DNA from: a virus
DNA length: 64,000 nt
Reading direction: 5' to 3' (one strand)
Virus record (IMG/VR): IMGVR_UViG_3300031521_000030
Coordinates: 1-64,000 of that record
Shown in pieces: positions 1 through 64,000 of this stretch. The notes under the pieces were generated by a model. That model ran no database searches. It saw only the letters and a list, made by a program, of their open reading frames with translations, and had not been told where the DNA came from. The translations under genes and the position numbers were made by a program. How positions within the stretch are numbered: the stretch's first letter is position 1; every line of letters starts with the position of its first letter.

Positions 1-2
1 AC

Positions 3-2636
3 CCTCTCGCCGAGGTCGTTGTTGTCTGCGATACGCCCCCCGCCAACGTGTGGGAGGCGGGCCAAGTCATGTCCGGCCAAGCCAGTCAACTCTTCGGGCG
101 TTATGCCGAGGCCAGCGGGTTCACAAAGGAGGACTTCGTATTTATTACACCCTGTCCCCCTATGCCGGACACTTGTTATGGCAGTGCCAAACGGGAAAAC
201 GCATTTATCTCCTCCTTCCAAGGGGAGTTTCGGCAAGCCCTCCAAGGGTTCGCCAATGCCAAGTTCGTCCTCTTCCTTGGGGCAACCGCCGGGCGGCAAA
301 CGCTCAACCGGCCAATCAAGATCACCAAGATACGGGGGCAAATAGCCAAGGACACCGCCTTGCTCCCCTGCCCGGCAATGGGCTTGCTATCCCCCGCGCA
401 CGTTTTGCGGCGGCCCGAGCTAACGGACATCTACGAGGCCGACTTCCGGCAATTGGCAATCCTCCGCGATGCGGATTGGGACATTGGGGTTTTGGACCAA
501 GCAACCAAAGTCGTGGACTATGAATGGTGCGTTGATATTTCTGAGCTTTTGGCCAACCCACCCAAGGTAATTTCTCTGGACATCGAGTATGTAACCCGAG
601 GCCGCAGATGGTATAGCGATAAAGTCAAGCTACTTATCCTGCAAATCTCATACAAGCCGGGGCATGCTTTGGTCATCCCCATGGACCCCAAGTATTGGCC
701 GCAACTAACCTACCGGCACCGGGCTATTTTACTGCAACAATTGCGGAAACTCTTTGGGGCCGAGTTAAACATCCCGGTCACAGGGTTCAACCTAAAGGGG
801 GATTTGCATGTCCTTCGCAAAGAGCGGATCGAGATTGCCAATTGGCTCCACGATTGCATCCAGCTTGTTTTCAGCACGGACGAAAACATGTTGACAAAAT
901 CCCTCTCCGAATCAACCCGGCGGTGGATTGCCGACATGGCGGGCTACTCGGACGCCTTCGATCAGGGGGTTGATAAGAACCACATGGACCGGGTGCCCCA
1001 CGCCGACATGCTTGCCTATTCCGGGGGGGACTCGGACGCCACGTTGCGGTTGACCCAATTGCTCGTCCGGGCGGTGCAAAGGGACACCCGGCAATGGAAC
1101 TGCTATAAGAAGGTCCAGATGCCCGCATTGCGGACGTTCTTTGAGATGGAGCAGATAGGGCTACGCATTGACAAGATGGCCCTCCGCGCATTGCAGGGGG
1201 CGTTGGCCATAGCGGAGAAGGAGCAATACTCCGAATTGATTAGCCAAGTCTCCCCCGCTATACGCCGGAAGCATATTGATGCGGGCAGCAAAGGACCGGG
1301 CACCGGGCTATCATTTTCGCGGGCGGACTTCACCATTGATTGCCTCTTCGGGCCGGACGGGCTCAAACTCAAGCCAAAGGTATTCACGGACTCGACCGCC
1401 AAGTTGCCACCGGAGGAGCGGGTGCCAAGCGTTAGCCTCAAGGACCACCTCCCCTACTTTGACAACCACACGTTCGTCGCCCAGCTAATTGAGTATCAGC
1501 AACTCCAAAGCATGCGGACCAAATACGTGGGGGCCGAGGGCGGGGTTTTGATCCCAACCCGCAAGAAGGACCAAGCCCCCGTCTACGGGGACCCCACCGG
1601 GTTTTGGAAATACTTTGAGGGGGACGATGATCGAATCCACCCATCCTTCCTATTGCATGGCACCGTCACGGGCCGGAGCAGTAGCCGGGAACCGAACGCG
1701 CAGAACTTTCCAAAGCGGGGCAAGCTGGCCAAGGCATTCCGCAAAATCTTCATCCCCACCGAGGGCTACCGATTCATTGAGGCGGATTTGAGTCAGGCGG
1801 AAATTCGCATTGCCGCGTGGATGGCAAACGAAACCTCCATGATCGAAATTTATGCCAATGGCGGGGACATCCATGAAGCCACGGCGGCGGCGGTTATGGG
1901 CATCCCCCTTGCCGAGTTCCAATCTTGGAAGCATAGCAAGAGCCCGGTGCCCCAGCAGTTCGCGGTTGCGGCCTCCATGGATTGTGGGACGTTGGAGAAA
2001 CTCTACAAACTCAAACGCTACCAAGCGAAGGCTGTGAATTTTGGGTTCCTTTACGGCATGGGTTGGCGGAAGTTCATGGCCTATGCCAAAACGGATTACG
2101 GTATCACCTTTACGGAGCAGGAAAGCCGGGCTATCCGGGAGAAGTTCTTTAGCCAATATGCCCGCCTCCCCGCATGGCATAAGGCGATGAGGGAGTTTGT
2201 TCAAAAGCATGGCTACGTCCGGGCCTTGCATGGCGCTCTCCGCAACCTCCCGAACATCCTTTCCCCGGATGAGTCCATCCAGCAGGATTGCGAACGCCAA
2301 GCCATCAACTCCCCGGTGCAGCGGTTTGCCAGTGACATCGGCCTTATGGGGATGAGCCGGTTTGGCCGGGATTGCGATTGGGACATTATGCGCCCGGTTG
2401 CGTTCATCCACGACGCCGTGGTGCTTGAGGCGAAGATTGGCCGGGAGGATGAAGCGGCGGGCTACCTGAAATGGTATATGCAAAGCACCCCGTTCAAGGA
2501 ATGGTTTGGCATTACGCCCCCAATCCCCATTGTGTCCGATGTCTCTATTGGGGACAGCCTCGCGGAAATGGAGGAACGCTCGGACATTGTTGCGACCATG
2601 CCGGAGTTTTTCCGCAAGGAACTCGACGCAGCTTAA
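3..2636 (+). CDS. Uracil-DNA glycosylase-like / family A DNA polymerase fusion (5' end outside window)
   Basis: Replicative DNA polymerase with an N-terminal uracil-DNA-glycosylase-like fold. The frame is open to the window edge, so the true start lies upstream; residues below count from the GTG at 48. Upstream of that GTG the frame reads DTPPA, and residues 78-97 include LGATAG and IRG, which resembles family 4/5 UDG. The 3'-5' exonuclease shows DIE (D178, E180), NLKGD (to D252) and YSGGDSDAT (D328, D330). Polymerase motif A is DLSQAEIR (D580), motif B is QAKAVNFGFLYG (659-670) and motif C is HDA (788-790) where most PolA enzymes have HDE. TGR at 541 fits the family. There is no 5' nuclease domain. 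The domain assignments are family knowledge; coupling of uracil recognition to replication is inference. Confidence 0.93.
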   Translation, partial: PLAEVVVVCDTPPANVWEAGQVMSGQASQLFGRYAEASGFTKEDFVFITPCPPMPDTCYGSAKRENAFISSFQGEFRQALQGFANAKFVLFLGATAGRQTLNRPIKITKIRGQIAKDTALLPCPAMGLLSPAHVLRRPELTDIYEADFRQLAILRDADWDIGVLDQATKVVDYEWCVDISELLANPPKVISLDIEYVTRGRRWYSDKVKLLILQISYKPGHALVIPMDPKYWPQLTYRHRAILLQQLRKLFGAELNIPVTGFNLKGDLHVLRKERIEIANWLHDCIQLVFSTDENMLTKSLSESTRRWIADMAGYSDAFDQGVDKNHMDRVPHADMLAYSGGDSDATLRLTQLLVRAVQRDTRQWNCYKKVQMPALRTFFEMEQIGLRIDKMALRALQGALAIAEKEQYSELISQVSPAIRRKHIDAGSKGPGTGLSFSRADFTIDCLFGPDGLKLKPKVFTDSTAKLPPEERVPSVSLKDHLPYFDNHTFVAQLIEYQQLQSMRTKYVGAEGGVLIPTRKKDQAPVYGDPTGFWKYFEGDDDRIHPSFLLHGTVTGRSSSREPNAQNFPKRGKLAKAFRKIFIPTEGYRFIEADLSQAEIRIAAWMANETSMIEIYANGGDIHEATAAAVMGIPLAEFQSWKHSKSPVPQQFAVAASMDCGTLEKLYKLKRYQAKAVNFGFLYGMGWRKFMAYAKTDYGITFTEQESRAIREKFFSQYARLPAWHKAMREFVQKHGYVRALHGALRNLPNILSPDESIQQDCERQAINSPVQRFASDIGLMGMSRFGRDCDWDIMRPVAFIHDAVVLEAKIGREDEAAGYLKWYMQSTPFKEWFGITPPIPIVSDVSIGDSLAEMEERSDIVATMPEFFRKELDAA

Positions 2637-2664
2637 CCTTTTCGGGGTAAACCCGAGAAAATTG

Positions 2665-2693
2665 TTGCCAATGGAACGGTTAAACGCTAGGTT
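2665..2693 (+). promoter_or_regulatory. Iterated phage promoter, copy 1
   Basis: TTGCCA at 2665-2670, 17-nt spacer containing CGGTTAA, TAGGTT at 2688-2693. It lies between the polymerase gene and the 2761 gene, leaving a leader of about 60 nt, unlike most copies. Confidence 0.75.
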
Positions 2694-2760
2694 CAGCACG
2701 CTCCATTGAGCAACCAACAAAAACCAACGAATAAAACGGCCAAAGGCCACACAAAATATC

Positions 2761-3201
2761 ATGGCAAGTCAGAATGTTACCCGTCAACGCACCCGCTCGG
2801 TCGAAGTTACTGAAACCGCCGGGGCGGTCCCCGTTGAAATCCGCAACCTCGCCAAAGAGGTGTTCGTCCAGAACAATGCGGCCAACGAGGCCAAAGGTCT
2901 GCACGACAAGGCACGCAAGTCCTTGCTCGGCAAAATGAAGGACACGGCCATCAAGGCGTTCACCTTCCAGTTCACCGGCAAAGATGGCAAACGCCTCTCC
3001 GTTGACGTTAAGATTGCAACCCCGGAGGTCAACTACATCGACGTTGAAACCCTCCGCAAGTTGGTCACCCCCGAGCAGTTCATCAAGATTGTTACCGCCT
3101 CAAAGGCTGCCGTGGAGGCCGAGGTTGGCTCCGTCATTGCTACTCAGGCATCCCGCACCAAGGCGGGCACGGAAAACGTGAGCGTCAAAGCTGCTCGTTG
3201 A
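2761..3201 (+). CDS. Conserved-looking early protein of unknown function with N-terminal RTR tag
   Basis: A 146-residue soluble protein I do not recognise. The first 14 residues hold the basic peptide TRQRTRS shared in type with nine other proteins of this window. The rest is an alpha/beta domain with a Lys-rich stretch (about 45-60) and a helical C-terminus. It lies directly downstream of the polymerase gene behind its own phage promoter, which suggests a replication-associated role. That role is inferred from position only. Confidence 0.8.
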   Translation: MASQNVTRQRTRSVEVTETAGAVPVEIRNLAKEVFVQNNAANEAKGLHDKARKSLLGKMKDTAIKAFTFQFTGKDGKRLSVDVKIATPEVNYIDVETLRKLVTPEQFIKIVTASKAAVEAEVGSVIATQASRTKAGTENVSVKAAR

Positions 3202-3226
3202 CAAAAAGTTAAGGTCGCAATATAGT
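3198..3226 (+). promoter_or_regulatory. Canonical sigma70-type promoter for the HNH gene
   Basis: TTGACA at 3198-3203, 17-nt spacer, TATAGT at 3221-3226. The -35 box overlaps the TGA of the preceding gene. The ATG at 3233 follows the -10 by six bases, so the transcript would be leaderless. It lacks the GGTTAA core of the phage promoter family. Confidence 0.75.
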
Positions 3227-3232
3227 TTTGGC

Positions 3233-3826
3233 ATGAACCTAGAACTCCCAAAGAGCGTGGCCATGCCGAAACTCCCCCGCCGGATGCCAACTTTTAAGGA
3301 CCACACCGGCCAAACCTTTGGGATGCTGCTCGTCCTAGAATACTCCGGGGTGCACTCCAAAGGGGCTGCCTACTGGAAATGCCAATGTGTTTGTGGAACC
3401 GTTGGGTATGTGATTGGGTCGGACCTCCGGCGGGGGCATACGGATTCCTGCGGTTGTCAAAAGGCGGCCAAGGTTTCTAGGTCGCGCACAACCCATGGTG
3501 CATACCGCACGCCCGAATATAGCATTTGGTGTGGCATGATTGGCCGGTGTGAAAATAAAAAAGGGGAACGCTATTACGCTTACGGCGGTCGGGGGATTAC
3601 AGTATGCCAACGGTGGCGAACCTCCTTCGACGATTTCCTCCAAGATATGGGGCAAAGGCCACCCGGTAAATCCCTCGACCGACGAGATAACGATGGCAAT
3701 TATGAACCAGAGAATTGCCGGTGGGCCACCCCAAAAGAGCAAGCCAACAACCGAAGAAAGTATGGGACGGGTAAAAAACTGCAACATGTTGCAGTAATGG
3801 CTCGGGTAAGAACACGAAATTTATAA
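3233..3826 (+). CDS. HNH/His-Me finger endonuclease-like protein
   Basis: A 197-residue protein of the phage HNH type. It has a four-Cys zinc-ribbon-like N-terminal part (CQCVCG near 50, CGC near 80), then HGAYRTPEY, YGGRGITVC and the characteristic LDRRDNDGNYEPENCRWAT near residue 150-170, followed by a basic NNRR region. The family is a homing-type or stand-alone nuclease. The C-terminus carries the palindrome-encoded LQHVA and then the RVRTR tag. Start 3233 is chosen because it sits six bases after a strong -10; an in-frame ATG at 3263 is possible. It is an insertion-like cistron between the 2761 gene and the primase cluster. Confidence 0.82.
   Translation: MNLELPKSVAMPKLPRRMPTFKDHTGQTFGMLLVLEYSGVHSKGAAYWKCQCVCGTVGYVIGSDLRRGHTDSCGCQKAAKVSRSRTTHGAYRTPEYSIWCGMIGRCENKKGERYYAYGGRGITVCQRWRTSFDDFLQDMGQRPPGKSLDRRDNDGNYEPENCRWATPKEQANNRRKYGTGKKLQHVAVMARVRTRNL
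3780..3793. repeat. Dispersed palindrome copy 1 (AT centre)
   Basis: TGCAACATGTTGCA, a perfect 14-bp palindrome inside the 3' end of the HNH gene, read in frame as LQHVA. Confidence 0.9.
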
Positions 3827-3827
3827 T

Positions 3828-4061
3828 ATGAGTAAGCCACCCGACAAGAAGGACATCCCCAGCCTATCAGGCCCGACCGGCAAGTTGCCAAAGGGTTGGG
3901 GCACCAAGGAAGTCCAAAACGGCACCCACACGCTAACCATTGTCACCTCCCCCGGAAACTTTGAATGGCAGGTCGGCAAGCTGGCCCGCAACCGTGGCCG
4001 GATGCAGTTTTCGCCTTGGAATTTCAAGGGCTCGCCGGTAAGCATTGTTGCCCGGCCATGA
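3828..4061 (+). CDS. Hypothetical protein, 77 aa
   Basis: A small basic protein with a Pro/Lys-rich N-terminus, followed by a beta-strand pattern (HTLTIVTSPGNFEWQVGKL). The ATG follows the HNH stop by one base, and its own TGA overlaps the next ATG (ATGA at 4058). It is the first gene of a three-gene chain ending in primase. I do not recognise the family. Confidence 0.75.
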   Translation: MSKPPDKKDIPSLSGPTGKLPKGWGTKEVQNGTHTLTIVTSPGNFEWQVGKLARNRGRMQFSPWNFKGSPVSIVARP

Positions 4062-4402
4062 GCGCACCCATATTTGAACGGGCGGCCCGCGATGCCATTA
4101 TTGCCCGCTATGCTGGAATCCTCCTTTCGCACGGGGTTGGTGGCTGCACTTTGCTCCACCTTGTCCATAAGCACGCCGACGAATACATCGTCGATGCCCT
4201 GCAATGGGCGGCCTATGAGCACCTCGTTATCAATGGCACGGGGGAAGGCCCCGAACCTTTAGGGTTAGGCTTCCTCGCCCCCAAGCGGAAGGAGATGCCC
4301 TACCTTCCATCAACCCAGAATACGGCGAAGCCATGGGAGTCCCAAGGCCATGTCCCTTTCTACCGCAATTTCTCAAAAACCAGCCGAAAGCACCGCAGAT
4401 GA
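4058..4402 (+). CDS. Hypothetical protein, 114 aa
   Basis: A helical protein starting in the ATGA overlap at 4058 and ending in the ATGA overlap with primase at 4399. The N-terminal half (FERAARDAIIARYAG) looks like a compact helical domain; the C-terminal 30 residues are basic and probably disordered. Tight coupling to primase suggests co-expression. No family recognised. Confidence 0.75.
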   Translation: MSAPIFERAARDAIIARYAGILLSHGVGGCTLLHLVHKHADEYIVDALQWAAYEHLVINGTGEGPEPLGLGFLAPKRKEMPYLPSTQNTAKPWESQGHVPFYRNFSKTSRKHRR

Positions 4403-5412
4403 ACGAAGCCCCTTTACGCGAATTGCTTGGCGAATTAAATGTCGATGTCGTCCAGACGAACGCCAACGGATGGCTCCTTGCATTCTGTCCCTTTGCCGAA
4501 TGGCTCCATAACAGTGGCCAAGACCGCAACCCCGATTTTTATGTCCGCGTGGAGCCCACGGGAATTTCCGGGTTCCACTGTTTCGCATGCAAAACCCACG
4601 GGCGCATGTCAACCCTCGTCCGCAAGTTGGAGTATTACCGGCAGGAAAAATACCGGGGGCTGGCCGTCAAAGCCGACCTCATGGAAACCCCGGACGAGTT
4701 CCCACCCTATGAGCACGACTCGGCAATCCAAGTGGAGCCGGACCCGCTCAATAAAGCGGCCTACCTTGGGATGTATCCCTTGGCATGGGAGGATGAGTGG
4801 AGCCGCAAATACCTCGCCGGGCGGGGCGTTGGCAAGGCAACCGCTGAACTCCTTGGCCTCGTCTATGACGATGACGAATGCCGCATCCTCTTCCCCGTCC
4901 TCAACCACAAGAGCGACCTATTTGGGTTCACCGGACGCACCATATTAGAGAAGCACCAATTCCCCTTCCCCCGCTACCCCAAGGTCCGAGATTACGCGGG
5001 GTTGCCAAAGGAGAGGCTCATCCTTGGAGAGCAGTTAATTGAAAAGGGCAAGCCCTTGCTCTTGGTGGAGGGGCTCTTTGCCTTGGCCCACATGATTGAG
5101 ATTGGTGCGCGGGAGTTTTGCAACCCGGTGGCCACCATGGGCTCAAACATGAGCAAATACCAACGGGACATCCTCATAAGCTACAACGCCCCCATCCACC
5201 TCCTTTATGACAATGATGAGGCGGGGGAGCTTGGCTTATTTGGCCCAATGAATGCGGAAGGGGAACGCATGGGCGGGGGCGCATGGGATAAGGTCCATGA
5301 GCATGTCCCAACCTTCCTGCCGCTCTACCCCGAGGGTATCAACGACCCGGACAACCTAACAACCGAGATGCTGCAAGAGATGCTCTTTTCGGATGATAGC
5401 CTTGCCAATTAA
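4399..5412 (+). CDS. DNA primase (zinc-binding plus TOPRIM)
   Basis: A 337-residue primase that would make RNA primers at the replication fork. The zinc-binding site is C30, H37, C61 and C64, the last two in CFACKTHG. The TOPRIM core shows LLLVEG (E224) and YDNDEAGELG (D271, D273), the metal-binding residues of the family. No helicase domain is fused. The start at 4399 shares an ATGA with the upstream gene. A longer frame from 4333 exists but would overlap more and adds a Pro-rich tail. The stop lies inside the next phage promoter. Confidence 0.92.
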   Translation: MNEAPLRELLGELNVDVVQTNANGWLLAFCPFAEWLHNSGQDRNPDFYVRVEPTGISGFHCFACKTHGRMSTLVRKLEYYRQEKYRGLAVKADLMETPDEFPPYEHDSAIQVEPDPLNKAAYLGMYPLAWEDEWSRKYLAGRGVGKATAELLGLVYDDDECRILFPVLNHKSDLFGFTGRTILEKHQFPFPRYPKVRDYAGLPKERLILGEQLIEKGKPLLLVEGLFALAHMIEIGAREFCNPVATMGSNMSKYQRDILISYNAPIHLLYDNDEAGELGLFGPMNAEGERMGGGAWDKVHEHVPTFLPLYPEGINDPDNLTTEMLQEMLFSDDSLAN

Positions 5413-5430
5413 AGGGTTAAACCATAGCAT
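5402..5430 (+). promoter_or_regulatory. Iterated phage promoter, copy 2
   Basis: TTGCCA 5402-5407, 17-nt spacer with GGGTTAAACC, TAGCAT 5425-5430. It overlaps the last codons of primase. ATG 5440 lies nine bases after the -10, giving an almost leaderless transcript. Confidence 0.72.
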
Positions 5431-5439
5431 CCCAGCCCT

Positions 5440-6012
5440 ATGGATGACGAACTGATTAAGTATGCCCTTGGCGAGTTTGCTGCGGGCCGGGGGGTTGAGA
5501 TGAGCGTCCCAACCGACACGGGCCTACGCCGGTTGGTCCTTATCCCATCGGTCCTCTATAAAGCATCCACCGTCATAGAATTGCTCATAGCCTTTGAAGG
5601 GGCCGGGGTCTTTTTTTATGATGGCTCTTTCCCCCTGAATGCCTTTAAATTGATTTCGCATGGATTCCCTTATGCCGTAGCTGAACAAGTTGCGGAACTC
5701 ATCCGGGCGCTCATGCCTTGCCGCGATAGACGGCGAACACCGCTCCTATTAGGAGCACCAACCAAAAACAAAACGGGCAAAAAGCCCAGCCAACCAAAGA
5801 AAGCAAAGTCGAATGACAACTCAGCAGCAGCCAGTAAGGTCCCGCCGTCCACTCGCCCCCGCACCCGCCGGGGCAACACAGCAGCAAGCCCCCGCAAGCC
5901 AAAACGGATCAGCCGGATGGTTAAAGAGGGGCGGAAGCATCTTGAACGAGGCGGACAAGGTAGGGGAGCAAAAGGCCAAACAGGCCGAAATGCGAAAGGC
6001 GGGCCTCGGTAA
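5440..6012 (+). CDS. Unknown protein with strongly basic C-terminus, overlapping the SSB gene
   Basis: A 190-residue protein. Residues 1-95 form an ordinary alpha/beta domain (LVLIPSVLYKASTVIELLIAF). From about 100 on it becomes very rich in Lys, Arg, Gly, Pro and Ser, including RPRTRRG. The last 200 nt overlap the SSB start in another frame, and there is no earlier stop, so the overlap is unavoidable unless there is a sequencing frameshift. It could be a nucleic-acid-binding protein translated together with SSB. Function unknown. Confidence 0.65.
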   Translation: MDDELIKYALGEFAAGRGVEMSVPTDTGLRRLVLIPSVLYKASTVIELLIAFEGAGVFFYDGSFPLNAFKLISHGFPYAVAEQVAELIRALMPCRDRRRTPLLLGAPTKNKTGKKPSQPKKAKSNDNSAAASKVPPSTRPRTRRGNTAASPRKPKRISRMVKEGRKHLERGGQGRGAKGQTGRNAKGGPR

Positions 6013-6901
6013 CCTCTTCCGGTTCCGGGTCAAAACCGGGGAGATGCGGGAGATCATTATCCTTGATGCGTCCATCAATAACGGGGTGGGCTTTTACGAG
6101 CATAACCTCCAAATTGACGGGCGTTGGGGCCACTTTGAGCCCTGCGTCAAGGAAATGGACAACTGCCCATTGTGCGAAAAATACGGCGAAAGCACCTACG
6201 TCGTTATGCTTTCGTGCTTGGACATCTCAGGCTACACCAAGAAGGGCGATGGCGGCCAGCCGGGCGAGTTCATCCCACAGAGCCGAATGCTCCTTGCTAT
6301 CAAGCAGGGCGGCCTCGGCAAGTTCAAGGACCTTGAAGCGTCCGCAATTGCGCAAGGGAAGACATTGCGCGGCATGTATCTCCGCATGAAGCGGGGGGCA
6401 GATGGCCAGTCCGCTAATACGGGCGAACCCTCTATGATCCCGGAACTCGGCGGGGTGTTGTTTGACATCGTGCCGGAAGCCGAGATCATTGCAACCTATG
6501 GCCACCCGGCCATTATGGGCCGCGACGGTCACACGGTTATCAAGTCGCCCAATGCCGACATCACCGCAATTGATTACGAGCGGGTGTTCCCAATGCCGGA
6601 TGTCAATGAACTGCGCAAGCGGTTCGGCATCCCACCGCAAGCGGGCAGCAGCCAGCAGGTGGAGCAGTATTTGGAGGGCCAAGCAGGGGCCGAGGGGGCA
6701 CAAGCTCCGGGCGTTCCCCGCCGGGCGCTCCGTGGGGGCACCAACCCGCAACAGCAACATCAAGCCCCGGTTCAACCGGCCCCCGGCGGCACCCGCACGC
6801 GGGTTCGTGGGGTCCCGGCGGCCCAGCCAGTGGCCCAACCGGCAGCGGAGGACCACATCCCTATGGGCGGCGAAAGTGACCCATTTGGTGGGGAGCAATA
6901 A
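5813..6901 (+). CDS. Single-stranded DNA-binding protein (gp32-like)
   Basis: A 362-residue SSB. The core (about 45-280) contains the Cys cluster C111, C118 and C121 (EMDNCPLC) seen in phage gp32-type SSBs. A long Gln/Ala/Pro linker leads to a short acidic tip (GGESDPFGGEQ), the usual partner-docking tail. The N-terminus PVRSRRP and the linker GTRTRVRG both carry the basic RTR-type tag. Start 5813 is kept because the tagged N-terminus matches that of RecA and others; ATG 5990 would delete it. The gene is placed between primase and helicase, consistent with a replication operon. Confidence 0.85.
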   Translation: MTTQQQPVRSRRPLAPAPAGATQQQAPASQNGSAGWLKRGGSILNEADKVGEQKAKQAEMRKAGLGNLFRFRVKTGEMREIIILDASINNGVGFYEHNLQIDGRWGHFEPCVKEMDNCPLCEKYGESTYVVMLSCLDISGYTKKGDGGQPGEFIPQSRMLLAIKQGGLGKFKDLEASAIAQGKTLRGMYLRMKRGADGQSANTGEPSMIPELGGVLFDIVPEAEIIATYGHPAIMGRDGHTVIKSPNADITAIDYERVFPMPDVNELRKRFGIPPQAGSSQQVEQYLEGQAGAEGAQAPGVPRRALRGGTNPQQQHQAPVQPAPGGTRTRVRGVPAAQPVAQPAAEDHIPMGGESDPFGGEQ

Positions 6902-6922
6902 GACGACAACCTCCCAAGCATA

Positions 6923-8413
6923 ATGACAACCTCGCCTTACAGATGTTCGCTTGAGTCCATGATTTGGCTGCCTATTGGGTGGTTCAACAGGGGGCTCGCC
7001 GATGACTTGATGGCGAGGTTGACCATTATGCCGAAGGAGTTCAGCACATTCCGACCACCCGCCAAGGAAGACACCGATGGCGAGGAAGAGGAAGACACGG
7101 GGCCTCAACCGATCAAAACCTACGTCCTTGACCGGGCGCGGGGGGCGGTTGGGGTCCCAATTCACTTCGGCCTTGAGTGGCTCAAGCGGTGCAACAAGTT
7201 GCAGTATTTGGACTATGGCACCTGCAATGGCCGCTCTATCACCGTCACCCAATTCCCAAGCCCCTACCACCCCAAGGTCAAGGAGCCCGCCAAGCAAGCG
7301 AAGTTCATGGAGGACATCCTCCGGGAGTTGCCTATGCGCGGGACCATGCTCGCCGAGGCCGACACGGGCACAGGCAAGACCGTAGTTGCCCTCAACACCA
7401 TTGGACGGCTCGGGCGCTCTGCTTTGGTTATCGTCCCCTCCAAGCGGCTTGTGAAGCAATGGAAGGAGGAGGCAACATTGCACCTCGGTTTGCCCCCGGA
7501 CGCCATAGGCACCGTCATGTCCGGGAAGGCCAAATATAAAGGCAAGGCAATCACGATTTGCCTCGTCCACAATTTGAAGCCGGGCAAGTGGCCCGCTGAT
7601 TTTTATGAGAGCTTTGGGACGGTCGTATGGGATGAGGCCCATAGGCTAGGAGCCCGCTCATTCGCGCACAGCATGCGCCAGTTCCCCGCCAAGTATAAGC
7701 TGGCTATGACGGCAACCCCCGACCGCAAGGATGGCTGTGAGAAGTTGTTCTTGGACTACTTTGGCCCCCCGGCGGTTGCGAGTGAGGCCGAGGCGTTGGC
7801 TTGCGATTGCTTTGTCCTCAACTACCGCCGCAAGCGCAAAAAACTGCCGGGCACCCTTGGCCTGTCAACCATGCTCTCCCTCATTGCATTGGACTCGGAT
7901 AGGAACAAGATGATTGTGGGGGATGTCATTTGCCCCCTCTATGAGCAAGGCCGCTACACGCTGGTTATTGGCGACCGGGTTGGCCACCTCCAAGCCCTTA
8001 TGGTCATGTGCATCCAAGCGGGCATCCCGGAGGAGGACCTCGGCCTATTCGTCTCGGCCTATGAAACCGAGTCATTGGAGGAGCAACCAAACGGCAAAAC
8101 GAAGAAGGTCATTCGCAAGGTTGCCTTTAAGGACGAGCATTTGGACCATGTAAAAGCCCATGCAACCATCATATTCGCCACGTATGGCATGATGAAGGAA
8201 GGAATAGACATTCCTCGTCTTGACTCCGGGGTTGATGTGACCCCAAGATCAGAGGGTGAGCAAGTCATTGGACGAATCCGACGCCCATACCCGGACAAGC
8301 CCCGCCCCGTTTGGTTTACCATCCGGGACATTGGGAACGCCAAAATGGTGCGATCCTGCGCTTCCCGGTTGGGGGATTACGGCCAATGCAATGTAACAAT
8401 CATCGACCAGTAA
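6923..8413 (+). CDS. SF2 DNA helicase (UvsW/RecG-like DEAH)
   Basis: A 496-residue ATP-dependent helicase. Walker A DTGTGKT is at 147-153, motif II DEAH at 237-240, motif III TATP at 263-266 and motif VI QVIGRIRR at 447-454. The arrangement resembles phage UvsW-type branch-migration helicases that act with RecA-like recombinases. An acidic patch (EEEED, about 54-58) precedes the first domain. ATG 7028 is an alternative start. A palindrome copy lies at 7190, read as CNKLQ. Confidence 0.9.
   Translation: MTTSPYRCSLESMIWLPIGWFNRGLADDLMARLTIMPKEFSTFRPPAKEDTDGEEEEDTGPQPIKTYVLDRARGAVGVPIHFGLEWLKRCNKLQYLDYGTCNGRSITVTQFPSPYHPKVKEPAKQAKFMEDILRELPMRGTMLAEADTGTGKTVVALNTIGRLGRSALVIVPSKRLVKQWKEEATLHLGLPPDAIGTVMSGKAKYKGKAITICLVHNLKPGKWPADFYESFGTVVWDEAHRLGARSFAHSMRQFPAKYKLAMTATPDRKDGCEKLFLDYFGPPAVASEAEALACDCFVLNYRRKRKKLPGTLGLSTMLSLIALDSDRNKMIVGDVICPLYEQGRYTLVIGDRVGHLQALMVMCIQAGIPEEDLGLFVSAYETESLEEQPNGKTKKVIRKVAFKDEHLDHVKAHATIIFATYGMMKEGIDIPRLDSGVDVTPRSEGEQVIGRIRRPYPDKPRPVWFTIRDIGNAKMVRSCASRLGDYGQCNVTIIDQ
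7190..7203. repeat. Dispersed palindrome copy 2 (AA centre)
   Basis: TGCAACAAGTTGCA within the helicase gene just before the Walker A domain. Confidence 0.9.
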
Positions 8414-8424
8414 AATTTAAGACC

Positions 8425-8928
8425 ATGAGCACGACGCAAGACCCAAACCAGCAAGCGAAAAAGGACATCCGAAACAAGAAGCGGCGGGAGCAGTATGCTA
8501 AAGACCCCACCTACCAAAAGGAGGTCCGGGCAAGCAACCGCACCCAATACCGTGCGCGGGTTGGAGTAGCCCCTCGCTCATGTGCGGGCAACATTGCAAC
8601 CCTCGCCTCATTTGGCCAAGTCCGGGAGGTGATTCTCGGGCGCAAGAAGGAGCAGCGGCTAACCCTTACGGTGCAAGAGTTTGCAACCGCCATCGAATAC
8701 CACCGCTGGGTCCTCTACCGTTGGCACAGCCGGGGCCAGTTCCCCAAGCCAACCATCCTCCTAGAAGGGCATAAAAAAGGGGCATCCGGTTCCTACGTTT
8801 ACACCCTCCCACAAGCCACCCGGCTCATCACCACTTTGGCCGCCCACCAAGCCGCCAAGATGCACTTTCAGCAAACCGACACGGCAACAATTGAGCAACT
8901 CAATGCCGACATGAAGGGCGAAATTTAA
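8425..8928 (+). CDS. MerR/excisionase-like HTH DNA-binding protein
   Basis: A 167-residue protein. The N-terminal 60 residues are Lys/Arg/Gln-rich. Residues about 85-145 (LTVQEFATAI, HRWVLYRWHSRGQFPKP) fit a MerR/AlpA-type winged helix with the usual W and FPKP pattern. Start 8425 is 11 bases after the helicase stop; the longer frame from 8311 overlaps helicase. It may regulate the replication genes or act as a recombination directionality factor. Function not certain. Confidence 0.78.
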   Translation: MSTTQDPNQQAKKDIRNKKRREQYAKDPTYQKEVRASNRTQYRARVGVAPRSCAGNIATLASFGQVREVILGRKKEQRLTLTVQEFATAIEYHRWVLYRWHSRGQFPKPTILLEGHKKGASGSYVYTLPQATRLITTLAAHQAAKMHFQQTDTATIEQLNADMKGEI

Positions 8929-8955
8929 GCCCCACCAACCAACCAAAGAACACCC

Positions 8956-9336
8956 ATGCCAACAACTATCCCGCCAACCACGGCACGAACCAGAACAAGG
9001 GCCACCGGGTCCATATCCACCTCCCGCGAAACAACGATGTCCGGGGTTGTCATGGATCAGGTGGATAACACCGACCGGGTGGACGCCGGGCTCCTTGAGA
9101 ATTGCCCGCACCCGGCCTATGTCACCGTGAAAGGGGGCCTGACCAAAACCACCCCCATCAAGTTTGAATCCGTCCGCGTGGACGTTTCAATCTGCATGCC
9201 TTGCCTCCCAACCGATGCGGCTATTGAGGAAACCTACACCCATATTTCCGGGACGGTTGACGACCTCATTAACCGGGAACTCGGCGTTGCCCTTGGCATC
9301 CAAACCGGGGCCACGGATCAATTGCCCGTCATCTAA
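8956..9336 (+). CDS. Conserved phage protein upstream of recA, RTR-tagged
   Basis: A 126-residue protein. The N-terminus TTARTRTRATGS is one of the clearest RTR tags. The body contains FESVRVDVSICMPCLP, a pattern I associate with small phage proteins next to UvsX/RecA genes, followed by a helical segment. It lies between the HTH gene and RecA with short gaps. Probably a recombination accessory factor, inferred from context only. Confidence 0.75.
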   Translation: MPTTIPPTTARTRTRATGSISTSRETTMSGVVMDQVDNTDRVDAGLLENCPHPAYVTVKGGLTKTTPIKFESVRVDVSICMPCLPTDAAIEETYTHISGTVDDLINRELGVALGIQTGATDQLPVI

Positions 9337-9357
9337 CCCTCACCCCCTTTTCCAACC

Positions 9358-10707
9358 ATGACAACATCTCCCACGCCGACCATCGCCGTGCGTTCCCGTT
9401 CCCGCGCTCCGGCCACGGCCATCCATATCCCTCCCGTTGAAAAGACGGATATTATTGTCAGTGTCCCATCGGCAAACATCACCCCCGGCCAGCAAGCCAT
9501 ATTGGATGCAGCCTTTGCCAAACCCAAAGCCAAGGGCAAGGCCAAGAAGGGTGAGGCTGCCGAGCCGGTTGATGCAAAGCCGAAAACCGAGTTGGAGGCC
9601 ATCATGGGGGAAATCCGTGATAAGAAGGGGCCGAAAACAGTATTTTTAGGGACTCAATTGCCATTGTTTAATCTTGTCTCAACCGGGGCATTCACTCTCG
9701 ATCTCGCTCTATTGGGCGGGGTTAGTGAGGGCCAATGCGCAATGTTTTACGGTTGGGAGAACAGTGGAAAAACGACTATGCTCCTTCGGGTGGTTGCATC
9801 GTTGCAGCGGAAACACCCCGACAAGGTAGTTGTTTGGGTTGATGCCGAAACAACCCTCGACCGCGATTGGGCGGTTAAGCATGGCGTGGACCTGCAACGC
9901 CTTGTAATCCTCCAACCCGAAAGCGGGGAAGACGCCGTGGACATGATTAAGTCCATGCTCGATACGTGGGAGGTTTGCGGGGTTGTGGTCGATTCCATCC
10001 CCGCCCTTGTCCCCCAAAAGCAAAGCGACCGCTCGGCAGCCGACAATGCGGCCCCGGCGGAACTCGCCCGGCTCGTTGGGTTTATGTGCTCGGACATCCT
10101 CAAGTCATGGGTCAAGGAGCGCAAGCGGGGCCATTGGGTTACCGTTTTGCTGGCCAACCAGTTCCGCAGCAAGATAACGATGTTCGGTGACCCCCGCAGC
10201 ATCCCCGGCGGCAACCAGTTGAAGTATTTGGTGACAACCCGCGTGGAACTCAAAAACAAGGAGGTAGGGGCCAATGAGGCTGCCAAGGGCAAAGACGCCG
10301 ATGCAACCCAAAAGGAGGCTGCCAAGAAGGCCGCCATGGATTGCGTCTCGGTTAATGAGCATACCTTCAAAATTACGAAGGCCAAGTTGACCAGCATCCG
10401 GGCCGGGGAGTTCCAAATGGTGGTTGACCCCGAGCACCCGCTTGGCATGGGCACCTTCCTTGATGCCCCGGTCGTTGTGGCCTTTGCGAAGAAAATGGGC
10501 ATTGTCCAAGGCGGTGGGTCCAGTTGGCGGGTTGAGTGCATCGACGAGTTCGACGGCATGAAATTCGGCAACTTAGCGGCGATTTGCGATGCTCTCTACC
10601 AAGAGCCGGTGGCCTTCCTTGAGTTGAAGCGCCATATCATTGGGCTAACCCGCGAGGCGAAGGGCATGCCCTACCTCCCACCGGACAATCATTTGATCCG
10701 TTGGTAA
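9358..10707 (+). CDS. RecA/UvsX-like recombinase
   Basis: A 449-residue strand-exchange ATPase. Walker A is GWENSGKTT (132-140) and Walker B is VVVDS (about 208-213); the ATP-coupling Gln lies in LLANQFRSK near 265. An extended N-terminus of about 95 residues carries AVRSRSRAP and a Lys/Ala-rich linker, making it longer than typical RecA. It would pair with the SSB, helicase and resolvases encoded around it. Confidence 0.92.
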   Translation: MTTSPTPTIAVRSRSRAPATAIHIPPVEKTDIIVSVPSANITPGQQAILDAAFAKPKAKGKAKKGEAAEPVDAKPKTELEAIMGEIRDKKGPKTVFLGTQLPLFNLVSTGAFTLDLALLGGVSEGQCAMFYGWENSGKTTMLLRVVASLQRKHPDKVVVWVDAETTLDRDWAVKHGVDLQRLVILQPESGEDAVDMIKSMLDTWEVCGVVVDSIPALVPQKQSDRSAADNAAPAELARLVGFMCSDILKSWVKERKRGHWVTVLLANQFRSKITMFGDPRSIPGGNQLKYLVTTRVELKNKEVGANEAAKGKDADATQKEAAKKAAMDCVSVNEHTFKITKAKLTSIRAGEFQMVVDPEHPLGMGTFLDAPVVVAFAKKMGIVQGGGSSWRVECIDEFDGMKFGNLAAICDALYQEPVAFLELKRHIIGLTREAKGMPYLPPDNHLIRW

Positions 10708-10712
10708 CCGCC

Positions 10713-11135
10713 ATGCCCGAGGGCTACGACTTTGTGGCCGAGGGGACCAAAAACCCTCGGCTATGCCAAGTCCGCTACTGCCGCAACACAAGGGCCGGGG
10801 CCAATAAGGTCTGCTCGAAGTGCATGATGCGGCGGTGGCGGGAACGCTACCCGGTCAAAGCGGCCTTTTCCCAACTGAGGAACAGCGCCATGGACCGGAA
10901 GAAACCTTTTGAGCTAACCCTTGAGCAGTTTGTGGATGTGGTTGTGGGGACGGGCTATATGGAGCGCAAGGGGCATGAGGCAAACAGCCTCCATGTTGAC
11001 CGAAAGGACTCTACCAAGGGCTACGTTTATGATAACCTCCAAATCATCACAAATACTCAGAACATTACCAAAGAAAACAAGGAACGCGCAACCCGACGAG
11101 CGGGTAGGCAATTAGCCGACAACGAGCCGTTCTAG
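10713..11135 (+). CDS. Cys-cluster HNH-like (His-Me finger) nuclease
   Basis: A 140-residue protein. The N-terminal zinc knuckle is CQVRYC...CSKC. The C-terminal half has LHVDRKDSTKGYVYDNLQ and N-rich residues, the signature of phage HNH/endonuclease-VII-like proteins. ATG 10713 is five bases after the recA stop; TTG 10701 is less likely. The stop TAG abuts a palindrome copy. It may be a recombination nuclease or a homing-type gene. Confidence 0.75.
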   Translation: MPEGYDFVAEGTKNPRLCQVRYCRNTRAGANKVCSKCMMRRWRERYPVKAAFSQLRNSAMDRKKPFELTLEQFVDVVVGTGYMERKGHEANSLHVDRKDSTKGYVYDNLQIITNTQNITKENKERATRRAGRQLADNEPF

Positions 11136-11149
11136 TGCAACATATTGCA
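11136..11149. repeat. Dispersed palindrome copy 3 (variant)
   Basis: TGCAACATATTGCA, with one mismatched arm position, immediately after the TAG stop at 11133-11135 and four bases before the next ATG. Confidence 0.75.
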
Positions 11150-11152
11150 GCC

Positions 11153-11518
11153 ATGGGATTACGAGAACGAAAAGCCGACAAGCTCCCGAGCAACGCTCAC
11201 CGCCGGGCACCAAAGCAGGAAAAGGAATGTGCCAAGCGCATCGGGGGGACTATAACCCCAAGGAGCGGGGCCGGGGATGTCAAGGGAGATGTCCGCATAA
11301 AGGGCTACGCCCGCATTGAGTGCAAAACCACCCTCCAAAAGAGTTTCTCAATCACCCGCGAATTGGTGCGGAAAATAGAGGAGGCCGCCCTTGCATCCCA
11401 AGGAGAATTGCCCGCCTTTTGCATTGAGTTCCTCAACCCGGATGGTGAACGGGATTGTGAAATAGCCGTGGTCCCTGTCTTCGTTTTGGAGATGCTCGGC
11501 CTACAAAGAACCAGATGA
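11153..11518 (+). CDS. PD-(D/E)XK nuclease / resolvase-like protein
   Basis: A 121-residue small nuclease. The motif pattern is GAGDVKGDVR, then RIECKTT (the E-x-K signature near residue 50), then a helix. Spacing resembles phage Holliday-junction-resolvase-like endonucleases that cut branched DNA. The start is ATG 11153; GTG 11135 would add a palindrome-encoded prefix. Its TGA overlaps the ATG of the HNH gene. The specific substrate is inferred. Confidence 0.75.
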   Translation: MGLRERKADKLPSNAHRRAPKQEKECAKRIGGTITPRSGAGDVKGDVRIKGYARIECKTTLQKSFSITRELVRKIEEAALASQGELPAFCIEFLNPDGERDCEIAVVPVFVLEMLGLQRTR

Positions 11519-12036
11519 AACCACTTCCTATACCCGGCCATGATGGCTACTTCGCTTTTGAGGATGGACGCATAATGGGCCGTAAAGACCACCTCCTTTC
11601 GCCCCACACCAACCGGGCAACCGGCTACCAATCAGTAGGGCTTTACTTCAATGGGCAGAAGGTCTGCCGAAGGGTCAACGTGTTGGTCTGCCTTGCATTC
11701 CATGGCACCAAGCCAACCCCTCTGCACGATGCTGCCCACAACGATGGTAATAAGTTAAACAACCGAGCCGATAACCTTCGGTGGGCCACCAAGCGCGAGA
11801 ACCAAGCTGATCGGGTGGTGCATGGGACAACTTGCCGGGGTTCCCGTAATGGGTTCTCCAAGCTCACCGAACGGGCCGTTGCTACTATACGGGAAGCCTA
11901 TCGGGCAGCTTTGCATGGGCGTGCTCGGGTAGCCCCCGGATTTCGCCAAAGGTTAGCTACCCAACTTGGGGTGAATCCTAGCTGCATCTCAAAGGTAGTG
12001 GCGGGGGAATCATGGGGGGTCCGAAATGCTACTTAG
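11515..12036 (+). CDS. HNH homing endonuclease (NUMOD4-like, HNH, HTH)
   Basis: A 173-residue homing-type nuclease. The N-terminus (GYFAFEDGRIMG) is NUMOD4-like. The HNH core is HDAAHNDGNKLNNRADNLRW with a RENQ box, and a C-terminal HTH (RQRLATQLGVNPSCISKVV) would read the target. It is inserted in the recombination cluster by a 4-nt overlap and, unlike the HNH genes at 3233 and 55458, has no private promoter. Confidence 0.87.
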   Translation: MKPLPIPGHDGYFAFEDGRIMGRKDHLLSPHTNRATGYQSVGLYFNGQKVCRRVNVLVCLAFHGTKPTPLHDAAHNDGNKLNNRADNLRWATKRENQADRVVHGTTCRGSRNGFSKLTERAVATIREAYRAALHGRARVAPGFRQRLATQLGVNPSCISKVVAGESWGVRNAT

Positions 12037-12907
12037 GGGCCTACTCCAACACGCGCACCGGCAAACCGTTACCGCCGGGGTTGCGGCCATCCCGGAAATG
12101 ACCTCCGGGTTTCTAACCAGCATCCTCCACGCGCAAGATGCGGAGATTGATGCAACCCGCATCGGAAGTGATTACATCCATGTTTCCTCCCTGCTTGAGT
12201 TTTGCCCCCGGCGGCACGTTGTAGCCGTCCGCGATGAGATCAATATCTATGAAAGCACCCGGAGTTGTGACCGGGTTCTGTGGGCCATTGGCAAGGGCAT
12301 TGAGGCCCATGTCCGCAAGCAGTTGCTCGCCCGGTTCCAAAACATCGGGTGCGTTGGGGAATGGAGTTGCCCTTGCAAGCGCGTCAAATATGAGGGGATG
12401 TTCAACCCCAACGCCATCTGCGTCCGTTGCGGCCATGTAGCAACCCACTACGATGAGTTCACACTCATAGACCATGAGGCCAAGGTTGCGGGGCACCCGG
12501 ACTTCATATTTATGGCTTCGGGCCGGTTGCATGTCTTGGAAATCAAGTCCATGAACAAGAAGGACTTTGACTTGCTAACCAAGGCGGTGCCTAACCATAT
12601 TTTCCAAGCAAGCTCTTACCGCAAGATGCTGGCAGCGCGGGGGACCGTGCCGGTTGACCCCCACGTAATCATCCTTTACGTTTGCAAGGACTACTCATTC
12701 AAGGGGTCGCCCTACCATGAATTTTCCATTGATGCAACCTCCCCGGAGGTTACGAACTCGCTTGACCTTGCGTGGCAGAATGCCAGAATTGCGAAACAGG
12801 CGCTTGAGGGAAGCCAACTCCCAACCAAACATCCGTCCTGCCTAACACCGTCCTCCCCTATGGCAAGGGGATGTGCGGCTTGCGTGAATTGTTTTTCCAG
12901 AGCGTAG
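12026..12907 (+). CDS. RecB/Cas4-like exonuclease
   Basis: A 293-residue PD-(D/E)XK exonuclease. GHPDF (D159), LEIKS (E172, K174) and QASSY (Q194) form the catalytic core. Cysteines at 60, 115/117, 132/135 and the C-terminal GCAACVNC could bind an Fe-S cluster or zinc, as in Cas4/AddB-like nucleases. No CRISPR is nearby, so a phage recombination or end-processing role is likely. Start 12026 overlaps the HNH stop by 11 nt; ATG 12098 is an equally plausible start. Confidence 0.83.
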   Translation: MLLRGLLQHAHRQTVTAGVAAIPEMTSGFLTSILHAQDAEIDATRIGSDYIHVSSLLEFCPRRHVVAVRDEINIYESTRSCDRVLWAIGKGIEAHVRKQLLARFQNIGCVGEWSCPCKRVKYEGMFNPNAICVRCGHVATHYDEFTLIDHEAKVAGHPDFIFMASGRLHVLEIKSMNKKDFDLLTKAVPNHIFQASSYRKMLAARGTVPVDPHVIILYVCKDYSFKGSPYHEFSIDATSPEVTNSLDLAWQNARIAKQALEGSQLPTKHPSCLTPSSPMARGCAACVNCFSRA

Positions 12908-12911
12908 CATT

Positions 12912-13499
12912 ATGAACATCGGCTTAGACCTCTCCCTTACGGAGACGGGGTGGTATTTTATCGCCCCCGGAATTGAAGAGGGGGGAGTCCTCAAACCCGG
13001 AAAACTCATGGGGGTTGAACGCCTTGCCAATTTGCGGGGCCAACTGTCGGGCCTGATAGCCCGCTGCAACAAGTTGCACCCCATTGAGCGCGTTGTCATA
13101 GAGGGCTACGCTTTCGGGGCCAAGAACAAGCGCGAGGCGATTGGGGAATGGGGTGGGGTTGCCCGCCTATGCCTCGCCGACCATAACCTTTCGGCCTATA
13201 CCGTCCAGCCAACCAGCCTCAAGCAATTCGTCACCGGCAAGGGCAACTCCCAAAAGGATGAGGTAATGCTCCAGATTTACAAGCGGTGGGGCCGGGAGTT
13301 CCGAAACAACAATATCGCCGATGCTTTCGCCTTGGCCGCCGTGGGAGTAGCCATGGGGACAAAGGGCGAATATCATGCTATCTTCCAGCAAGACCCAACG
13401 GCAATCCAAGCGACAGCCGTTGGAAAAGTTGAGCAAATCCTTAAAACAACCCCGAGAACATCGGGGATTGTCCGAGTTAGAACCCGTAATAATCCATGA
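12912..13499 (+). CDS. RuvC-like Holliday junction resolvase
   Basis: A 195-residue protein. GLDLS (D6), VVIEGYAFG (Glu) and NNIADAFALA (C-terminal Asp) match the RuvC/RNase H fold catalytic acids. It would resolve four-way junctions made by the RecA-like protein. The C-terminal tail ends in IVRVRTRNNP, an RTR tag using AGA and CGT codons. It contains a palindrome copy at 13065 read as CNKLH. Confidence 0.88.
   Translation: MNIGLDLSLTETGWYFIAPGIEEGGVLKPGKLMGVERLANLRGQLSGLIARCNKLHPIERVVIEGYAFGAKNKREAIGEWGGVARLCLADHNLSAYTVQPTSLKQFVTGKGNSQKDEVMLQIYKRWGREFRNNNIADAFALAAVGVAMGTKGEYHAIFQQDPTAIQATAVGKVEQILKTTPRTSGIVRVRTRNNP
13065..13078. repeat. Dispersed palindrome copy 4 (AA centre)
   Basis: TGCAACAAGTTGCA inside the RuvC-like gene, in the same reading phase as the copy in the helicase gene. 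Confidence 0.9.
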
Positions 13500-13525
13500 G
13501 ACAAAACGATTCTAGTGAATTGCTC

Positions 13526-13555
13526 TTGCCAATTATGCGGTTAAACGCCTAAAAC
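13526..13555 (+). promoter_or_regulatory. Iterated phage promoter, copy 3
   Basis: TTGCCA 13526-13531, an 18-nt spacer with CGGTTAAACG, then TAAAAC 13550-13555. The -10 is the least typical and is one base further away than in other copies. ATG 13562 follows by six bases. Confidence 0.65.
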
Positions 13556-13561
13556 ATGTCA

Positions 13562-14851
13562 ATGCAAGCCAACGCGGCAAGCAACGCAAACCAAACAAAA
13601 CCAAATACGACAATGAGCACAAACGCATACCAGATCGGTGACCTAGCAACCTTCAAAGCATACGATGCTGAATCCCTCGGCGACAACGAACCCATCTTCC
13701 AACCCGGCCAGCGCCTCAAGTTGATTGCCGCCGGTAAAGAGGACGGCAGTTTCATTGCATGCCTAGAAACCGACGAGAAGGTGCAGGATACTTGCTTCCT
13801 CGACGAACTCGACCTCAAGCCGGTTGCCGAAGTCCCGGTTGCAACGCCAGCCGCAGCCCCGGTAGCCAAGGTTAAGAAGACCGCAGCCAAGAAGGCAGCG
13901 CCAGCCGCAGCAGCCCCCGCAGCGGTAGTTGCCGCCCCGGTCGTAGCCGCACCTGTTGTTGCAGCCCCGGTTGAAACCGCCCCCGTTGCGGTCCCGGCCA
14001 AACCCGTTCGGGCACCCAAAGCGGCCAAGACGGCGCCAGCCGCAGCAGCCCCCGCAGCGGCCCCGGCTGCAACGACTGAAACCCCTGCGGTTATTTCCGG
14101 TGACACGGAAGCGGTTCGCGCAGCATTGGCAACCAGCCATGACGCCCTCGAAGCGGCCCGCGTGTTGGTCACCCGCGCAGACGAAACCTACTTTACCCTC
14201 GGCGGGGTGTTGAACCGTATTGCCGAGCATAAGGACTACCTCACCATCACGGATGCGGGCAACGTGCCTCGCTACCAAGGGGCCACCGCCTTTGAGGATT
14301 ATGTTGAGAAGGACCTCGGGGTTAAGGCCCGCAAGGCCCGCTACCTCATTGCAATTTACAAGCATTTCTCCGTCCTCGGCTTGGACGAGAAACGCCTCAC
14401 AACCATTGGCTGGGCAAAGGCCAAGGAAATCGCCCGCGCAGGTGGCACCATCAAGGACTCCGAGTTGCTGCTCGACTTTGCAACCGGCCACAACATCGAC
14501 GACCTCAAGGCCAAGATTGAGGAAACCAGTGTTTCAGCGGGCGGGGATGGCACCGGCACAAGCGGGGCAAAAGCCAAAAAGGTGGCTTTCAAGTTCGTGT
14601 TTTTCCAAGACAAGGCCGACACCCTCCAAGCCGCCCTCGACACCGCAAAACAGGCCATTGATAGCGAAGACCCCAATGCGGCCCTCGACTATATTATGAC
14701 GGAATGGATGTCCGCACAGGCCGGGGTTGATATGCCCCTTGAGCAGATGCTCGCCTACGTCAACACCAAATACGGCGTGACGGTTGGCGAAGTGGAGGCC
14801 GACGATGTTCAGGCCGTTGAGGTTGCTGAAACCGCTACCGCCACGGCGTAA
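13562..14851 (+). CDS. Ala/Pro-rich protein with DUF3102-like C-terminal domain
   Basis: A 429-residue protein in three parts: a small beta domain (about 20-90), a long Ala/Val/Pro linker (about 95-180) with a 28-bp exact DNA repeat, and a helical domain (about 185-340, DETYFTLGGVLNRIAE and IGWAKAKEIARAGG) like that of phage DUF3102/KorB-type DNA-binding proteins. Start 13562 is chosen because it lies six bases after the -10 and gives the MQA- start seen in other leaderless genes; ATG 13556 is in frame. Its role is probably DNA binding. It opens a new transcription unit. Confidence 0.78.
   Translation: MQANAASNANQTKPNTTMSTNAYQIGDLATFKAYDAESLGDNEPIFQPGQRLKLIAAGKEDGSFIACLETDEKVQDTCFLDELDLKPVAEVPVATPAAAPVAKVKKTAAKKAAPAAAAPAAVVAAPVVAAPVVAAPVETAPVAVPAKPVRAPKAAKTAPAAAAPAAAPAATTETPAVISGDTEAVRAALATSHDALEAARVLVTRADETYFTLGGVLNRIAEHKDYLTITDAGNVPRYQGATAFEDYVEKDLGVKARKARYLIAIYKHFSVLGLDEKRLTTIGWAKAKEIARAGGTIKDSELLLDFATGHNIDDLKAKIEETSVSAGGDGTGTSGAKAKKVAFKFVFFQDKADTLQAALDTAKQAIDSEDPNAALDYIMTEWMSAQAGVDMPLEQMLAYVNTKYGVTVGEVEADDVQAVEVAETATATA
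13898..14060 (+). repeat. 28-bp direct repeat in the Ala/Pro linker
   Basis: An identical 28-bp unit at 13898-13925 and 14033-14060 encodes Ala/Pro runs. Between them VVAAPV units repeat imperfectly. This supports recent linker growth by duplication. Confidence 0.8.
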
Positions 14852-14862
14852 TAATTTCGGGG

Positions 14863-14910
14863 GGTGGTTGGGTGAAACAGCCGGTATAAATTCCGGGCAC
14901 GCCAACCACC
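14863..14910 (+). other. Long-arm hairpin in intergenic leader
   Basis: GGTGGTTGG (14863-14871) pairs perfectly with CCAACCACC (14902-14910), with further GTG/CAC and CCGG/CCGG pairing inside. It sits between two genes, without a T-run, so it may be a leader structure or processing site. Confidence 0.55.
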
Positions 14911-14939
14911 TTCCGACCAACAAAAGCCAACAAACACAA

Positions 14940-15392
14940 ATGAGCGAAACGAACACAGCGGACAAACTCGTAGGAAAGTTTTGCATCTTCTTTGAGCAGG
15001 GATGCCCACGAAACTCCCTCTATTATGAGGAAGCGGCCTATGAAGTGACGGAAGTTGTAGGCACCAAGAAGTTATCCATTCGCCCGGTTGCCTTGCCCCT
15101 CGGCCATGAGGTGAAGGTGCGGACGAGTGCAATCAATGGGGACCACATTGCGGCATGGTTCTCAACCAAGGCAAACGCGGTTCAGGCCCTCCATTTGGTC
15201 CGGGCGTTAAAGCGGCAGGTCAACAACCTCGTAGCCAATGCGGCCTCCGAGATTTCTGCCCTCTTTTACGTGCAGCCGGGCAGCCCATTGCCACCCGTTG
15301 ACCTCGCCGGGGAAGTCCCCGTTGCGGCCCTTAACGGTATTGAAGTCGCGGCCCCAACGGTCGCCAGAACTCGCACAAGAGCGGTTCATTAA
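14940..15392 (+). CDS. Unknown protein with C-terminal RTR tag
   Basis: A 150-residue protein, not recognised. The N-terminal half has a mixed fold with two Cys (GKFCIFFEQGCP), followed by an amphipathic helix (about 65-95). The last residues are TVARTRTRAVH, the tag at the very C-terminus. ATG 14940 is taken; the longer upstream frame overlaps the preceding gene and the hairpin. Confidence 0.72.
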   Translation: MSETNTADKLVGKFCIFFEQGCPRNSLYYEEAAYEVTEVVGTKKLSIRPVALPLGHEVKVRTSAINGDHIAAWFSTKANAVQALHLVRALKRQVNNLVANAASEISALFYVQPGSPLPPVDLAGEVPVAALNGIEVAAPTVARTRTRAVH

Positions 15393-15420
15393 AGTTTGGT
15401 TTGCTTGCGTTGCAAGCGGG

Positions 15421-15453
15421 GGCGGGCCAGTCCCTTGCATGATTTGGCCCGCC
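15421..15453 (+). terminator. GC-rich hairpin, possible terminator/attenuator
   Basis: GGCGGGCCA (15421-15429) pairs perfectly with TGGCCCGCC (15445-15453). A smaller GCTTGC/GCAAGC hairpin lies just upstream at 15403-15417. No proper T-run follows, so termination strength is uncertain. Confidence 0.5.
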
Positions 15454-15495
15454 TTGACCGACACCCACCCCATGCAAGAACTAGGAGACTCCTAT

Positions 15496-15810
15496 ATGCC
15501 AAACGACCAGTATTGCATGCCCACAAGAAGGGTTTGGAGGGAAACAACCCCCGGCGTAACCTTTATGATCTACCTCTTTTTGGGGATGGTCCTTTGCCTT
15601 ACCGGCATCTTTGCAGTTTTTGGGATTATGGCATTCATCCTCGCCATCCCGGCGGCCTTGGTGGAATGGCTTGTTAAACGATTTGACCGAAGCGGCCTAT
15701 GCCCTTATTGTTCCTTCCCGATGGCTGTCCCGGAGGACGAACCCGGTAATGATTGCCCCCGATGCAAGCATAGGGTCCTTCTAATTGGCACACTCCTCAC
15801 TCGCAGTTAG
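15496..15810 (+). CDS. Membrane protein with zinc-ribbon C-terminus
   Basis: A 104-residue protein. Residues about 18-55 form one or two hydrophobic segments (VTFMIYLFLGMVLCLTGIF then a second run). A CPYC...CPRC zinc ribbon follows at about 68-92. ATG 15496 is preceded by AGGAG at a good distance, one of the few clear Shine-Dalgarno sites in the window; ATG 15472 is an alternative. A strong terminator follows. Function unknown. Confidence 0.7.
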   Translation: MPNDQYCMPTRRVWRETTPGVTFMIYLFLGMVLCLTGIFAVFGIMAFILAIPAALVEWLVKRFDRSGLCPYCSFPMAVPEDEPGNDCPRCKHRVLLIGTLLTRS

Positions 15811-15840
15811 CACAAATAAATTTCTCAGGAAAAGGGGATA

Positions 15841-15877
15841 AGCGGTTGGGTTGCTGTCATGGCCCAGCCGCTTTTTT
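15841..15877 (+). terminator. Rho-independent terminator
   Basis: AGCGGTTGGG (15841-15850) pairs with CCCAGCCGCT (15863-15872) with one G-T pair, followed by TTTTTT. It ends the 13.5-15.8 kb unit; a new phage promoter begins 13 bases later. Confidence 0.85.
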
Positions 15878-15889
15878 GTCTCGTTTTTA

Positions 15890-15918
15890 TTGCCAATGAC
15901 AAGGTTAAAGGCTAACCT
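15890..15918 (+). promoter_or_regulatory. Iterated phage promoter, copy 4
   Basis: TTGCCA 15890-15895, 17-nt spacer with AGGTTAA, TAACCT 15913-15918. It is directly downstream of the terminator and upstream of a palindrome copy and the 15949 gene. Confidence 0.75.
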
Positions 15919-15928
15919 CCGAAGTCGC

Positions 15929-15942
15929 TGCAACAAGTTGCA
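15929..15942. repeat. Dispersed palindrome copy 5 (AA centre)
   Basis: TGCAACAAGTTGCA in the short leader between promoter and ATG 15949, where it could act as an operator or RNA hairpin. Confidence 0.9.
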
Positions 15943-15948
15943 GAACCT

Positions 15949-16236
15949 ATGCAAAGACAATTCGCCGAACCAGCCATAGTCAAAGGGGTGCCGATGCCAC
16001 CCCCCAAGTTGCCCCGCAAACCAACCCGGCGGCCAAACCCCCCAAGCCCATGGGTTGCCTTCCTCGGCAAGTTGGGGCCGGGTGATTGCTTCGTGGTTGG
16101 CTACCCCGGTGCGAATGCGGTTAGGGCGGTGGCCCGCAAACTTGGCATCAAGCTGGTTTGGCAAAGGGAGCCAAGGAAGGTGCAGCCCAATGGGTTCCGT
16201 GGCCGCCCATACGAAAGAATGTGGAGGGCAGAATGA
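15949..16236 (+). CDS. Hypothetical basic protein, 95 aa
   Basis: A Pro/Arg-rich N-terminal 35 residues, then a small domain (LGPGDCFVVGYPGANAVRAVARKLGIKL) resembling the small DNA-mimic or HTH-like domains common in phages. The stop overlaps the next ATG. Unknown function. Confidence 0.72.
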   Translation: MQRQFAEPAIVKGVPMPPPKLPRKPTRRPNPPSPWVAFLGKLGPGDCFVVGYPGANAVRAVARKLGIKLVWQREPRKVQPNGFRGRPYERMWRAE

Positions 16237-17015
16237 AGGGCAACATTGACAACCTTTATGCCTTGTTTGGCCGGGCAACGGATGCCGAGCGGAAGGAGTT
16301 TGGCCAAGCGTTCTATCGGTATCACGGTATCATGCGCGACCTCGCACAAGAGAATGGGGTGACCTTGCCCATTGCCGCAGCCGTCTTTTCCTCCCTATCC
16401 CCGAACAATGATTACATAGGAAACATCCGGGACGCCCGCAAGATGCTCGAAGCGTCAAGCATGGGCCTCGGCATAGATGACTTCACGGTTTCGACCTATG
16501 GGCACAACAAGCGCAAAGCATGGGCCATCGTCAAAGGGGCCGACCCGCTGGATGAAATCATTGCCCTCAAGACCCGCAACTTTTACCTCAACATCTCCTT
16601 CCCAGACAACCCCGAGCCGGTGACCGTTGACGGCCACATGTATTGGGCGTGGCATGGGCAGCGCGGGCGCGTAACCGGCCACAAAGGCAAGGGGGACGCC
16701 GTAACCGATAGGACGAGGGCGGCCAGCATGAACCCCCGCCTTTACCATGAGATTGAATTGGCCGTGCGCTCTATTGCCATCAACCATGGGCTCAAAGGCC
16801 ACCAAGCCCAATCCATCATCTGGCATGCCTACCGGCAACGCTACAATGTCCTTGGGACCCGCCAACTTGACCTCCTCCCCCGCGATTTAATGGCTGCCAA
16901 TGGGTCCACTGTGCAGAAGAAACCGGCGGCCCCCACTAAGGTAATTGTGCCCATGGGCTGCGCAGATAGCGGGAAAAGGACCCAAAGTGTGCAAAGGGAG
17001 TTGACCTTGATATAG
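16233..17015 (+). CDS. Helical phage protein, possibly DNA-glycosylase-related
   Basis: A 260-residue protein. FSSLSPNNDYIGNI and KTRNFYLNI followed by VTVDGHMYWAW resemble the layout of HhH-GPD-like glycosylase relatives in phages (a Lys before a loop and an Asp near VDGH). The catalytic assignment is uncertain. Start 16233 shares an ATGA with the upstream gene, ruling out the longer frame from 16158. It is next to the ParB/methylase genes, consistent with base modification or repair. Confidence 0.7.
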   Translation: MKGNIDNLYALFGRATDAERKEFGQAFYRYHGIMRDLAQENGVTLPIAAAVFSSLSPNNDYIGNIRDARKMLEASSMGLGIDDFTVSTYGHNKRKAWAIVKGADPLDEIIALKTRNFYLNISFPDNPEPVTVDGHMYWAWHGQRGRVTGHKGKGDAVTDRTRAASMNPRLYHEIELAVRSIAINHGLKGHQAQSIIWHAYRQRYNVLGTRQLDLLPRDLMAANGSTVQKKPAAPTKVIVPMGCADSGKRTQSVQRELTLI

Positions 17016-17035
17016 CCCCATGATAAACAGGCAGG

Positions 17036-18007
17036 GTGAATACGCCCGTCCGAACACGAACTCGCATCGCGCCAACCACGCCACCCCCCGCACCGGCACC
17101 TCATGCCCTCGCGGTCATTGATGGCAAAGTGAGCGTCTATTGCGCCCACACCTCCCTCCAACCTATTGAGGGGGTCATACCCAACCCGCGCAACCCAAAC
17201 GGGCACCCGGACAAGCAGATTGAATTGCTGGCCAAGATCATTCTCGCGCAGGGTTGGCGTAACCCGGTTGTCGTATCCAACCGCAGCGGATTTGTCATCA
17301 AGGGTCATGGCCGGTTAGCGGCGGCCCGGAAGTTGGGCCTAACCCAAGTCCCCGTCGATTTCCAAGACTATATCAACGAGGCGAGCGAATGGGCGGACAT
17401 GGTTGCGGACAACCGCATCGCTGAACTTAGTTCCATGGATGAGGGGGACCTCTCCGGGTTGTTCAGTGAAATCCACGATAATTTTCCAGCCTTCGACATG
17501 GAGTTGACCGGCTTTACGGAGGAGGAGTTGCCTACCTTCAACCCGGTTGACCCGGCACCCTCCGGGGGGAGCACCCCAACCGATGCAGAAACCACCGTCG
17601 CCCTCACAACCCTTGCCTCCCGCTTTGGTGTGCCACCTTTCTCGGTGCTGGACGCCCGGCAGGGCTATTGGCAAGACCGGAAGCGCACATGGTTGTCCAT
17701 TGGCATCAGGTCGGAACTCGGACGGGGGGAGGCCCTCCTTTCCGGTGGTTCTGATGGGTTCCATTTGGGTGGTAACTATGCGGGCGGTGCGGCCCCGGCG
17801 GGTGCATCGAAAACGGGGGCCTTGCTATTCGGCGGCGGGGCACAAGCGGGCCTCAACAAGTTGATGAAGGACAAGAGCCGTGGGCGCAAGGCCAACGCAA
17901 CGGTATGCGGGAGCCCGCTACCAGCAACGAATTACAAGAAGTCCCGCGCACGCGGAACGGGCACCGGCAAGGCAATCCCCGGCACGGCGGCCAAGTCAGC
18001 CGCCTAA
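17036..18007 (+). CDS. ParB-like nuclease-domain protein, N-terminal half of a modification methylase module
   Basis: A 323-residue protein. Residues about 40-125 are ParB/Srx-like (NPRNPNGHPDKQIELLAK, VIKGHGRLAAARKLG). The C-terminal part (RFGVPPFSVLDARQGYWQDRKR, near 200) is the segment that in related phage and bacterial proteins precedes a DNA methyltransferase in the same polypeptide. Here translation stops at 18007 and the methyltransferase starts at 18302. The start is GTG 17036 with tag PVRTRTRIAP. Confidence 0.8.
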   Translation: MNTPVRTRTRIAPTTPPPAPAPHALAVIDGKVSVYCAHTSLQPIEGVIPNPRNPNGHPDKQIELLAKIILAQGWRNPVVVSNRSGFVIKGHGRLAAARKLGLTQVPVDFQDYINEASEWADMVADNRIAELSSMDEGDLSGLFSEIHDNFPAFDMELTGFTEEELPTFNPVDPAPSGGSTPTDAETTVALTTLASRFGVPPFSVLDARQGYWQDRKRTWLSIGIRSELGRGEALLSGGSDGFHLGGNYAGGAAPAGASKTGALLFGGGAQAGLNKLMKDKSRGRKANATVCGSPLPATNYKKSRARGTGTGKAIPGTAAKSAA

Positions 18008-18255
18008 CCTTTGAAGTATGATGCGTAACGCTCCTTCAAAGCCGCAACCCCAGCCGCAACCAAAGCGTCCGGGTCCTTGTGCATTTGGAGGTAGAGGGCC
18101 GGGTTGCTCTTGGCAGCCCACCCTTGGCGGATTGCTTTCTCATGCTCTCCGAGTTTGGGCCAACTGGCGGCCAACCGGAGCGCGGAGTGCCAATCGCCCG
18201 TATTCATCATTTCGGCAAGTATTTCAACCTTTTTTTGTGGCTCGGTGCGTGGCAT
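18004..18255 (-). CDS. Small antisense-encoded protein, leaderless
   Basis: An 83-residue helical protein, the only convincing minus-strand gene here. The sequence (WHSALRLAASWPKLGEHEKA then RQGWAAKSNPALYLQMHKDP) resembles small conserved proteins I associate with alphaproteobacterial genomes and prophages, function unknown. An inverted phage promoter lies directly upstream, and its ATG follows the -10 by six bases, which fixes the start against the longer minus-strand frame. Its stop overlaps the ParB-like gene stop by 4 nt, so the two converge. Confidence 0.78.
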   Translation of the reverse strand: MPRTEPQKKVEILAEMMNTGDWHSALRLAASWPKLGEHEKAIRQGWAAKSNPALYLQMHKDPDALVAAGVAALKERYASYFKG

Positions 18256-18261
18256 ATCGGA

Positions 18262-18290
18262 GTCATAGCGTTTAACCAAATCATTGGCAA
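18262..18290 (-). promoter_or_regulatory. Iterated phage promoter, copy 5 (inverted)
   Basis: On the minus strand: TTGCCA at 18290-18285, 17-nt spacer with TGGTTAAACG, TATGAC at 18267-18262. It is the only inverted copy and matches the only minus-strand gene, strong support that the element is a promoter. Confidence 0.78.
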
Positions 18291-18301
18291 CAGGAATTTT
18301 T

Positions 18302-19801
18302 ATGAGCGAACAACCAGAAGTGCAACAAGTTGCACCCGCAGAAAGCAACAAGGGCCGTCTGACATGGGTGGCCGGGGATAAACCCGTCGAATCACTGGAC
18401 CCGGTTAGCCAAAAGATTCTGGCGGCCAGCGCCGATGGGATGAATGGCACAAGCATCTTTGACCCGGTGCTTTGTGAACTCTCTTACCGTTGGTATTGCC
18501 CGCCGGGCGGCAAGGTCCTTGATTGCTTTGCGGGGGGCAGCGTTCGCGGCATTGTTGCTGGCGTGCTTGGCTACCAATACACCGGGGTCGATCTCCGGGA
18601 GGACCAAGTTGCGGCAAACACCCAACAGGCCGAAGAGATTTTCAACCGACTGGCCAGCCTCCCAAGTGTGGACGCCATCCAAAACACAAGTGGTTTGCGG
18701 GAAGTAAGGATCAGTTCGGCTATGGCCCGGCTTCCTTTCAATGGGTGTGATCCCGAGTATATCCGCACAACCTGCCACGCCTCATGCTGCCAAAGCAGCA
18801 CAAGCCCAACGGGCACAATCATTACCGTCCACCCAACGGAGGAACCCGCCATTGCTGCTCGGGGCGGTGTGGTTTTGGCCGGTTTGCTGCAACCCCGCGC
18901 TGGGGAGAAGAGGTGCCCCTTTAAGAACGAGGTGAACCTTTGTGGAATCCACTTCACACCCGATAAACCCTTTGGCTGCATCGCCTCCCCGTTCACACTC
19001 AACTCCAATGGAACCCTTATCGTAAGGAACCGTTACAAGTCCCTGAAATGCTACAACCAAGGCCCACAACTTCCGGCCTATGTTGCCTTCCGGGCATCCC
19101 TTGACCTCATCTTTGGGGCCACCGAATCAGCCCGGATTTGCGAGCATTTGGAAGCTGGCGGGGGGGACCTCACCGCCTATGTCAGCGATGCCAACTATGC
19201 AAAACTGGTGGATAATGATGCCATCAAGCACGGCGTTGTTCCGGGCTCCCAACCCGCCCCACAAAAGGGCACGCAACCCCCCGCTGTCATCCCTCATTGG
19301 GTTGCTGGGGATAGTTTGAATATCGAAACGGTTGCACCGGGGGAATACGACTTCCTCTTTAGCTGCCCGCCCTATGCGGACCTCGAAGTTTATAGCGAAG
19401 ATGCAAGGGACCTGAGTGCCATTGCAGCGGAGAACTATGATGCCTTCCGGGTTGCCTATAAGGGCATCATCGCGGCCAGTTGCCGGATGCTCAAGCCGGA
19501 CTCCTTTGCATGCTTTGTCATTGGGGAAGTCCGACGCAAGGACGGCTCCTACTACAACTTTGTGGGTGATACGGTCAATGCCTTTGTGGAGGCCGGGCTA
19601 TCCTATTACAACGAGTCCATCCTTGTTACTTCACTCGGCTCCTTGCCGGTGCGGGCGGGGCGGCAGTTTGCCGGGGGCCGGAAGATCGGCAAGACCCACC
19701 AAAACGTCCTCGTCTTCTTGAAAGGCGATTGGCACCGGGCGGTTGCAAAACTTGGCAGCGATTGCCAATTTGGCGAGATGCCCGCCGGAGCAGAGATTTA
19801 A
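18302..19801 (+). CDS. DNA methyltransferase with inserted Cys-cluster domain
   Basis: A 499-residue methyltransferase. SAM motif I is VLDCFAGGS (72-80) and catalytic motif IV is SCPPYAD (354-360). Between them about 190 residues form an inserted Cys-rich domain (C158, C162, C163, C205, C214, C226, C250), with RCPFKNEVNLCGIHF and DKPFGCIASPF resembling YkgJ-type metal-chelating domains. Start 18302 has CAGGA upstream; the longer frame from 18284 is less likely. The N-terminus contains palindrome-encoded VQQVA. It forms a split pair with the ParB-like gene; target sequence and base are unknown. Confidence 0.85.
   Translation: MSEQPEVQQVAPAESNKGRLTWVAGDKPVESLDPVSQKILAASADGMNGTSIFDPVLCELSYRWYCPPGGKVLDCFAGGSVRGIVAGVLGYQYTGVDLREDQVAANTQQAEEIFNRLASLPSVDAIQNTSGLREVRISSAMARLPFNGCDPEYIRTTCHASCCQSSTSPTGTIITVHPTEEPAIAARGGVVLAGLLQPRAGEKRCPFKNEVNLCGIHFTPDKPFGCIASPFTLNSNGTLIVRNRYKSLKCYNQGPQLPAYVAFRASLDLIFGATESARICEHLEAGGGDLTAYVSDANYAKLVDNDAIKHGVVPGSQPAPQKGTQPPAVIPHWVAGDSLNIETVAPGEYDFLFSCPPYADLEVYSEDARDLSAIAAENYDAFRVAYKGIIAASCRMLKPDSFACFVIGEVRRKDGSYYNFVGDTVNAFVEAGLSYYNESILVTSLGSLPVRAGRQFAGGRKIGKTHQNVLVFLKGDWHRAVAKLGSDCQFGEMPAGAEI
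18321..18334. repeat. Dispersed palindrome copy 6 (AA centre)
   Basis: TGCAACAAGTTGCA in frame near the 5' end of the methyltransferase gene, read as VQQVA ahead of the folded part. Confidence 0.9.
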
Positions 19802-19813
19802 GGAATAGACGCC

Positions 19814-20350
19814 ATGACCACTCCCGTTACAGCCCGCACACGCTCCCGCATAAGGGACATCGACCTTGGGGATAAACCCGAGGCCCATACCACCGCAATA
19901 TCTGATCCTCGCAAGTTGGCCGTGATCCACCAACTTGAGGAGCAACTCGGCGTGGTGAGCTATGCGTGCAAGGCGGCGAGTGTGTCCCGGCGGACCTTCT
20001 ATTATTGGGTTGCCAATGACCCGGATTTTGCCAAGGAGGTGGATGATGTCATTAACTTCCAAGTCGATTACGTTGAGCGCAAACTCTTGACCAACATCAA
20101 GGAGGGCAAGGAGAAGTCGATCATCTTTTACCTCTCCACCAAGGGGAGGCACCGGGGCTATTGCCAACGGGTTGAGGTTGGTGGCACGCCGGGCGCATTG
20201 CCCATCCCAATCGAGGCGGTCCATAAATTCCCGGATATGGCCAACGAGGTAGCCCCCACCGCCTTGGCGCGGATTATTTCCATGGTGTTCGCCCCAAAGG
20301 AGGAGGTGGAAGATGAAGCCAACGTATCCGACGAACAGCCAAGGTCTTGA
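19814..20350 (+). CDS. Terminase small subunit-like HTH protein
   Basis: A 178-residue protein. Residues about 45-80 (VSYACKAASVSRRTFYYWVANDPDFAKEV) form an HTH that would bind the packaging site. The middle section (LLTNIKEGKEKSIIFYLSTKG...RGY) is typical of small terminase subunits. The N-terminus holds TARTRSRIRD. It overlaps the large subunit by 38 nt. Confidence 0.85.
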   Translation: MTTPVTARTRSRIRDIDLGDKPEAHTTAISDPRKLAVIHQLEEQLGVVSYACKAASVSRRTFYYWVANDPDFAKEVDDVINFQVDYVERKLLTNIKEGKEKSIIFYLSTKGRHRGYCQRVEVGGTPGALPIPIEAVHKFPDMANEVAPTALARIISMVFAPKEEVEDEANVSDEQPRS

Positions 20351-21947
20351 CAACGAGTTTGGGCTAACCCCAAGCGACTATGAGGCGGGGCTCAATGCAG
20401 CCGTTACGAAGGCCCAAACGGACTTCTTGACGTTTTTCCTGCTATTCAACCCGCCGGGTGGGAAGATTGTGTTGGGGGCGCTTCATCGCTACCTCATCCA
20501 ACTCATCCAAGATGTTGTCGATGGGGTTAAAGGCAAGCGGCAATCCGTTTCCGTGCCCCCACAGCATGGCAAGAGCTATATCCTGTCAACTTATGCCATC
20601 GCATGGCTTCTCGGGCATACCCCCGGAATCCAGATTGCCATAACGGGGTTCTCCAACACCCTGCTTTACAAGTTTTCCCGCGAAATCCGCGATGTCATTA
20701 GCAGCCCCCTCTACTTGATGATCTTCCCCGGACGGAAAATCCGGGACGATTGTAACCGGATGGATGAATGGGAGCTTGAGGACGGCGGGGGCATTGTGGC
20801 CAAGTCCACGGGCACCAAGCTAACCGGGCGGCGGGTTGATTGGCTGGTTATTGATGACCCACACAGCGGGCGCGAGGAAGCGGAGAGCAAGACCTACCGG
20901 GACAAGGTAGAGAGTTGGTATTATGCCGATTGCGTTACCCGCCTTGCCCCCGATGCAACCATCTTCATCGTGGCAACCCGGTGGCACCCGGATGACCTTA
21001 TTGGCAAACTCACAAGCGAGGACAAGGTTGCCCAACTCACGGCGGACAGCGCGGAGGATGAAGTCTTTGAGGTCACCAACCTCCCGGCCATCTGTGAGGA
21101 TGCTGAGAATGACCCCCTGCACCGCAAGGTTGGGGACGCTCTATTCCCGGAGGTCCGAACCGCCAAGTTCCTCAAGGGCAAGCGGGCAACCCAACCGGAT
21201 TACGAATGGGCCTCCCAATACCAAGGGCGGCCAAAGGCGGCGGGTTCCGGGCAGGTTGACTTGACCAAAATCAAGTATATCAACCGGGAGTTCGTCCCCA
21301 TTGAGTTGGACCATGTGCGGGCTTGGGATTTGGCACTAACCGAGAAGCAGACCAGCGATTACACCGCCGGGGCTCGGATGTGTTATGACCCGGACCAAGA
21401 CAAACTTTACATCGTTGACATGTTCCGCAACCGGGGGACATGGGTTAAGAACCGCAAGATTATTTTAGACAAAGCCGAGTCGGAGATTGATGAGGGCGTG
21501 CTCCGTCTATCCATCGAAGCGGTAGCCGGGTTCCTTGCCCCAGCGCAAGACCTCCACGCCACGTTGCTAGGCAGGGTGGTTGTTCGCGCCAAGAACCCCC
21601 CAAGGGGCGGCAAGTTGGCCCGAGCCCTGCCATGGCTTAACAAGGTCGAGGCGGGCAGCGTTTACCTTGTCCGGGCTCCATGGAATAAGGACTTCCTCGC
21701 CGAGCTTGAGATGTTCCCCGAAGGCGAACACGATGACCAAATTGATGCTGTCTCCATCGGCTGGGAAACCCTTGTGGGTTCCAACCGCAACGGGACCAAG
21801 CAACCCAAACCGGGCTCCACGCGGCCCAGCGGGCGCAGCCGACAACCGGGGGGCACAGCAAGGCCAACCAGCGCCAACAACCGGCCATCCCGCCAAACCA
21901 CGCGGGAAGAGTTGGCCAATAGCCACCCGGATGAGAGCCTATTCTAG
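20313..21947 (+). CDS. Terminase large subunit (ATPase-nuclease)
   Basis: A 544-residue packaging motor. The ATPase has a Walker A-like PPQHGKSY at 82-89, Walker B VIDDP at 179-183 and an ATR coupling motif (FIVATRWHPDD near 225). The nuclease domain begins near VRAWDLALT (about 335) and continues to HDDQIDA near 475. The C-terminal 60 residues are Arg/Pro/Ser-rich and disordered. It is followed directly by a palindrome copy. It cuts and translocates DNA into the prohead; the portal partner is about 31 kb away. Confidence 0.93.
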   Translation: MKPTYPTNSQGLDNEFGLTPSDYEAGLNAAVTKAQTDFLTFFLLFNPPGGKIVLGALHRYLIQLIQDVVDGVKGKRQSVSVPPQHGKSYILSTYAIAWLLGHTPGIQIAITGFSNTLLYKFSREIRDVISSPLYLMIFPGRKIRDDCNRMDEWELEDGGGIVAKSTGTKLTGRRVDWLVIDDPHSGREEAESKTYRDKVESWYYADCVTRLAPDATIFIVATRWHPDDLIGKLTSEDKVAQLTADSAEDEVFEVTNLPAICEDAENDPLHRKVGDALFPEVRTAKFLKGKRATQPDYEWASQYQGRPKAAGSGQVDLTKIKYINREFVPIELDHVRAWDLALTEKQTSDYTAGARMCYDPDQDKLYIVDMFRNRGTWVKNRKIILDKAESEIDEGVLRLSIEAVAGFLAPAQDLHATLLGRVVVRAKNPPRGGKLARALPWLNKVEAGSVYLVRAPWNKDFLAELEMFPEGEHDDQIDAVSIGWETLVGSNRNGTKQPKPGSTRPSGRSRQPGGTARPTSANNRPSRQTTREELANSHPDESLF

Positions 21948-21961
21948 TGCAACAAGTTGCA
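21948..21961. repeat. Dispersed palindrome copy 7 (AA centre)
   Basis: TGCAACAAGTTGCA directly after the TAG stop of the large terminase gene, 16 bases before a phage promoter. Confidence 0.9.
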
Positions 21962-21977
21962 GCGGGGAAGAAATCGG

Positions 21978-22006
21978 TTGCCAATTAAAGGGTTAAGCGT
22001 TAGGTT
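21978..22006 (+). promoter_or_regulatory. Iterated phage promoter, copy 6
   Basis: TTGCCA 21978-21983, 17-nt spacer with GGGTTAAGCG, TAGGTT 22001-22006. ATG 22017 lies ten bases further. Confidence 0.78.
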
Positions 22007-22016
22007 CGGGGCAGCC

Positions 22017-22589
22017 ATGAACTACGACCTATTTGCTACCAAAATCCCCCACCCTTCCAAGGCCGAAAAAGAGAAGCACCGGGAACAACTGATCCACGAA
22101 ATCAACAACACCCCCCTGACCAAAGACCAGAGGGATGCGGCCTTCCGGGCGGCAGCCGACAAGACGGCGGAATGGGCTAAGGACCAAATCCAACTCATCG
22201 TGGAGGATGAGGCCCGGCTCCGGTTGGAGTTCGAGGCCGCATGCGAGGAGGATAATTCCCTTGCTAACATTCCCCCAGCGGCCAAGCGGGCGGTGCATGA
22301 CTTCGCATGGCAACAAGGCGGTGGGGCTCGCCGCGATGTCCATACTTGCTACCTTGAGGTCACCGACCTTGTTCGGCAGGTTGTGGGGGCATTGGATGCC
22401 GAGGGTGGGTTGGCCTTTGCCACAACGGTTGCCCTCAACGATGCCCAAATGGAAGCCCGCATTGCCGGGGAGATTCTTGATGCTGTCAACATCCCAACCA
22501 ACGGGCCGGAGGGCGTTGGGGAGCGGGAGGAGCTAACACTCTCCCAGCGCGTCCGCATCCTAGCCGCCGGGAGGGGGCCAATGGTATGA
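22017..22589 (+). CDS. Unknown helical protein, 190 aa
   Basis: A charged, mostly helical protein (EKEKHREQLIHEINN, DEARLRLEFEAACEED) without a recognised fold. First gene of the accessory block behind promoter copy 6. Its TGA overlaps the next ATG. Confidence 0.75.
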   Translation: MNYDLFATKIPHPSKAEKEKHREQLIHEINNTPLTKDQRDAAFRAAADKTAEWAKDQIQLIVEDEARLRLEFEAACEEDNSLANIPPAAKRAVHDFAWQQGGGARRDVHTCYLEVTDLVRQVVGALDAEGGLAFATTVALNDAQMEARIAGEILDAVNIPTNGPEGVGEREELTLSQRVRILAAGRGPMV

Positions 22590-23005
22590 GCCGCTCAACT
22601 GGCTATTGTCGGTTCCCGGATGGGACCATCAAATACTTCCTCTATGATGGCACCGTTAGCTACGTGCGGGCCAACCTTTATGACTCCCCGGAGGAAGCAT
22701 GGGAGCAAAAGCTCAACCTCGTCCGGGCGGCCAAAGCGGATTACAACGTGCAAGAGGTCCAACTCGCTATCGACTACGGGGATGGGATGAGTTGGGAAGC
22801 AACCGCCGACCTTGGCAAAATGCGCATCCTTGACCGCTTGCAACCCTTTGAGGAGATCGAACCCGAGCCGGGGGATTGTGGGTTTGGCTATGGGAGCGGA
22901 AGTTGCTCCATGCACACCCCGGATGATGGGTTGCCGGTTTGGGTGCAGGAAGAAATAGCAAGGCTCCGTGCGATTCCTGTTGCCAATGATTCGGTTAAGC
23001 CATAA
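22586..23005 (+). CDS. Unknown protein, C-terminus encoded by a promoter element
   Basis: A 139-residue protein with a beta-rich N-terminus (YCRFPDGTIKYFLYDGTV), a helical middle and a Gly/Cys patch (CGFGYGSGSC). The last nine residues, PVANDSVKP, are the translation of the promoter element at 22980, so the gene reads through the next promoter before stopping. Confidence 0.72.
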   Translation: MSRSTGYCRFPDGTIKYFLYDGTVSYVRANLYDSPEEAWEQKLNLVRAAKADYNVQEVQLAIDYGDGMSWEATADLGKMRILDRLQPFEEIEPEPGDCGFGYGSGSCSMHTPDDGLPVWVQEEIARLRAIPVANDSVKP

Positions 23006-23008
23006 TGT
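22980..23008 (+). promoter_or_regulatory. Iterated phage promoter, copy 7
   Basis: TTGCCA 22980-22985, 17-nt spacer with CGGTTAAGCC, TAATGT 23003-23008. ATG 23015 follows after six bases. Confidence 0.78.
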
Positions 23009-23014
23009 CACCCC

Positions 23015-23446
23015 ATGAGCAAATTCGCCCTTCCTAGCCACACCAAGGTAACCCTCCCCGCCGATGTCCGGGACGCAATTCGCAATGGTTCCAACCTTGC
23101 ATACCTTTTCAATGAAACCGAGGCCGAGGAGTTCCAACTCAAAGCCTCAACGGAGTTCCAAGTCCAAGGGGCAATGCTGCGGGACAGCTTCATTAGCTGC
23201 CTTGTCATGCCTCGCGTGTTCCCCGCCGGGACAACCGCCTACGCCTTCCGGCACCCCCGCATTGGGTATTCCAAATACGTTTGGGTGGGTGATGAGCAAT
23301 ACCCCGCCAAGGGCGCGGACATCATCCATTACGGCACGGACTTCACGGTGGTCCTTGTGGTTGATCTTGGGGGCCATAAGTGCCTCGCCAATGCCTTCAA
23401 AAGCATAACCCTCCCGGTCCCCCAAGTGGTTGGGATTGCTGATTAA
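23015..23446 (+). CDS. Unknown protein, predicted leaderless, 143 aa
   Basis: A mixed alpha/beta protein with a beta-rich second half (FPAGTTAYAFRHPRIGYSKYVW). No domain recognised. It is a single-gene unit between two copies of the phage promoter, with ATG placed six bases after the -10. Confidence 0.75.
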   Translation: MSKFALPSHTKVTLPADVRDAIRNGSNLAYLFNETEAEEFQLKASTEFQVQGAMLRDSFISCLVMPRVFPAGTTAYAFRHPRIGYSKYVWVGDEQYPAKGADIIHYGTDFTVVLVVDLGGHKCLANAFKSITLPVPQVVGIAD

Positions 23447-23457
23447 GCAGATTCCTG

Positions 23458-23486
23458 TTGCCAATGATTCGGTTAAGCGTTAGGTT
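23458..23486 (+). promoter_or_regulatory. Iterated phage promoter, copy 8
   Basis: TTGCCA 23458-23463, 17-nt spacer ATGATTCGGTTAAGCGT, TAGGTT 23481-23486. A textbook copy; ATG 23493 follows after six bases. Confidence 0.8.
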
Positions 23487-23492
23487 CACACC

Positions 23493-24086
23493 ATGCAAGC
23501 AAAACAAGCCAAAACCGAAAGCCCGATCTACACCATTACGGCCACCGCCCTTGTTGGGGTTGAGGCCAGCATCAAGGAGCGCGTCGTTAGCCAACTCAAT
23601 GCCCGCCTCGCTACTATGACCAAGGCCCTTGGGGCCGTTGGGATGGATGCCAAGGCAGTTTACGACTACCCAAGTTCAACCAAAACCCCAAGCCGCACCG
23701 CCTACATCCGGGCGGTTGCCGACTATAACTTCTGCCGGTCACACTTCACCGCCCTGCCTAACCAACGCAACTGGCGCAACGAACCGATGATTGTTGCCCT
23801 CCGCGAGGACAGCGCAGCAACCATTGACAAGGAAGCGGCAGAATATGCCAAGGCGGCCACCGTTGCATTTATCCACAAGCTGACCGGCAAGATGGAAAAG
23901 CATTTGGAAGCCCACCCGGAGTTTGGGAAAGCCTTCCGCTGCGAACACCTTGGCAACATGTGGGACGGCAGCACCGTTATTTACCACACTCAAGCGGGGA
24001 TGGTCCGTTGGGCAACCCAAACGATAATCAATGTTTCGGTCCTCGGCAAACTGTTCAACCAGTTCCCCACCCGCCTCATTAAATAA
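23493..24086 (+). CDS. Unknown protein, predicted leaderless, 197 aa
   Basis: An MQA- start like other leaderless genes here. Helical N-terminus (IKERVVSQLNARLATMTKAL), then mixed structure with several Trp and His. No domain recognised. A hairpin follows the stop, so it is probably monocistronic or attenuated. Confidence 0.75.
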   Translation: MQAKQAKTESPIYTITATALVGVEASIKERVVSQLNARLATMTKALGAVGMDAKAVYDYPSSTKTPSRTAYIRAVADYNFCRSHFTALPNQRNWRNEPMIVALREDSAATIDKEAAEYAKAATVAFIHKLTGKMEKHLEAHPEFGKAFRCEHLGNMWDGSTVIYHTQAGMVRWATQTIINVSVLGKLFNQFPTRLIK

Positions 24087-24096
24087 CCAAAGCCGG

Positions 24097-24115
24097 GCGG
24101 GGTTCAACCCCCCGC
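24097..24115 (+). terminator. Hairpin after the 23493 gene
   Basis: GCGGGG (24097-24102) pairs with CCCCGC (24110-24115) around a small loop. No T-run; the palindrome copy at 24120 follows. Likely an attenuator. Confidence 0.5.
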
Positions 24116-24119
24116 TCGC

Positions 24120-24133
24120 TGCAACAAGTTGCA
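24120..24133. repeat. Dispersed palindrome copy 8 (AA centre)
   Basis: TGCAACAAGTTGCA followed by CTAAAA and seven bases before ATG 24141. Confidence 0.9.
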
Positions 24134-24140
24134 CTAAAAT

Positions 24141-24578
24141 ATGACTGATGACAGAGAAGCCGCCTTTGCGGCCACCGCCGATTGCTACCAAAAAGCCCTT
24201 GCCGTCATTGAGGGGCTCAAGGCCCAACTGCGGGGGGAGCATTGCACCTGCTCCGACCCGGTAAACGATGGGGATTGCCCCTCTTGCAAGGTTGCCAAAT
24301 ACCCGGAGCTTGTCAAAGAGTTGGTGGGGGCATGGAAGCAGGTGTTTGCCAACATCCCAAACGAACCGGCCTCCCCTATTGTCTACCATGTAGGCTACAC
24401 TTGGAGCGGGCTAGGCAATGGGAGCGGCAATGGCCGGTGTTCCATAACGCGCAATGACCCCATCCGGGGGACGGAGGACCTTGAGGGCATAGAGGCATCT
24501 ATCCTCGCGGGCACCAAACCCCTCCCCAAGAATGCGGTGGTCTTGGTCAACAACTGGCAGAGGTTTGAGGAAGCATGA
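24141..24578 (+). CDS. Unknown protein with Cys motif, 145 aa
   Basis: A helical N-terminus then CTCSDPVNDGDCPSC (about 35-49), a likely zinc knuckle, and a Gly/Ser-rich middle. Its TGA overlaps the SLOG-like gene start. Function unknown. Confidence 0.72.
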   Translation: MTDDREAAFAATADCYQKALAVIEGLKAQLRGEHCTCSDPVNDGDCPSCKVAKYPELVKELVGAWKQVFANIPNEPASPIVYHVGYTWSGLGNGSGNGRCSITRNDPIRGTEDLEGIEASILAGTKPLPKNAVVLVNNWQRFEEA

Positions 24579-25105
24579 GCACCATCTATTACGCGGGCAT
24601 AGGGAGCCGGGCAACGCCCCCGGTCGTTTGGCAGGTTATGCGGGAGGCCGCATTTGAGTTCGCCCAGCTTGGTTGGGTCCTTCGCTCCGGCGGGGCGGAC
24701 GGGGCGGACAGCGCATTTGAGGCCGGTTGCGTGTTGGCACGGGGGCAAAAGGAAATCTTCCTGCCCTCCTATCGGTTCAATGGCAACCCCTCCCCCTATT
24801 ATTCCATCACACCCGAGGCCCTCACATTGGCCGAAGCGCACCACCCCAAATGGGAACGATGCACGCCGGGGGGTAAGAAGCTCCACGCCCGCAATGGCTA
24901 CCAGATTTTGGGTTTTGACCTGCATACCCCCTCAACCTTTGTCATCTGCTGGACCAAGGATGGCGGGGGTGGGGGTGGAACCGCGCAAGCCCTCCGCATT
25001 GCCTTTTCCGAAGGCATACCAATCCTTGACCTTGGGGGCATAGCGCAGGACGTTGATAGCCTCCGGGCAGCCGTCGATAGCTTCCTAACTGCCAACAACC
25101 TATGA
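24575..25105 (+). CDS. SLOG-superfamily (DprA-like) phage protein
   Basis: A 176-residue Rossmann-like protein. YYAGIGSRATPP (4-15), LRSGGADGADSAFEAG (about 36-52) and TAQALRIAFSEGIPILDL are the nucleotide-binding loops of the SLOG/DprA-like family common in phages. Such proteins bind nucleotides or ssDNA; a role in nucleotide signalling or anti-defence is possible but not shown here. Encoded in an ATGA-linked run with its neighbours. Confidence 0.85.
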   Translation: MSTIYYAGIGSRATPPVVWQVMREAAFEFAQLGWVLRSGGADGADSAFEAGCVLARGQKEIFLPSYRFNGNPSPYYSITPEALTLAEAHHPKWERCTPGGKKLHARNGYQILGFDLHTPSTFVICWTKDGGGGGGTAQALRIAFSEGIPILDLGGIAQDVDSLRAAVDSFLTANNL

Positions 25106-25557
25106 ACCGAATGTCGCCCAACCAACGAAAAGAGTTCCTTGGGGTCCAAAACCTCAAAGCCCGCGAGATGTGCGATTGCAGCATGCGCAACCGATATGTC
25201 TGCCAATGCTCCCTCTCCCTCAACTATGCGCGGGCCATGGCCAAGCGGGTGGCCGCTGCAACGTGCAGCAATGGCAACGTCCATGCTTACCTCCGGCACC
25301 GGCTCCTTGTGGCCGCCGGGTTAGAGCAACCCATCCTCAAGCCAACCCCAAAGGGCAAGGAACCCCGCAAGGCCATCTATTGGCAGGACCTTGATGGACA
25401 AGCCGAAGTGCGAGAGGGTGAAGGCGGTTGGCTTTCCGGGGAATGCTTCGTCTACTGGACCGGCGGGGATAAGCAACTGGCCCATGACCGGCTCAAAGGC
25501 ATGGCGGCCCGCACCAAACTCCATGGCCAAATGCTGGCCCCAAAGGCCCCCCGGTGA
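25102..25557 (+). CDS. Unknown protein, 151 aa
   Basis: The N-terminal section contains four Cys (CDCSMRNRYVCQC, about 24-36), probably metal-binding, and is followed by a helical segment and a beta-rich C-terminal part. It overlaps the SLOG-like gene by ATGA. Function unknown. Confidence 0.72.
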   Translation: MNRMSPNQRKEFLGVQNLKAREMCDCSMRNRYVCQCSLSLNYARAMAKRVAAATCSNGNVHAYLRHRLLVAAGLEQPILKPTPKGKEPRKAIYWQDLDGQAEVREGEGGWLSGECFVYWTGGDKQLAHDRLKGMAARTKLHGQMLAPKAPR

Positions 25558-25571
25558 TAGCCTTTGGGTTG

Positions 25572-25916
25572 ATGAATAAAACAAAGCAAGGCGAAGTAAT
25601 TGAACTCATTCCCGCCATCTTCGAGCGAGAGGTTTTGCACTCCAAAATCCCGGTCGTTGTGGACTTTTGGGCAAGTTGGTGCGGCCCCTGCACTATGCTG
25701 GCCCCCGTCCTTGAGCAAATAGCCAAGGAGAGGGCCGGACAAATCAAAGTTTGCAAGGTGAATGTGGAGGATTGCACGGAACTCGCGGCCCAATTTGGGG
25801 TCCGCAACCTGCCAACCGTCCTCTTCTTTAACCATGGGGATGTCCAATCACAAATCGTTGGCAAGGTTTCGTGGGGGGAAATCCTCGCGGGCCTTGAATT
25901 GGAGCAGATGAAATAA
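25572..25916 (+). CDS. Thioredoxin
   Basis: A 114-residue thioredoxin fold with the active site WCGPC after VVVDFWAS and the cis-Pro in RNLPTVLFF. It would reduce disulfides and may support ribonucleotide reduction or act as a processivity factor, as host thioredoxin does for T7. ATG 25572 is chosen over GTG 25554, which overlaps the upstream stop. The unit ends at promoter copy 9. Confidence 0.9.
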   Translation: MNKTKQGEVIELIPAIFEREVLHSKIPVVVDFWASWCGPCTMLAPVLEQIAKERAGQIKVCKVNVEDCTELAAQFGVRNLPTVLFFNHGDVQSQIVGKVSWGEILAGLELEQMK

Positions 25917-25920
25917 ACTG

Positions 25921-25949
25921 TTGCCAATTAAAGGGTTAAACCCTAACCT
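25921..25949 (+). promoter_or_regulatory. Iterated phage promoter, copy 9
   Basis: TTGCCA 25921-25926, 17-nt spacer with the small palindrome AGGGTTAAACCCT, TAACCT 25944-25949. Confidence 0.77.
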
Positions 25950-25965
25950 TCAACCAGTTGCGGCC

Positions 25966-26295
25966 ATGCCGACCGTCGCATGCGATAGGCCACCGGCATG
26001 GCTTGCAGCGAACCCTTTTATGAAACCAAACTACCCGACCCTAACCATCGAACGCAGGGGCAAATTCTCCGGCCAAACCCCTAAGTGGCCCATAACCCAC
26101 GCCCAACTCCGAACGGTTGTGGTGCGTGAGATTGCCTCTGATAAGCAGCAAATCCTCTCCACCATGACCGCCGTGGAGGCGCAAAGCCTCGCCTTCCGGC
26201 TCATCTCGGAGCTTGAGGCACAGCATAAATTCATCGACAAAATCACAAAAGTCACCATGAAGGCAAACACCCTCTTGGATACGATCCTCCCCTAA
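25966..26295 (+). CDS. Unknown protein, 109 aa
   Basis: The N-terminal 50 residues are beta/Pro-rich and the C-terminal half is a long helix (AVEAQSLAFRLISELEAQHKF). Start 25966 gives a short leader after the promoter; ATG 26020 is possible. Function unknown. Confidence 0.7.
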   Translation: MPTVACDRPPAWLAANPFMKPNYPTLTIERRGKFSGQTPKWPITHAQLRTVVVREIASDKQQILSTMTAVEAQSLAFRLISELEAQHKFIDKITKVTMKANTLLDTILP

Positions 26296-26297
26296 CC

Positions 26298-26816
26298 ATG
26301 AACATCGGCGACATTGTTATCCCAATCCCCGGCCTTGGCGTTTTGCGCTGTGGCAGCGGGGAATACACCCACGCTATTTGCGTCTCGGTTGAGCCCTTTG
26401 TGCTTGTCTCCGAGGAGGCCGATATGCTTTGGAGCGCAACCGCAAAACTCGACCAGTTCACCCCGCTATGCCGGGCGAACGAAAAGATTGTCCAACGCTG
26501 CATCATGCGGGCGTGGTCGGATGCCAAAGTTGGCTCATGGATGCCAGCCCTTGGTTGGGGGCTCAATGTTGTGGAGGTTCCCCCGGTTGCCTGTGCGGTG
26601 CTTGACTTGGAGCGGGCGGTTAGTGCCCTTCAAAACCGGGTAAAGCTGGCCGCCGTGGCGGGCTCCGAAGCAATCCAACGTCGCAACCAAGGTATCGCCG
26701 ACATCATGGCCGAAGCAGGGGCCAACGACGAGGATGCTGCCTTTCGGATCACCAAGGCGTTGGAGCGGGCCAAGGCCGAGCGGGATGAAATCCACCGGGA
26801 GATGAACTACCTATGA
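26298..26816 (+). CDS. Unknown protein, 172 aa
   Basis: A beta-rich N-terminal domain starting GDIVIPIPGLGVLRCG and ending near LCRANE, then a long helical region that may be coiled coil (ERAVSALQNRVKLAAVAGSE). ATGA overlap with the next gene. Confidence 0.72.
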   Translation: MNIGDIVIPIPGLGVLRCGSGEYTHAICVSVEPFVLVSEEADMLWSATAKLDQFTPLCRANEKIVQRCIMRAWSDAKVGSWMPALGWGLNVVEVPPVACAVLDLERAVSALQNRVKLAAVAGSEAIQRRNQGIADIMAEAGANDEDAAFRITKALERAKAERDEIHREMNYL

Positions 26817-27070
26817 GCGAGCCCCTTGAACCCGGTGGGACTTGGACTTGTGAATGTTCCAAAGCCCACACCCTTCCCGCCTATGTTTCCGCGCATTGGG
26901 AGGTCAACCTAACGCATACCTGCCCCTGCGGGCGTCGGCATAATATCAAAGCCGGGGTCATAACCTTGGTCCAAACCAAAACCAAGGGGCAACGCCCGGC
27001 AACGCCCAAACCCATCCAACCATTCCCCGGCAAATGTCAACTCGCCGATGACCTCCCCGGAAGCTATTAA
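26813..27070 (+). CDS. Small zinc-ribbon-like protein, 85 aa
   Basis: Cys pairs CEC (13-15) and CPC (37-39) with nearby His could form a zinc ribbon. The C-terminal 35 residues are Lys/Pro/Thr-rich. Function unknown. Confidence 0.7.
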   Translation: MSEPLEPGGTWTCECSKAHTLPAYVSAHWEVNLTHTCPCGRRHNIKAGVITLVQTKTKGQRPATPKPIQPFPGKCQLADDLPGSY

Positions 27071-27072
27071 CC

Positions 27073-27579
27073 ATGAAAATTCTCCGCACCATTGCAACTA
27101 TCATCCTCCTCATCTATTTGCCGGTGATGGCCTTTTACGCCTTCCACCTATGCTACCTCCATGGGCGGCATTACCTTGATGATTTCTGCTTGGGGTATGC
27201 CTTCCTCGCCATCGGTTGGTGGTTGCAGTTTGCTTGCCAAGTCAAGTTCTCCAAAGTCCCGCTGCAACAAGTTGCAGAGGAATCCGTGGAGGAGGAACCC
27301 ACCAAGAAGTCGGGGGGCATCCACCCCATTGGGCGCATTGTGGCCACCTTCAATGGAGCAGACGGCCCCCTATTTACCCGAGACTTTGATGGTTGGTGGT
27401 TTGAGTGGGATGGTTGCACCCCTATGCTCACCCCCCCGGATGAGGTTATGAACAAGTGGTTAGGCCACCAACGCAAGCGGGGCTTTTTTGACATTGAGGG
27501 CACCCTTTACCCCATGGCAAACATCGTATCCATCTCAATGGAACGCACCCAAATCGAAACGGAACCCGTGGACATATAA
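27073..27579 (+). CDS. Membrane-anchored protein with palindrome-encoded linker
   Basis: A 168-residue protein. Two hydrophobic segments occupy about 5-25 and 38-55. The linker VPLQQVAEESVEEEP is encoded partly by a palindrome copy, then a soluble C-terminal domain follows (about 80-168). The palindrome sits exactly at the membrane/soluble boundary. Function unknown. Confidence 0.75.
   Translation: MKILRTIATIILLIYLPVMAFYAFHLCYLHGRHYLDDFCLGYAFLAIGWWLQFACQVKFSKVPLQQVAEESVEEEPTKKSGGIHPIGRIVATFNGADGPLFTRDFDGWWFEWDGCTPMLTPPDEVMNKWLGHQRKRGFFDIEGTLYPMANIVSISMERTQIETEPVDI
27263..27276. repeat. Dispersed palindrome copy 9 (AA centre)
   Basis: TGCAACAAGTTGCA in frame as LQQVA between the membrane segments and the soluble domain of the 27073 protein. 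Confidence 0.9.
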
Positions 27580-27581
27580 CC

Positions 27582-28010
27582 ATGAGCACAACCGCAAAAC
27601 TCGTCCTCCATGTTGAGGTCAATTATGCAACCAACGGTGTATCAATTGATACCCTCGAACGTCGCCTCCGGTCCATGGTCCTTGAGGGGATAGGGGATGG
27701 TGCTCTAACCGGCGGCACCGAGGCCGAGATGGATAACATGTGCATGACCATCACGCGGGGCGCGGGGGATGCCCCAAAGGCCAAGCAACCCGATGCTGTC
27801 CAAAACGTAGAGCGGCTTGTCAGGGATGCCGTCCAACCCTTGGCGGGGCAACGCATAACCCCGGAGCTTCGGGCCAATGTAGTGGCCGCCACGGTTGCGG
27901 CAATAGCCCAACCCAAACTGCCCTGCCCCAACCATGCGTTCATCTCCCTTGCCGATGACCGGGTTACATGGTTTTGCCCGGATTGTGGGGAACAAGAACC
28001 CAAAGCATGA
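27582..28010 (+). CDS. Unknown protein with C-terminal zinc motif, 142 aa
   Basis: An N-terminal beta/alpha domain (LVLHVEVNYATNG), an Ala-rich helical middle and a C-terminal CPNH...CPDCG cluster that suggests zinc binding. ATGA overlap with the next gene. Confidence 0.72.
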   Translation: MSTTAKLVLHVEVNYATNGVSIDTLERRLRSMVLEGIGDGALTGGTEAEMDNMCMTITRGAGDAPKAKQPDAVQNVERLVRDAVQPLAGQRITPELRANVVAATVAAIAQPKLPCPNHAFISLADDRVTWFCPDCGEQEPKA

Positions 28011-28225
28011 TCCTCTCCGCGCACAACCGGGCACCGTGGGTTACCTCCGCAACGATCTCCGAACAAGGGGGGCGGGTTACACTCATTGTTGTGACTCAAG
28101 CCGGGGGCATCGTTGCCATGCAAACCCACCCGAGCATTCAAAAAGCCAAGAAGTATTACTCCCGCAACTATGGGGCCAAAGGCCAGAAGGTCCGATGGGT
28201 CCCGCAACTAACCGCCGAACCATGA
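28007..28225 (+). CDS. Hypothetical protein, 72 aa
   Basis: A small beta-rich basic protein (TLIVVTQAGGIVAMQTHPS). It starts and ends in ATGA overlaps, which fixes it in the operon. Function unknown. Confidence 0.7.
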   Translation: MILSAHNRAPWVTSATISEQGGRVTLIVVTQAGGIVAMQTHPSIQKAKKYYSRNYGAKGQKVRWVPQLTAEP

Positions 28226-28596
28226 CGCATACATACGCAACCCTTGAGGTCGCCCCCGAAACCATCGCTGACCTTCGCTCCCGCCTCCTCCTCGCGGTGG
28301 GGCCGAACGAGCTTAAAAACCATTACACCCTGAACCCCGGTGACAAGGATGAGGTCACCCTCTTGCCCGGTGTTGGCCTCTATGCCAAACCGCCGGGTGG
28401 GGATGACAAGCCCTTCAACTTGGAGGCCCACTATGCCTATGAGGCTAAGGTGATCTCCCGTTGGGCCTTTAGCAATGGCTGGGCGGTTGGGGACTCCCGC
28501 ACCCTCTCGATATTCATTACGCAGAACTGCATGCCTATACCCGTCAACCCAATAGCCGAACACCTCAACGTCACCCAAACATTTACCCAATTATGA
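28222..28596 (+). CDS. Hypothetical protein, 124 aa
   Basis: A mixed alpha/beta protein (YATLEVAPETIADLRSRLLL). Start 28222 shares the ATGA with the upstream gene, and the TGA overlaps the next ATG. Not recognised. Confidence 0.7.
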   Translation: MTHTYATLEVAPETIADLRSRLLLAVGPNELKNHYTLNPGDKDEVTLLPGVGLYAKPPGGDDKPFNLEAHYAYEAKVISRWAFSNGWAVGDSRTLSIFITQNCMPIPVNPIAEHLNVTQTFTQL

Positions 28597-29393
28597 TCTT
28601 CGCCATCCGAGCCCTCTATCTCCGCATCGCGGAGGCCCTTGCCTACGTCTTCCTATGCCGGGCACCGCTCCAAAAGTCCTACGACGATGCCATTGCCGAG
28701 CATGAGCGCAACGCCCGTGAGGCCCTTGAGCGTGTCATGGTCCCATGGGCCGAGAAGGAGGACCGCCTATTAAACCTCCCCCTTGATGGCCTTGCTTGTG
28801 ATGCTTATGAAAGTTATTGCGGGGCACGCCATTGGAAATCATTCAACAACCAGCCCCTCCCCCAATGGCCAGATGTCTCCGGGGACATCCGGGAGGGCTG
28901 GCGGGCGGCGGCCAATGGGATGTTCATGCGGCTAACCGGCCACACGCACCCCGATGGCATCCACCCAAGGAGCCCGGCAACCAAGGAGCCCGCTGCCTAT
29001 ACCGGCGACACGCTATGCCCCAAATGTGAGACAACCCATTGGATGCACGGCCCTTGCCCGGTGGTTGCCACCCCAACGATGCGGGGCAATAAGGAGTCGC
29101 GGGTTATCTGGGAGGGTGCCATGGCTACGGCCCCGGTATGGCCCTTGTATGTGGCGATTGGGGAGAATGGCACCATCCTGCGGCATATTGGGGAGAATGT
29201 TTACAAAAAGGATGCGGGCGAATGGTCCGTTGAGGCCGCCTTCAATGAGAAGGGGCACTTGCTGGTCCTAGAGGGGTGTGATTCCCGCCTCGCCCATTTG
29301 GTAGGGGGACGCCTCTTCCCCGCCTCGGAATGGGAATGGAGGGAGGACAATGCGGGGTATATCCCCGATGCTAAAAAGCATGAGAAGGAATAA
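28593..29393 (+). CDS. Unknown protein with Cys motif, 266 aa
   Basis: A helical N-terminal third that begins with a moderately hydrophobic stretch, then a CPKC...HGPC motif (about 142-154) and a beta-rich C-terminal domain (YVAIGENGTILRHIGENVYK). Last gene of the 25.9-29.4 kb operon. Function unknown. Confidence 0.72.
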   Translation: MIFAIRALYLRIAEALAYVFLCRAPLQKSYDDAIAEHERNAREALERVMVPWAEKEDRLLNLPLDGLACDAYESYCGARHWKSFNNQPLPQWPDVSGDIREGWRAAANGMFMRLTGHTHPDGIHPRSPATKEPAAYTGDTLCPKCETTHWMHGPCPVVATPTMRGNKESRVIWEGAMATAPVWPLYVAIGENGTILRHIGENVYKKDAGEWSVEAAFNEKGHLLVLEGCDSRLAHLVGGRLFPASEWEWREDNAGYIPDAKKHEKE

Positions 29394-29397
29394 ACTG

Positions 29398-29426
29398 TTG
29401 CCAATTAAACGGTTAAACGCTAACCT
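29398..29426 (+). promoter_or_regulatory. Iterated phage promoter, copy 10
   Basis: TTGCCA 29398-29403, 17-nt spacer with CGGTTAAACG, TAACCT 29421-29426; a leader of about 24 nt precedes ATG 29457. Confidence 0.77.
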
Positions 29427-29456
29427 CCGAACCTAGCCCAAAAAGGCACCAAATAC

Positions 29457-29696
29457 ATGAGAGCATACATTCCAAGATTCACCGACAACAAGCACCGCGA
29501 TTTCAATGGCACAACCTATGAGAAAACAACCGGGGGCGTCGTTGTCCGCACCATGCCAAAGCCCGTGGAGTTGAAGCGGGAAATCCGCAAGATGAAAAAG
29601 GAGGGCCGGTTGGAATCCTTCGTGGCCGAGGTTGCCAAGCAACGCGAAGCCAACCAAGCCCAAAAAGCCCTTGCTCTCCCCGCCTCCCATGAATAA
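29457..29696 (+). CDS. Hypothetical protein, 79 aa
   Basis: Basic, with a central charged helix (LKREIRKMKKEGRLESFVAE). It overlaps the next gene by eight bases. Function unknown. Confidence 0.7.
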   Translation: MRAYIPRFTDNKHRDFNGTTYEKTTGGVVVRTMPKPVELKREIRKMKKEGRLESFVAEVAKQREANQAQKALALPASHE

Positions 29697-29973
29697 ACCA
29701 CTGCAACAAGTTGCACTAAAAGCAACGGCACGTGAGAACCTCCGGGAGCTTGTAAAAACCTACGGAATCTTCCACATGAAGTTGAGCGACCTGTTTCGCA
29801 TGGCCACAAATCCCGAGGCGTTGCTATACGTGCCAAACATCTCCCACGATGATTGCTATGCCATCTTCTCGGAGGTCAAGCATGCCGAGCGCATGAAGGA
29901 GCAAGCATCCCTTTGGGGGTTCCAGTATCTTCGCTTCTATTGTGCAATCATCCACCACTCCGAAAACTATTAA
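29689..29973 (+). CDS. Hypothetical protein with palindrome-encoded N-terminus, 94 aa
   Basis: It begins MNKPLQQVALKATAREN, where LQQVA comes from a palindrome copy. The rest is helical with YFxx-rich segments. The start at 29689 overlaps the preceding stop; the longer frame from 29632 is less likely. Confidence 0.7.
   Translation: MNKPLQQVALKATARENLRELVKTYGIFHMKLSDLFRMATNPEALLYVPNISHDDCYAIFSEVKHAERMKEQASLWGFQYLRFYCAIIHHSENY
29702..29715. repeat. Dispersed palindrome copy 10 (AA centre)
   Basis: TGCAACAAGTTGCA followed by CTAAAA, in frame at codons 5-9 of the 29689 gene. Confidence 0.9.
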
Positions 29974-29989
29974 CCAAACCAGCAAACTT

Positions 29990-30883
29990 ATGCCAAAGCC
30001 AACACGCCAACCAACGCCAACCCTCCCGGACAATTACACCATCAAGATTGAGCGCAAGCCGGGGGAATCCCACCTCGTCCAGCGGTTCAAACTCTACCGC
30101 AACGGCAAATACATCTGCAAATGCGGGTGGAAGGTGATCAGCCGGGGCGCATTGCTCAAACTTGGAACCCTGCGGGCTATCCAAGATAATGACAAGCTAA
30201 CACCTCGCGCCATTGTTCCCGGCACCGTCGGGGCGCTCAAGGCCGCAATCAAGGACTCGGGCATCTTGCCAAAGCCAACCATCCTCAAGCCCATGCAGGT
30301 CCCACCTCAACCCATCGGCAAGGCGTTCAAGTATGCCTCCCTCAAGGATGTTAAACCCGGCCAAGTTGTCCTGTTTAACCAAGGCACCCACCTTTACCGG
30401 GCGCGGGTGGTTAAGACGGACGCCCATGGGCTCCTTGCCGACTATGTTGTGCGCGGGCGGTTCCCCCATCCCCACAGTCTCTTCATCGCATTGGATCAGG
30501 TTTGCCTTGAGGACCTCACCGATGGGCCAAACAATGCACAGCAGGTGGAGGCCAGCACATCGGGGGGCACGCCCCACTACAAGGACAAGGATAGTGACGC
30601 CCTCTCCTTGTCTGCCGCATACCTCAACAACTTGGCGGGGCGCATGGTTGGCCCAATGGGTCCGGTGGCTTATAAGCTCAAAGCGGTGGCCAAGCGGTTG
30701 CAGTTTATGGCGGGGAAGAGAACCATGGAGGTAACCCCCTATGAGGAGGACACCATCAAAAACCTCTTGCTTGCTTTCAATATGGATGACTCCATCCCGG
30801 TGCGTGAGTTGAGCAGTTGCAAGGGCAAATCCCGCAAAGCCGCTGCCCTGCGCATCCTCCATAAGATGGACCAGAAGGGTTAG
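29990..30883 (+). CDS. Unknown protein, 297 aa
   Basis: A basic N-terminus with CKCGW near 43, a beta-barrel-like middle domain (LKDVKPGQVVLFNQGTHLYR) and a C-terminal helical domain. No family recognised. ATG 29990 is 16 bases after the previous stop; a longer frame overlaps it. Confidence 0.75.
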   Translation: MPKPTRQPTPTLPDNYTIKIERKPGESHLVQRFKLYRNGKYICKCGWKVISRGALLKLGTLRAIQDNDKLTPRAIVPGTVGALKAAIKDSGILPKPTILKPMQVPPQPIGKAFKYASLKDVKPGQVVLFNQGTHLYRARVVKTDAHGLLADYVVRGRFPHPHSLFIALDQVCLEDLTDGPNNAQQVEASTSGGTPHYKDKDSDALSLSAAYLNNLAGRMVGPMGPVAYKLKAVAKRLQFMAGKRTMEVTPYEEDTIKNLLLAFNMDDSIPVRELSSCKGKSRKAAALRILHKMDQKG

Positions 30884-30887
30884 GGCC

Positions 30888-31097
30888 ATGACGCGACACT
30901 TCCAAATCAGTTACCAAACCGCAACGCCCGGACGCACAACGCTAACGGGCACCATCGTTGCCTACAACACGCAAGGGGCGCTCGAAGCCACAACGCAATT
31001 CGTGCGCGACAACTTCCTTGCCATCTATGAGGTCTGCAACCCCGGCCTCCCGCCGGAAGTCTACCGGGGGAGTTTCACCCCGGCCCACTATTATTAA
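30888..31097 (+). CDS. Hypothetical protein, 69 aa
   Basis: A small alpha/beta protein resembling dsRNA-binding-size domains in layout (beta, beta, helix). Not recognised. Confidence 0.65.
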   Translation: MTRHFQISYQTATPGRTTLTGTIVAYNTQGALEATTQFVRDNFLAIYEVCNPGLPPEVYRGSFTPAHYY

Positions 31098-31100
31098 GCC

Positions 31101-31337
31101 ATGATTATCAACCCACACCAACCGCAAGCCGAACCAAGGGCGGGGGATAGACCCCAAAAGGAACTCCGCATAGGGGAAGCGATGTGCGGGCGCAGCATTA
31201 ACAGCATAACCATGAGCGCAGCCGAGCTTATGGCCATGATCCACCCCAACGCCAAGACAAAGGCATGGATTCGCCAAAGCATCCTCCCAAGGTTTGGTGC
31301 CTATGATGCGAGCAACGTCAACCCCGACCCATACTGA
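31101..31337 (+). CDS. Hypothetical protein, 78 aa
   Basis: A Pro/Gln-rich start then a helical C-terminal half (MSAAELMAMIHPNAKTKAW). Short spacing to both neighbours supports a real gene. Function unknown. Confidence 0.62.
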   Translation: MIINPHQPQAEPRAGDRPQKELRIGEAMCGRSINSITMSAAELMAMIHPNAKTKAWIRQSILPRFGAYDASNVNPDPY

Positions 31338-31340
31338 GCC

Positions 31341-31517
31341 ATGAAACTCATCGACCAAGTAACCATCCTCCGGGAGACAGCCGAGTGCAATACCGCCGAG
31401 GAAGCCACCGCAACCATCCAGAGCCACCAATGGGCGGGGTGGCGCATATCAAACTCATGGTATGAAAATTCCAAATGGTATTACACGTTTGAGAAGGTTG
31501 TCGAAGAGGGGAAATAA
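31341..31517 (+). CDS. Hypothetical protein, 58 aa
   Basis: Reads MKLIDQVTILRETAE through EKVVEEGK and stop. It fills an otherwise empty gap between two genes with three- and two-base spacings. A Trp/Tyr-rich second half suggests a compact domain. Function unknown. Confidence 0.65.
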   Translation: MKLIDQVTILRETAECNTAEEATATIQSHQWAGWRISNSWYENSKWYYTFEKVVEEGK

Positions 31518-31519
31518 CC

Positions 31520-31774
31520 ATGGGCATCCCCAAACTAAAGTTCGGCCAATCCAACCTCGTCGGCGGGGGTGAACTCTTAGGGCGGGGGGCAAGGCCAATC
31601 AACTTCCTACTAATGCAAGAGCATGACTATGTAGAGGTGTTGCCCGATCAATATGTCCCCCTGCATATAGTAGCCAAACATCTCGTCGGGGTTGCCTCCT
31701 CCTATTGGTGGTCAAGGCATAGGGGCCAAGTCCTCCGCATCCCGCACCAACGCCATCGCCTTATCGAACTATGA
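31520..31774 (+). CDS. Hypothetical protein, 84 aa
   Basis: A basic, beta-leaning protein with HIVAKHLVGVASSYWWSRHR. Its TGA overlaps the following ATG. Function unknown. Confidence 0.65.
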   Translation: MGIPKLKFGQSNLVGGGELLGRGARPINFLLMQEHDYVEVLPDQYVPLHIVAKHLVGVASSYWWSRHRGQVLRIPHQRHRLIEL

Positions 31775-32154
31775 CAACCAGCTTCAACCCGTTCTCGCCT
31801 CCTATGGTGCCCGCACCCCAACCCCCCAAAACCAAATCGGCGGGGGTGGTTCCGGTAATGCCCATTAAGCATATCTGCAAGCATCCTCCGGGTAGTCTCA
31901 TGGTAGCTATTAAGCCAACCTTCCCATTCTTCATGGTATGGCGTTCAAGGAGCATTTGTAACTGCGACCTCATCGCCCTATTGAGGCAAGCCATTGAGGT
32001 GGCCCATGCCCAACCCGGAACCCCGGTAGGAGTCCCCCTAAGTAAAAGGGAACAATTAAACAATGATTCGGTTAAACGCCCCGGACTAATTGTTTCCATA
32101 ATTGCCCGCAATCTTCTGCGCATTGCACACCTAAAGGGGAAACCCGGCAAATGA
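31771..32154 (+). CDS. Hypothetical protein, 127 aa, containing a decayed promoter element
   Basis: A Pro-rich N-terminal 30 residues, then Cys/His (HICKHPP, ICNCDL) and a helical end. The segment NNDSVKRPG is read from a degenerate copy of the phage promoter, so the frame has absorbed it. ATGA overlap with the next gene. Confidence 0.62.
   Translation: MTTSFNPFSPPMVPAPQPPKTKSAGVVPVMPIKHICKHPPGSLMVAIKPTFPFFMVWRSRSICNCDLIALLRQAIEVAHAQPGTPVGVPLSKREQLNNDSVKRPGLIVSIIARNLLRIAHLKGKPGK
32057..32085 (+). promoter_or_regulatory. Decayed copy of the phage promoter
   Basis: The conserved spacer ATGATTCGGTTAAACGC is intact at 32063-32079, but the -35 is TAAACA and no -10 follows. Probably non-functional. 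Confidence 0.55.
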
Positions 32155-32336
32155 GCAGCAACAAGCCAAACATGAACACCGCCCAACGCATTGTCCGGGT
32201 AGCAACCCTTGCCCTCCTAACCTTCCTCATTTTGCGGGGGTGCGATGCAAGCATCAACCCCAAGGAGGAAGTAACCGTCCACATCATCAACTCCTTCAAC
32301 GATCCAGCCCCAACCGCAACAACGCCCGCCCTCTAA
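32151..32336 (+). CDS. Small membrane or lipoprotein, 61 aa
   Basis: A hydrophobic segment (VATLALLTFLILRGC, about 17-31) ends in a Cys that could be a lipobox, followed by a short polar tail. Possibly a spanin-like or membrane accessory protein, but no partner is visible. ATGA overlap with the upstream gene. Confidence 0.65.
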   Translation: MSSNKPNMNTAQRIVRVATLALLTFLILRGCDASINPKEEVTVHIINSFNDPAPTATTPAL

Positions 32337-32348
32337 CCAACCCTTTCT

Positions 32349-32900
32349 ATGCAACAACTCGACATCCATATCCAAGGCGACAACCGGGATGAACTGCAAA
32401 AGCATCTTGCATCCATAACCGCCCTTCTATTGGAGGGGCAAAACTCCGTGATCGTTGGGGGCAACTATAACTTCCAAGTCTCCGGCATCCCAACCCCAAC
32501 GGCCCCGGCCCCCGGTTATGGCAACGTCCAAACCTACCAAGCCCCGCCAACCCCAAGCCCTCAACTCCCCCCGAGGGAAGAGGTCAAACCGAAGACCCTA
32601 ACCCCGGCCCAACTCAAAGCCCTTTGCCCGGTTGGCAGCGTTGTCCGCATGGTTGCCAATTTGCGGGGGGCCTTGCCATGGGATACCTCCGCAGCAACCG
32701 CTGACCGCATTGTCTATGCCCACCCCGTTGCCAACACCTTCGCTTGCCGGTGCGACCTCCAACTCCCCTTCACCATTAGCCTCAAGACCGTGGCCATAAC
32801 CCAAACCGGGGACCTCATCCGTTTTGAGTCCAACCGGAGCCGGGCGCATTTCGCAACCTTCCGGGTCATGCCAACCCCGGCCCCAACCCCCGCAGCATGA
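32349..32900 (+). CDS. Unknown protein, 183 aa
   Basis: An N-terminal beta/alpha unit, a Pro-rich linker (about 50-82), then a beta-rich domain with CRCDLQLP. ATGA overlap with the next gene. Function unknown. Confidence 0.7.
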   Translation: MQQLDIHIQGDNRDELQKHLASITALLLEGQNSVIVGGNYNFQVSGIPTPTAPAPGYGNVQTYQAPPTPSPQLPPREEVKPKTLTPAQLKALCPVGSVVRMVANLRGALPWDTSAATADRIVYAHPVANTFACRCDLQLPFTISLKTVAITQTGDLIRFESNRSRAHFATFRVMPTPAPTPAA

Positions 32901-33355
32901 AGCTGATACCCCGGCCCGATTTGAATGAGGCGGCCACGTATGCCTTGGAGATGTCGGCTCCCTATTGGTCGGATGAGGCCAAAGCGTTGGGCGTTATTGC
33001 CCGCGCATGTGGCAACCCGGCCAGCAACCCCGACAATATAGCCGTGGAGGTCACAACGGATGAGGCCACCCAAACAACATCCATCCGGTTATTTATCCCC
33101 AAAGCACCCTCCCATCAACTGGACCTCGGGCGCATCCGGGTCTGCGGGACATGCAAGCATTTGAGGCGGGCGTATCCGGGGGCGGCCAATGGGTTGTGCC
33201 ACCATGCCAACGGGGGCTTCGCAATACCGGCCCTGACCGAGCACAAGGCATGCTGGGAAAGCCATGATGCTTCCGATGTTGGCCCGTCCCCAAAACCACT
33301 GCAACAAGTTGCACTAAAACTCAAACCGAAGGGCCGTGTCATTGACATGGGTTAG
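32897..33355 (+). CDS. Four-Cys protein with C-terminal GRVIDMG tail, 152 aa
   Basis: CGTCKHLRR...CHH...CW forms a probable zinc site (about 83-117). A palindrome copy encodes PLQQVA just before the terminal KPKGRVIDMG. The same terminal motif ends the next gene and, in weaker form, the one after. Function unknown. Confidence 0.72.
   Translation: MKLIPRPDLNEAATYALEMSAPYWSDEAKALGVIARACGNPASNPDNIAVEVTTDEATQTTSIRLFIPKAPSHQLDLGRIRVCGTCKHLRRAYPGAANGLCHHANGGFAIPALTEHKACWESHDASDVGPSPKPLQQVALKLKPKGRVIDMG
33300..33313. repeat. Dispersed palindrome copy 11 (AA centre)
   Basis: TGCAACAAGTTGCA followed by CTAAAA, in frame as LQQVA between the zinc domain and terminal tail of the 32897 protein. Confidence 0.9.
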
Positions 33356-33358
33356 CAA

Positions 33359-33937
33359 ATGGAAGTATTCATCCGAGAGGTTGATGGGAGGCAGCATTAT
33401 TGCACCGTCGTTGACAATAAATACCCGGCGGCGGTTGAGGCATTAGAGGATGTCCACAATGATCTGTCCCGGCGGGGGCTTCAACACAAGTGGATCAAGG
33501 AGAGTGACCCAATAAATGGAGTGACCCTCCTCATGGTGCCCCTGCAAACCAAACGCCCTCTATCCCTTGCCAATCTAACCGGCCCGGCCCCAACCCAAAC
33601 GCCAACCCGCCCAAATGGGGAGCGGTTTAAATGCGCCACCTGCACTTGGTGGAGTTTCTCCTCCCGCGATAATGAGGGGTATGCAACCTGCCGGAGCCCT
33701 CATGCCAAGCAAACCGTTGTCCCCAACTTGAGGGGGGACCCGGAGCGCGGGTTGGATGTTGGCATGCAATACCACGCCCTCGGCGATTGCCTTGCAACCT
33801 TGCCAATCGCGGGGTGCTCCCATTGGGTGCTGGATGCGGGGGCAATGTTTGGCCCGGCCACCAATAACAACGCGGTCCAGCCCTTGGCAAAGACAACCAA
33901 GCCCAAACCAAAGGGGCGCATCATCGACATGAGCTAA
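33359..33937 (+). CDS. Cys/Trp zinc-like protein with C-terminal GRIIDMS tail, 192 aa
   Basis: Residues 1-65 form an alpha/beta domain. CATCTWW...CRSP...C...C (about 91-155) resembles the zinc site of the preceding protein. It ends KPKGRIIDMS. The stop overlaps the next ATG by one base. Probably an ancient duplication partner of the 32897 gene in its C-terminal half. Confidence 0.72.
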   Translation: MEVFIREVDGRQHYCTVVDNKYPAAVEALEDVHNDLSRRGLQHKWIKESDPINGVTLLMVPLQTKRPLSLANLTGPAPTQTPTRPNGERFKCATCTWWSFSSRDNEGYATCRSPHAKQTVVPNLRGDPERGLDVGMQYHALGDCLATLPIAGCSHWVLDAGAMFGPATNNNAVQPLAKTTKPKPKGRIIDMS

Positions 33938-34197
33938 TGCAAGCACGCCTTACATCCGGCAACACGGGCGACGTTTGGTTGGTCCTTGTGCCCGACAACC
34001 GGGAGGAGTCGGACGTTGACCTTGGCAACATGGCCGTGCGCTTTATCCGCGATGGGGTTGACCACCAAATCATAGACGATGGGTTGTATGGGCAAATCGC
34101 GGTGCGGCTGGCCTTTAAACCAACAACAACCCCGACCACCCAACCGGCTGGCCCCCTATTAGACGCGCCAAGGGTTCGTCTGCTGGACATGGGCTAG
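33937..34197 (+). CDS. Hypothetical protein with C-terminal VRLLDMG tail, 86 aa
   Basis: A small beta-rich domain (DVWLVLVPDNREES, IAVRLAFKP) followed by a Thr/Pro linker and terminal APRVRLLDMG, a relaxed version of the tail on the two preceding proteins. It has no zinc site. Confidence 0.7.
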   Translation: MQARLTSGNTGDVWLVLVPDNREESDVDLGNMAVRFIRDGVDHQIIDDGLYGQIAVRLAFKPTTTPTTQPAGPLLDAPRVRLLDMG

Positions 34198-34222
34198 GGA
34201 ATAGCATATCACTCCCCCCATT

Positions 34223-34333
34223 ATGAACGCGCCAGCCAACAACCCCGCCAAAACCGAACTTGCAACCCTCTGCCGCATCGCCGAGGTAGCCCTTGCCACC
34301 CTTGCATATTTGTTAGAAACAAGTTGCCAATGA
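34223..34333 (+). CDS. Possible small protein, 36 aa
   Basis: Reads MNAPANNPAKTELATLC... and ends ETSCQ inside the -35 box of the next promoter. A Leu/Ala helix (IAEVALATLAYLL) could be membrane-associated. It may be chance; the region of 160 bases otherwise holds only the promoter. Confidence 0.38.
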   Translation: MNAPANNPAKTELATLCRIAEVALATLAYLLETSCQ

Positions 34334-34352
34334 TTCGGTTAAGGGTTAGGTG
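34324..34352 (+). promoter_or_regulatory. Iterated phage promoter, copy 11
   Basis: TTGCCA 34324-34329, 17-nt spacer ATGATTCGGTTAAGGGT, TAGGTG 34347-34352. ATG 34359 follows after six bases. A half palindrome (ACAAGTTGC) overlaps the -35. Confidence 0.78.
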
Positions 34353-34358
34353 TCAGGC

Positions 34359-34637
34359 ATGCAAGCAACCGCAACCCACCAACCGAAGGCCAAAACCAAC
34401 AAGCAACTCGTCGCCGAATATAAGGCGTTGAAGAAGGCATACTTTGCCATTGGCAACAGCCGGGAAAACATAGCCAATGTCCGCCGGGCGGTTGGGGAAG
34501 CCGGGGCCAAGGATGATTACAAATGGGCCAAACGCATGGAGGAACTCTGGGTTCAAGAAGCCAATGGTTATACTCGCCGTCTTGCAATTGTTTCCCTCCT
34601 AACCGCAAAGGGCATCAACATTTACGAACTCGTCTAA
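34359..34637 (+). CDS. Hypothetical helical protein, predicted leaderless, 92 aa
   Basis: A highly helical, Lys-rich protein. ATG 34359, which gives an MQA- start, is preferred to GTG 34350, which lies inside the -10. Function unknown. Confidence 0.72.
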   Translation: MQATATHQPKAKTNKQLVAEYKALKKAYFAIGNSRENIANVRRAVGEAGAKDDYKWAKRMEELWVQEANGYTRRLAIVSLLTAKGINIYELV

Positions 34638-34638
34638 T

Positions 34639-34848
34639 ATGCCAACCCCAAGCAAAGCCCTGCCCTTTATAGGGGACGCCCGCTCGCTAATGGCAACCGC
34701 CGACCTTTGCACAACTAGCAAGCAGCAAGCCAGCAACCTTTATGCGCAAGCGGCCCGCATCCTTCGCGCCATCCCGAGCGCCGACCTAACCCCCCATGAA
34801 TGGGTGCAGGTTGTTAGCCTTTGGGAAGAATGTGATGCCGCTATTTGA
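34639..34848 (+). CDS. Hypothetical helical protein, 69 aa
   Basis: Ala-rich helices (SNLYAQAARILRAI, EWVQVVSLWEECD). One base after the previous stop. Function unknown. Confidence 0.66.
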   Translation: MPTPSKALPFIGDARSLMATADLCTTSKQQASNLYAQAARILRAIPSADLTPHEWVQVVSLWEECDAAI

Positions 34849-34852
34849 TCTT

Positions 34853-35101
34853 ATGGCCGCCAACAAAGTCAAAGCCAAGGTGCCCAACAACAGGCACACC
34901 ACTCTCAAGGATGTTAATGCCATCCTCGGCCAAAAGATGCCGGGCGTGCTCCTCTATAAAGGCAAGGGCTACTTCTACTTCGCGGGGGAGGGCGCTGATT
35001 TCTGGCCCGAGACGATAGTTATAACAACCCGCCTCGGCATCATGTCCCCATGGTCTTGGTATAAGGAGGCCCTGCGGCTTTCAACGTCCCACCAACCATG
35101 A
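34853..35101 (+). CDS. Conserved phage GYFYF-type protein, 82 aa
   Basis: LYKGKGYFYFAGEGADFW followed by LGIMSPWSWYKEAL matches a small protein family frequent in phage accessory regions, function unknown. A relative is encoded at 35757. ATG 34853 is taken; ATG 34835 would overlap the previous gene. ATGA overlap with the next. Confidence 0.72.
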   Translation: MAANKVKAKVPNNRHTTLKDVNAILGQKMPGVLLYKGKGYFYFAGEGADFWPETIVITTRLGIMSPWSWYKEALRLSTSHQP

Positions 35102-35313
35102 CCCTCACCAACCACCAACGGCAAGTCGTGGACCAACTCAAAGGGTGGGACCAAACCCGTCGCCCTATTATGACGGGCATCGCATTGCACCGCATCCTTG
35201 GGTGGCCGGTGCAAACCCTCCAACGCACCATCCGTGAACTTGAGGGCAAGGGGCTCGCCTATTACCGGGGCGGTTGCATCCATTGGCAACCATGGCAACT
35301 CCACCCCCTTTGA
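35098..35313 (+). CDS. Winged-helix-like protein, 71 aa
   Basis: TNHQRQVVDQLKG, ALHRILGWPVQTLQRTIRELEGKGLAYYRGG reads as a winged helix with recognition helix and wing, suggesting DNA binding. ATGA overlap with the upstream gene. Confidence 0.7.
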   Translation: MTLTNHQRQVVDQLKGWDQTRRPIMTGIALHRILGWPVQTLQRTIRELEGKGLAYYRGGCIHWQPWQLHPL

Positions 35314-35319
35314 GGTTTC

Positions 35320-35333
35320 TGCAACTCATTGCA
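35320..35333. repeat. Dispersed palindrome copy 12 (variant)
   Basis: TGCAACTCATTGCA, arms with one mismatch, between the winged-helix gene and promoter copy 12. Confidence 0.7.
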
Positions 35334-35341
35334 GATTCATA

Positions 35342-35370
35342 TTGCCAATGATTCGGTTAAGCATTAGCTT
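35342..35370 (+). promoter_or_regulatory. Iterated phage promoter, copy 12
   Basis: TTGCCA 35342-35347, 17-nt spacer ATGATTCGGTTAAGCAT, TAGCTT 35365-35370, ATG 35377 after six bases. Confidence 0.78.
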
Positions 35371-35376
35371 CACGGC

Positions 35377-35523
35377 ATGCAAGCAAACAACAAGCCAGCC
35401 GCCAAGAAGAACACCGCCAAGGTTACGCCCTTTGAAAAAGCAATCGGGACCATGTGCTACCCAACCCGCCGGGCCGCCAAGCCCGTTGCTCGCTCCTTTG
35501 GCCGCCAGTCCTACGTTGACTAA
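35377..35523 (+). CDS. Small basic protein, predicted leaderless, 48 aa
   Basis: Reads MQANNKPAAKKNTAK through GRQSYVD and stop. The start sits at the fixed distance from the -10, and a hairpin closes the unit, so despite its size it looks like a real monocistronic gene. Very Lys/Arg-rich; possibly nucleic-acid-binding. Confidence 0.68.
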   Translation: MQANNKPAAKKNTAKVTPFEKAIGTMCYPTRRAAKPVARSFGRQSYVD

Positions 35524-35531
35524 ACCCAACC

Positions 35532-35548
35532 GGGGGCCAAAAGCCCCC
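35532..35548 (+). terminator. Hairpin after the 35377 gene
   Basis: GGGGGC (35532-35537) pairs with GCCCCC (35543-35548), followed by AACCCTTTTCC. A similar hairpin with the same CCCAACC flank follows the 36109 gene. Confidence 0.6.
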
Positions 35549-35563
35549 AACCCTTTTCCCATT

Positions 35564-35755
35564 ATGGCAACCAAAGCCCCCCGCCTCTCCAAAGCCCACC
35601 GCCGGGCGCACCGCTACCTTGCCAACAATGGCTACGGGGCCGATGCGGTGGCCGAGTTGGACAAGCTCATTGCGCGGGATGTCCTTGAATGGGATGCGTT
35701 GTCCCGCGTGGCCGACCTCATCCCCGAGGATGCGCAATGGGAAGTCTGCGATTAG
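35564..35755 (+). CDS. Hypothetical helical protein, 63 aa
   Basis: A basic helical N-terminus (LSKAHRRAHRYLANNGYGADAVAEL) then an acidic helix. Spacing of one base to the next gene supports co-translation. Function unknown. Confidence 0.66.
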   Translation: MATKAPRLSKAHRRAHRYLANNGYGADAVAELDKLIARDVLEWDALSRVADLIPEDAQWEVCD

Positions 35756-35756
35756 C

Positions 35757-36047
35757 ATGGCCATGACAAAGCAACGCATCAATCGCGCCATCAAGCACCT
35801 CAACTTGGAAATCCAAGGCAACCGGCGGGATGGTTATTTCTACTTCACCGACCTAACAACCGGGGCGCAAGTTGGGGAGAGCATTATGGTTTGCTACCTC
35901 AACCAGCAACCATTGGAGCGGTGGGTCCAAGATGCAACCTCGGCCAATGCAACCCGCGAGCCCTCCAAGGATGATGGCAAGTGTTGGGAGGATGTCATGG
36001 GCTTCCCCTTGCCTACCTACCCGGACGATCAATCCTTCCCCCTTTAG
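35757..36047 (+). CDS. Conserved phage GYFYF-type protein, 96 aa
   Basis: RINRAIKHLNLEIQGNRRDGYFYF and ESIMVCYLNQQPLERWVQD match a small phage protein family, function unknown. It shares the GYFYF core with the 34853 gene. ATG 35757 just follows the upstream TAG. Confidence 0.75.
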   Translation: MAMTKQRINRAIKHLNLEIQGNRRDGYFYFTDLTTGAQVGESIMVCYLNQQPLERWVQDATSANATREPSKDDGKCWEDVMGFPLPTYPDDQSFPL

Positions 36048-36051
36048 GTGG

Positions 36052-36065
36052 TGCAACTTGTTGCA
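36052..36065. repeat. Dispersed palindrome copy 13 (TT centre)
   Basis: TGCAACTTGTTGCA eight bases upstream of promoter copy 13; the AA-centred form read on the other strand. Confidence 0.9.
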
Positions 36066-36073
36066 GAAACCTG

Positions 36074-36102
36074 TTGCCAATGATTCGGTTAAGGGTTAGG
36101 TG
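36074..36102 (+). promoter_or_regulatory. Iterated phage promoter, copy 13
   Basis: TTGCCA 36074-36079, 17-nt spacer ATGATTCGGTTAAGGGT, TAGGTG 36097-36102, ATG 36109 after six bases. Confidence 0.78.
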
Positions 36103-36108
36103 TTGTGC

Positions 36109-36315
36109 ATGCAAGAAACCACACTCAGCAAAACCCAAAAGCAAGCCCTTCTGATCTTCGGGGGGAAGGCCCCGGCGGACTCCCTGCAAAGCAATCACTT
36201 CCTGAACGGTTTTTCCGCCCTGATTCGCAAAGGGTTTGCCCGGCAAGAATACGTGGGTATGAGTGTGAAATCCGAACTGACCGAAGCCGGGAAAGCGTTG
36301 CTCGCCTCCCTCTAA
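36109..36315 (+). CDS. Winged-helix-like small protein, predicted leaderless, 68 aa
   Basis: TKTQKQALLIFGGK-like helix, then helices and ARQEYVGMSVKSELTEAGKALL, resembling a MarR-like wing and final helix. May regulate transcription. GTG 36100 is rejected as start because it lies in the -10. Closed by a hairpin. Confidence 0.7.
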   Translation: MQETTLSKTQKQALLIFGGKAPADSLQSNHFLNGFSALIRKGFARQEYVGMSVKSELTEAGKALLASL

Positions 36316-36326
36316 TAAACCCAACC

Positions 36327-36347
36327 GGGGGCTGGCCAACGGCCCCC
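36327..36347 (+). terminator. Hairpin after the 36109 gene
   Basis: GGGGGC (36327-36332) pairs with GCCCCC (36342-36347), with an inner TGGCCA. Flanks match the hairpin at 35532. No T-run. Confidence 0.58.
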
Positions 36348-36366
36348 CAACCCAAACGCTAAAGCT

Positions 36367-36675
36367 ATGCCAAACGAACCACGCCTCCTCATGCCACCCC
36401 CACACGCGGACAACCCCTACAAGCGGGTTGCTGCTATGCTGCGGGGCCTTGCCGCCAGCGCCAAAGCGCACGGGCTAACCATTGCCCTCAATATCCCAAC
36501 CACCCCGCCGGTTGACTTCCCCCCACTTAACATTGGCGGGGGCAAAGCATTCACCTCCCCAATGATGGTGGTGCTAAAGAACCGCAGGGACCCCTTGGCA
36601 CGGTTGGGTGGCCTCATTGAGCATCCAATCACCTATTCCTTCCAAATAACCAAAGCCAGCAAACTCAAACCATAA
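36367..36675 (+). CDS. Hypothetical protein, 102 aa
   Basis: Pro-rich with a short helix (RVAAMLRGLAASAKAHG) and a beta C-terminus. It has no clear promoter of its own and may be read through the preceding hairpin. Function unknown. Confidence 0.66.
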   Translation: MPNEPRLLMPPPHADNPYKRVAAMLRGLAASAKAHGLTIALNIPTTPPVDFPPLNIGGGKAFTSPMMVVLKNRRDPLARLGGLIEHPITYSFQITKASKLKP

Positions 36676-36678
36676 GCC

Positions 36679-37095
36679 ATGAAGATCATAATTAGCCCCT
36701 CGCGCAAAAAGCCTCTCCGGTTAGCCCCGGCCAAGCCAACCCCGGACCCCGTTGCATGGCAAGCGAGGCGGGCGATGCGGTTCCTTGCAACCCATCCCCA
36801 TACATTCATCATGCCGGTGAACTTGCAGTTGAATATGGGTTGGGATGAATCCATGCGGGTGGGGGCCATTGACTACCTCATTAAGAACGAGGGCATGCGG
36901 CTCGCTAGGACGGGCTGGTTGCATTGGACACAGGATGACCTCATCTCCCTCCTTTGCTCATTTGACCACTCCGCTATTGAACGGGGCTTCCTCGCCGAAA
37001 CCATAACCGTTGACCGCCGGACCTTGATGGAGATTATGTCCGACTCATCGGCGGGCATCATGGAACGCCTCATTAACCTCATCGAACCCGCCTAA
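36679..37095 (+). CDS. Unknown protein, 138 aa
   Basis: A basic N-terminal 30 residues then a helical domain (ESMRVGAIDYLIKNEGM, DLISLLCSFDHSAIERG). Two-base gap to the next gene. Function unknown. Confidence 0.68.
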   Translation: MKIIISPSRKKPLRLAPAKPTPDPVAWQARRAMRFLATHPHTFIMPVNLQLNMGWDESMRVGAIDYLIKNEGMRLARTGWLHWTQDDLISLLCSFDHSAIERGFLAETITVDRRTLMEIMSDSSAGIMERLINLIEPA

Positions 37096-37097
37096 CC

Positions 37098-37634
37098 ATG
37101 CACACCGAAACCGTTTGCACCACGTTGCCCAACCTTGACCCCGTTAAGGCCATCAGGGCCATCCACCAAGCATACCTGCAACTTGTTGCACTAAACGAGG
37201 CCAGCATGGGGCAACCCGCAACCGGGCACTTTGACAACCAGCCCTCTATCAAGGCCCTTGCCGAATGTTTGCATGATGCCGGGCACCCCGCCTTTGCCGA
37301 AGCCCGCATCCCAAACCGGGACTATATCCTCCAACGCATCCTCACCCATTGCGCCAAGCATAGCAGCCCAATTTCCGGGCGGGGGACAACCAGCTTGCCC
37401 ATATTGGCGGTGGCCCTCAATAGTTCGGTCGCCGCATTGCAAGCCCCCGTGGACCTGTTGGTTGCGGCCCATGTCTTTGACTATATCACCGACCTCATCA
37501 TTTGCTGGGATAAGGAATCCCTTGCCTATGACATCCCCCGCGTGTTTGCCCCATCCAAGAAGCCAGCGCAAGCCCAACCCCCCGCAACCGGGGGAACTCA
37601 TGCTTGTTCGGCTGGGCAAGGATGGCTGGGTTGA
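37098..37634 (+). CDS. Unknown protein, 178 aa
   Basis: A helical protein. The segment YLQLVALNE is read from a TT-centred palindrome copy. The C-terminal part overlaps the next gene by 35 nt. Function unknown. Confidence 0.68.
   Translation: MHTETVCTTLPNLDPVKAIRAIHQAYLQLVALNEASMGQPATGHFDNQPSIKALAECLHDAGHPAFAEARIPNRDYILQRILTHCAKHSSPISGRGTTSLPILAVALNSSVAALQAPVDLLVAAHVFDYITDLIICWDKESLAYDIPRVFAPSKKPAQAQPPATGGTHACSAGQGWLG
37177..37190. repeat. Dispersed palindrome copy 14 (TT centre)
   Basis: TGCAACTTGTTGCA followed by CTAAAC, in frame as LQLVA in the 37098 gene. Confidence 0.9.
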
Positions 37635-37878
37635 TATGGTCATCCCCACCCATAGCTCTTTGTGGCGCGGGGGGAAGGCAATCTCCCTGCCTATTGTGGA
37701 ACTGAATGGCCGCCGGGGCCTTTGGTGGCTTGTTATGCCCGTGCGCTTTATGCGGGCACTAAAAGATGGGCTGCATTTGCCCAATGATGCTGTATCCATT
37801 CCGGCTTGCCAAATGTCCGTCCGTCGCCCGGCGGGTTGGCCAAGGGAAGGCCATGACATCCAATTCCACCTCCTTTAG
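37600..37878 (+). CDS. Hypothetical protein, 92 aa
   Basis: A beta-rich small domain (MLVRLGKDGWVDMVIP, GGKAISLPIVELNGRRG). ATG 37600 lies inside the end of the previous gene. Its TAG abuts a palindrome copy. Function unknown. Confidence 0.66.
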   Translation: MLVRLGKDGWVDMVIPTHSSLWRGGKAISLPIVELNGRRGLWWLVMPVRFMRALKDGLHLPNDAVSIPACQMSVRRPAGWPREGHDIQFHLL

Positions 37879-37892
37879 TGCAACATGTTGCA
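37879..37892. repeat. Dispersed palindrome copy 15 (AT centre), containing a start codon
   Basis: TGCAACATGTTGCA directly after a TAG stop; the ATG at its centre (37885) is the start of the next gene. Confidence 0.9.
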
Positions 37893-38187
37893 GCAACATA
37901 ACATCCACCAACACCGGCACATCACGGACCCCGAGGAAGCGTTGGAGCACCTGCGGCTTGCCGGGCGGCTGACCAACCGGGGCGGGCACTATTTCAACCA
38001 TGGCCAGATGCCCTACGCTTGGAGCATAACCCACGCAACGATGGAGGTGTTGGTGGTGCGTGGGGTTGCCAAGGCGGTAATGAGTTGCCGGGGCGGGGCC
38101 ATATACGTGGTGGCCTACATCCCAACCGGGAAGCTAATGCGGAAGATTGAAATGAATCCTGTTGCCAATGACATAGTTAAACCATAG
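37885..38187 (+). CDS. Unknown protein starting in a palindrome and ending in a promoter, 100 aa
   Basis: Starts MLQQHNIHQH from the palindrome and ends NPVANDIVKP from promoter copy 14; the TAG of that -10 box is its stop codon. The middle is a mixed domain (TDPEEALEHLRLAGRL). Function unknown. Confidence 0.7.
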   Translation: MLQQHNIHQHRHITDPEEALEHLRLAGRLTNRGGHYFNHGQMPYAWSITHATMEVLVVRGVAKAVMSCRGGAIYVVAYIPTGKLMRKIEMNPVANDIVKP

Positions 38188-38190
38188 GTT
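38162..38190 (+). promoter_or_regulatory. Iterated phage promoter, copy 14
   Basis: TTGCCA 38162-38167, 17-nt spacer with TAGTTAAACC, TAGGTT 38185-38190, ATG 38197 after six bases. Confidence 0.78.
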
Positions 38191-38196
38191 CACCCC

Positions 38197-38439
38197 ATGG
38201 CCACGATTACAGCGACAAACCCATTAGACGAAACCGGCGAAACCGAACTCGAAGTTGAGTTTGAATACTACCCCGGCAGGGTTAGCCACGACATAGAGCA
38301 ACCCGATGACCCCGAGGAGTTGGAAGTCTTGGGGGTCCGGGACGCAACCGGGGCTGACATTTCCGGCCAACTCAACGACCGGGAACTCAAGGAACTCAAA
38401 GCCGCATGCTGGGCCGAGGTTCGCAAATCCAAAAACTAA
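38197..38439 (+). CDS. Conserved small phage protein, predicted leaderless, 80 aa
   Basis: ELEVEFEYYPGRVSH followed by an acidic stretch and ELKELKAACWAEV matches a small phage family that I recognise by pattern but whose function is unknown. Acidic overall. Confidence 0.74.
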   Translation: MATITATNPLDETGETELEVEFEYYPGRVSHDIEQPDDPEELEVLGVRDATGADISGQLNDRELKELKAACWAEVRKSKN

Positions 38440-38443
38440 GACC

Positions 38444-38812
38444 ATGCCAAAGACCAAGTCAACCGGAGACACCCTCGAAACCCTGTTTAACATTTCAAGG
38501 CTCGTCCTCCTATGCAACCAGCGGGGCATCCCGCCTTTCCTAAAGCATAGGGCAACGGAGGCAATCCGGGACATCGCGGGGGAGGCCAAGCTAAAGGAGA
38601 TCGAGGAAATTGCAGCAGCCATGCAAATGGACAATGTGGAGGCCAGCGCAGCCCCAACCGGCCACCTCGGCAAGCGGTTGAAAGCGTTGGAGGATCGGGT
38701 GCAGGAACTCGAAAACAAAGCCGATGACCACGATGAACGCCTTGACAGTGTGGGCCGGGACATCCAAGCCATTGAGCGCAACGTGGAATCAATAGGAAGG
38801 GAGAACGCATAA
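38444..38812 (+). CDS. Coiled-coil protein, 122 aa
   Basis: A helical N-terminal half with two Cys, then a heptad-rich coiled coil (LEDRVQELENKADDHDERL). One-base overlap with the next start. Function unknown. Confidence 0.7.
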   Translation: MPKTKSTGDTLETLFNISRLVLLCNQRGIPPFLKHRATEAIRDIAGEAKLKEIEEIAAAMQMDNVEASAAPTGHLGKRLKALEDRVQELENKADDHDERLDSVGRDIQAIERNVESIGRENA

Positions 38813-38949
38813 TGCCAAAATTCACTTGCCCGTTCGGTAAAGGATGGGCCTACGTCACCGTCACAATGCGTTGTATGGGCGGGGTGCAAGTGCAGCACCG
38901 TCTATGGCGCAACACCAAAACCAAGGAACTCCGCTGGGAGACTCTCTAA
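38812..38949 (+). CDS. Hypothetical protein, 45 aa
   Basis: Reads MPKFTCPFGKGWAYVTVTM through KELRWETL and stop, overlapping the upstream TAA (TAATG). Beta-rich with two Cys. Fits the packed arrangement. Function unknown. Confidence 0.6.
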   Translation: MPKFTCPFGKGWAYVTVTMRCMGGVQVQHRLWRNTKTKELRWETL

Positions 38950-38952
38950 GCC

Positions 38953-39294
38953 ATGAAAGCAACAATCAAAAACCTCTGGGCCTTCCTAGCCCGCCCGCTC
39001 GTATTCCGCCCGGCCATCAACCAAGCAACCATCGCGGGGCTCTTTGTTGGGACCCCCGACAAGCCCTTGGACCTCCATTGCGCGGAGGTTAAGAACCTTC
39101 CCCCCGAGTTGTTCAAGGGTTGGCGGCCTTTGTGCATCCCCTTGGAGCAGCTACGGCGCGATGCCCGCTACCTCGCCAAGATCAAGAACAGCGCGATTGT
39201 TTATGGCACCTCCTTCCCGACCTTGCCCAAATCGGTTCGCAACCGCCGGGCGCAACAACGCGAGGCGCAAGCCGGTCGGAGGTTGTTCGCATGA
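38953..39294 (+). CDS. Hypothetical protein, 113 aa
   Basis: A mixed protein with a basic helical C-terminus (SVRNRRAQQREAQAGRR). ATGA overlap with the next gene. Function unknown. Confidence 0.68.
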   Translation: MKATIKNLWAFLARPLVFRPAINQATIAGLFVGTPDKPLDLHCAEVKNLPPELFKGWRPLCIPLEQLRRDARYLAKIKNSAIVYGTSFPTLPKSVRNRRAQQREAQAGRRLFA

Positions 39295-39674
39295 AGCTCC
39301 AAAGCATTGTTTTCAGGCCGGTGGCCGAGGTTTACTTCACCATGCCAGAGATTGCCTTGATGACCCTTTGCAGCCGACGCCATTATGACGCCCATTGCAA
39401 GGAGGCAAGCAAGCACGGTGGATTCTTGTATGGGATGCGCAATGCCAGCGGGGCGGTTCGCAATTATGTCCATACGTTGACATGGGGCCAACTGGACACC
39501 CTTGCGAAGATCATGGAGGTAGGCAGCCACTTCCCTTGCCCCCACCAAGCCAGCCGGGCCTTTGCCCTTGGCCTATTTATCCACTCGGCCATGCGCCAAC
39601 TCATTGAGGCAACACCCCCGGCGGTCCAGATAGCCCGCACGCTTCTAAACCCAAGGGATAAGGAGGGCCGGTAA
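39291..39674 (+). CDS. Unknown protein, 127 aa
   Basis: A helical protein (MPEIALMTLCSRRHYDAHCKE) with several Cys and His. Start 39291 is in an ATGA overlap; the longer frame from 39120 is rejected. Function unknown. Confidence 0.68.
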   Translation: MKLQSIVFRPVAEVYFTMPEIALMTLCSRRHYDAHCKEASKHGGFLYGMRNASGAVRNYVHTLTWGQLDTLAKIMEVGSHFPCPHQASRAFALGLFIHSAMRQLIEATPPAVQIARTLLNPRDKEGR

Positions 39675-39853
39675 TGCTTTCCTCCTTCCTCTGCCGTCCA
39701 ACCTCGCACAAGGACATCTTTTATATCCGGGGGCTGCCCATTGCCCGGTCGTTTTATTGCCCCAACCCAAACCCCCGGCGGGAGAACAACCCGTTGCATG
39801 CCCCCTTCTATCGCCACCTCGCCCGCTATAAGATCAACCACCGCCGACCATGA
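39674..39853 (+). CDS. Hypothetical protein, 59 aa
   Basis: Reads MLSSFLCRPTSHKD through KINHRRP and stop. It overlaps the upstream TAA by one base and the next ATG by four. Arg/Pro/Asn-rich. Function unknown. Confidence 0.62.
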   Translation: MLSSFLCRPTSHKDIFYIRGLPIARSFYCPNPNPRRENNPLHAPFYRHLARYKINHRRP

Positions 39854-40023
39854 CCGAACAACAAAAGCAAACCCTCGCTGAACTCCGCGCTGCGGGGTAT
39901 GCGGTTATCACATTCTCCCCCGGCGAACTATGTGGGGCAACCCCCACCGACATTGAGGCCCAGCTTGTCAAGGATGGCAATGAGTTGCTCGACCGGATTT
40001 ATGGTGGAGGCGAACGGGACTAA
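39850..40023 (+). CDS. Conserved small phage protein, 57 aa
   Basis: Reads MTEQQKQTLAELRAAGYAV through YGGGERD and stop. The pattern ELRAAGYAVITFSPGELCG...EAQLVKDGNELL matches a small phage family of unknown function. ATGA overlap upstream; a palindrome and promoter follow. Confidence 0.7.
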   Translation: MTEQQKQTLAELRAAGYAVITFSPGELCGATPTDIEAQLVKDGNELLDRIYGGGERD

Positions 40024-40028
40024 ATCGC

Positions 40029-40042
40029 TGCAACTTGTTGCA
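40029..40042. repeat. Dispersed palindrome copy 16 (TT centre)
   Basis: TGCAACTTGTTGCA, 15 bases upstream of promoter copy 15, the same arrangement as at 36052. Confidence 0.9.
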
Positions 40043-40057
40043 GAACGAAAATAGCTG

Positions 40058-40086
40058 TTGCCAATGACATAGTTAAGCGTTAGGTT
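40058..40086 (+). promoter_or_regulatory. Iterated phage promoter, copy 15
   Basis: TTGCCA 40058-40063, 17-nt spacer with TAGTTAAGCG, TAGGTT 40081-40086, ATG 40093 after six bases. Confidence 0.79.
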
Positions 40087-40092
40087 CACGGC

Positions 40093-40332
40093 ATGCAACA
40101 AGCCGAATTTGAAGCGATCAAAACCGAAGCCTACAGCCGCTTCGCCGACGCAACCGTTCGGATGGGCGAGGATGAGATCATCCACGTTTACCTCTTCCCG
40201 ACCGGGGTGTTTGAATCCCGCTCCAACCCACTCTCAACCATGACCACCTCGGAGACATTCTTCGGCGACAACGACCAAGACGGGGTGGCCGAACTATACC
40301 GCGACCTAATCGCCCGCCGGGCGGCCAAATAA
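40093..40332 (+). CDS. Hypothetical protein, predicted leaderless, 79 aa
   Basis: Starts MQQAEF; small acidic alpha/beta protein (EIIHVYLFPTGVFESRSN). Two-base overlap region with the next gene. Function unknown. Confidence 0.72.
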   Translation: MQQAEFEAIKTEAYSRFADATVRMGEDEIIHVYLFPTGVFESRSNPLSTMTTSETFFGDNDQDGVAELYRDLIARRAAK

Positions 40333-40333
40333 T

Positions 40334-41482
40334 ATGAGCGAAGATCAATGCCCAACCGGGGGGCCAAACCCGGACAAGCCAAAGATTGCCATGATGGGTG
40401 TTACGACCGGGCGCATTAGTTGCTCGGCGGGGCTAAACTTCTCCAACATCCCCCGCGAACTGTTTGGCCCCCCGGCCCGCCAAATCTTCATCCCAGACCC
40501 GCAGCCGGTCATCATTGAATGTGACCTTGCCAACATTGGCCCGGACCCGGTGCGGTTGACCGCAACCCTTGCAAGCAACACCGAGGACGCCTTGGAGTTA
40601 ATGCGGGCGGCGGTGCTCCGGGGGGAGGAGGAAGATATGAGCGCCGACATGTTGAAGTGGGAGAGGGGGGAGAGGTTGGCCTATATTGCCTTGGTCGCCC
40701 AACAAGACCGGGACGAGGCCGCCGACAGGGAGTTGGCGCTTAGAACCGGCAACGATGTCCTCCGGGAAGGCTACGCCTATGCGTGGGTCCTTTATGGGTT
40801 TGGCACTAGCCTTTGGGGCAGCCTTGCTATTAGCCCCTCGTTTGTCAACTTTGCCAAGTGGCCCCGCTCCGAGGAGGGGGAGGAGGTTGACCATTGGCTC
40901 CCCTTTGAATGTGACAACCAAGGGGGCAACGGGCTGGACACAACATGGGTTGAGGGTTTCTACCGTGAGGAGGTGGCGCGACAGATCATGGGCCATGCCA
41001 ACATCGCCCCCAACCAACGCATCCTCTACCGGGTTGACCCCCCGGTTTATACCACCGACTATTGGGGCGAGGGTGATGCGGAGTATGATTGGCGCGAGGT
41101 TGGCCGGGTTAAAGTATCCGCCCGCGCAACCAAGTGGCGGTGGGTTGAGTTTGACCGGGACAATAAGCGCATCAAGCGCATCCGGGCGCATAACAGGCGC
41201 ATCCTCCAACGCAAGGTCCTCACCGAGCTTGATAAGCTCCACATCATTTATTCCCACCGTTGCGACACGGGTTGCATGGGGCCGGTGACAAGCCGCACGG
41301 CCCGCCTATGCAGCAACGCCCGGCACTTGGGGCAGCATAGTTACACGGACCTTTGCAGCGTGACCATCCATGCCAACTGCAACTTCGACCTCCTCAAGAA
41401 GAACCTCGCCCGCAAGGCCCACGCCCAATACCCGCACATCTCAAGGGTGTTGGTTGAGGGTCTGCATGGCCGCTATTACTAA
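40334..41482 (+). CDS. Unknown Cys-rich protein, 382 aa
   Basis: One of the largest accessory proteins. An N-terminal region with LATLASN-like helices, a Trp-rich middle (YAWVLYGFGTSLWG) and a C-terminal part with six Cys (HRCDTGCMGP, LCSNARH, DLCSVTIHANC). Compact metal binding is possible. No family recognised. Confidence 0.75.
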   Translation: MSEDQCPTGGPNPDKPKIAMMGVTTGRISCSAGLNFSNIPRELFGPPARQIFIPDPQPVIIECDLANIGPDPVRLTATLASNTEDALELMRAAVLRGEEEDMSADMLKWERGERLAYIALVAQQDRDEAADRELALRTGNDVLREGYAYAWVLYGFGTSLWGSLAISPSFVNFAKWPRSEEGEEVDHWLPFECDNQGGNGLDTTWVEGFYREEVARQIMGHANIAPNQRILYRVDPPVYTTDYWGEGDAEYDWREVGRVKVSARATKWRWVEFDRDNKRIKRIRAHNRRILQRKVLTELDKLHIIYSHRCDTGCMGPVTSRTARLCSNARHLGQHSYTDLCSVTIHANCNFDLLKKNLARKAHAQYPHISRVLVEGLHGRYY

Positions 41483-41485
41483 ACC

Positions 41486-41668
41486 ATGGCCCGGCCCACC
41501 AAATGGTGCGGAACGTGCAAGGGCAACAAGCCCCTCGCCGACTTCACCAAAGACAAAACGAGCAAGGATGGGCTCGCCCGACATTGCAAAGGTTGCCTCA
41601 ATAAACGCCAAAACAAACTCCGCCAACGCCACCGAACACACTCCGGCTTTGGCACCTATGCCCCATGA
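41486..41668 (+). CDS. Small zinc-knuckle protein, 60 aa
   Basis: WCGTCKGNKPLADFTKDK then HCKGCLNK: a four-Cys knuckle with KPLxDF and DGLxxxCKxC as found in phage HNH-associated small proteins. It lacks HNH residues, so it may be the zinc half only. ATGA overlap with the next gene. Confidence 0.74.
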   Translation: MARPTKWCGTCKGNKPLADFTKDKTSKDGLARHCKGCLNKRQNKLRQRHRTHSGFGTYAP

Positions 41669-41859
41669 CATTATCAGCATACAACCAGATGGAGGATGGC
41701 ATACTAGCCAACCTCCAAGAACGAGCCTACAACGGTGACAATGGGGCGGCGGCCACCGCCCTCGCCCACATCGTTAATGCCAAACGCCAAATCGGCGACT
41801 GGCAAATAGCCAAGGACAAGGAGAAGCGGAAAGCCGCAAGGGATGGAGGTGTTGAATGA
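41665..41859 (+). CDS. Hypothetical helical protein, 64 aa
   Basis: Ala/Asn/Lys-rich helices (ATALAHIVNAKRQIGDW). ATGA overlaps on both sides. Function unknown. Confidence 0.67.
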   Translation: MTLSAYNQMEDGILANLQERAYNGDNGAAATALAHIVNAKRQIGDWQIAKDKEKRKAARDGGVE

Positions 41860-42059
41860 TCCTTCGCAACCGGGACGGCCATTGGATAGGCAAGGTCAGC
41901 GGGTTGGGGACGGACATTTGCTCCATCAACATGGAGTCCGACATCCTCAAGGCCGAGGACTTCACCGAGGAGCAAGCCAAGTTCCTTGAGCGGATTGAAC
42001 GGGAAAAATATGACTGGTTCATTGCAAGGCCCGTTCTTTTTAGGAAGGGGGCCAGATGA
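41856..42059 (+). CDS. Hypothetical protein, 67 aa
   Basis: A small charged protein (DFTEEQAKFLERIEREKYDW). ATGA overlaps on both sides. Function unknown. Confidence 0.67.
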   Translation: MILRNRDGHWIGKVSGLGTDICSINMESDILKAEDFTEEQAKFLERIEREKYDWFIARPVLFRKGAR

Positions 42060-42523
42060 TCTTTACCCCCGAGCAATCAGCGGCAGCCCTCAACGCCTCC
42101 GTCGCCCGGCAAGAGGCGGGGAATTTTGAGGTTTACACGCACCTCTTCGATATGGGGAGCCATGAAGTAACATGGGACATCCATGGCATCAAGCACACCA
42201 TGGCCCGCCGGGCGGCCCTGCACCCCGAGCGCATGGTTGACCTTCCCCCGGCTGCGGTTGCCATGTTTTACGGCATGCGGACGGAATGGGATGACGGCGA
42301 CCACCTCTACGCCATGGGCGTGGACCTTGCCAATCCAATCATCATCATCGACCACCCCAGCAATGGCCGCCGGTTTGCCGAGCCCGGCTTCCCCCCGTTC
42401 CTCATCATTGATGGTTGGCACCGCATTATCCGGGCCTTTGGGGAGGGGAAAGGGTTGCGGGGTTTCATTTTAACAGAGGAGGAAGAAAGGTTGCATAGGC
42501 GGCAGGATGTCATCATGGTATAG
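42056..42523 (+). CDS. ParB/sulfiredoxin-like small protein, 155 aa
   Basis: The C-terminal FLIIDGWHRIIRAFGEGKG resembles the ParB-type GxxR core (IDGxHR). A helical N-terminus precedes. Nuclease or CTP-binding activity cannot be judged. Last gene of its operon, followed by a strong terminator. Confidence 0.7.
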   Translation: MIFTPEQSAAALNASVARQEAGNFEVYTHLFDMGSHEVTWDIHGIKHTMARRAALHPERMVDLPPAAVAMFYGMRTEWDDGDHLYAMGVDLANPIIIIDHPSNGRRFAEPGFPPFLIIDGWHRIIRAFGEGKGLRGFILTEEEERLHRRQDVIMV

Positions 42524-42545
42524 GCCAAACGAATTTTGCATAGGG

Positions 42546-42578
42546 AGGGCACTTGGGGAAACCTGAGTGTCCTTTTTT
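42546..42578 (+). terminator. Rho-independent terminator
   Basis: AGGGCACT (42546-42553) pairs with AGTGTCCT (42566-42573) with one G-T pair, followed by TTTTTT; the next promoter starts two bases later. Confidence 0.82.
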
Positions 42579-42579
42579 G

Positions 42580-42608
42580 TTGCCAATTATACGGTTAAGC
42601 ATTAACGT
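42580..42608 (+). promoter_or_regulatory. Iterated phage promoter, copy 16
   Basis: TTGCCA 42580-42585, 17-nt spacer with CGGTTAAGCAT, TAACGT 42603-42608. ATG 42617 of a mini-ORF follows after eight bases. Confidence 0.77.
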
Positions 42609-42616
42609 GGCCTTCT

Positions 42617-42652
42617 ATGCGAACCATCTATAAACTGCGGGGGGCCTTTTAA
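42617..42652 (+). CDS. Possible leader peptide MRTIYKLRGAF
   Basis: An 11-codon ORF starting near the predicted +1 and ending one base before the next gene start (42654). It may couple translation to the downstream gene. Could be chance. Confidence 0.4.
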   Translation: MRTIYKLRGAF

Positions 42653-42653
42653 C

Positions 42654-43058
42654 ATGGACGGATACGATGAGGAGGAGCAATCCATCACCATGGCCAGTGT
42701 CCTGCTCGATATGGCACGGAGGGGGTTGCCTTGCCAATCCATGGTCCTCACGCCAAACGTGGAAACCGGGCGGGAGATGTTTACCACCATCTTCCTGCTT
42801 GGCCCTGATGCGTTGAAGCGGGCGGGGGCCTTCCTCCCCTTGTTCATGCACTACCAACAACCCCCCGGCAAATTCATGCTGCAACTCGCGGCAAGCGACC
42901 CCATCATATTCATCTGCGAGTGGATGAGGGAAACCCGCCACCCGTGGTCCAAGGTTGTAACCATCTTTGGGGGCACGCCGTTCATCCACCTGTCCTTCTA
43001 TGGGGAGTCCATTGCCAAGGAAGCCCTTGGTATCTTCGCAAACATTGTGGAGCTTTGA
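42654..43058 (+). CDS. Unknown protein, 134 aa
   Basis: An acidic N-terminus then helices (SVLLDMARRGLPCQ) and a beta-rich end. Monocistronic between two phage promoters. Function unknown. Confidence 0.7.
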   Translation: MDGYDEEEQSITMASVLLDMARRGLPCQSMVLTPNVETGREMFTTIFLLGPDALKRAGAFLPLFMHYQQPPGKFMLQLAASDPIIFICEWMRETRHPWSKVVTIFGGTPFIHLSFYGESIAKEALGIFANIVEL

Positions 43059-43067
43059 TGAAATCCC

Positions 43068-43096
43068 TTGCCAATTAGTCGGTTAAACCCTATCCA
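43068..43096 (+). promoter_or_regulatory. Iterated phage promoter, copy 17
   Basis: TTGCCA 43068-43073, 17-nt spacer with CGGTTAAACCC, TATCCA 43091-43096. ATG 43103 of a palindrome-encoded mini-ORF follows after six bases. Confidence 0.75.
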
Positions 43097-43102
43097 TTCG
43101 TA

Positions 43103-43129
43103 ATGCTGCAACAAGTTGCAGTAAACTAA
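43103..43129 (+). CDS. Possible leader peptide MLQQVAVN
   Basis: An 8-codon ORF at exactly the leaderless distance from the -10. Codons 2-6 are a palindrome copy, and TAA follows. The real gene begins 20 bases later at 43149. Confidence 0.42.
   Translation: MLQQVAVN
43107..43120. repeat. Dispersed palindrome copy 17 (AA centre)
   Basis: TGCAACAAGTTGCA followed by GTAAAC, inside the short leader ORF. Confidence 0.9.
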
Positions 43130-43148
43130 AAACCAAAGGCCAACAACC

Positions 43149-43403
43149 ATGACCGCCACAATCCAAGACATCACAGACCACCTTGAAAACAAAGTGGAGA
43201 CACTAACCCCAAACGACACCGTTGTGCTTACCGCGTTGCGGAAGTTTGAGCCGGACCATTTGGCGTGCATCCGGGAGTTGCCGGGCGGCAAGCTGGAAAT
43301 CCTCACCATGCCGCCAACCAAACAAAATATCAGGCAAGCGGACTTGTGGGCTATGGCTTTCGGGTCTGTGCTGGGTATGCCCTATACGCCCCAACCCCTA
43401 TGA
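43149..43403 (+). CDS. Hypothetical protein, 84 aa
   Basis: A helical N-terminus then beta strands (HLACIRELPGGKLEILTM). ATGA overlap with the RTR-tagged next gene. Function unknown. Confidence 0.7.
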   Translation: MTATIQDITDHLENKVETLTPNDTVVLTALRKFEPDHLACIRELPGGKLEILTMPPTKQNIRQADLWAMAFGSVLGMPYTPQPL

Positions 43404-43738
43404 GTGAACTTCCCGCCGTAACCGTTGTGGCGCGGACAAGGAGCCGGGTTGAGCCAACCCCCGTCCCCGTCGTTGCCGTCCCAACCGTTGCCGTCCGCGT
43501 CCGAACCCGACCGGCACCCCCGGTGGTTGCCCGCATTACCAACAAGCCCCGCAAACTTGGGGACCCCCGCAAGCCATTGTGGGAGATTTGGGGAAGGCCC
43601 CCCGGCAAGACCGGCCCGGTTATGTATTGCGCGGAATACCATGCCGACACCGAAGCCGGGGTTAGGGCGCTGTGGGTCAACAACTTTGTCGATCAAGATT
43701 ATGAAATTCTATCCCTCTGCCTTGCCAAATCCAAATGA
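43400..43738 (+). CDS. Unknown protein with two RTR tags, 112 aa
   Basis: VVARTRSRVEP and VAVRVRTRPAP, separated by a Pro/Val linker, form the N-terminal 45 residues. A small folded domain follows (WEIWGRPPGKTGPVMY). It is the only protein here with two N-terminal tags. ATG 43400 overlaps the upstream stop. Function unknown. Confidence 0.72.
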   Translation: MSELPAVTVVARTRSRVEPTPVPVVAVPTVAVRVRTRPAPPVVARITNKPRKLGDPRKPLWEIWGRPPGKTGPVMYCAEYHADTEAGVRALWVNNFVDQDYEILSLCLAKSK

Positions 43739-44301
43739 GCCAACCTATGCCCTTTGATGCCCAAAAAGCCGTCCTTGATATGGCGGAAGCAATCTTCGAG
43801 GCATCCTACCCCGAAATCCCAAAGCACAAGGGATGCGTCTTTTGGGCGTCCGCCATGGCCCAATCACTCACAACCTTTGGCGTGCAAGCCCGACTTTGCG
43901 CGGGGTCCGCCCAATGGTTGTTCCGGCCCCTGCCACCGGGCGATGGCCCCAATGCCTTCTCCTACGTGTTTGATACGAAGGAGGCATTCGCCCAACTTGA
44001 GCGGGGGATGCTCCCCGAGATGCACGCATGGGTTATCCTTGGGACCGAGCATAGGGACTCGTCGAAGGTCACCATCGTTGATGCAAGCAGCAAATACCAA
44101 CCGCAACAAGCCAAGGAGATGTGCGGTTACGATTGGCACCCGGACTACATGCCACCGGCTTGGCTTTGGATGACTTTGCCGGAGATGGCCAAACAAGAGC
44201 AGGTCCTCTATATGCCGGACATGACTGCCACAACTATGGTCCGAGGCTTCCTTCAATCCTACCACCTCAGAAAATATGGCAAGTCTCCCAGCATTTATTG
44301 A
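43735..44301 (+). CDS. Cysteine peptidase/transglutaminase-like protein
   Basis: 188 residues with KGCVFWASAMAQ (C34), MHAWVIL (H97) and TIVDASS (D116) in the order and spacing of transglutaminase-like or papain-like enzymes, in which Cys, His and Asp form the triad. It might modify host or virion proteins. Substrate unknown. It overlaps the next gene by 26 nt. Confidence 0.68.
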   Translation: MSQPMPFDAQKAVLDMAEAIFEASYPEIPKHKGCVFWASAMAQSLTTFGVQARLCAGSAQWLFRPLPPGDGPNAFSYVFDTKEAFAQLERGMLPEMHAWVILGTEHRDSSKVTIVDASSKYQPQQAKEMCGYDWHPDYMPPAWLWMTLPEMAKQEQVLYMPDMTATTMVRGFLQSYHLRKYGKSPSIY

Positions 44302-45289
44302 ATTGACCCGGACGGTCCTCTATAACCGCCAACCCGGCCACGATAAGGTTTATGTCGTTGCCCTGATGGCAAGCACGGTTATCCACCAAGGGGAGCCCCG
44401 AGCCTTCACGGTGCAATGCTCCAACGGTCGCCGGAGCGTCTATGATGCGGGCAACGAGTTGACGGGGGCCAAAATCCAAGCGTTCCCCGTTGGGTGGGCC
44501 GGGGGCCAAGGGGCCTTCCGGGAGGCGGTGGGATTCTTCGATAGGACGATCAATGACAAGGTTCTGACAAAGCAATACACAGCCCGCCCCGATGGCCTAA
44601 CCCCAATGATGCCCCTCGCATGCGATGCGGGCTTGTGGCGGTTTGTAGCTTTGGACGACCCCCTCTATGGTGCCACCCTATTCAATGCGGTCTGCCTCAA
44701 GATCATTGCAACCGTCCGGCAGATGAACACGGAGCGCATTGCCGCCCAAACCGCCCTTGATGATCCCATGAACGAGGCGGGGCTTGTGACCGGCAACGAA
44801 AACCATGACGTAAATTGCTCATGCGCCCAATGCCGACTCATCCATCAGTTCTCCCATTGGGACAAGGATGATAGGAAGGTGCTGCCAACCTCACCCCATA
44901 ACGTCCCCAACCGGGAGCAACTGGCCGAAATCCAACGGGCCACCCGCCTTGCTGAAATCCTCAAAGAAGCGGCAGAGCCCTTGCTAAACAAGCCGGGCAT
45001 GTCACGTGCCCGCCTGTTGCAGTTGACCCAAGAGGTCCGGGACATGGTTGAGCGCCCCACCCGCCTACGCAACTTCCTCCTCCCCTTGCAATTGTTTGTG
45101 GAGGACCGGGGCTTGGAAGCAAGCATCCCCTTGCTGCGGGTTTTCGATGAGGCCCTGACCAAATATATGTCGGGGAACTCCGATTGGGCGGTCATGCCCG
45201 AGGCGGTCATGCGGGCCGAGGCTATGGAGATCATCCGGGTCCATAGGAACCCGGCCATGTTCCCCCGCAAAAGGATGATTGAGATGTGA
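44276..45289 (+). CDS. Unknown protein, 337 aa
   Basis: An N-terminal beta-rich domain (YNRQPGHDKVYVVALMAST), a CSCAQC knuckle (about 180-185) and a long helical C-terminal region. No family recognised. It ends an operon and is followed by a decayed and then an intact promoter. Confidence 0.72.
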   Translation: MASLPAFIELTRTVLYNRQPGHDKVYVVALMASTVIHQGEPRAFTVQCSNGRRSVYDAGNELTGAKIQAFPVGWAGGQGAFREAVGFFDRTINDKVLTKQYTARPDGLTPMMPLACDAGLWRFVALDDPLYGATLFNAVCLKIIATVRQMNTERIAAQTALDDPMNEAGLVTGNENHDVNCSCAQCRLIHQFSHWDKDDRKVLPTSPHNVPNREQLAEIQRATRLAEILKEAAEPLLNKPGMSRARLLQLTQEVRDMVERPTRLRNFLLPLQLFVEDRGLEASIPLLRVFDEALTKYMSGNSDWAVMPEAVMRAEAMEIIRVHRNPAMFPRKRMIEM

Positions 45290-45294
45290 GGGTT

Positions 45295-45323
45295 TCCCCA
45301 ATGAGTCGGTTAAAGAAAAGCCG
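45295..45323 (+). promoter_or_regulatory. Decayed copy of the phage promoter
   Basis: TCCCCA in place of TTGCCA, the spacer ATGAGTCGGTTAAAGAA kept at 45301-45317, and no TA-type -10. It is 67 bases upstream of intact copy 18, so it looks like a duplicated and lost promoter. Confidence 0.5.
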
Positions 45324-45361
45324 GTTGTAGGGGAAAAACGGGTGATGGGGTAAGAAACTCC

Positions 45362-45390
45362 TTGCCAATTAGTCGGTTAAACCATAAAGC
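45362..45390 (+). promoter_or_regulatory. Iterated phage promoter, copy 18
   Basis: TTGCCA 45362-45367, 17-nt spacer with CGGTTAAACC, TAAAGC 45385-45390; leader of about 13 nt to ATG 45410. Confidence 0.74.
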
Positions 45391-45409
45391 ATCAGGTAGT
45401 TACAAACTT

Positions 45410-45817
45410 ATGCCATACCGAATCCTCCACCTCTCAACCGGCACAAAGCTCCCCGTAGAGCCCACCGAGTTGGGGGCGCAATCCGCCGCTACGGCGTTCC
45501 TGCAAAAGCAACTCGAAAGTTCCCTCCGGGGCCGGGCTCTACTTTCCAACCTCAAAAACAAGCGCGTCTCATGGGCCTACGCCAAACGCTTCATCCTTGT
45601 TGAGAGGATCAAAGCGGGGTGGGTCCAAACCCGCAACGGGCGCATCGTCCCGGACATGCGGGACCTCTCCGACGCCGACGACTGCCTCCTATTTGTGGTA
45701 GGGGACAACAACCGCCACCTCGGCACCTATGACACAACCGAGGAAGCATTCATCGACGCCAAGAATTTCAAGTCCTACGACGCCAGCCGCGTTTCCAAGT
45801 TTCTTATCATCCCATGA
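45410..45817 (+). CDS. Unknown protein, 135 aa
   Basis: Basic alpha/beta protein (YRILHLSTGTKLP, KFLIIP end). Start 45410 rather than 45362, which lies in the promoter. ATGA overlap with the next gene. Function unknown. Confidence 0.7.
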   Translation: MPYRILHLSTGTKLPVEPTELGAQSAATAFLQKQLESSLRGRALLSNLKNKRVSWAYAKRFILVERIKAGWVQTRNGRIVPDMRDLSDADDCLLFVVGDNNRHLGTYDTTEEAFIDAKNFKSYDASRVSKFLIIP

Positions 45818-46062
45818 ACCAACCAGCATATATCATCAAAGTTGCCCCCAAGGGGGAAGCCACGCACACCATTGACACCCTCAACCCTCGGGTCCGGGGT
45901 GAACGCAAATGGGAGCCCCAACGCTACCTCAATGTCAACGGGGAGGTGGGCCAAGCCGGGCTGCAATCCTTTGCAATTGTCAACGGGTTGGCAAGCGGGC
46001 GGGACTTTGAACGCAGCCGGGTCCGCATCGCCCCCATCGTTTCCCGCCCGAGGGCCTACTAA
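45814..46062 (+). CDS. Hypothetical protein, 82 aa
   Basis: Basic, beta-leaning (AYIIKVAPKGEATHTI). It ends RVRIAPIVSRPRAY. ATGA overlap upstream. Function unknown. Confidence 0.66.
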   Translation: MNQPAYIIKVAPKGEATHTIDTLNPRVRGERKWEPQRYLNVNGEVGQAGLQSFAIVNGLASGRDFERSRVRIAPIVSRPRAY

Positions 46063-46170
46063 ATGAGGGCACCAAAACCAACCGCGTGGGAATGGGCCAA
46101 GGAGATCACCGGGGCAATTTGCTTTTTCATCTTCCTTGCCGCCTTCCTGTTTGCGATGTGCGCCCTATGA
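46063..46170 (+). CDS. Small membrane peptide, 35 aa
   Basis: Reads MRAPKPTAWEWAKE then a single hydrophobic helix (AICFFIFLAAFLFAMCAL) and stop. Adjacent to the upstream stop and overlapping the next ATG by four. Its single transmembrane helix would suit a holin-like or membrane-targeted peptide; function unknown. Confidence 0.6.
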   Translation: MRAPKPTAWEWAKEITGAICFFIFLAAFLFAMCAL

Positions 46171-46562
46171 ATCCCGCAACAACCAGCTTCCCCCCGGTGG
46201 GGCTTGATTGTGCCGATTGTGGTCAACCCCAATACCAAACCCCGAGTGGCCCATGCTGCATCAATGGGCACGGCGGGGCCGATGGGATTCCCCATGGACC
46301 CCAAACCCCGAAGGATAATGCCGCCCAACTCAGCGACCTTGAAATGGATGCCATGATTGAGGCCGTCTATTGGCGCTGGCGCTTATGGGGGGCCGCCGAG
46401 GTGCTAGAGGGCAATGCGGAAAGTATCCCCATGCAGTTCACAACCTTGGAGCCTATCATCGAGAAGACCCTTGATGCTTTGCGGCTTGACCTTGGCCCGG
46501 TAGAACGCGCCCGGTTCGTGCATAAGCTCCAAGTCCGAGCCCTCTTTAACTCCCCCGTCTAA
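46167..46562 (+). CDS. Unknown protein with Cys motif, 131 aa
   Basis: CADCGQPQYQTPSGPCC near the N-terminus is a probable zinc site; the rest is helical. One-base overlap with the next gene. Function unknown. Confidence 0.68.
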   Translation: MNPATTSFPPVGLDCADCGQPQYQTPSGPCCINGHGGADGIPHGPQTPKDNAAQLSDLEMDAMIEAVYWRWRLWGAAEVLEGNAESIPMQFTTLEPIIEKTLDALRLDLGPVERARFVHKLQVRALFNSPV

Positions 46563-46837
46563 TGCTCACCCAACGCGACAAGTGGCTTGTCTTTGGCCTT
46601 GGCATCAAAACCCTCAAGGGCGGGATGCGATCCTATGAGGTGACCCAAGACATAGTGCCCGCCCCCACCAAGGAGGAGGCATTGGAGAGAACCTTTGATG
46701 CCCGCAGCAAGGAATACCCGGAGTTCATTCTCCAAGACGCCGAGTTGCTCATTGATACCATGTGGACCCAGCGCAAACTTTATGATGAAAAAGTCGAAGT
46801 AACCGAGCACCGCTTTGCAACCCGAACACAATGCTAA
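46562..46837 (+). CDS. Hypothetical protein, 91 aa
   Basis: A mixed alpha/beta protein with a helix rich in Glu (TKEEALERTFDARSKEYPEF). It starts on the last base of the previous stop. Function unknown. Confidence 0.68.
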   Translation: MLTQRDKWLVFGLGIKTLKGGMRSYEVTQDIVPAPTKEEALERTFDARSKEYPEFILQDAELLIDTMWTQRKLYDEKVEVTEHRFATRTQC

Positions 46838-46842
46838 CCCGC

Positions 46843-46856
46843 TGCAACTTGTTGCA
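46843..46856. repeat. Dispersed palindrome copy 18 (TT centre)
   Basis: TGCAACTTGTTGCA followed by GTAAAA in the gap before ATG 46877. Confidence 0.9.
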
Positions 46857-46876
46857 GTAAAAACCAACGCCAACTC

Positions 46877-47404
46877 ATGCAGATATTCATTCCCGACATC
46901 GGAACCCAACTCCAACTCATCCAGTCATGGGCCTTTGTAATCCATCTGGAAAGGCGCAACGCCCCTCTCCTCCTAGCCAGCGGCCTAAGCAAGTTCATCA
47001 CCCTTGGGTCCGTCCCCGGCTACGATGAGGACTCCCGCAAGCAACGCGAGGGACAAATCCAAACCACCGGGGACGGTTGGTATAGCCACCATCCGGTTTC
47101 CTTCCGGGGCCGGTGCATGTCAAAGCAATCCCACGCCCATTATTTCAGTCTCGAAACCACGGCGCTGGAACTCATTGCACTCCCCAAAGGTGCCGTTCTA
47201 ACGGTTGACCGCATTTATATCCGGCGGGGGATGTCGGCATACTCCTCGATTTCCTTCCGCATTGCAAAAGGCACCATGAGCACCATTGCCCATGCAACGG
47301 GAACCGAGCCCTTTGCCTCCAAGAAGGTGGTTCGGTTTTGGGCAAAGCTCGCCGATGTCAATACCATGCAAGCCATTGCGCTTTCAGAATGGGAGGCCAA
47401 ATGA
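46877..47404 (+). CDS. Unknown protein, 175 aa
   Basis: A beta-rich protein (AFVIHLERRNAPLLLASG, SSISFRIAKGTM). ATGA overlap with the HD-domain gene. Function unknown. Confidence 0.7.
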   Translation: MQIFIPDIGTQLQLIQSWAFVIHLERRNAPLLLASGLSKFITLGSVPGYDEDSRKQREGQIQTTGDGWYSHHPVSFRGRCMSKQSHAHYFSLETTALELIALPKGAVLTVDRIYIRRGMSAYSSISFRIAKGTMSTIAHATGTEPFASKKVVRFWAKLADVNTMQAIALSEWEAK

Positions 47405-48735
47405 GCCTCGGCATTAACCCCCTCCAAATAACCCTCGAAGAGATGGGTGTCACAGCCAGCCAATTCACCCACCACACCCCCGCGCATGGGGCCGGGCATG
47501 TCAATCGGGTCATCTATTTGTCCCTCCTCCTCTGCAAGACGATGGGTTGGCCGGAGCTTATGCCCGCTGCATGGGCCGCTGCCTATATCCATGACCTCTC
47601 CCGCCGGGGCGATGGCCCCGACCCGGACCATGGGATGCGGGCGGTTGAGGAGCAAATTATCCGGCACCTCACCCTCTTTCGCAAAGTGGGGGTCCGGCGG
47701 GAGGACTACTTTGACATTAGCGAGGCGGTTTCACTCCATTGCACCAAGGCGGAAGGGGATAACCGGATTCTGCGAATCCTCAAGGATGCCGATGCCCTTG
47801 ACCGCGTGCGCTTCGACGCCCCCGATGCCTTGGACCCTAAGATGCTTCGGCTAGAGCACTCGCCCTACTTTGTGCAGCAAGCCCGCCGGTTGTTCGTGGA
47901 AACCCACACCGAAAATGGGGACCAACAGTTTCCAGCGGTTTGGGATAAGGCGGTGCTTGAGTTCAACCCCCACATCGGGTTGGCCGCCACCATGCCGGAC
48001 GAATGGGATGAAGAGGAAACCCCGGCCAACCGGGCGATGCGGAGGGCGTTGCAAGGCCAATATGGTAGCCGCATCATCCCCCATTTGATGAGCGCACCTC
48101 TTTGGCTTTTGGTTGAGCAATGGTTTGACGCCGTGCCCGGCCTATGCAACCACTTCCCCAAGGTCCCCGAACTTCTCGCGTCCATGCCGGACCCATTGGC
48201 CAACCATGCCTACACCTTCATGCGTGAGGAGAGCTATGTAAAGTTCCTCCAAGATGGGCAATTCCAGTCCCTTTGGGAACTCCGGGCCAACGCATGGCAT
48301 TCCTGCTACAATGACTTCCCCAAGGATGGCCGGGCGTTTACCGAGCGGAGGTTATACGGGGAAAAGGCATTGCATCTCACCTGCGGGGTTTTGCTGGACC
48401 CCAACAATTTGGAAGCAATGTCTGAAAAGTCCACCGCCCTTGCCCGCATGTATGGCACCCGGCGGATTGAGTGGGATGATTCCGTCCTCAAGGGGGCAAC
48501 CTTTACCCTCGGGGATAGCCAGAGCAATGCGTCCGTCATGCCTTACTCCCATAGCAACCTGCAAAAGGTAATGACCCTGCGGTTGGTCATGCAGATGGCC
48601 GTAACCAAGGGCTTGGACTATAAGCGGCTGGAAGGTTGGCACCCCTACCTCATGCCCCTCAACTTTATTGAAACCCAAATCCACGCCCGCCTAACCCCCG
48701 GCGACGTAGCCGATTCCACCCTCCTCCATGGTTAG
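47401..48735 (+). CDS. HD-domain phosphohydrolase-like protein
   Basis: 444 residues. An N-terminal HD domain shows GAGHVNRV (H33), YIHDLS (H64, D65) and LKDADALDR (D130), the H...HD...D metal site. The C-terminal 250 residues are unassigned. HD enzymes act on nucleotides; with thymidylate synthase 1.2 kb downstream a dNTP-pool role is possible, and a role against nucleotide-based defence signals is another. Start 47401 in an ATGA overlap. Confidence 0.8.
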   Translation: MSLGINPLQITLEEMGVTASQFTHHTPAHGAGHVNRVIYLSLLLCKTMGWPELMPAAWAAAYIHDLSRRGDGPDPDHGMRAVEEQIIRHLTLFRKVGVRREDYFDISEAVSLHCTKAEGDNRILRILKDADALDRVRFDAPDALDPKMLRLEHSPYFVQQARRLFVETHTENGDQQFPAVWDKAVLEFNPHIGLAATMPDEWDEEETPANRAMRRALQGQYGSRIIPHLMSAPLWLLVEQWFDAVPGLCNHFPKVPELLASMPDPLANHAYTFMREESYVKFLQDGQFQSLWELRANAWHSCYNDFPKDGRAFTERRLYGEKALHLTCGVLLDPNNLEAMSEKSTALARMYGTRRIEWDDSVLKGATFTLGDSQSNASVMPYSHSNLQKVMTLRLVMQMAVTKGLDYKRLEGWHPYLMPLNFIETQIHARLTPGDVADSTLLHG

Positions 48736-48738
48736 TCC

Positions 48739-48767
48739 TTGCCAATGACAGGGTTAAGGCCCATTCT
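48739..48767 (+). promoter_or_regulatory. Iterated phage promoter, copy 19
   Basis: TTGCCA 48739-48744, 17-nt spacer with GGGTTAAGG, CATTCT 48762-48767; the weakest -10 of the intact set. Leader of about 20 nt. Confidence 0.65.
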
Positions 48768-48795
48768 CCAAAAACAACAAAAACCAACCGCCAAC

Positions 48796-49368
48796 ATGAA
48801 CGAAACAACCGCAAAACCAAACGCAATCTTCCGGGGCATCAAGCACGCATTTCCCCTCCGGGATGTGACTATCATCAACCAGTTCCCCGAGCACTTCAAT
48901 GTCTATGCCAACATCGTAGGGCAAGAGGGCCGGGGGGCCATTATCCTTGGGTTGGAGGAAGGTGCCCGCCTCCACGCCGAATGGGAAGCCTTCCGGGGTG
49001 CCAATGACCTGCCCCCAATGGTTGACCTTGAAATGGAAACCATGCTCGGGATAGTCATGGCCGAGCGGGACGAGTTCGCCGCCGAGCTTGCCCACGGGCA
49101 CAACTGCCCCGTCTACCAAGAGGGCTCCCCAAGCAATGGGATGTGCTCTTGCACCCCCGCCGGGAAGGAAGAAGCCACCCAAATCCGCCGGGAAGCATAC
49201 GACGCCCTAACCCGCCTCCACCTTTCGGCCCCGGTTGATGTCGCCGCAACCACCAACAACTCAGTCCGGGCCTACCTTGATTTCCTGCAAAGCCAAGTCG
49301 TCGCACAAGTCCGACTCCGCGTTGCCGCCGAGGAAGCCCTCGCAGCTATTAAATCCACCACACCATGA
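48796..49368 (+). CDS. Unknown protein, 190 aa
   Basis: Alpha/beta N-terminal half with a Cys pair (GHNCPVYQ, MCSCTP) and a long C-terminal helix (AYLDFLQSQVVAQVRLRVAAEE). ATGA overlap with the next gene. Function unknown. Confidence 0.7.
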   Translation: MNETTAKPNAIFRGIKHAFPLRDVTIINQFPEHFNVYANIVGQEGRGAIILGLEEGARLHAEWEAFRGANDLPPMVDLEMETMLGIVMAERDEFAAELAHGHNCPVYQEGSPSNGMCSCTPAGKEEATQIRREAYDALTRLHLSAPVDVAATTNNSVRAYLDFLQSQVVAQVRLRVAAEEALAAIKSTTP

Positions 49369-49832
49369 ACCCACCCATCGTCCTCAACGCCACAGTTTTT
49401 AACCCAAACACCCCGGAGAAAGTCCGGGACATCATTGCGGGCAACATTGACTCATCTGCCCGCTTCCGGGTTGACTTTGGCGACCCCGCCACCGGATTTG
49501 GCGCGGGGGCAACCCATGGCAATGAGGGTTACTTCGCTCGCATTGGGGACGGTATGCCCGCGCTCCGGGCAACCAAGACGGCGGCCCCTCGGGGCATCAT
49601 GGCCTCCCAAATCTTGGCCATCTGGTCATCCGGGGGCAAGTTGCTGTTCCAAGTTGCGGGCTACCAACCCCGCTATGACTATGAGCGTTCAGTGATCCGC
49701 ACCCGCAACCACAACCATGTTGTCCAAGCGTGGGACATCGTTGAGGGGAAGATGGTCGGCGTAGGAACCTACGCGGATAAAGGGCAAGCAATTCGCTGGC
49801 TTACCCGGATGAAGAAATTCAAATCGGAATAA
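49365..49832 (+). CDS. Unknown protein, 155 aa
   Basis: Beta-rich with a central region FRVDFGDPATGFGAGATHGNEG-like Gly content and a C-terminal helix. A hairpin follows the stop. Function unknown. Confidence 0.7.
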   Translation: MNPPIVLNATVFNPNTPEKVRDIIAGNIDSSARFRVDFGDPATGFGAGATHGNEGYFARIGDGMPALRATKTAAPRGIMASQILAIWSSGGKLLFQVAGYQPRYDYERSVIRTRNHNHVVQAWDIVEGKMVGVGTYADKGQAIRWLTRMKKFKSE

Positions 49833-49841
49833 GGCAGAAAC

Positions 49842-49873
49842 GGGAGCGATGGGGCCAACAATCCATCGCCCCC
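49842..49873 (+). other. Hairpin downstream of the accessory block
   Basis: GGGAGCGATGG (49842-49852) pairs with CCATCGCCCCC (49863-49873) with one mismatch. No T-run. A palindrome copy and thyA follow. Confidence 0.5.
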
Positions 49874-49937
49874 GCCCTGTGAGCGAGCACGAACGACGCC
49901 AACGTATCGCTCCCCCCCGGCAACCACAAGTTCAAAC

Positions 49938-49951
49938 TGCAACAAGTTGCA
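49938..49951. repeat. Dispersed palindrome copy 19 (AA centre)
   Basis: TGCAACAAGTTGCA, 21 bases upstream of the thyA start, in a 140-base gap with no phage promoter. Confidence 0.9.
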
Positions 49952-49972
49952 GCGCAACAACCAAAAGCAAGC

Positions 49973-50776
49973 ATGAAACAATACCACGACCTACTCAAGT
50001 TGGTCCTCGACCAAGGCAAATTCAAGCCCGATAGAACGGGCACCGGAACCTACTCAGTCTTCGGGGCGCAAGCCCGGTTCGACCTAAGCCATGGGTTCCC
50101 CCTCCTAACCACCAAAAAGCTGCACCTCAAATCAATCATCCACGAACTGCTTTGGTTCTTGGCCGGGGAAACCAACGTGCGCTCCCTCCAAAAAGAGGGG
50201 GTCCATATTTGGGACGCATGGGCCGACCCGGATGGTGAGCTTGGTCCCGTCTATGGGAAGCAATGGCGTAGCTGGACCTACGAGGGTGGCAACATTGACC
50301 AAATCGCGGGTGTGATTTCGGAGATCAAGCGCAACCCGGACTCCCGCCGGTTGCTAGTCTCCGCGTGGAACCCGGCAGAGGTGGACGAGATGAAGCTCCC
50401 CCCATGCCACCTCCTCTTCCAATTTTATGTCTGCAACGGGCGTCTATCCTGCCAGCTTTACCAGCGCAGCGCGGACCTCTTCCTTGGCGTGCCTTTCAAC
50501 ATTGCATCGTATGCCTTGTTGACCATGATGATTGCTAAGGTTACCGGCTTGATCCCCGGCGATTTCGTCCACACGTTTGGGGACCTACATCTCTATGCCA
50601 ACCACATGGAACAAGCCAAGGAACAACTCGCCCGCGAGGTGCGACCCTTGCCCCTCATGGCAATCAATTACCCGCTGAGTTGGGCCACCAAATCCATAGA
50701 CGACTTCGTTTATGAGGACTTCACCCTCCTTGGCTATAACCCGCACCCCTCAATCAAAGCCCCCATCGCAATCTGA
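49973..50776 (+). CDS. thyA: Thymidylate synthase
   Basis: 267 residues, full length for ThyA, making dTMP from dUMP with methylene-tetrahydrofolate. DRTGTGT (20-26) is the phosphate-binding loop, WDAWAD near 80, the nucleophile C145 in [10 protein letters not shown], and [17 protein letters not shown] near 165-182, all diagnostic. It supplies dTTP for replication; with the UDG-like polymerase domain it frames uracil handling in this phage. Confidence 0.96.
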
Positions 50777-50780
50777 TTTT

Positions 50781-51308
50781 ATGGCACTCAAATTCAAAGT
50801 AGGCGAAGTGGTAACCAAGCAAGGCGGGGACTATTCCTTTGCCGGGCCGGTGGTTGCCGCCTTCCATAAAGCATCCGGGGCCGACCGTTATGTTGTCGAA
50901 GATGACCGGGGCATCCTCCACATCTTTGGGCCGAGCAACCTTGTGCTTGCCCCCCTCCAACCCACAGGGGAACCGGCCACGGCCCAGCCCCCTATCCTTG
51001 ACATTTACCGGCGGGTTTGGGACCGGCTCTCCGATGCCCAAAGGCAAGGAACCCTGCATGCAATGCGCACATGGTCCCCAAGGGAGTTTGAAGCCCTTGA
51101 CGCCGAGCTTAAAAGCCGGGAAGGTGTCCGCACGGAAAACCCGTTCATGGTAACCAGCATGGTATGGGCGGGCGGCATGCCGCCAACAGTAACCGGCCCC
51201 ATCCACAAGATTGTTTGCCAAGCCGGATGCACGTATAGCAGGGGCATTAACCAACCCGTCCCCCGCCTATGCACCCATTGTGGCAAACCGGAGGGGACAA
51301 AGGCATGA
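50781..51308 (+). CDS. Unknown phage protein with KOW-like start, 175 aa
   Basis: The N-terminal FKVGEVVTKQGGDYSFAG...DRYVVEDDRGILHIF is a common phage SH3-like domain. A helical middle and a zinc-like C-terminus (CQAGCTY...CTHCG) follow. ATGA overlap with the next gene. Function unknown. Confidence 0.72.
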   Translation: MALKFKVGEVVTKQGGDYSFAGPVVAAFHKASGADRYVVEDDRGILHIFGPSNLVLAPLQPTGEPATAQPPILDIYRRVWDRLSDAQRQGTLHAMRTWSPREFEALDAELKSREGVRTENPFMVTSMVWAGGMPPTVTGPIHKIVCQAGCTYSRGINQPVPRLCTHCGKPEGTKA

Positions 51309-51607
51309 AGCCAACCAAAAAGCCAGTCAAGAAGGCCAACGACAAGCACTACCGTTTTTACTACCGGGGCTTGAGGATTGACCCATACCGCATCATGCGG
51401 ATTTACCGCAACATCCGGGACCCTGAGCATCAGCATGCCGTCAAAAAGTTGCTGCGGGCCGGGGAGTCGGATGCCAAAGGTTTGGAGCAGGACATTGATG
51501 AGGTGATTATGTCCCTCAACTGCTGGAAGAAAAACTTGGCCGAGGATGCCAAGGATGCGGCGCGGGCCGCCCGGTTGGCCAAACCAAAGACCCAAGCAGC
51601 GGCATGA
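51305..51607 (+). CDS. Conserved phage protein of T7/T5-type accessory family, 100 aa
   Basis: YRFYYRGLRIDPYRIMRIY...HAVKKLLRAGESDAKGLEQDIDEVI...CWKKNL is a pattern seen in many enterobacterial and pseudomonad phages, function unknown. It is linked by ATGA overlaps to both neighbours. Confidence 0.78.
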   Translation: MKPTKKPVKKANDKHYRFYYRGLRIDPYRIMRIYRNIRDPEHQHAVKKLLRAGESDAKGLEQDIDEVIMSLNCWKKNLAEDAKDAARAARLAKPKTQAAA

Positions 51608-52797
51608 GCGAAGCACCCGACGACTCCGACGACATTGTTGCCCACACCGATGGGTCCGGCAACACCACCTCATCCCATGCGGGCTGGGCCTTTAACATTG
51701 TCCACGCGGGCCGCATCATTTGCCGCTTCGGCTTCCGGGCCGGGGCAAGCAATAACGAGGCGGAACTCACGGCGGTTGTCCGGGTGCTTCAATTCGTCCG
51801 GCCCTCCAAACACCCGCTTGTCATCTACACCGACAGCGAATACGTGCGGGGGGCCGCCAACGAGTGGTGCGACAATTGGGAGCGCCAAGGTTGGATGACA
51901 GGGACGGGCAAGCCGGTGAGCAACGTGGAACTCATGCAGGAAATGATGAAGCTCCTTCGCTGGCAACGATCCTTCCGGCGGGTTACCATCCATTGGGTGC
52001 GCGGCCATGATGGCAACAAGCACAACGAGATGGCCGATGCCGTCGCTAAGTCAGCCCGTCTATCGCAGACGACCAATTGGCTTGTGCCAACGCACCTCCC
52101 CGCATGGGCTAACCCGGTTCTCATGCAACAGGCCAACCCAACCATCAAAGCCATTACAGCAAGGGTGAGGCGTCGTATCGGGCCGCCCCCGGAGCCCAAT
52201 GCAAGGGAGACAATCATCTCTCCCTGCGGCAAATACCGCTACATCCTTTGGCGGGAATGGGACCCGAGCAAACCCCATGCGGTCTTCGTGGGCCTCAACC
52301 CTTCGACGGCAGACGGGGAAAAGGACGATGCCACCATTAGACGGTGCGTGGCCTTCGCCAAGCGGTGGGGCTACGGTGCGCTTTGCATGGTCAACCTCTT
52401 TGCCTTCCGGGCAACCCTCCCCGGCCACATGCTCGCGGCAGAGGAGCCCATTGGGTTGGACAACGACAAGTGGTTGCTCCAAGCGGTTGAGGGCGCGGGC
52501 GTTGTGGTTGCCGCTTGGGGGCCGCCGGGCGTCCACATGAAGCGGGACCGGGCAGTTATGCAGTTGCTAGAGGGCAAGCTATCCTCCCTCCAACTTAGCA
52601 AGCACGGATTCCCCGGCCACCCCCTCTACCTAAAGGCTGACCTCACCCCGGTCCCCTTTAACCCGCTGCAACAAGTTGCAGAGAATTGCCCCAATTGCGG
52701 TGCCCAATCCATAGGGGGCATCTGCCAAAACTACGGGTGCGAGGGTGATTTCCATGGAAGGAACACCATTGGCGGGGCAAGCGTCCTTTCTGTTTGA
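51604..52797 (+). CDS. RNase HI - DUF1643 - zinc ribbon fusion
   Basis: 397 residues in three domains. RNase H (about 10-150) has D16, E52, D77 and D145. DUF1643 (about 200-352) has GLNPSTADG and MVNLFAF. A C-terminal zinc ribbon CPNCG...CQNYGC starts near 364. The linker PLQQVAE between DUF1643 and the ribbon is a palindrome copy. RNase H would remove primers from RNA/DNA hybrids; DUF1643 is of unknown function, so the joint role is open. Confidence 0.88.
   Translation: MSEAPDDSDDIVAHTDGSGNTTSSHAGWAFNIVHAGRIICRFGFRAGASNNEAELTAVVRVLQFVRPSKHPLVIYTDSEYVRGAANEWCDNWERQGWMTGTGKPVSNVELMQEMMKLLRWQRSFRRVTIHWVRGHDGNKHNEMADAVAKSARLSQTTNWLVPTHLPAWANPVLMQQANPTIKAITARVRRRIGPPPEPNARETIISPCGKYRYILWREWDPSKPHAVFVGLNPSTADGEKDDATIRRCVAFAKRWGYGALCMVNLFAFRATLPGHMLAAEEPIGLDNDKWLLQAVEGAGVVVAAWGPPGVHMKRDRAVMQLLEGKLSSLQLSKHGFPGHPLYLKADLTPVPFNPLQQVAENCPNCGAQSIGGICQNYGCEGDFHGRNTIGGASVLSV
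52667..52680. repeat. Dispersed palindrome copy 20 (AA centre)
   Basis: TGCAACAAGTTGCA in frame as LQQVA at the DUF1643/zinc-ribbon junction. Confidence 0.9.
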
Positions 52798-52832
52798 CGG
52801 GGACTCTGCCGGTGGATTAGGGTTGGCGTCCT

Positions 52833-54476
52833 ATGAGTGAAGCGCCAGCCCCGACCCAAACCCTCACCCACAAATCTACCGCTCGGGTAATCTCCCGAGG
52901 GACCTATGATGGGGAATATGGCACCGTCCTCAAAGCGATGTCCGAATATGCCACCCGGCAAATGGAGGACCCGTTCAAGGATACCTACATTAGCGGGACC
53001 GGCCCCGGCAGCGGCTTTGGCATCATTGCCCCGCCCTACAACCTTTATGAGCTAACCCGGCTCGTTACCCTCTCCAACTGCCTCGGCCAATGTATCGCGG
53101 CCATGGCAACCAACATCGAAGGCTTCGGCTACACGTTGGAGTATATTGGGGCGGAAGGCGCTCAAGAAAGCCCGGTGGCACTAGCTGAGAAGCAGCGCAT
53201 TGATGATCTCTTTGCCCAACCGAATGGCGATTATGACTTCACCACTCTGCGCAAGAGGGTGCGGACGGATTTTGAAACCGTAGGCGATGGCTACTTTGAA
53301 TGCGGGCGGGATGAAAAAGGCAACATTTCCTTCATCTACCATGTCCCCTCCCAAACCATCCGGCTCACCAAAAAGGAACCGGAGTTCACCACCATTTCCA
53401 AGTGGCTCAACCGGGGTGGCAAACTCACCGAGGTCAAGATTAAGAAGCGGCTTCGGCGGTTTGTCCAGTTGGTTGGTGCCAAGCGCGTCTATTTCAAAGA
53501 GTTTGGCGACCCCCGCGTAATTAGCTCGGAGACGGGTGAGGTATGCAATGGCCTCCCGCCGGACCAACAAGCCACGGAAATCCTTTGGCTATCCCGCTAC
53601 GTGACCGGGGAGACATACGGCTTGCCCCGCCATATCAACAACCTGCCCGCTATCCTTGGCTCCCGCGAAAGCGAGATGACCAATTTGCGGTTCTTTGAGG
53701 ACAATGCAATCCCCGCGATGGCGGTGTTGGTTAGCGGCGGCTACTTGACGGAGGAATCCGTAACGGCCATCGAAGGTGCCTTCAATATGAAGGGCCGGGA
53801 ATCCATGAACCGCGTGCTTGTCTTGGAGGCCCAAAATAACCAAGACGCCAGCGTTGTGGAGGGTCAAAGCCCCGTCCCGAAGATGGAATTGAAACCCCTA
53901 ACCGCCGACCGTCAAGGGGATGCACTCTTCCAAGAATATGACTCCAACAACCAAGCAAAAGTCCGGGGCAGTTTTCGCCTCCCACAAATCTTGGTTGGGC
54001 GCTCCGATGACTATAACCGCGCAACCGCCGAGGCCGCATTAGACACCGCCGAGCAACAGGTGTTCGGGCCGGAGCGCAACGAGGTGGATAATGCCATCAA
54101 CCAGAAGCTCCTTTTGTTTGAGGGGAAGCCAACGGTGTTCTGGCGGTTCCGCTCAAACCCCGCCCGCTTGGTTGCCAACGATGTCAAATTGGCCAGCATT
54201 GAGAAACTCGACAAAGCCGGGGCCATGACCCCCAACCTTGCCATCGAAATGTCCAACGAGATGTTCGATAGGCACACTGAGAAGATCAAGGAACCGTGGG
54301 GCGATATGCCCTTCGCATTCATCACGGCGCTCATTGCAGCGGGCAAGCTCAAACCAAAGGGCCTTCCTAGCCCGGAGGAACTCGCGGGGAGTCTCTCCTC
54401 GTCAACAATGGAGGTGCCACCCGCCCCCGTTGAGCCCGCAGCCAAACCAGCAAAAAAGCCAAAGCCAGCCAAATAA
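52833..54476 (+). CDS. Portal protein
   Basis: 547 residues. A PBSX/HK97-type portal: N-terminal extension, helix-rich core starting near 45, the wing with GDGYFECGRDEKG near 150, stem region with NLRFFEDNAIPAMA and SFRLPQILVG near 370, and a Pro/Lys-rich tail. It forms the dodecameric portal ring and docks the terminase. It leads the structural module, followed directly by the minor head gene. Confidence 0.9.
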   Translation: MSEAPAPTQTLTHKSTARVISRGTYDGEYGTVLKAMSEYATRQMEDPFKDTYISGTGPGSGFGIIAPPYNLYELTRLVTLSNCLGQCIAAMATNIEGFGYTLEYIGAEGAQESPVALAEKQRIDDLFAQPNGDYDFTTLRKRVRTDFETVGDGYFECGRDEKGNISFIYHVPSQTIRLTKKEPEFTTISKWLNRGGKLTEVKIKKRLRRFVQLVGAKRVYFKEFGDPRVISSETGEVCNGLPPDQQATEILWLSRYVTGETYGLPRHINNLPAILGSRESEMTNLRFFEDNAIPAMAVLVSGGYLTEESVTAIEGAFNMKGRESMNRVLVLEAQNNQDASVVEGQSPVPKMELKPLTADRQGDALFQEYDSNNQAKVRGSFRLPQILVGRSDDYNRATAEAALDTAEQQVFGPERNEVDNAINQKLLLFEGKPTVFWRFRSNPARLVANDVKLASIEKLDKAGAMTPNLAIEMSNEMFDRHTEKIKEPWGDMPFAFITALIAAGKLKPKGLPSPEELAGSLSSSTMEVPPAPVEPAAKPAKKPKPAK

Positions 54477-54477
54477 C

Positions 54478-55425
54478 ATGACCGCCAAACAACTCGCTCC
54501 CTACCTCGACCGGGTTAGCAAGGTGGAACTCCCGCCTACAACGTGCGGTTGTGCCCATTGCATGAAGGCGGCCAAGCAACCCGGTGGGGAAACCGTCCCC
54601 AAGGATGACCATTTCATCAAGGAGGAGCTTGCCCTTGCCGCCTTATTGCTGGCCTTGTGGGAAGCCGCTGTGGCTTCGACGGGCATTGAAGCGACCATCA
54701 AGGCTGCCGGGGCTACGCGCAACGTCAACGTGATTGACACCACATTGGAAAACGCCGACGAGGACATGGCCAAGGCAACCTTCACCGATGAGGGTAAAAA
54801 GGAATCGGAGGATACCCTCCACAAGTCCTTTATGGTTGGCTTCCTATTGGCCGGGGCCGCTGCCGCTGCTGCCGCTCGCATGGCCGCCTCCATTAAGCGC
54901 ACCCTCTTTGGCTACAACTCTCAGGTCGGCTATTGGACCAACCATTACTTCGCCCGCATCGCGCACCCGGCTCTTATGGAGGCCGTGCTTGCCGATGGGG
55001 TTAGCATCACCGGCACAAATGATTTGGAGGCCGTGCTAGAGGCGGTCATGGCGAGGGTTATCAAAGGCACCGAGGTTTATTGGCGCATCGTGGCCAACCA
55101 AACAATGAGCCGGGCGCACCATTATGGCATCCTTCGCGGGGCGCAAGAGCAAGGGAAGCTGGGCTACCGCCTTGTGGCCGTTATTGATCTTCGCACCACC
55201 GACCTTTGCCGAGGGTTAGACGGGAAGGAGTTTTGGGTTGCCGATGCCATTGAGCATCTGGAACGGGTTGCAGAAACCGACCCCGCCGACATCGGCAAGG
55301 TTGCCCCATGGGTCAAGTGGGATGATGTAAAGGGCAAGTCGAACGCTGAGTTGTCATCCTTGGGGGTGCTTTGCCCTCCCTTCCATAGTTTTTGTCGGAC
55401 GACGCTTGTAGCGTTCTCGACTTGA
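54478..55425 (+). CDS. Phage head morphogenesis (SPP1 gp7/Mu F-like) protein
   Basis: 315 residues. The C-terminal VIDLRTTDLCRGLDGKEFWV...CPPFHSFCRTTL is the Cys/Thr-rich signature of the family. A long Ala-rich helical region precedes. It is packaged as a minor head protein in relatives. Start 54478 is just after the portal stop. An HNH gene interrupts the module directly after it. Confidence 0.87.
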   Translation: MTAKQLAPYLDRVSKVELPPTTCGCAHCMKAAKQPGGETVPKDDHFIKEELALAALLLALWEAAVASTGIEATIKAAGATRNVNVIDTTLENADEDMAKATFTDEGKKESEDTLHKSFMVGFLLAGAAAAAAARMAASIKRTLFGYNSQVGYWTNHYFARIAHPALMEAVLADGVSITGTNDLEAVLEAVMARVIKGTEVYWRIVANQTMSRAHHYGILRGAQEQGKLGYRLVAVIDLRTTDLCRGLDGKEFWVADAIEHLERVAETDPADIGKVAPWVKWDDVKGKSNAELSSLGVLCPPFHSFCRTTLVAFST

Positions 55426-55450
55426 CAACATGGATGGGGTAGGGCATTAT
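55422..55450 (+). promoter_or_regulatory. Canonical sigma70-type promoter for an HNH gene
   Basis: TTGACA 55422-55427, 17-nt spacer, CATTAT 55445-55450; ATG 55458 begins after seven bases. It overlaps the stop of the head morphogenesis gene and lacks the GGTTAA core. Confidence 0.74.
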
Positions 55451-55457
55451 TTGCCGC

Positions 55458-56141
55458 ATGTTCAAACTACCCCTTCGCCGTAGGAAAAAGCTCTGTGGAA
55501 GACACTCCCTTGTTGATTTGGCTGATTTGGGTATAATCCTCAATACGGCTACAAATTGGGCTCTGTCTGACCATGGTTACGCCGTGGCCACAATAGGGAC
55601 CCGCATGCTTTACCTGCACCGTCTATTGATGGGGGACATCGTTGAGGGAAAACAGGTTGACCACATCAATGGGGACAAGCTGGACAACCGCCGGGAGAAT
55701 CTTCGGGTATGCACGGCAAGGGAAAACCAAGCCAACACGGCCAAGCAAGCCCGCCCAACCTACTCAAAGTTCAAGGGGGTTTGCCAATCGGCGGGCCATT
55801 GGCGGGCATATATTGCAACATCGGATAAGCAGACCCACCTTGGCAGCTTTGCAACCGAAGGGGAGGCGGCCTATGCCTACAACCTTGCTGCCATAGAACG
55901 CTTCGGAGCATTTGCAAAATTAAACGATGTTCCCGAGGTTCCTCTCAACCGCCTCGACAATAGGCAACCGGGGGCAACCGGCTTCAAAGGGGTAAAGGCA
56001 CGCACAAATGGGACGTTCATTGCGCGTGCTAAAGTTAAGGGCAAGGAGGTTCATATTGGGACATTCCCAACCGCAGAGGGGGCAAGCAGAGCCCGCGCCC
56101 GCTACATTGGCCGGACAACATTGGTCCCCTTCACAACCTAA
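55458..56141 (+). CDS. HNH homing endonuclease with two AP2 domains
   Basis: 227 residues. The HNH core (YLHRLLMGDIVEGKQVDHIN, NRRENLRV) is followed by two AP2-like DNA-binding repeats (about 95-150 and 165-225, both FKGV...G(S/T)F). It cuts and copies itself into a target in relatives. Its own canonical promoter differs from the phage type. It sits between head morphogenesis and protease genes, a typical homing site. Confidence 0.88.
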   Translation: MFKLPLRRRKKLCGRHSLVDLADLGIILNTATNWALSDHGYAVATIGTRMLYLHRLLMGDIVEGKQVDHINGDKLDNRRENLRVCTARENQANTAKQARPTYSKFKGVCQSAGHWRAYIATSDKQTHLGSFATEGEAAYAYNLAAIERFGAFAKLNDVPEVPLNRLDNRQPGATGFKGVKARTNGTFIARAKVKGKEVHIGTFPTAEGASRARARYIGRTTLVPFTT

Positions 56142-56146
56142 TCTCT

Positions 56147-56160
56147 GCAACAAGTTGCAG
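56147..56160. repeat. Dispersed palindrome copy 21 (AA centre)
   Basis: TGCAACAAGTTGCA between two HNH genes. Confidence 0.9.
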
Positions 56161-56202
56161 TTTTGACTTGCCGTGGATTGTGACCATGAGATGAGTCCGT
56201 CC

Positions 56203-56736
56203 ATGTTCCGTGTTTGCAAAACCGACGACGACCAGCAGATTGCCCCCATCGTGGGGCACCCCAATTATTTTGTGGGCTCTGATGGTCGCGTCTATTCCTG
56301 TGCCCCACTGAATGGCCGGGGAGCACCTCTCCCCTTCTCAAGCAAACGAGAGCTACTCATCCAGCACACCCCCAAGGGTTATTGCACCATAATGGTTGAC
56401 CGGAAGACTGTGGCGGTCCATTCCCTTGTTCTTAACCACTTCGTTGGGTCCCCTAAAGAGGGCCAACAATGCCGCCACTTGAATGGCAACAAGGACGATA
56501 ATGCCATGGGGAATCTTGCATGGGGCTCCGGGCTGGATCAGCACAATGACCGCGTGCGGCATGGGACAGCACTCATGGGAGTTAGGCACCCCCAAGCAGT
56601 TCTGGACCAGATCAAAGTTTGCCTTGTTCGTCGCCTTCGTGCTCGGAAGTGGTCCCTTCGGGAAATTGCAAAGGCCCTTGGGGTAAGCACTACTCCTATT
56701 CGCCATGTTTTCAACGGGGGGTATGCCCATGTTTAA
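56203..56736 (+). CDS. HNH endonuclease that has captured the 5' end of the protease gene
   Basis: 177 residues. Residues 1-13 (MFRVCKTDDDQQI) match the first 13 residues of the downstream protease (MFKVCKMDDDQQI) except at two positions, while the codons differ. Then a NUMOD-like region (FVGSDGRVYSC), HNH-type RHLNGNKDDN core and a C-terminal HTH (LREIAKALGVSTTPI). ATG 56203 is chosen from the match; ATG 56191 is upstream in frame. It overlaps the protease start by eight bases. Confidence 0.82.
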   Translation: MFRVCKTDDDQQIAPIVGHPNYFVGSDGRVYSCAPLNGRGAPLPFSSKRELLIQHTPKGYCTIMVDRKTVAVHSLVLNHFVGSPKEGQQCRHLNGNKDDNAMGNLAWGSGLDQHNDRVRHGTALMGVRHPQAVLDQIKVCLVRRLRARKWSLREIAKALGVSTTPIRHVFNGGYAHV

Positions 56737-57286
56737 GGTCTGCAAAATGGATGACGATCAGCAAATCGTCGAAGGCGAAGTCTATGCCCCCAATACTCTC
56801 GACACCCATGGCGAGATGATGACGGCGGATGCGGTGGAGACTATTTGCCACCGCTTCATGCAAATCCACTCCCTCAAGGAGACGATTGATACGCAGCACA
56901 ACAATCTTCCCGCCGAATGCTACCCCATTGAATCCTTCATTGCCCGCAAAGGCGACCCGGACTATACCGAGGGCGCATGGGTGCTGGCCGTTAAGGTAGA
57001 GGACCCAACTTTGTGGGCCTCCGTTAAAAAGGGGGAACTCAATGGCTTCTCCTTCGAGGCATACGTGAGCAAGCAGCAAGCGATTGTCGAGTTGCAGGTT
57101 TTCCCCCAGAGCATAGGGGAAACGGAGGAGGCCGAGGGCCATGCTCACTTCTTCATTGCCGAGTTGAATGCCGATGGGAAAGTTGTTTCCGGGCGCACAA
57201 GCGAGGCCGCCGGACACTCCCACATGATAACCAAGGGCACCGCCACGTTGGAAAGTGCTGGACATGCCCATCGTTTTGTCGTCTAA
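56729..57286 (+). CDS. Prohead protease (XkdF-like)
   Basis: 185 residues. EGEVYAPNTLDTHGEMMTADA and an NGFSFEAYV-type strand match the XkdF/prohead serine-protease fold that trims scaffold and capsid. The C-terminus holds three GH(A/S)H motifs (about 142-183), a His-rich tail possibly metal-binding. ATG 56729 is favoured by the copied 5' end in the HNH gene; ATG 56723 is possible. Confidence 0.84.
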   Translation: MFKVCKMDDDQQIVEGEVYAPNTLDTHGEMMTADAVETICHRFMQIHSLKETIDTQHNNLPAECYPIESFIARKGDPDYTEGAWVLAVKVEDPTLWASVKKGELNGFSFEAYVSKQQAIVELQVFPQSIGETEEAEGHAHFFIAELNADGKVVSGRTSEAAGHSHMITKGTATLESAGHAHRFVV

Positions 57287-57293
57287 CAAGATT

Positions 57294-58754
57294 ATGACTC
57301 GCAACCCCATCACCGTCCAAAAGGTCGTCACCCTTCTATCCGACGCGCATCCAACTTTCGTCTCTCTTGTTGGGCATGGGGCTAATCAGACCCCTTTCAA
57401 GTCCGTCAAGGTAGCCGAGCTTCCACAAACTCAACCCATTGCAGACACCACTATGAGCAAACCCGCCGAACCCGTTACCAAGGGCGCAGTCGGGGCACCG
57501 CCAGCCGGAACCGAGATCAATAAGATCGTGTTCGCGGGTGAGCAGTTCCCGACCGATGCCGCCGTCACTACCTACCTTACCGCCAAGGGTTATTCCAACT
57601 TCGCCGTCGAGGCCGTGGATAGCAGCTTCGTGGTAAAGGCCATGGACGAAAACGCATTTGAATCCATCACGCCAATTGCGGCTACGGATGCGGGTGTTAC
57701 CTTTTTTGTCGGTAAACTGGCCGCCGGGGCCGATCCCATTGCCACAGCCGTTATTGCCGCCCCCGTGGTTGCAACCAAGGCCGAGGTTCCCGTTGTCGTT
57801 GTCGCCCGCGAGCGCACGAAGGTTAGCAAGGCCGAGGTTCGCCGCAACCAGTTCAAGGTTACCAAAGCCGACGAAACCCCGGACCAACTCGTCCAGAAGT
57901 ATTGCGACTATTATTGCTGCTGCGGGCCGGAGGTTGGGGAGCTAACGCTTGCCGACGCCATCGCCGATGTCAATTGCGGTCTGCCAGTTGGGTATTGGGA
58001 TGTCAATGATGCCTTCCGCCAAGCCCTCCGCAACCGCATCCTCACCGGGGACGTTGCTGGCATTGCTGCCCTTGCAACTCAATTTGGTGAAATACTTGTC
58101 AAACTCTGCAACATCTGTTCCACTACCACCATGAAATCCGAAGACAACCAAGCCGCTATCGACGCACTCCTCCCGAGCCGCAAGGACTTCGGAACGCAGG
58201 TGCCCAAAGTTGTAGCCATCCCCGCCGGGACAACTGACCCAATCATTGCGCAGCCCGGCACCATCCCGGCAACCCCCGGCACGATTGCCCTGCCAACCGG
58301 CGGCAACACCCTGCCCGTTATTAGCCAACCCGGAACCATTCCGGCGGTTGTAGCTGGCGCGGTTGTAGTCCCCGGCGGTGCGGGCTCCCCGGCGGAACCC
58401 TTGGCCCAACCCGGAACTCTTCCCGCCGTGCCCGGTGCGGTAACTTTGCCAACCGGCACCGTGCCCGTTGTGCCCTCCGACCTTGGCTCCCTAGCCACGG
58501 CGATGACCACTTTGCAGAATACGCTGAACACCCTCATCCAAGGGCAAACATCCCTCGCAACCAAAAGCGACATTTCGGAAGTTTCCGAGAAGGTCACCAA
58601 GGCAGAGGGCCGCTTGACCGTGATTGAAGAGGTCCGGCAGATTCGCAAGAGCGCGGACTCCGACGACGCTACCGTCAACGGGGGCGCTGGCAGCCCTGCG
58701 GGGGAAGCCCCGAAGTTGACCAAGACTCAGAAAAACATTCTTGGCATCCAGTAA
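57294..58754 (+). CDS. Large scaffold-like / protease-fused head protein
   Basis: 486 residues. The N-terminal HPTFVSLVGHGANQTPF resembles a start frequent in prohead scaffold and XkdF-type C-terminal regions. A Cys-rich segment (YCDYYCCCGPE, about 203-213) precedes a Pro/Gly/Thr repeat region built on QPGTIP and LPTG units (about 300-410) and a coiled C-terminus. Probably scaffold or decoration. Note ARERT near 178, weakly like the RTR tags. Confidence 0.72.
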   Translation: MTRNPITVQKVVTLLSDAHPTFVSLVGHGANQTPFKSVKVAELPQTQPIADTTMSKPAEPVTKGAVGAPPAGTEINKIVFAGEQFPTDAAVTTYLTAKGYSNFAVEAVDSSFVVKAMDENAFESITPIAATDAGVTFFVGKLAAGADPIATAVIAAPVVATKAEVPVVVVARERTKVSKAEVRRNQFKVTKADETPDQLVQKYCDYYCCCGPEVGELTLADAIADVNCGLPVGYWDVNDAFRQALRNRILTGDVAGIAALATQFGEILVKLCNICSTTTMKSEDNQAAIDALLPSRKDFGTQVPKVVAIPAGTTDPIIAQPGTIPATPGTIALPTGGNTLPVISQPGTIPAVVAGAVVVPGGAGSPAEPLAQPGTLPAVPGAVTLPTGTVPVVPSDLGSLATAMTTLQNTLNTLIQGQTSLATKSDISEVSEKVTKAEGRLTVIEEVRQIRKSADSDDATVNGGAGSPAGEAPKLTKTQKNILGIQ

Positions 58755-58823
58755 GGCGAACCCAAAGGAAAACCAAAACCCTCGCAAGAGGTAACGCAAA
58801 CCAAAACTAACCCAGCAAATAAT

Positions 58824-59741
58824 ATGTCTCAGGAACTCATTCAACGTGCGGATTTGGTCTTGGCGAACCTGCAAACCAACGGCGGTATCCTTAACCCGGA
58901 ACAAGCCGACCGTTTCATTCAGGTCCTCGTCGATGAACCCACCATCCTCAATGTCGCTCGCACCGTCACCATGGCGGGGCCAACGATGGAACTCAACAAG
59001 ATCGGCTTCGGTTCGCGCATCATGCGTGCTGCCGTTGAAAACACCCGCCTTGCGGCTGCTGATCGCGTTAAGCCAACCACAAGCAAGGTTTCCCTCGCCA
59101 CGAAGGAAGTCATCGCTGAAATCCTTCTGCCTTACGCGGTGTTGGAAGACAACATCGAAAAGGGCAATCTGGAAAACACCATCCTCACCCTGATCGCTAA
59201 GCGTGCGGCCACCGACTTCGAAGAGTTGGTTATCCTCGGCGACCAGTCGCTTGCAGGGACCGACCCTTACCTTGGGTTGCTGGACGGCGTTGTGAAGCGC
59301 ATCACGGCCCATGAGGTCGATGCACTCACCACCGGCATTTCGGCCAACACCTTCAACAACGCCCTCAAGGCGCTGCCGAAGAAATACCGCCGGAACAAAA
59401 ACCTGCTCAAGTTCCTCTTGGGTTCGGACGCCGAACAGGATTGGCGCAACAAGATCGCTGCCCGGCAGACCATTCTTGGTGATAGCACCTTGGTTGGCTC
59501 CGCTCCAAGCACGGTCCACGGCGTTGGCATTCTGCCCGCAGCCCTGATGCCTGATGGCGTTGGTATCCTTACCAACCCGCAGAACATCATCATCGGTATC
59601 CAGCGGAATTTCCGCTTGGAGTCCTTCCGCATGATCGGCGAGCGCCAGTATCAAATCGTTCTGACCGCCCGCGTGGATGTCCAGATCGAGGAGACGGATG
59701 CCGCCGTCAAGATCGTCAACTTCGAGGACATCGAAGCGTAA
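58824..59741 (+). CDS. Major capsid protein (HK97 fold)
   Basis: 305 residues. ATKEVIAEILLPYAVLEDN (P-domain helix), a long spine region and EETDAAVKIVNFEDIE at the C-terminus fit phage HK97-type capsids; the position after scaffold and before connector supports it. A GNRA-type hairpin (CCTC-GCAA-GAGG) lies in the leader. Codon choice (more GCT, CGT, ATC) differs from neighbours, as in highly expressed genes. Confidence 0.88.
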   Translation: MSQELIQRADLVLANLQTNGGILNPEQADRFIQVLVDEPTILNVARTVTMAGPTMELNKIGFGSRIMRAAVENTRLAAADRVKPTTSKVSLATKEVIAEILLPYAVLEDNIEKGNLENTILTLIAKRAATDFEELVILGDQSLAGTDPYLGLLDGVVKRITAHEVDALTTGISANTFNNALKALPKKYRRNKNLLKFLLGSDAEQDWRNKIAARQTILGDSTLVGSAPSTVHGVGILPAALMPDGVGILTNPQNIIIGIQRNFRLESFRMIGERQYQIVLTARVDVQIEETDAAVKIVNFEDIEA

Positions 59742-59763
59742 GCCATAGGGCAAGACCACTCAT

Positions 59764-59791
59764 GCCCCTTCCCTTTAACCGGGGGAGGGGC
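59764..59791 (+). terminator. Hairpin after the major capsid gene
   Basis: GCCCCTTCCC (59764-59773) pairs with GGGGAGGGGC (59782-59791) with one T-G pair. No T-run; likely an attenuator that lowers connector gene output relative to capsid. Confidence 0.58.
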
Positions 59792-59826
59792 CTTCAACCA
59801 AAGCAGCACGCAACTCATTTATTTTT

Positions 59827-60111
59827 ATGGCCGAAGACATTGCATCCACCGACGAAACCCCCGCCCCCAAAGTGGCTGGGCTCACCGCAACCCTCGTCTA
59901 CGGGGAAACCTACTACCTTGGTAACAAACGCTTCGAGGTCAAAAAGCCCGTATCCGTTACCGAAGCAGAGGCCGCAGCCCTCAAGCCGAAGGTTGTCTCG
60001 CGCACCATCATTGATGGGGACAAGCGGGACTCCATTGACACCCCTCGCTTCAAAATCGAAGGGTCTGCCCCGGCGGCCCCTCGCGCACGCGCCCCTCGCG
60101 CAACCGCCTAA
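59827..60111 (+). CDS. Small head-associated protein, 94 aa
   Basis: A beta-rich core (LTATLVYGETYYLGNKRFEV) with an Arg/Ala/Pro tail (APRARAPRATA). Located between capsid and connector genes, so probably a head or decoration protein. Function unknown. Confidence 0.72.
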   Translation: MAEDIASTDETPAPKVAGLTATLVYGETYYLGNKRFEVKKPVSVTEAEAAALKPKVVSRTIIDGDKRDSIDTPRFKIEGSAPAAPRARAPRATA

Positions 60112-60115
60112 TCGC

Positions 60116-60129
60116 TGCAACTTGTTGCA
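60116..60129. repeat. Dispersed palindrome copy 22 (TT centre)
   Basis: TGCAACTTGTTGCA between the 59827 gene and the connector gene. Confidence 0.9.
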
Positions 60130-60142
60130 CCACTCATAACCT

Positions 60143-60832
60143 ATGCGTTCCCGTATTATTACCCCACCGGCCTCCGAGCCCATAACGCTCGATGAGGCGA
60201 AGGAGTATTTGCGGGTTACGCATGGGCATGAGGACGCGACCATTACCCGGCAAATCCGGGCGGCCCGCGTGGCTTGCGAGCACCAAGCGCGTATGTCCTT
60301 TGTCACCCAAACGTGGGAGACTTCCTATACCATTCCCAAAGCGGTTATCCGCCCTCTATTGATGCCCTCAAGCATCTCCGACCCCGATGGTGTTTTGGGT
60401 GGTTTGCGGGTTATGCACAAGCCCGCTGCATCCGTTGTGAGCGTCTCGGCACTATGCCGGGGCAAGGCCCCAACGGTTGTCCCGGACACCGAGTATGTCC
60501 TTGACCTTGGGACGCAGAGGATCGAATGGGCTAACCGGCAAAACCTCTGCCAAGGTTATTTGAATGGCAACGACATTGTGCTTGCCCAATATGTTACGGG
60601 CTATTCGGTGGAGGACTTGAACCTCATCCACCCAAGCATCGTCGAGGCCATCTATATCGTTCTCAGCAACTTGTATGAGAACAAGGGCCTAAGCAGCCAA
60701 GTCTTGCCTCCAACGGCAATCGAACTTCTGGCCCCTTATTGGACCTCACCAACTTTCGACAAAACCCCAACCCCGGAGCAACCCTCTTATGAAATTTGGT
60801 CGCAAGGTCGTTGGTTTGACCAGTCGCAATAG
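60143..60832 (+). CDS. Head-tail connector (gp6-like)
   Basis: 229 residues. The N-terminal ITLDEAKEYLRV...DATITRQIRAARVACE helix pair is the gp6/gp8 connector signature that stacks under the portal. It overlaps the adaptor gene by 44 nt. Confidence 0.85.
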   Translation: MRSRIITPPASEPITLDEAKEYLRVTHGHEDATITRQIRAARVACEHQARMSFVTQTWETSYTIPKAVIRPLLMPSSISDPDGVLGGLRVMHKPAASVVSVSALCRGKAPTVVPDTEYVLDLGTQRIEWANRQNLCQGYLNGNDIVLAQYVTGYSVEDLNLIHPSIVEAIYIVLSNLYENKGLSSQVLPPTAIELLAPYWTSPTFDKTPTPEQPSYEIWSQGRWFDQSQ

Positions 60833-61283
60833 TTACGAGAATGTTTCCGCTGGGGAACTTCGTAACCCAATCGTGCTACTCAAGTCCGAGCGCACGCCCG
60901 ACGATAGCACGGCATTCATCCAAACCCTCACGCCCTACCACCCCGCATGGGCCAAGATCGTGGAGGCCGAGGAGTCCCGAGATAAAGGGGAGAATGAGGA
61001 CAACAAAACCGCATTCAACTTCATCATTCGCAACCCCCGGTTCGGGGTAGACTCCGGCTCCTTTGTGAGTTGGGGCGACCGGCTTTTCCGGGTTAGCAAG
61101 ACCAAGCAGTTGGGCCGGGAGTTGGAGTTCCTCCGCATCAAGGCATTCGAGCATGGTAACACATCCGGCCCGGCCTTCGGGCTTGGGGCAATCCAACACC
61201 CGGACGGTTCCCTTATTGCCCAAACCGAGCCTACCAATGATGGCTCAACCACTTCACCTTTCTGGCCGCCGGAGGAGGACTAA
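60789..61283 (+). CDS. Head-tail adaptor/stopper (SPP1 gp16-like)
   Basis: 164 residues. ELRNPIVLLKSERT, WAKIVEAEESRD, TAFNFIIRNP and DSGSFVSWGDRLFRVSK follow the beta-barrel pattern of head closure proteins. It starts inside the connector gene; the only other nearby ATG is out of frame. Confidence 0.82.
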   Translation: MKFGRKVVGLTSRNSYENVSAGELRNPIVLLKSERTPDDSTAFIQTLTPYHPAWAKIVEAEESRDKGENEDNKTAFNFIIRNPRFGVDSGSFVSWGDRLFRVSKTKQLGRELEFLRIKAFEHGNTSGPAFGLGAIQHPDGSLIAQTEPTNDGSTTSPFWPPEED

Positions 61284-61286
61284 GCC

Positions 61287-61739
61287 ATGGCCGCCGGGGA
61301 CATTGCAACGCTTGATGAATCCCGCTACGTGCGGGCTGGATTCTTGCGGGCCTACCTCCTTTCCGAAATGCGGCGGGTAACCCGGTCTAATGCTGAGCAT
61401 ATCCGCAACCACATGAAGGCGAACATGCAAGCCCCCAAGCATGGCCACACTTACATCCGGGCGGGCGGGCGCAAGCATGTCGCTTCGGCACCGGGGGAAG
61501 CCCCCGCAATAGACACCGGGAACCTTTTCAACTCATTGAAGATTGAATATGGAAGCGGGGCCGGATACCCTACGGGGGCCTTTGCGCATATTGGGACTTC
61601 CACAACCGGCTACGCGGGGTTCCTCGAAGGGGGCACAAGCAAGATGGCAAAGAGGCCGTTCGCTGACCCTGCGCGGGCTGCATTCCAAGCTCGGTTCATC
61701 AATGACATCCGGCGGGCCATTAGCCACACACTTTCCTAA
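61287..61739 (+). CDS. Tail completion protein (HK97 gp10-like)
   Basis: 150 residues. SAPGEAPAIDTGNLFNSL and FLEGGTSKMAKRPFADPA are the typical motifs of the gp10 neck/tail completion family. Spacing of three bases from the adaptor gene. Confidence 0.86.
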   Translation: MAAGDIATLDESRYVRAGFLRAYLLSEMRRVTRSNAEHIRNHMKANMQAPKHGHTYIRAGGRKHVASAPGEAPAIDTGNLFNSLKIEYGSGAGYPTGAFAHIGTSTTGYAGFLEGGTSKMAKRPFADPARAAFQARFINDIRRAISHTLS

Positions 61740-61741
61740 CC

Positions 61742-62563
61742 ATGATCTCCCTTTCCGAAATCGTTAAGCGCGTCCGGGTAACCTGCCCATCCTTTGCCCG
61801 CCGGGTTGGGGGGACGGCTGAGTTCTCCGAAGCATCAAAGGACGAGACTTCCGACCTTCCTTTGCCGCATGCTTTTGTGATTCCCATGTTTGGTGAGGAC
61901 ATGGGCCAACTTTCCCCCAACCCGGAGGTGGCATCCGAAAAGGTCAAAGAGTTCTACGCAGTTGTCGTTTGCATTGATAACCGGGTGAACCGGGCGGGGG
62001 CGGTCGGCCTATCCAAACTTGATCCCTTGGAGCAACTGGTTGCCATCCAAAAGGAACTCCGCAAAGCGTTCATCGGTTGGCGCATGGTCCCCCAATATGA
62101 CCCCGTTCGGTATTCGCGGGATGCCCACCTTGGCATGGACAACAAGAGGATGTGGCACCAATGGGAGTGGTCCATGCAAGCTATTGAGCAACCTGATGCC
62201 ACCGATGCAAGTTATGCCGAAGTCTCCGATTTCGTTAATGAGTTGTCCAGTGATAGCATGCCTTTGAGTGGACCAAGCAATGGGCTCAGAACCATCCATG
62301 TCAATGGCAGCGAAACCGGGGCAACCGGCGGGTCCAGCTACGATGATCTTTGGCCACAAACGGACCCACCAACTGAACCATCCGAGGAGGCGTTGGTTGC
62401 CGCCCGGTTGCGTGCCGACTTCTCTCTCCCCGTTTCCCTATTGGACCCAGCGCCCCCTAGCCCCGAAGAAATTGGGGGGGCCATCACCAAGGCACCGGAC
62501 TATGTTTCACCCGATGAGGCGGGCCGCCTGATTGTTGATTCCAAGGAGGGGGCCACGGTATGA
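61742..62563 (+). CDS. Tail terminator-like protein (Mu gp37-like)
   Basis: 273 residues. An N-terminal alpha/beta domain with FYAVVVCIDN and LDPLEQLVAIQKELRKAFIGW resembles tail terminator proteins (gp37/U). The C-terminal 100 residues are acidic and Pro-rich, longer than usual. ATGA overlap with the spike gene. Confidence 0.74.
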   Translation: MISLSEIVKRVRVTCPSFARRVGGTAEFSEASKDETSDLPLPHAFVIPMFGEDMGQLSPNPEVASEKVKEFYAVVVCIDNRVNRAGAVGLSKLDPLEQLVAIQKELRKAFIGWRMVPQYDPVRYSRDAHLGMDNKRMWHQWEWSMQAIEQPDATDASYAEVSDFVNELSSDSMPLSGPSNGLRTIHVNGSETGATGGSSYDDLWPQTDPPTEPSEEALVAARLRADFSLPVSLLDPAPPSPEEIGGAITKAPDYVSPDEAGRLIVDSKEGATV

Positions 62564-63519
62564 GTTCCGGGCGTGGCCAAGCAAACGTGGGGGGAACCCA
62601 GCACACCAAATGGGACACCGCCGAACTGGCCTCCCGGATAGAGAACCTTATCCGCGTGGGCCGCATCCATGAGGTTGACTACACGGCCAAAAAGGCTCGG
62701 GTAATCTTTGGCAAGGAAGGGGAGTCAACCGCCTTTGTCACGGACTGGCTTTCGTGGGCATCCTTGCGGGCGGGCAACAACCGGAAGTGGTCCCCACCGG
62801 AAAAGGGCGAGCAATATGCTGTCTTTGCCCCAAGTGGCCATCTGGAGAATGGGTTTGTCGGGCTGGCTATTGGCAGCGGCAACTACCCGCTCCTTGCCGA
62901 CTCCCCGGACTATGAGATGGAGGACTTCCGAAAGGATATGGACTCCGAACAAGATGGTTATTACGAATACAACCGGGCAACCGGGGTGCGTCGTTGGGTC
63001 CTCAAAGCCGGGGGTTGCTACCGTTGGGAGGTTGGAGCAGATGCAAATATCATCATGGATGGCACCCATATCCAACTCCGGGTGGGGGAAACCCAATTGG
63101 TGGTTACCAAAGATGGTATCAACCTCCATGTCCAAGGCACGGCAACCGAGTTGAAACTCTCCAAAGATTCCATTGTGGCCCACGTTGCCAATGCCGGGGT
63201 GCTTCAAATCCTCAAGGACAAGGTGGTTGCTGCCGTCAATGGGGCTAGTTTGCTCCGCATAACCGCACAGCGGGTTGTAGCGGCGGTGGCGGGGGCAATC
63301 ATGGACCTTGGCCAAAGCAAGGCAACGCTCTCCGGGGGGGCAAGCTCCTTGGAACTAGCAACCACCGCAACCCTTACCACCCCATCCTTCTCCGGCATGC
63401 AAGGCGGGGCAACCGTGGCCTCCGAGCAAGAACAAGCACCGGCAGCCGAAACCCCGCACGAAACCTTGGTCGCACCGGAGCCCCCAAAAGGCGGGGCACC
63501 CTATCGGCCATCCAAGTAG
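62560..63519 (+). CDS. Baseplate spike protein (gpV/gp45-like)
   Basis: 319 residues. An N-terminal OB domain (IRVGRIHEVDYTAKKARVIFG) followed by beta-helix repeats (about 150-280) with alternating hydrophobic valines is the gpV/gp45 architecture: membrane-piercing spike. The disordered C-terminus is rich in Ala, Glu and Pro. The PAAR gene follows. Confidence 0.88.
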   Translation: MSSGRGQANVGGTQHTKWDTAELASRIENLIRVGRIHEVDYTAKKARVIFGKEGESTAFVTDWLSWASLRAGNNRKWSPPEKGEQYAVFAPSGHLENGFVGLAIGSGNYPLLADSPDYEMEDFRKDMDSEQDGYYEYNRATGVRRWVLKAGGCYRWEVGADANIIMDGTHIQLRVGETQLVVTKDGINLHVQGTATELKLSKDSIVAHVANAGVLQILKDKVVAAVNGASLLRITAQRVVAAVAGAIMDLGQSKATLSGGASSLELATTATLTTPSFSGMQGGATVASEQEQAPAAETPHETLVAPEPPKGGAPYRPSK

Positions 63520-63533
63520 TGCAACAAGTTGCA
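63520..63533. repeat. Dispersed palindrome copy 23 (AA centre)
   Basis: TGCAACAAGTTGCA directly after the spike TAG stop, five bases before the PAAR start. Confidence 0.9.
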
Positions 63534-63538
63534 GCATT

Positions 63539-63802
63539 ATGGGAGCCATTGTTGTAAATGCTGATGTGGCCGGGGGACCCATTATTGCCATAGGGCAGAT
63601 GTGGATGACCCTTGGCGGGCGGAATGTTGCCGTCCTTGGCGACCCCGTTACCGGGCATGGTATGTATCAGCATGCAGCGCCAACCATGGTGCAGGGTTCA
63701 CCATGGTTCGCCATCAATGGCAAGCCGGTTGTGCGGCAAGGGGATAGTGCAAGTTGTGGGGACACCGCAACCGCATCCCAAACAACGTGGACGATTCCTT
63801 GA
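63539..63802 (+). CDS. PAAR-domain spike tip protein
   Basis: 87 residues. LGDPVTGH...GSPWFAINGKPVVRQGDSASCG is the PAAR pattern that caps the gpV spike and sharpens it. A zinc ligand pattern (H, C) is kept. It fits a contractile injection machine. Confidence 0.88.
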   Translation: MGAIVVNADVAGGPIIAIGQMWMTLGGRNVAVLGDPVTGHGMYQHAAPTMVQGSPWFAINGKPVVRQGDSASCGDTATASQTTWTIP

Positions 63803-63836
63803 CCCCCTCCATCCCCTACGATATAAACGAACTCGT

Positions 63837-64000
63837 ATGCCACTGATTGCCCCATTAGAAGGTAGCTCAATCCAACCCACATCCCTGATGAATAGGGTGA
63901 CAGGGCAACGGATGACGGACTTTGAGCATTTGCAGCAGAGCATCATTGATTTGCTCACCACCCCATTGGGCTCCCGTTGCGAGCAGCGCGACTATGGTTG
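63837..64000 (+). CDS. Baseplate wedge protein (gp25/gpW-like), 3' end outside window
   Basis: Starts MPLIAPLEGSSIQPTS; the segment LLTTPLGSRCEQRDYG matches the gp25/gpW wedge family, whose core motif is TPLGxR. 54 complete codons are visible, the rest lies beyond the window. A gene order of spike, PAAR and wedge is typical of P2/Mu-like myoviruses. Confidence 0.82.
   Translation, partial: MPLIAPLEGSSIQPTSLMNRVTGQRMTDFEHLQQSIIDLLTTPLGSRCEQRDYG

Follow-up and report, generated by a model that had tools for sequence, protein, structure and literature searches.

An HNH endonuclease gene carrying a copy of the start of the adjacent prohead protease gene, and recurrence of this architecture in other phages

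We report that an HNH endonuclease gene (HNH2) in a 64,000-nucleotide stretch of viral DNA (the window) opens with a copy of the first 13 codons of the prohead protease gene that follows it. The original first codons of the protease lead into the HNH2 frame, with the fusion at about codon 13, and HNH2 is followed by a complete protease gene with a diverged, mostly synonymous start. The architecture recurs in HNH genes of other phages, and in a group of mycobacteriophages where an HNH gene has entered cas4 the borders of the inserted module are apparent. We consider it likely that the protease gene was invaded at its 5' end by HNH2, acting as a free-standing endonuclease of the homing type, which would make HNH2 a 5' phage counterpart of the mORF and WHO elements and a natural home-and-rescue element; its cleavage and homing are inferred.

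The duplicated start at the HNH2-protease junction

HNH2 runs from an ATG at 56203 to its own stop at 56734-56736, which is overlapped by the ATG of the protease gene at 56729, such that the two genes, both on the plus strand, share 8 nt (Table 1). The first 13 residues of HNH2, MFRVCKTDDDQQI, and those of the S78-type prohead protease, MFKVCKMDDDQQI, align without gaps with 11/13 residues and 28/39 nt identical; among the eight changed codons six changes are synonymous and two non-synonymous. The likeness begins at the ATG, with only 12/40 nt matching directly before it, and ends at codon 13, with only 8/21 nt matching directly after. A degenerate pattern of 38 nt of the shared start had these two gene starts as its sole matches in the 97-kb record, and of 2,000,000 pairs of 13-codon starts drawn at random within the window only about 8 had at least nine identities. 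Since the genes are adjacent, the copies are in exact register and random pairs so rarely match, chance is excluded and the likeness is real. The original prediction that the HNH gene carries the first 13 protease codons, with mostly synonymous changes, thus held.

Table 1 Features at the HNH2-protease junction (window coordinates)
Feature	Coordinates	Strand	Remarks
Head morphogenesis protein (Mu gpF-like)	54478..55425	+	Upstream neighbour; Phage_Mu_F 1.5e-06, phrog_115 minor head protein
HNH1	55458..56141	+	Unrelated second HNH endonuclease gene (phrog_99 type); HNH_3 3.1e-12, phrog_99 6.9e-45
14-bp palindrome TGCAACAAGTTGCA	56146..56159	.	Landmark of the ancestral protease upstream region; in relatives the motif immediately precedes the protease gene
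HNH2	56203..56736	+	Start-captured HNH endonuclease: HNH_3, with sub-threshold NUMOD4-like and C-terminal HTH matches
Captured start	56203..56241	+	N-terminus of HNH2; 13 codons homologous to the protease start
Prohead protease, XkdF-like (Peptidase_S78_2)	56729..57286	+	Putatively invaded gene; PF14550 9.5e-24, phrog_15223 2.5e-60
Second 13-codon start copy	56729..56767	+	Part of the intact protease

The protease matches 93 phage records and has portal, head morphogenesis and major capsid genes as neighbours. By family cut-off HNH2 is an HNH nuclease of the phrog_59/HNH_3 type (phrog_59, 2.9e-27; HNH_3, PF13392, 9.5e-06, 25.6 bits with a cut-off of 24.8), and its cleavage and homing activities are inferred. 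Its NUMOD4 match (0.011, 16.4 bits) is below the cut-off of 23.4, as are the matches to several HTH models. The N-terminus of canonical HNH relatives reads M..EEWRxIPGF-YEVS; HNH2 lacks this leader, and the protease start sits exactly before the NUMOD4-like region (..IVGHPNYFVGS). Other family members aligned with HNH2 are only 31-36% identical to it. Had the 13 residues been a widespread independent domain the original prediction would have been refuted; this was not the case, the HNH relatives having other N-termini. A group I intron or intein with a homing endonuclease gene was considered and rejected: no splicing is required, since the reading frames give a full protease beginning at its own ATG and an HNH2 with its own stop.

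Another record of the locus, L002, differs from the window at 1 base in 6388 (G/T at 56195, 8 nt before the start codon of HNH2). This is the same phage, which backs the assembly but does not provide an independent relative, and apart from L002 no relative with the same HNH2 insertion was found among the viral contigs. The ATG of the head morphogenesis gene (54478) was set from the L002 open reading frame. HNH1 directly precedes the palindrome, and the junction therefore holds two different HNH genes in tandem. No copied start was detected in HNH1, the N-terminus of which aligns to other phage HNHs from residue 1; it begins MFKL and was considered as a second captured start, but given this alignment with unrelated HNHs the MFK match is attributed to chance. 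The gene following the protease (57255-58754) has an internal repeat-rich stretch with QPGTIPA/QPGTLPAVPG repeats, possibly a scaffold-like linker.

Which copy of the start is the older

In the window 43 nt separate the palindrome, TGCAAnnnnTTGCA, from the HNH2 ATG downstream of it, and 569 nt separate it from the protease ATG. Of 14 lineages of relatives that have the palindrome, 11 have it immediately before the protease (L004, L005, L006, L010, L012, L013, L016, L023, L027, L029 and L034), identical contigs being merged in this count. Moreover, in HNH-free relatives (L003, L006, L010, L023, L027 and L039) an intact protease gene comes directly after the head morphogenesis gene or the intergenic palindrome, which is the outcome that the original prediction had named as its check. 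The proteases of these relatives are 40-50% identical to that of the window (nearest 50.5%). Among 27 distinct relatives the commonest residues at positions 3 and 7 are R and T, as in HNH2 (R3, T7), while M7 of the window protease is present in 0/27. Because the palindrome precedes HNH2, we infer that HNH2 occupies the original start and that the protease has the second copy; R3 and T7 point the same way. The evidence that HNH2 kept the old start is moderate, the relatives being distant, and the two residues are consistent with it. No close HNH-free relative of the window phage was found, and the recoded stretch of the window and the direction of change could thus not be measured.

The further claims of the original prediction fared as follows. 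That the HNH gene landed at the protease start and kept the old start as its N-terminus is supported by the position of the palindrome, R3/T7 and the HNH-free relatives. That the protease start was duplicated downstream is confirmed as to the presence of a second copy; in the mycobacteriophages discussed below, however, the second start is a recoded copy travelling with the HNH gene and not a local duplication. As to the claim that the HNH gene uses the original expression signals of the protease, HNH2 does sit behind the original upstream region of the protease, while use of its promoter and start signals is inferred only.

The palindrome is in itself a frequent element. The motif TGCAAC-NN-GTTGCA has approximately 22 sites in the window (e.g. 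3780, 7190, 11136, 13065, 15929 ... 63520) and is spaced every 2-4 kb along the whole record; TGCAANNNNTTGCA has 35 sites in 97 kb, with ≈0.2 expected by chance in the window. It is equally dense in the Rhizobium phages L338C (47) and RHph_I4 (45), and in JP1 (33) and DLP_3 (31). An operator, segregation or replication site is suggested by the spacing of the motif and by how often it directly precedes genes.

Recurrence in other phage HNH genes and a natural experiment in cas4

HNH loci were collected from viral contigs, phage genomes and bacterial genomes, giving 247 distinct phage or prophage HNH genes. For each locus any frame just upstream of the HNH domain was compared with any frame around the HNH stop. 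Low-complexity and R/P/G/A-rich segments were removed and the downstream segment was limited to -75..+25 of the HNH stop, as the unfiltered survey gave false positives from Arg/Pro/Gly-rich frames (L201, L244, L152); the filter also dropped one true case (L239, RusA). Same-locus duplications scoring ≥45 were present for 11/247 HNH genes vs 1/1500 cross-locus pairs. The 11 positives take in three near-identical mycobacteriophage loci, a doubtful repeat (L370) and a probable 3' case (L257). L370 has a stop inside the repeat and was not counted as a start copy. The loci were the best-scoring of each scan and no random sample, and 11/247 is therefore not a population frequency.

Several unrelated HNHs thus have as their N-terminus the start of their own downstream gene, a recurrence that goes beyond the original prediction. 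Apart from the window, the 5' cases are L254 and L258, sister HNHs carrying 24 residues of the MRVLIGCEYS protein; L239, with the start of RusA (PF05866 2.8e-36; score 43 unfiltered); L355, with that of a gene on a Corynebacterium kalidii contig (MRFCECVEVPTGRPDPR); L198 (MIFLRFPDES); L033 (MSFWTRML), an HNH of another type; and the mycobacteriophage group (cas4). L355, a family member at another locus, has a clear NUMOD4. In all inspected 5' cases except cas4 the downstream gene starts at or within approximately 13 nt of the HNH stop; in the cas4 cases the recoded start lies approximately 40-50 nt inside the HNH 3' end. The two copies in L033 are identical over 25 nt and not recoded, so recoding is not universal. 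The window, L239 and the L254/L258 pair fall far from one another in HNH trees, so the start-copy design arose or persisted in separate lineages. The residues 'VAC' vs 'IGC' in the MRVL starts could not be used as a marker of old and new copies because the scan pattern itself required MRVLVACE.

Some loci showed other arrangements. In L436 (2738-3321) the HNH ends in ..DPPNEGDL, a copy of the C-terminal ..TPPNEGDL of the gene upstream, and the HNH of L257 (2921-3515) is followed by a remnant of the end of its upstream gene; these short matches are possible 3'-end mirror cases and remain tentative. The MRVLIGCEYS gene of L254 has HNH genes on both sides, since another HNH ORF starts where it ends (4051-4764).

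The mycobacteriophages provide a natural experiment. In Mycobacterium phage McGuire cas4 is interrupted by an HNH gene. The remnant on the upstream side (annotated gp72) has 99.3% identity with Dynamix and similar empty relatives as far as codon 29, whereas the cas4 gene downstream matches empty relatives, at 97-98%, only from about codon 42. The stretch between is recoded, reading YQYQKKPRSVSQLSQYDKCP in the McGuire downstream gene vs YTYEKKPRSVSQLSQFDKCP in Dynamix; codons 11-30 show nine synonymous changes and three that alter the amino acid. Among the carriers McGuire, Squee, Lesedi and PascalRango the HNH body has 1-3/538 differences and the recoded cas4 codons 11-41 have 0/93, compared with 39/93 between Dynamix and the carriers; in the following 207 nt of cas4 only 4-11/207 positions differ. 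The native cas4 fragments left behind differ among the carriers. Because codons 11-41 are identical in the carriers and far from Dynamix, while the flanks differ, the mobile unit in these phages is the HNH gene plus a recoded cas4 5' end. The gp72 'exonuclease' is a cas4 remnant. The HNH inserted in cas4 begins MPENLTRNE, which resembles the MPTDLTRNE at the start of cas4 in phage MrGordo; on the strength of few residues, this HNH also appears to have acquired a captured start prior to later moves. The donor of the recoded cas4 start was not identified, as the closest DNA match to a non-carrier in the phage collection reached only ≈77%. In the carriers the annotated cas4 starts (MAYYLARV...; L096:2389-3818, L345, L346 and L347) have the recoded conserved N-terminus upstream of them, overlapping the HNH 3' end, and were likely called too late.

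Proposed mechanism, rival explanations and known systems

We propose that the mobile unit would comprise the HNH gene and a recoded target start, which for the window is by analogy with the mycobacteriophages. The endonuclease would cut an empty allele within the first tens of codons, for the protease near codons 13-30, and donor-templated repair would insert the HNH gene and restore the essential gene with a start that should resist cutting. The native start would then drive the HNH, with HNH2 using the promoter and start signals of the protease, and the protease would be translated by coupling from the HNH2 stop. Cutting, resistance of the carrier gene, homing, promoter use and translational coupling are all inferred, there being no cleavage, homing or expression data. 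That the recoded start belongs to the mobile unit in the window is likewise an analogy: only the divergence between the copies is visible and only 13 codons are duplicated.

A less likely alternative that remains possible is passive insertion, in which illegitimate recombination placed the HNH gene at protease codon 13 and duplicated the 5' end in tandem; the duplication would have been retained because the protease is essential, without being part of any mobile unit. There is no direct evidence in the window that the second start travelled with the HNH, and the two L033 copies show no difference over 25 nt, as expected of a recent local duplication. Against this stand at least seven different target genes with the same relative position, and the recoded mycobacteriophage start, identical (0/93) in carriers with differing flanks. 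Recombination between relatives appears unlikely: here ordinary homologous recombination within the first codons would have brought in, from a diverged phage, an HNH that already had a protease-derived start, and the two alleles of the start would have become neighbours without any homing. The 28% nucleotide divergence of the copies is plausible for two related phages, and nuclease genes are known at exchange boundaries (PMC10448857), but a donor with the HNH-start fusion would still be needed and the repeated design in unrelated HNHs is left unexplained.

It is also conceivable, but very unlikely, that the copied N-terminus has a function in the HNH as a protease- or scaffold-targeting peptide, which localises the enzyme or allows its packaging in the procapsid. 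The peptide is well kept (11/13) despite the divergence of the DNA (28/39), and a protein-level constraint on the HNH copy is thus possible; other members, however, copy starts of non-capsid genes (RusA, cas4 and the MRVLIGCEYS protein), for which capsid targeting is no explanation.

The home-and-rescue reading has a bolder form, which taken as a whole we favour by a narrow margin, namely that phages hold a widespread class of natural home-and-rescue drives, in which free-standing HNH genes enter the 5' ends of essential or near-essential genes, fuse to the start and take over the expression signals, while a recoded, cleavage-resistant start travels along, in several HNH lineages and in some with a mirror-image 3' version. 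If true, this would explain how a free-standing endonuclease can enter the start of an essential phage gene without being lethal to its carrier, and would account for many odd N-termini and split starts among annotated phage genes. In practice it flags annotation errors, e.g. short "exonucleases" of the gp72 type and late cas4 starts in carriers. Near-identical filled and empty cas4 alleles already exist in McGuire and Dynamix, phages of the standard, non-pathogenic laboratory host M. smegmatis mc2 155, and the idea is thus directly testable.

The reading given by the original prediction is supported and extends to other phages; its logic of carrying a target end is shared with known elements. 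We found no description of the start-carrying phage design in the literature searched, which covered few subscription papers, and a prior description is not excluded. The nearest 5' precedent is provided by fungal mitochondrial introns with N-terminal duplications (PMC7315562), for which homing endonucleases have been proposed as drivers. As proposed for HNH2, a second copy of the N-terminal part of a gene comes with a mobile element located towards its 5' side; one copy serves the gene and the other is a remnant. Those elements are organelle introns, whereas in the HNH2 type a phage HNH gene stands free, shares its frame or overlaps with the captured start, and neither protein requires splicing. 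The fungal mitochondrial mORFs (Allomyces atp6; Glomus atp6, atp9, cox2 and nad3; PMC3630166) likewise combine an endonuclease ORF with a foreign target end into a hybrid gene and leave the native end as a remnant, but there the C-terminus is replaced and the enzymes are LAGLIDADG or GIY-YIG, while in the phage case it is the N-terminus and an HNH. In the yeast WHO elements at FBA1 (PMC7282813) an endonuclease and a diverged, resistance-conferring target copy form the mobile unit and the displaced native piece stays; these differ in using the FBA1 3' end and an intein-derived enzyme in a nuclear genome, and cleavage and gene conversion have been shown for WHO but not for HNH2. Free-standing phage HNHs such as the T4 mob genes and skunavirus HNHs share the HNH nuclease and a position beside or inside essential genes; they have a DNA-binding C-terminus, for which HNH2 shows only sub-threshold HTH matches, and often overlap-coupled translation, which for HNH2 is inferred. 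The papers searched on these do not mention a copied target-gene start. Finally, the synthetic home-and-rescue drive HomeR (PMC7968924) also places a nuclease in an essential gene together with rescue of that gene. The HomeR rescue copy is recoded. HomeR is an engineered CRISPR drive in Drosophila, whereas the phage case is a natural viral arrangement the mechanism of which is inferred; if the inference is true, viruses evolved the design logic of engineered rescue drives.
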